This document shows positions 1 through 7,454 of a stretch of DNA of 7,454 nt, piece by piece. The first letter of the stretch is position 1. Each line of letters starts with the position of its first letter. The stretch spans positions 1-7,454 of the forward strand of contig CAKKQL010000002.1 in NCBI GenBank assembly GCA_919902095.1, given 5' to 3'. The DNA comes from Acidiferrobacterales bacterium. Lineage in GTDB: Bacteria > Pseudomonadota > Gammaproteobacteria > Acidiferrobacterales > Sulfurifustaceae. A program made the translations under genes and the position numbers. Under the pieces are notes generated by a model. That model saw only the letters and a program-made list of their open reading frames with translations, made no database searches and was not told the DNA's origin.

Positions 1-109
1 GGTCGAGGATGTTCGACAGGCTCGCGGCCTGGAAGCCGTGCTTGTGGATCTCCTGGAAGGCGGCATCCAGGATTTTATCGCGCGTGATGTCCGGCTGTTT
101 CGCGGTCAT
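1..109 (-). CDS. TetR/AcrR-family transcriptional repressor (N-terminal fragment)
   Basis: The reading frame runs leftward off the window edge, so only the first 36 codons are seen. The peptide starts MTAKQPDITRDKILDAAF and continues with EIHKHGFQAASLSNIL. This is the typical first helix and start of the helix-turn-helix of TetR-family repressors (T-R-x-x-I-L-x-A-A, then G-F-x-x-x-S). Members are dimeric DNA-binding proteins that usually repress themselves and a neighbouring gene until a small ligand binds the C-terminal domain, which is not visible here. The ATG at 109 is only 4 bases from a 24-bp palindrome (114-137) that is the probable operator. No Shine-Dalgarno sequence precedes the ATG. 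A consensus-like promoter would start transcription at or near the ATG itself, so a leaderless mRNA is possible. The family call is firm; ligand and full targets cannot be read from this fragment. Confidence 0.85.
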   Translation of the reverse strand, partial: MTAKQPDITRDKILDAAFQEIHKHGFQAASLSNILD

Positions 110-113
110 GGCT

Positions 114-137
114 GTAACATACCGGACGGTATGTTAC
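114..137. promoter_or_regulatory. Palindromic operator, probably for the adjacent TetR-family repressor
   Basis: GTAACATACCG and CGGTATGTTAC form a perfect 11-bp inverted repeat separated by the two bases GA. The length, symmetry and position between a tetR-type gene and a divergent gene are typical of TetR-family operators. The palindrome covers the predicted -10 region and most of the spacer of the leftward promoter. It also lies in the likely promoter zone of the rightward DUF1272 gene, so one bound dimer could shut both directions. Binding by this particular regulator is inferred from position. Confidence 0.8.
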
Positions 138-145
138 TATGTCAA
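116..145 (-). promoter_or_regulatory. Predicted sigma-70 promoter of the tetR-type gene
   Basis: Reading leftward, a perfect TTGACA -35 box lies at 145-140. After an 18-base spacer a TATGTT -10 box (4 of 6 consensus bases) lies at 121-116. Both the spacer and the -10 box fall inside the palindromic operator, fitting autorepression. Transcription would start around base 109, which is the start codon of the repressor gene, implying a leaderless message. A weaker rightward -10 (TACTAT, 135-140) may serve the DUF1272 gene, but its -35 match is poor. Confidence 0.5.
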
Positions 146-171
146 GGCCTATTCAGCACGAAGGGAGCGCC

Positions 172-480
172 ATGCTTGAACTCAGATCCACCTGTGAGCA
201 TTGCAATAAACCCTTGCCGCCGGACTCACTTGAGGCGCGCATCTGCACGTATGAATGCACGTTCTGCGCGACGTGCGTAGATACTTTTCTGGGCAACGTC
301 TGTCCGAACTGCGGTGGCGGCTTTATGCCCAGGCCCATCAGGCCATCGAAAAACTGGAAAGGCGATAACTACCTTGGTGCTCATCCAGCGAGCACGAAAG
401 TGAAACACAGACCCGTGAACCTAGAAGAACATGCGAAGCTGTTGGCTGCACAAGGTGGTTTGCCTCCCGAGAAGCGGTGA
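172..480 (+). CDS. DUF1272-family small zinc-finger protein
   Basis: This 102-aa protein starts MLELRSTCEHC and carries eight cysteines: C8, C11, C25, C29, C32, C35, C44 and C47, ending in CPNCGG. They probably bind two zinc ions. The sequence matches the DUF1272 family as I remember it (MLELRP-type start, ECTFC block, CPNCGG end). The biochemical role of that family is unknown. The C-terminal half (about residues 52-102) is charged and without cysteines. The start at 172 is preferred over an in-frame ATG at 139 because AAGGGAG (161-167) lies just ahead of it, the family normally begins at MLEL, and 139 falls in the promoter region. The gene lies downstream of a TetR-type operator and 16 bases upstream of an attC-like site, so it may be both repressor-controlled and part of an integron cassette. 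The upstream limit of that cassette is not visible. Confidence 0.85.
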   Translation: MLELRSTCEHCNKPLPPDSLEARICTYECTFCATCVDTFLGNVCPNCGGGFMPRPIRPSKNWKGDNYLGAHPASTKVKHRPVNLEEHAKLLAAQGGLPPEKR

Positions 481-496
481 TGCAAAAAACTAAAAC

Positions 497-584
497 GGCT
501 AACAACGCCATCAACACGGACAGTGAAAAGCGGCGCGCCTTCGTCGCACCGCTTTTCACTGTCGGTTATGGCGAACATTAGGGC
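497..584 (+). other. attC-like integron recombination site 1
   Basis: This imperfect palindrome has the layout of an attC site. The R'' box GGCTAAC (497-503) is followed by a 3-base spacer, and GCCAT (507-511) pairs with ATGGC (568-572) as the L boxes. A perfect 15-bp stem follows (519-533 with 549-563), with two unpaired bases on the left strand (A516 and G518), as expected for extrahelical bases. On the right a 4-base spacer leads to the R' box ATTAGGG (577-583). The R' box has A where the conserved G of GTT should be, at the crossover position, so the site may be impaired. No T-run follows the stem, which argues against a terminator. It would be the attC of the DUF1272 cassette. Confidence 0.75.
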
Positions 585-586
585 CA

Positions 587-617
587 TTGGTACGAGCTAA
601 AGACGGCTGAATATACT
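587..617 (+). promoter_or_regulatory. Possible promoter inside the cassette
   Basis: TTGGTA (587-592, 4 of 6 bases of a -35) and TATACT (612-617, 5 of 6 bases of a -10) precede the yciI-like gene. The 19-base spacer is longer than the optimum, so activity is uncertain. Most integron cassettes lack a promoter and depend on an upstream Pc, which is not seen here. Confidence 0.3.
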
Positions 618-649
618 CAACCCTCCAATTTGATGGGAGAATAAGTCCG

Positions 650-937
650 ATGTTTATCGTGCTTCTTAAATTTTCTGGCAATAAAGGCCGAGCCAGCCAA
701 TTCATGGAAGACCACAAAAAATGGATCAAACGCGGTTTTGATGACGGCGTGTTTTTGGTGGTCGGTAGTCTTCAGGCCAACTTGGGTGGTGGAATTTTGG
801 CGCACAATACGCCGCTGCCAGACCTTTTAAGCAGGGTGAATGACGATCCGTTTGTGGTGGAAAATGTGGTAAGCGCGGAAATTATTGAAATTACGCCATC
901 AAAAACCGATGAGCGGCTACAGTTTCTCTTCGACTGA
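650..937 (+). CDS. YciI-family protein
   Basis: This 95-aa protein has the normal length and fold signature of the YciI family, a small ferredoxin-like alpha/beta barrel dimer. It begins MFIVLLKFSGNK and contains FMEDHKKWIKRG, then DDGVFLVVGS, an LGGGILAH block and a DPFVVENVV segment, ending in an EIIEI strand. The histidine H22 and the following aspartates D31/D32 correspond to the conserved His/Asp pair proposed as active-site residues in this family. The physiological reaction of most members is unknown. The start is supported by GGGAGA (635-640) nine bases ahead. The stop is only 8 bases from the next start codon, so it is probably co-transcribed with the broken tag gene. Base composition is AT-richer than the right half of the window. 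The family call is firm; the function is open. Confidence 0.85.
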   Translation: MFIVLLKFSGNKGRASQFMEDHKKWIKRGFDDGVFLVVGSLQANLGGGILAHNTPLPDLLSRVNDDPFVVENVVSAEIIEITPSKTDERLQFLFD

Positions 938-945
938 GTAGACAG

Positions 946-1545
946 ATGAGCACGACGATTGTCGGTCCCGACGGCAAATCACGTTGCCGCTGGTGCGGCG
1001 CCGCACCAGAGTTTCTGGCCTATCACGACACTGAATGGGGTTTTCCAGTCAGCGATGATCATCGCTTATTCGAGAAATTGAGTCTGGAGGGTTTTCAATC
1101 CGGACTGAGCTGGCGCACCATCCTCGCCTAGCGCGGGAATTTCCGCGCCGCCTTCCATAATTTCGATTTTGACAGGATAGCGCACTTCACCCAGCGCGAC
1201 CTTGATCGTCTGCTCAAAGACGAAGGAATCATCCGCCACCGCGGCAAGATCGAGGCAGCCATCAATAATGCCCGGCGGGCCCGGGAGATCGTGAAACGGG
1301 AAGGCTCGCTGGCAGCCTTCGTCTGGCGTTACGAACCAGACATGAAGCAACTTGCGGAACCGCAGACTGCCTCGACCTCGGCGGAATCGCTTGCTTTGTC
1401 GAAGGATCTGAAAAAGCTGGGCTGGAAATTCGTCGGACCCACCACGGTGTATGCCTTCATGCAAGCAATGGGGCTGATCAACGATCATGTCGTGGACTGC
1501 GTGATCAGAAGCAAAGTTGAGCGCGCGCGCAAGAGTTTCAAGTGA
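946..1545 (+). pseudogene. tag: DNA-3-methyladenine glycosylase I (Tag), interrupted by an amber codon
   Basis: Read through, the frame gives about 199 residues that match Tag from end to end. Tag is the base-excision enzyme that removes 3-methyladenine from alkylated DNA. Zinc ligands are present: C14, H27, and the H and C of NDHVVDC near the C-terminus. E48 and W56 sit where E. coli Tag has E38 and W46, which bind the base in the active-site pocket. GIIRHRGK and TSTSAES blocks are also intact. Codon 62 (1129-1131) is TAG where relatives have lysine (E. coli VLKKREN versus ILA-stop-RGN here), so one A-to-T change from AAG explains it. The nearby glutamate of the RENF block is also changed to glycine. 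Apart from the stop, the frame is continuous with no indel. No good start lies soon after the stop, so a functional product needs readthrough. A sequencing error cannot be excluded. The ribosome site ahead of 946 is weak. Confidence 0.88.
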
Positions 1546-1648
1546 CCGGGGCGCTGACATACGACGCGTTCAATTTCGGAACCGTGGAGAGGTCACAATG
1601 AAATAAGTCGGAACAAGATGCTATTTCTGAGATTCCCAAGAATATGAG

Positions 1649-1736
1649 CCCTAACAATCGCATGCACGCGGACAGCAAAAAGCGCCGCTCGTTCCTCGCT
1701 CTGCTTTTTTGCTGCCGGTGATGCGCAGCGTTAGTC
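1649..1736 (+). other. attC integron recombination site 2
   Basis: This 88-base imperfect palindrome shows all attC parts. R'' CCCTAAC (1649-1655) pairs over five bases with R' GTTAGTC (1730-1736), which keeps the conserved GTT crossover triplet. The L boxes CGCAT (1659-1663) and ATGCG (1721-1725) pair. The unpaired spacers are 3 bases on the left and 4 on the right, the same as in site 1. The stem continues with CAC/GTG, CGG/CCG and CAGCAAAAA against TTTTTTGCTG. Unpaired bases G1668 and A1672 occur only on the left strand, matching extrahelical bases. It shares the blocks CTAACAA, CGGACAG and AAAAGCG with site 1. It lies 103 bases after tag and 4 bases from the macB stop codon. Confidence 0.88.
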
Positions 1737-1740
1737 CACG

Positions 1741-3693
1741 CTACTCGTACCTTAACGCCTCGATGGGATGCAGCCCCGCGGCCTTGCGCGCGGGGTAGTA
1801 ACCGAAGGCGATGCCGATGCCGGCGGAGAATACGAACGCCAGCAGCGCGTGCAGCGGCGAGACCGCCGTGGCCCAACCGGCGAGCAGCGACATGCCGAGT
1901 GTCGTCAGCACGCCGAGGGCGATGCCGAGTAAGCCGCCCACCGCGCTCACCGTCACCGCCTCCAGCAGGAACTGCGTGAGGATGTCGCGCCGGCAGGCGC
2001 CGACGGCCTTGCGCAGGCCGATTTCGCGTGTGCGCTCGGTCACCGACACCAGCATGATGTTCATGATGCCGATACCGCCGACGAGCAGCGAGATCGCGGC
2101 GATCGAGGCCAGCAGCCACGACATGGTGCGGCTGGTTTCGGACAGTGCCGCCTGGATGTCGGCCAGATTGCGGATCTGGTAGGCGTCCTGGCGCTGCGAC
2201 GCCGCGACGCGGTGGCGCGAGAGCATGAGTTCGTTCACCGCCGCGGTCGTGGCCTCGGCCTCCGCCGGGCTGCGCACCTCGATGTCGACGTAGTCCAGAT
2301 AATCCTTGCCGAGCAGCCGGTGCATGGCGGTCAGCAGCGGAATCACCACCACATCGTCCTGGTCGCGCCAGCCGGTGGCGCCCTTCTCCGGCAGGATGCC
2401 GATGACCTGAAAACCCACCTTGTTGACCTTGATGGTCTCGCCGATGGGATCCTGGTTGTCGAACACCTCGCGCAGGATGGTGCGGCCGATGAGTGCGACG
2501 CGCGCGCGCCGACGGTTCTCATCCTCGGTAAAGAAGCGCCCGACATCCGGCTGCGAGGCGCGCATCTGCGCGTAGGCCGGGCCGGTGCCCATGATCTGGG
2601 TGTTCCAGTTGCGATTGAGGTAACTCACCTGCCCGCGCCCGGTGACGGTGCCCGAGGCCTCGCGCACCGACGGCAGCGTTTCCTTGATGACCGTGACATC
2701 TTCGATCGTCAGGCGCGTGGCCGCGCCGGCCTCGACGGCGACGCCGCCGACGCGCACCGCGCCCTGGCGCAACAACAGCAGGTTCGAGCCAAGCGCCGAC
2801 AGGCGCGCCTCGATGTCACGCTTGGCGCCCTGCCCGAGCGCCAGCATCGCCACCACCGATGCCACGCCGATGAGGATGCCGAGCATGGACAGGCCGGTGC
2901 GGACCTTGTTGGCCGCGAGCGTCTTCAGGCCCTGGCGCAGGTGCTCGCGGATTTCGGTGAAGGTCAGGCGCGTGTCGGCGGCGAGCGAGGGTGCCGCCGC
3001 GGCCGCGGGTTTCTTCCCGCTACGCTCCTTCGACTCGTCCGACTGAATCATGCCGTCGCGCAGGCGGAGAATGCGCCGCGCGTGGTGTGCCACCTCCTCC
3101 TCGTGCGTGACGATGATGACCGTGATGCCCTGCGCGTTGAGGCTCTCCAGCAGCGCCATGATCTCGCGTTGCGACTCGCTGTCGAGATTGCCGGTGGGCT
3201 CGTCGGCGAGAATCACGCGCGGGGCGTTGATGAGCGAACGCGCGATGGCCACGCGCTGCTGCTGGCCGCCGGAAAGCTCGTTCGAGCGGTGGTGGACGCG
3301 GTCACCCAGGCCGACCTGTTTCAGCAACTCCGCCGCGCGTCCGGTTTCCAGGCGGTGGCGCGAGTAGATCAGCGGCAGCGCGGTGTTTTCGAGCGCGGAC
3401 ATGCGCGGCAACAGATTGAACTGCTGGAACACGAAACCGATGGCCTCGCGCCGCAGCACCGCCAGCTCGTCGTCGGAGAGGTGCGCCGCCTCGCGCCCGT
3501 AGAGGCGGTAGGAACCTTTGTCCGGCACGTCCAGCAGCCCGAGCACGTGCATGAGCGTGGATTTGCCGGAGCCGGACGGCCCCATGATGGCGACGAACTC
3601 GCCGGGTGCGATGGTCAGCGATACGCCGCGCAGCGCGTACACCATGTTGTCGCCCATGCGGTACGACTTGTGGACGTCCCGAAGCTCCAGCAT
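1741..3693 (-). CDS. macB: MacB-type ABC transporter, fused ATPase and permease
   Basis: This 650-aa protein is close in length to E. coli MacB (648 aa). Residues 1-220 form the ATPase: Walker [10 protein letters not shown] (38-46), Q-loop Q90, signature LSGGQQQ (140-146), Walker B ILADEP (161-166) and H-loop H197. An Ala/Lys-rich linker leads to membrane segment 1 (about 268-287), a large periplasmic domain, and three more segments (about 525-549, 575-603 and 612-632) before the typical ALRYE end. MacB-type proteins do not carry substrate across the inner membrane. They use ATP in the cytoplasm to drive periplasmic substrates through MacA and TolC. Known substrates of relatives include macrolides, peptides and lipids; none can be assigned here. 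The ATG at 3693 fits the [11 protein letters not shown] start; the longer frame would need a TTG at 3738 inside macA. It starts 7 bases after the macA stop, so it is probably translationally coupled. Confidence 0.93.
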
Positions 3694-3700
3694 GGCGGGG

Positions 3701-4678
3701 CTACTTCTTCTGCGTCGAGGTGCGGCCGAAGGTGGCAAACGGATTGGTGCCGCCGGCGCGCTTCTCGGTCTTGATCTGTGCCATCCGCACCTTCTCGCCC
3801 TCGCGCAGCCCTTCGACGATCTCGGTGAACTTGCCGTCGGTCAGGCCGGGCTGCACGGCGCGCTCCTCCCGGCCGCCGCCGTCCGCCACCTGCACGTAGG
3901 CCTGGCCGTCGCGCACCTGGAGCGCGCGGCTCGGGACGCGCACCACGTCCTCCTTCGAGGCCACCTGGAACGCCACGCTCACGGTCATGCCGCTGCGCAT
4001 GAACGGCGGCACCTTTTCCGGCAGCACGTCCACGGTGTAGGTGGTGACGTTGTTCACGGTCTTGGCCTCGTAGGCGACGGCGCCGACCTCGGCCGGAATC
4101 GCCTCGCTCGGGTAGGCATCCAGGGTAATCCGCGCCTTCTGTTTGGGCTGCACCTGCGCAATGTCGGTCTCGTCCACCTGCGCCTGGACGATCAGGCGAT
4201 CGGACAGCACCAGCACCGCGTCGGCGCTGGTGAAGCTCTGGCCGGGCTCGACGTTGCGCTTGATGACGGTGCCGTGGATCGGCGAAAGAATCGGCGTGGC
4301 CTTGTAGAATTCCTCCCAGCGTTTCACCTCTTCCAGGCCGCGGGCGCGCGCGGCGTCGAGCAGTGCCGCGCGCTCGCTGGAACTCATCCACGCCAGAATC
4401 TGGCCCTTGCCGACGGCCTGGCCTTCCTGCACCAGCACCTGCTCCACGCGCCCGGCGAGCGGCGGTTTGATTTCAAGGCGGTTGCGCGGCTGCACCGTGC
4501 CATTGGCGAGAATGCTGATTTCGATATTGCCGCGCGTGACCTCGACCTCGCGCACGCCGTCGGCGTTGCCGCGACCCGGACGCACGAACCACGCCACCAG
4601 AACGACAACGATGAGCGCCGCGATGCCAAGCGCGATCAACTTCTGCCGGCGCGTAAGGCTCGCCAGATTCAGCTTCAC
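3701..4678 (-). CDS. macA: MacA-type periplasmic adaptor (membrane-fusion protein)
   Basis: This 325-aa protein links the MacB-type permease to the TolC-type channel. It has a short cytoplasmic start, one membrane anchor (about 14-32), two half-lipoyl motifs (about 67-98 and 127-150), a beta-barrel domain around the VDETDIAQV block, and a membrane-proximal domain with PPFMRSGMTV. The helical hairpin between the lipoyl halves is only about 28 residues (99-127, from SSSERAALLDAA to EEFYK). E. coli MacA has a long coiled-coil hairpin there that contacts TolC. The same short form occurs, from memory, in other adaptors of MacB-type pumps, so it need not be a deletion. The GTG start at 4678 overlaps the tolC-type stop as GTGA and has GGGGGTG just ahead of it. 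A GTG at 4711 is possible but would lengthen the overlap. The C-terminal tail is short and polar. Confidence 0.9.
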   Translation of the reverse strand: MKLNLASLTRRQKLIALGIAALIVVVLVAWFVRPGRGNADGVREVEVTRGNIEISILANGTVQPRNRLEIKPPLAGRVEQVLVQEGQAVGKGQILAWMSSSERAALLDAARARGLEEVKRWEEFYKATPILSPIHGTVIKRNVEPGQSFTSADAVLVLSDRLIVQAQVDETDIAQVQPKQKARITLDAYPSEAIPAEVGAVAYEAKTVNNVTTYTVDVLPEKVPPFMRSGMTVSVAFQVASKEDVVRVPSRALQVRDGQAYVQVADGGGREERAVQPGLTDGKFTEIVEGLREGEKVRMAQIKTEKRAGGTNPFATFGRTSTQKK

Positions 4679-5940
4679 GGTATCACCCCCGTGCCTTGCA
4701 CCTGTTCCCACGTCGCCTCGGCGGTAATACGGTCGCGCTGGCTCGCGAGCGCGGCCTTCTGGCGGCTGATGAGGTCATTCTCGATGATGTCCCAGTCCTC
4801 GAACGACAACAGGCCGTTATTGTATTTGCTGCGCGCGATTTCTGCGCGCGTGGCCGCGGCCTCGACGAACTCGCGGTCCACGCTCCGCTTCGCCTCCGCC
4901 TGCACGTAGCCGGTGTAGCCCTGCTGCAGCTTGGTGCGCAGTGTACGCACGGTGTTTTCGCGGCTGGCCTGCGCCGCCGACAGGCTCGCGGCCGCGCCTT
5001 TCGTGGCGTAGTAGTCCTTGCCGCCGCTAAAGATCGGCACCGACAGGCTCACGCCGGCGGAGTTGCGGTGATCGTTGGGCACCCAGCTTTCACCCTGACG
5101 CCCGGCGGTGCCGGTGAGATTGAGCGTCGGCAGCAGCCCGGCACGCGCGATGCGTACGTCCTGCTCGGCGGCCCGCTCCTGCGCCAGCGCCTGCTGGTAC
5201 TCCGGCACCTGCGGCAGCAGCGCCTCGAGGTCCGCCTTCTCCGGCGGCACGGCCTCGGGCACGTTGCCGGCGATGTCGAATCCCTGGGCGCGGTCCTTGC
5301 CGAGCGCGCGCGCCAACTGCTCCTGGGCCACGAGCAGCGCGTGCTGCGCCTGCAGGCGCTCGTAGCGCGCCTGCGACGCCGCGGCGCGCGAGAGGAAATA
5401 CGAGCCCTTGTTCTCGCGCCCGCCCTCGAAGCGCAGCTCCACGAGCTTAAGGTTTTCCTCGCGCCGGCGGATGATGTCGTCGGCGAGCATGAGACTGTCC
5501 TGCGCGTAGCGCAGCGCCGCGAACGCGGACTTGAGGTCGAAGCTCGCCTGCGCCCGGGCGATGCGCAACGCCGCCTCGGCGGCGGCGGTGTTGGCCTCGG
5601 CCTGCGCTACCGACGCCTGGTCCTTGAAACCGGCGAACAGGTTCTGGGTCGCGGTGACCGAGGCGGTGTACGTGGACGAAGACGTGGAATAGTCGTACTT
5701 GGTGCGGCCGGCGCTGGCCGACACCGACGGCAGATAACCGCCGAAGGCCGAGCGTGCCAGATGCTCGGCGGCGCGCACGTTGTCGTAGGCCGCGCGCAGC
5801 GCGGCATTTTGCTGCGCGGTCATGGTCACGCACGCCTCCCAGCTCAGTGTTTCCGCGGCGGCGACCGCCGGCAGCGCCAAGGCCGACACCAGCGCAAGCC
5901 CGCGCAGGCATGCTGGCAGAAAACGGGAACCTGGATTCAT
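4675..5940 (-). CDS. TolC-family outer-membrane efflux protein
   Basis: This 421-aa protein belongs to the outer-membrane factor family, whose trimers form a beta-barrel plus periplasmic helical tunnel for efflux pumps and type I secretion. Residues 1-29 are a signal peptide: basic R6/R13, a Leu/Ala-rich core and a probable cut after AVAAA. The mature part begins with LSWEACVTMTAQQNAALRAA, typical of the first helix. Two repeats of long Ala/Gln/Glu-rich helices follow, with strand segments such as YLPSVSASAG and GLLPTLNLTG at equivalent places in each half, ending ITAEATWEQVQGTG. The ATG at 5940 gives a clean signal peptide; an in-frame TTG at 5973 adds 11 uncharacteristic residues. There is no strong Shine-Dalgarno sequence at either. 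It is the first gene of the exporter operon and overlaps macA by 4 bases, so it is very likely the dedicated channel of this pump. Confidence 0.92.
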   Translation of the reverse strand: MNPGSRFLPACLRGLALVSALALPAVAAAETLSWEACVTMTAQQNAALRAAYDNVRAAEHLARSAFGGYLPSVSASAGRTKYDYSTSSSTYTASVTATQNLFAGFKDQASVAQAEANTAAAEAALRIARAQASFDLKSAFAALRYAQDSLMLADDIIRRREENLKLVELRFEGGRENKGSYFLSRAAASQARYERLQAQHALLVAQEQLARALGKDRAQGFDIAGNVPEAVPPEKADLEALLPQVPEYQQALAQERAAEQDVRIARAGLLPTLNLTGTAGRQGESWVPNDHRNSAGVSLSVPIFSGGKDYYATKGAAASLSAAQASRENTVRTLRTKLQQGYTGYVQAEAKRSVDREFVEAAATRAEIARSKYNNGLLSFEDWDIIENDLISRQKAALASQRDRITAEATWEQVQGTGVIP

Positions 5941-6047
5941 GGCGGATGCAACGTCAGGCGATTCGGGGTTCAACTGTTACCGAGCGGTCCAGATTAGCCA
6001 TAGCCGGCGCAAACTTCCAGCCGGGAATGCCGCGCGCGGCGGCACGG

Positions 6048-6173
6048 CTAGCGGGAGCGGTATTTGGCGGCGTAATGGGCGCGCAGCACCGTGCGCGTCT
6101 GGGCGTTTAGCTTCGGGTTGCGCGTGGCGGCGGTGCTGGCGGGTGCCGCGCCCTGTTTTCGTTTCCGTTTCAT
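6048..6173 (-). CDS. 41-aa highly basic hypothetical protein
   Basis: The frame starts MKRKRKQGAAPAS and ends AHYAAKYRSR, with about twelve Lys/Arg residues in 41 and almost no acidic residues. It has no membrane segment, cysteine or signal peptide. Its ATG overlaps the stop of the zinc-ribbon gene as ATGA, so translation by coupling or reinitiation is plausible and is the main support for it being real. The basic N-terminus suggests RNA or DNA binding, or contact with an acidic partner, but that is only inference. I do not recognise the family. It ends 107 bases before the tolC-type start codon. Confidence 0.5.
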   Translation of the reverse strand: MKRKRKQGAAPASTAATRNPKLNAQTRTVLRAHYAAKYRSR

Positions 6174-6568
6174 GTCTGCTTCGGCTTGTCGCCCTTGCCC
6201 TTGCCGCCAAGCAGTTCATCGAGCCGGGCTCGCGTCGCGTCGGCCTTGGGGGCCGGTTCCGGCGCGCCGCCAAACAGGGCATCGATCCCGGCCTTCGCGG
6301 CCTGGGTCTTGCCCGCGCCGGGCGGCTGGTGGGCGTCGGGCCGCGGCTTGAACCAGTCGCAGAAATTCGCATGTTCCTTGTCGCGCACCTCCTCGGCGCG
6401 TTCCTCGCGGCACTTGCCCGTCAGGCGCGGATCGTAGAATTCGCACATCCGGCAGACGTGCTGGTAGGCGCGGCATTTCGGGCACTCGGCCAGGCGGCTC
6501 AGGGGCAGTGGCAGCTCGGCGAGCGCCGCGCCGCATTTCCAGCAGACGAATGCCGACGCCGTGCGCAC
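6170..6568 (-). CDS. Zinc-ribbon hypothetical protein, 132 aa
   Basis: Eight cysteines fall in the first 70 residues. C9/C12 and C29/C32 form a classic CxxC...CxxC zinc ribbon (CWKC and CPKC). C39/C42 (HVCRMCEFYDP), C53 and C70 (NFCDWFKP) look like a second metal site. The last 60 residues are low-complexity Ala/Pro/Lys with two similar short motifs, IDALFGG and LDELLGG, which may be a repeated docking helix. There is no signal peptide, so it is probably cytoplasmic. The start is a GTG at 6568, 3 bases after the stop of the upstream gene. Its own stop overlaps the 41-aa gene as ATGA. I do not recognise a named family; a small zinc-binding regulatory or assembly protein is a guess from the cysteines. 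Confidence 0.78.
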   Translation of the reverse strand: MRTASAFVCWKCGAALAELPLPLSRLAECPKCRAYQHVCRMCEFYDPRLTGKCREERAEEVRDKEHANFCDWFKPRPDAHQPPGAGKTQAAKAGIDALFGGAPEPAPKADATRARLDELLGGKGKGDKPKQT

Positions 6569-6571
6569 GGC

Positions 6572-6871
6572 TCAGGCGCGACCGACGTTGGCGTCGGCCG
6601 GCGAGTGGTAATACTCGCTTTCCTCGGCGAGCTGCTTCACCTGCCGCATCAGCTCGGTCATGCGTCCGTCGGCGGTGCTCACCGGCAGGCAATCGGTGCA
6701 GCGCGGGTCGCCGCAGGGCTGGCGCGAATAGAGCCAGTACTGGAGGGCGCCGGCGAGCAGGCCGTCGGCGATGTCCCAGCGGTCGGCGTCGTTGTCGGCA
6801 TCGGCCAGGCGATTGCCGAGTCGCACCACCTGGTCGAAGGTGTCGTCGAATACGGTTTCGGACTGGGTCAT
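6572..6871 (-). CDS. Hypothetical protein, 99 aa, with CxxxxCxxC cluster
   Basis: The protein begins MTQSETVFDDTFDQVVRLGN and looks largely alpha-helical. A single cysteine cluster, PCGDPRCTDC (about residues 53-62), follows LQYWLYSRQ, and a second helix (MTELMRQVKQLAEESEYY) ends the fold. Three cysteines plus a nearby polar residue could bind a metal. There is no signal peptide or membrane segment. The ATG at 6871 has a very strong ribosome site (GAGGAGG at 6884-6878, 6 bases away), so this is the lead gene of the three-gene leftward cluster. The next gene starts 3 bases after its stop. I do not recognise the family. The shared cysteine-rich character with the next gene suggests that they work together, by inference only. 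Confidence 0.75.
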   Translation of the reverse strand: MTQSETVFDDTFDQVVRLGNRLADADNDADRWDIADGLLAGALQYWLYSRQPCGDPRCTDCLPVSTADGRMTELMRQVKQLAEESEYYHSPADANVGRA

Positions 6872-6955
6872 GACGGGCCTCCTCGCGGCCGGGAAAACTT
6901 CACTTATAAGGATATTACCAAAACACCCGGCAGCGCATATTTAGGTTGCTTCGGC

Positions 6956-7002
6956 CGCCGGCCACGGGCGAAAATGCGCCCCTTTGCCGCGGTCGGCCGG
7001 CG
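6956..7002 (+). other. GC-rich nested stem-loop in the adk leader region
   Basis: CGCCGGCC (6956-6963) pairs perfectly with GGCCGGCG (6995-7002). Inside it GGGCG (6966-6970) pairs with CGCCC (6977-6981) around an AAAATG loop. It lies 55 bases upstream of the adk start in the 186-base gap between divergent genes. No T-run follows, so it is not an obvious terminator. In DNA this GC-rich, such pairing can arise by chance. Confidence 0.3.
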
Positions 7003-7057
7003 ACGGCGACTGGCGGCGCGCTTCATTCATCTGGCCTACGAAGAGAGGAAATGTAAT

Positions 7058-7454
7058 ATGAAACTGATTCTGTTGGGCGCCCCGGGCGCGGGCAAGGGCA
7101 CGGTTGCGAAGCTGCTGACGAAACTCGACGGTTCGGTGCAGATTTCCACCGGCGACATCCTGCGCGGCGCGGTGCAGGCCGGCACGGAGCTCGGCAAGCA
7201 GGCCAAGGCGCACATGGACAGCGGCGGGCTGGTGCCGGACGCTCTGATCATGGGCATCATGGAAAAGCGGCTACAGGAGCCGGATTGCCAGAAGGGCTTC
7301 CTGCTCGACGGCTTCCCGCGCACCATTCCGCAGGCCGATGCGCTGAAGGCGCTGCTCGCCAAGATCGGCATCAAGCTCGACGCCGCCGTGAGCCTCGAGG
7401 TCCCGCGCGACGTCATTCTCGATCGCCTTACCACCCGGCGCACCTGCGAGAATT
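7058..7454 (+). CDS. adk: Adenylate kinase (C-terminus beyond window)
   Basis: The first 132 codons are present. The enzyme interconverts ATP + AMP and 2 ADP in the cytoplasm. The P-loop is GAPGAGKGT (7-15), and the AMP-binding part has STGDILR (30-36) and the GGLVPD segment (56-61). FLLDGFPRT (81-89) carries the conserved D84 and R88. The sequence stops at the start of the LID domain, LTTRRTCEN. A cysteine here suggests the zinc-binding Cys type of LID rather than the cysteine-free LID of E. coli, but the rest is off the edge. The residue after the P-loop threonine is V where many adenylate kinases have Q. The start is supported by AGAGAGGAA (7042-7050), 7 bases ahead of the ATG. It diverges from the three small leftward genes. 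Confidence 0.95.
   Translation, partial: MKLILLGAPGAGKGTVAKLLTKLDGSVQISTGDILRGAVQAGTELGKQAKAHMDSGGLVPDALIMGIMEKRLQEPDCQKGFLLDGFPRTIPQADALKALLAKIGIKLDAAVSLEVPRDVILDRLTTRRTCEN

Follow-up and report, generated by a model that had tools for sequence, protein, structure and literature searches.

The results indicate that the interval 152-1730 of the window (the whole stretch of DNA analysed, a single 7454-bp contig) consists of two tandem integron gene cassettes, both on the + strand, which lie between a native macB gene and a native tetR gene and together make up a two-site CALIN. We put the probability of this reading at about 0.92. Each cassette is a gene unit followed by an attC site, and the two sites (attC1 and attC2) have the same orientation (+) and are 1.15 kb apart. 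As far as sequence can carry such an assignment, the cassette identity of 152-577 and of 578-1730 is established. The element is of a known kind, with nothing new in kind, and we regard it as an ordinary find of modest interest.

Two attC sites in the window

The sequence-only reading of this DNA had proposed that two matching attC sites bracket a gene cassette, and had suggested a search with an attC covariance model. attC1 (497-583, + strand) has a left R box GGCTAAC at 497-503 and a right R box CA↓TTAGGG at 576-583, where the arrow marks the crossover point. attC2 (1649-1736, + strand) has a left R box CCCTAAC at 1649-1655 and a right R box G↓TTAGTC, with the G at 1730 and TTAGTC at 1731-1736. 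For the attC model 19 integrase loci were fetched, of which 15 belong to the order and four to betaproteobacterial genomes. Candidates of the form TAAC...GTTA with complementary arms were taken from them; 35 were aligned, and 30 from 14 loci were kept. The sites most like those of the window (L156:3037-3123 and L147:7776-7856) were excluded, as were the near-duplicate L156:3707-3794 and the poorly aligned L143:13476-13545 and L158:7780-7866. The resulting model comprises the R and L helices and has a length of 80.

This home-made model, which is not that of IntegronFinder, matched both proposed sites (model ends 497-583 and 1649-1736) across its full length (1-80 of 80), with 36.7 bits for attC1 (E 6.5e-7) and 43.6 bits for attC2 (E 1.8e-8). 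The window thus holds the two attC sites that are the minimum for a CALIN, and an unaided reading of the raw sequence had placed real attC sites at the right bases. Both matches persisted under default filters, and with the filters off the third-best match in the window had 8.9 bits (E 1.1). With default filters, no match at E<=1 was observed in 80 control loci fetched for MacB (1,251,062 bases). On the 19 integron loci the model gave 83 matches at E<=0.1, training sites counted in, and 17 of these loci had a match at that threshold (the exceptions being L148 and L159). A further set of 36 loci (258,604 bases) yielded four matches at E<=0.5, all of which are likely to be attC sites: two in G040, one in L182 and one in L172. 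The matches at L182:1250-1309 and L172:582-648 are single (38 and 36 bits), in G039 and G037 loci that had been fetched for tagI and DUF1272. In G040 (L239:1816-3318, G040:C88) two good matches and a weak one lie in a row ~6.6 kb past macB; the intI of this genome is on another contig, and the array is possibly another CALIN.

The pairs of the model structure hold in 84% of cells, versus 30-40% after a shift by 1 to 3 columns. The pairing statistics exceeded those of shuffles on four of five measures, and pairs changed on both sides showed no excess (8 versus 7.7). The innermost R-box pairs are invariant in the training set by construction, from the way in which sites were picked. A scan of the window with Rfam gave nothing at E<=1, which counts against the sites; Rfam is not known to contain an attC family.

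attC1 and attC2 are alike, as the sequence-only reading had noticed, with 74% identity across 73 nt, and both are related to sites in integrase-bearing order-mates. With nhmmer, attC1 matched an attC site of G052 (L156:3124-3039) with an E value of 5.6e-12 (86% over 72 nt), and attC2 matched the same site with an E value of 6e-10 (81% over 83 nt). In G052 this site lies ~1.8 kb from intI (L156:4946-5890), in an array of nine matches in one orientation. attC1 also matched a site in the array of G048 (L147:7853-7777; E 1.2e-4).

The R helix is conserved in the consensus fold of the two window sites and two relatives, which also has an L region and unpaired spacers of 2 and 3 nt. The left arm has three single extrahelical bases (alignment columns 18, 22 and 26), with none opposite them on the right arm; the restriction of such bases to the left arm had been recognized from the sequence, where two of them, rather than three, had been counted. 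Of the 29 pairs of this fold, 7 show compensated changes, with both partners altered in some sequence and pairing preserved. The bottom strand of attC1 folds far better than expected (z -8.2, 0 of 200 shuffles as good). The folding of attC2 is modest (z -2.0, 10 of 200 shuffles as good) and only modestly beats shuffles, so that the case for attC2 is carried by the model and by homology, not by stability.

The right R box of attC1 reads CATTAG, versus GTTAG in attC2 and in the kin from G052 and G048, so that an A replaces the G before the crossover; the training sites all have GTTA, for which they had been selected. The base altered in attC1 is one that recombination needs. Cassette insertion has been placed within an AAC triplet (in the available text of PMC8191803), and on the bottom strand of attC1 this position reads AAT. 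Because of this change, attC1 probably recombines poorly.

Cassette 1 carries a DUF1272 gene

The sequence-only reading had delimited one cassette, at 578-1730. That cassette stands, but the array comprises two, since the DUF1272 gene is also a cassette gene and the insert spans ~152-1730. Cassette 1 (152-577, + strand) consists of a leader (TTCAGC...), the DUF1272 gene (172-480, + strand; 102 aa; PF06906, 98.5 bits), which ends 16 bases upstream of attC1, and attC1 up to its crossover point. The leaders of the DUF1272 genes in G340, G302, G390 and G050, which begin TTAGCC after a G, align with the TTCAGC...ATG of the window from 152, and similarity to the tetR promoter region of G048 ends at about 151.

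The same cassette border was found in another context in G340, in G390 and, more weakly, in G302. The DUF1272 gene of G340 (76% identical) has an attC site on either side, at 18 and 19 bases from its ends, and belongs to an array of 15 matches in one orientation; intI is ~3.5 kb off on the same contig, and this is a complete integron. In G390 an attC site is located 19 bases upstream of DUF1272, and similarity to the window (172-527, 76%) sets in at the start codon and reaches into the left arm of attC1. In G302 the gene is inside an array of 10 matches at E<0.06; its flanking attC site, 17 bases downstream, is weak (20.8 bits), and another is 129 bases upstream (25.6 bits). Overall, 3 of 24 DUF1272 loci have an attC match next to the gene, and a further 11 loci gave one attC match, 670 bases from the gene. 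The DUF1272 and YciI families are not mainly cassette-borne. In a literature search, no paper joining DUF1272 with an integron was found.

Cassette 2 carries a YciI-like gene and an interrupted tagI

Cassette 2 (578-1730, + strand) consists of a leader (TTAGGGC...), a YciI-like gene, a broken tagI and attC2 up to its crossover point. For the YciI-like protein (650-937, + strand; 95 aa), 4287 relatives were found at E<=1e-3, some of which carry the source name 'uncharacterized protein YciI', and no Pfam or NCBIfam match at E<=0.01 was obtained. A protein identical to it is on record from seven contigs, of which the longest has 173 kb. tagI (946-1545, + strand) codes for DNA-3-methyladenine glycosylase I, and PF03352 matched both of its pieces (66.9 and 151.9 bits), which are separated by an in-frame TAG at 1129-1131. 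Intact copies are present in G400, G048 and G038. The product would repair 3-methyladenine if intact, and is likely to be broken here, although the TAG could still be a sequencing error. After the stop, comparison of the window with G400 over 137 codons revealed 17 changed residues and 28 silent codons, with no clear excess of changes that would point to relaxed constraint on tagI. For the first piece of tagI, the alignments of G048 with the window and with G400 were out of register and were left aside.

In G400 the YciI-tagI unit has a homologous leader, which starts from the same TTAGGGC and is preceded by different sequence. The two diverge from window position 1581 on, where G400 has one more gene and then a weak attC site (24.5 bits); hence the 5′ border is shared and the 3′ part differs. 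The G400 unit (L235:6735-8518, G400:C16) is a lone YciI-tagI cassette beside a histidine-kinase-like gene, and intI is on another contig. Pairs of YciI and tagI genes are widespread, for the most part with no attC match: both parts of tagI adjoin the YciI gene in 13 of 21 loci of this class, a part in 2 more and none in 6, and on some plasmids tagI is beside a YciI match. The YciI-like gene is possibly linked to alkylation repair. An attC match was found in 1 of 23 YciI loci (24.5 bits, plus a wrong-strand match of 16.7 bits).

The interval matched 73 plasmid records, and the ten matches listed fall on tagI; none of the 73 records covers 80% of the interval. Matches to the YciI protein occur in 62 plasmid records. 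A search of phages gave no match. In IMG/VR, 13 pattern stretches were obtained with no YciI relative among them, and there was no match to an attC1-like pattern. Expression of the cassette genes is uncertain, because a promoter scan of 1-2000 found a single site, that of tetR on the - strand, where 1.0 would be expected by chance.

The insert lies between native genes

To the left of the insert is the N-terminal part of a gene for a TetR-family regulator (2-109, - strand), which runs off the contig end and is 97% identical over 35 aa to tetR of G048. The 35-aa translation matched Pfam TetR_N below the curated cut-off (E 0.0015, 18.7 bits), and the full-length TetR protein of G048 matched it with 50.1 bits. 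Upstream of tetR a 24-bp palindrome, GTAACATACCG-GA-CGGTATGTTAC, was read from the sequence at 114-137; it is probably a TetR operator beside the exporter operon. A similar palindrome is found ahead of tetR in G048. The promoter-like TTGACA of tetR is at 145-140 on the - strand.

To the right is macB (1741-3738, - strand; 84% identical in G048), whose stop codon (1741-1743) is 4 bases beyond attC2. Beyond 1741 the window continues with the macB-macA-tolC exporter operon, followed by a pair of small genes and by the first part of adk (Pfam ADK, 145.6 bits). The two small genes between tolC and adk (6170-6871) had no Pfam or NCBIfam match, and they are kept in G048 (68% and 76%). The lower GC content between the sites than in the exporter operon, which had been noticed at the outset, was borne out: it is 53% in 152-1730, versus 68% in macB-macA-tolC, and it is 57% in 1-151. 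GC3 is 0.52-0.67 in the three cassette genes, against 0.89-0.91 for comparison.

Judged by its MacB protein, the window falls near an order that a 'Candidatus Muproteobacteria' assembly led to. Among 57 genomes of the order, G048 is the closest by MacB (84%), and with its tetR N-terminus it is the one same-locus relative that was found. It lacks all three cassette genes at this locus, which argues against vertical conservation of 497-1736, the finding that the sequence-only reading had named as fatal to its proposal. DUF1272, YciI and tagI were absent at E<=1e-8 from all 15 fetched macB loci. Three genes lie instead in the macB-tetR gap of G048 (L127:6845-8548): one for a restriction protein that is Mrr-like (22.7 bits), one for a PIN-domain protein and one for a protein of 79 aa, the last two possibly a toxin-antitoxin pair. 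No attC match was obtained in this gap at E<=1; its right edge, CCGGTCGCTAATC, has a loose likeness to the right half of an attC site, without a model match. The macB-tetR spot may be insertion-prone. In 20 loci, tetR follows macB only in G048, and no empty macB-tetR site was found. Weak TetR matches in L128, L129, L131, L133, L137, L138, L141 and L001 are on the other side of the operon.

A tblastn search of the window with four IntI proteins (E<=0.01) found no integrase, in agreement with the sequence-only reading; this search covers 5.7 kb of right flank and 151 bp of native left flank. An intI may still lie to the left of these 151 bp. The G048 locus gave no IntI match in 15 kb. An integron-integrase over the family cut-off is present in 12 of the 57 genomes of the order, G048 included (13 at E<=1e-60), and none of those detected is within the fetched macB regions. 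The case thus points to chromosomal integrons in this uncultured order. The sequence-only reading had left the choice between a CALIN and an integron edge. The first of these is the reading that the covered flanks support. That the left side of the window is an integron edge is unlikely, because that flank, of which only 151 bp is native sequence, is a tetR that is also present in G048, without IntI in 15 kb there.

Origin of the cassettes between tetR and macB

It is plausible that an integrase placed the cassettes between tetR and macB, since the borders of the insert fall on crossover points. Insertion, in one step or two, at a non-classical attG-like site between the two genes has, in our judgment, nearly an even chance of being correct. 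The crossover points are fitted by TT at 152 and by G at 1730, and similarity of the left flank to G048 extends to about 151. The flanks when joined read GGCCTA↓TTAGTCCACG ahead of the macB stop codon, and the bases to the right of the crossover resemble by eye the sequence after macB in G048 (TAATCCCACA). The available text of PMC12901181 and PMC12444791 describes attG insertion as an established activity, and the lone YciI-tagI cassette of G400 is on a contig without its intI. However, both that cassette and intI are less than 6 kb from contig ends, their orientations are compatible, and they could lie at any distance from each other. Furthermore, the left TT is preceded by A and not by G, and the search for an empty site yielded none, the only same-locus relative, G048, having other genes at the spot.

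The cassettes could also be what is left of an integron that was once larger and stood here, and that has lost intI, attI and most of its cassettes to deletion; we consider this a real possibility, though one that we would sooner doubt than accept. attC1 and tagI look decayed, and the loose attC likeness at the right edge of the G048 insert would fit such a history. However, 14 of the 15 fetched macB loci have no attC match at E<=0.5, the exception being G040 with two ~6.6 kb past macB, the integrases detected in the order lie outside the fetched macB regions, and both native flanks are intact to within a few bases of the promoter and of the stop codon. It is very improbable that the sites are instead two terminator-like or REP-like hairpins of shared origin, as their strong A-rich/T-rich stems and the end of attC2 4 bases from the macB stop codon might suggest, because the R/L-box model matches both over its full length, similar sites sit in integrase-bound arrays, and the sites fall on the cassette borders seen in other genomes.

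Insertion is slightly favoured because of the tight fit of the cassettes between the promoter-like site of tetR (TTGACA, 145-140) and the macB stop codon. This preference over decay stays slight in view of an A ahead of the left TT, the altered base in attC1 and the failure to find an empty site. In our reading, the cassettes come from the chromosomal integron pool of the lineage. Their integrase would be encoded elsewhere in the genome and act in trans, as an enzyme like those present in G048 and G052 could do, folding the attC bottom strand and joining this strand to the target. Such an integrase could in principle move the cassettes again, attC2 better than attC1. A more specific version, that a trans-acting integrase put the cassettes in an attI-free, attG-like site exactly between the stop codon and the next promoter, at a spot that takes foreign DNA repeatedly, as the G048 insert hints, is offered tentatively, and we would not bet on it. 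If true, genomes would acquire cassettes at a site that has no integron platform. With borders defined near base level, the locus lends itself to testing how stray cassettes arrive at loci other than integrons.

Comparison with known systems

In IntegronFinder 2 the CALIN threshold is two attC sites, and CALINs have almost six on average (PMC9024848, available text). The window resembles these elements, as they are described there, in having two attC sites in one orientation, ~1.15 kb apart, with genes 5′ of each, on a contig without an integrase. It differs in being small, with two sites rather than almost six, in that one site has a changed R box, and in that both ends could be placed near base level with the help of a relative. 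Similarly, the two-cassette CALINs of Xanthomonas citri pv. citri and others of the genus are short chromosomal arrays away from intI or without it (PMC12444791, available text). They belong to another lineage, and positions and cassettes are common to relatives there, whereas the window has one same-locus relative, G048, with unrelated genes at the spot. Unlike the window, which has no intI, the chromosomal integrons of the same order (G048, G052 and others) carry intI adjoining the array; the attC sites themselves are alike in G052 and, for attC1, in G048.
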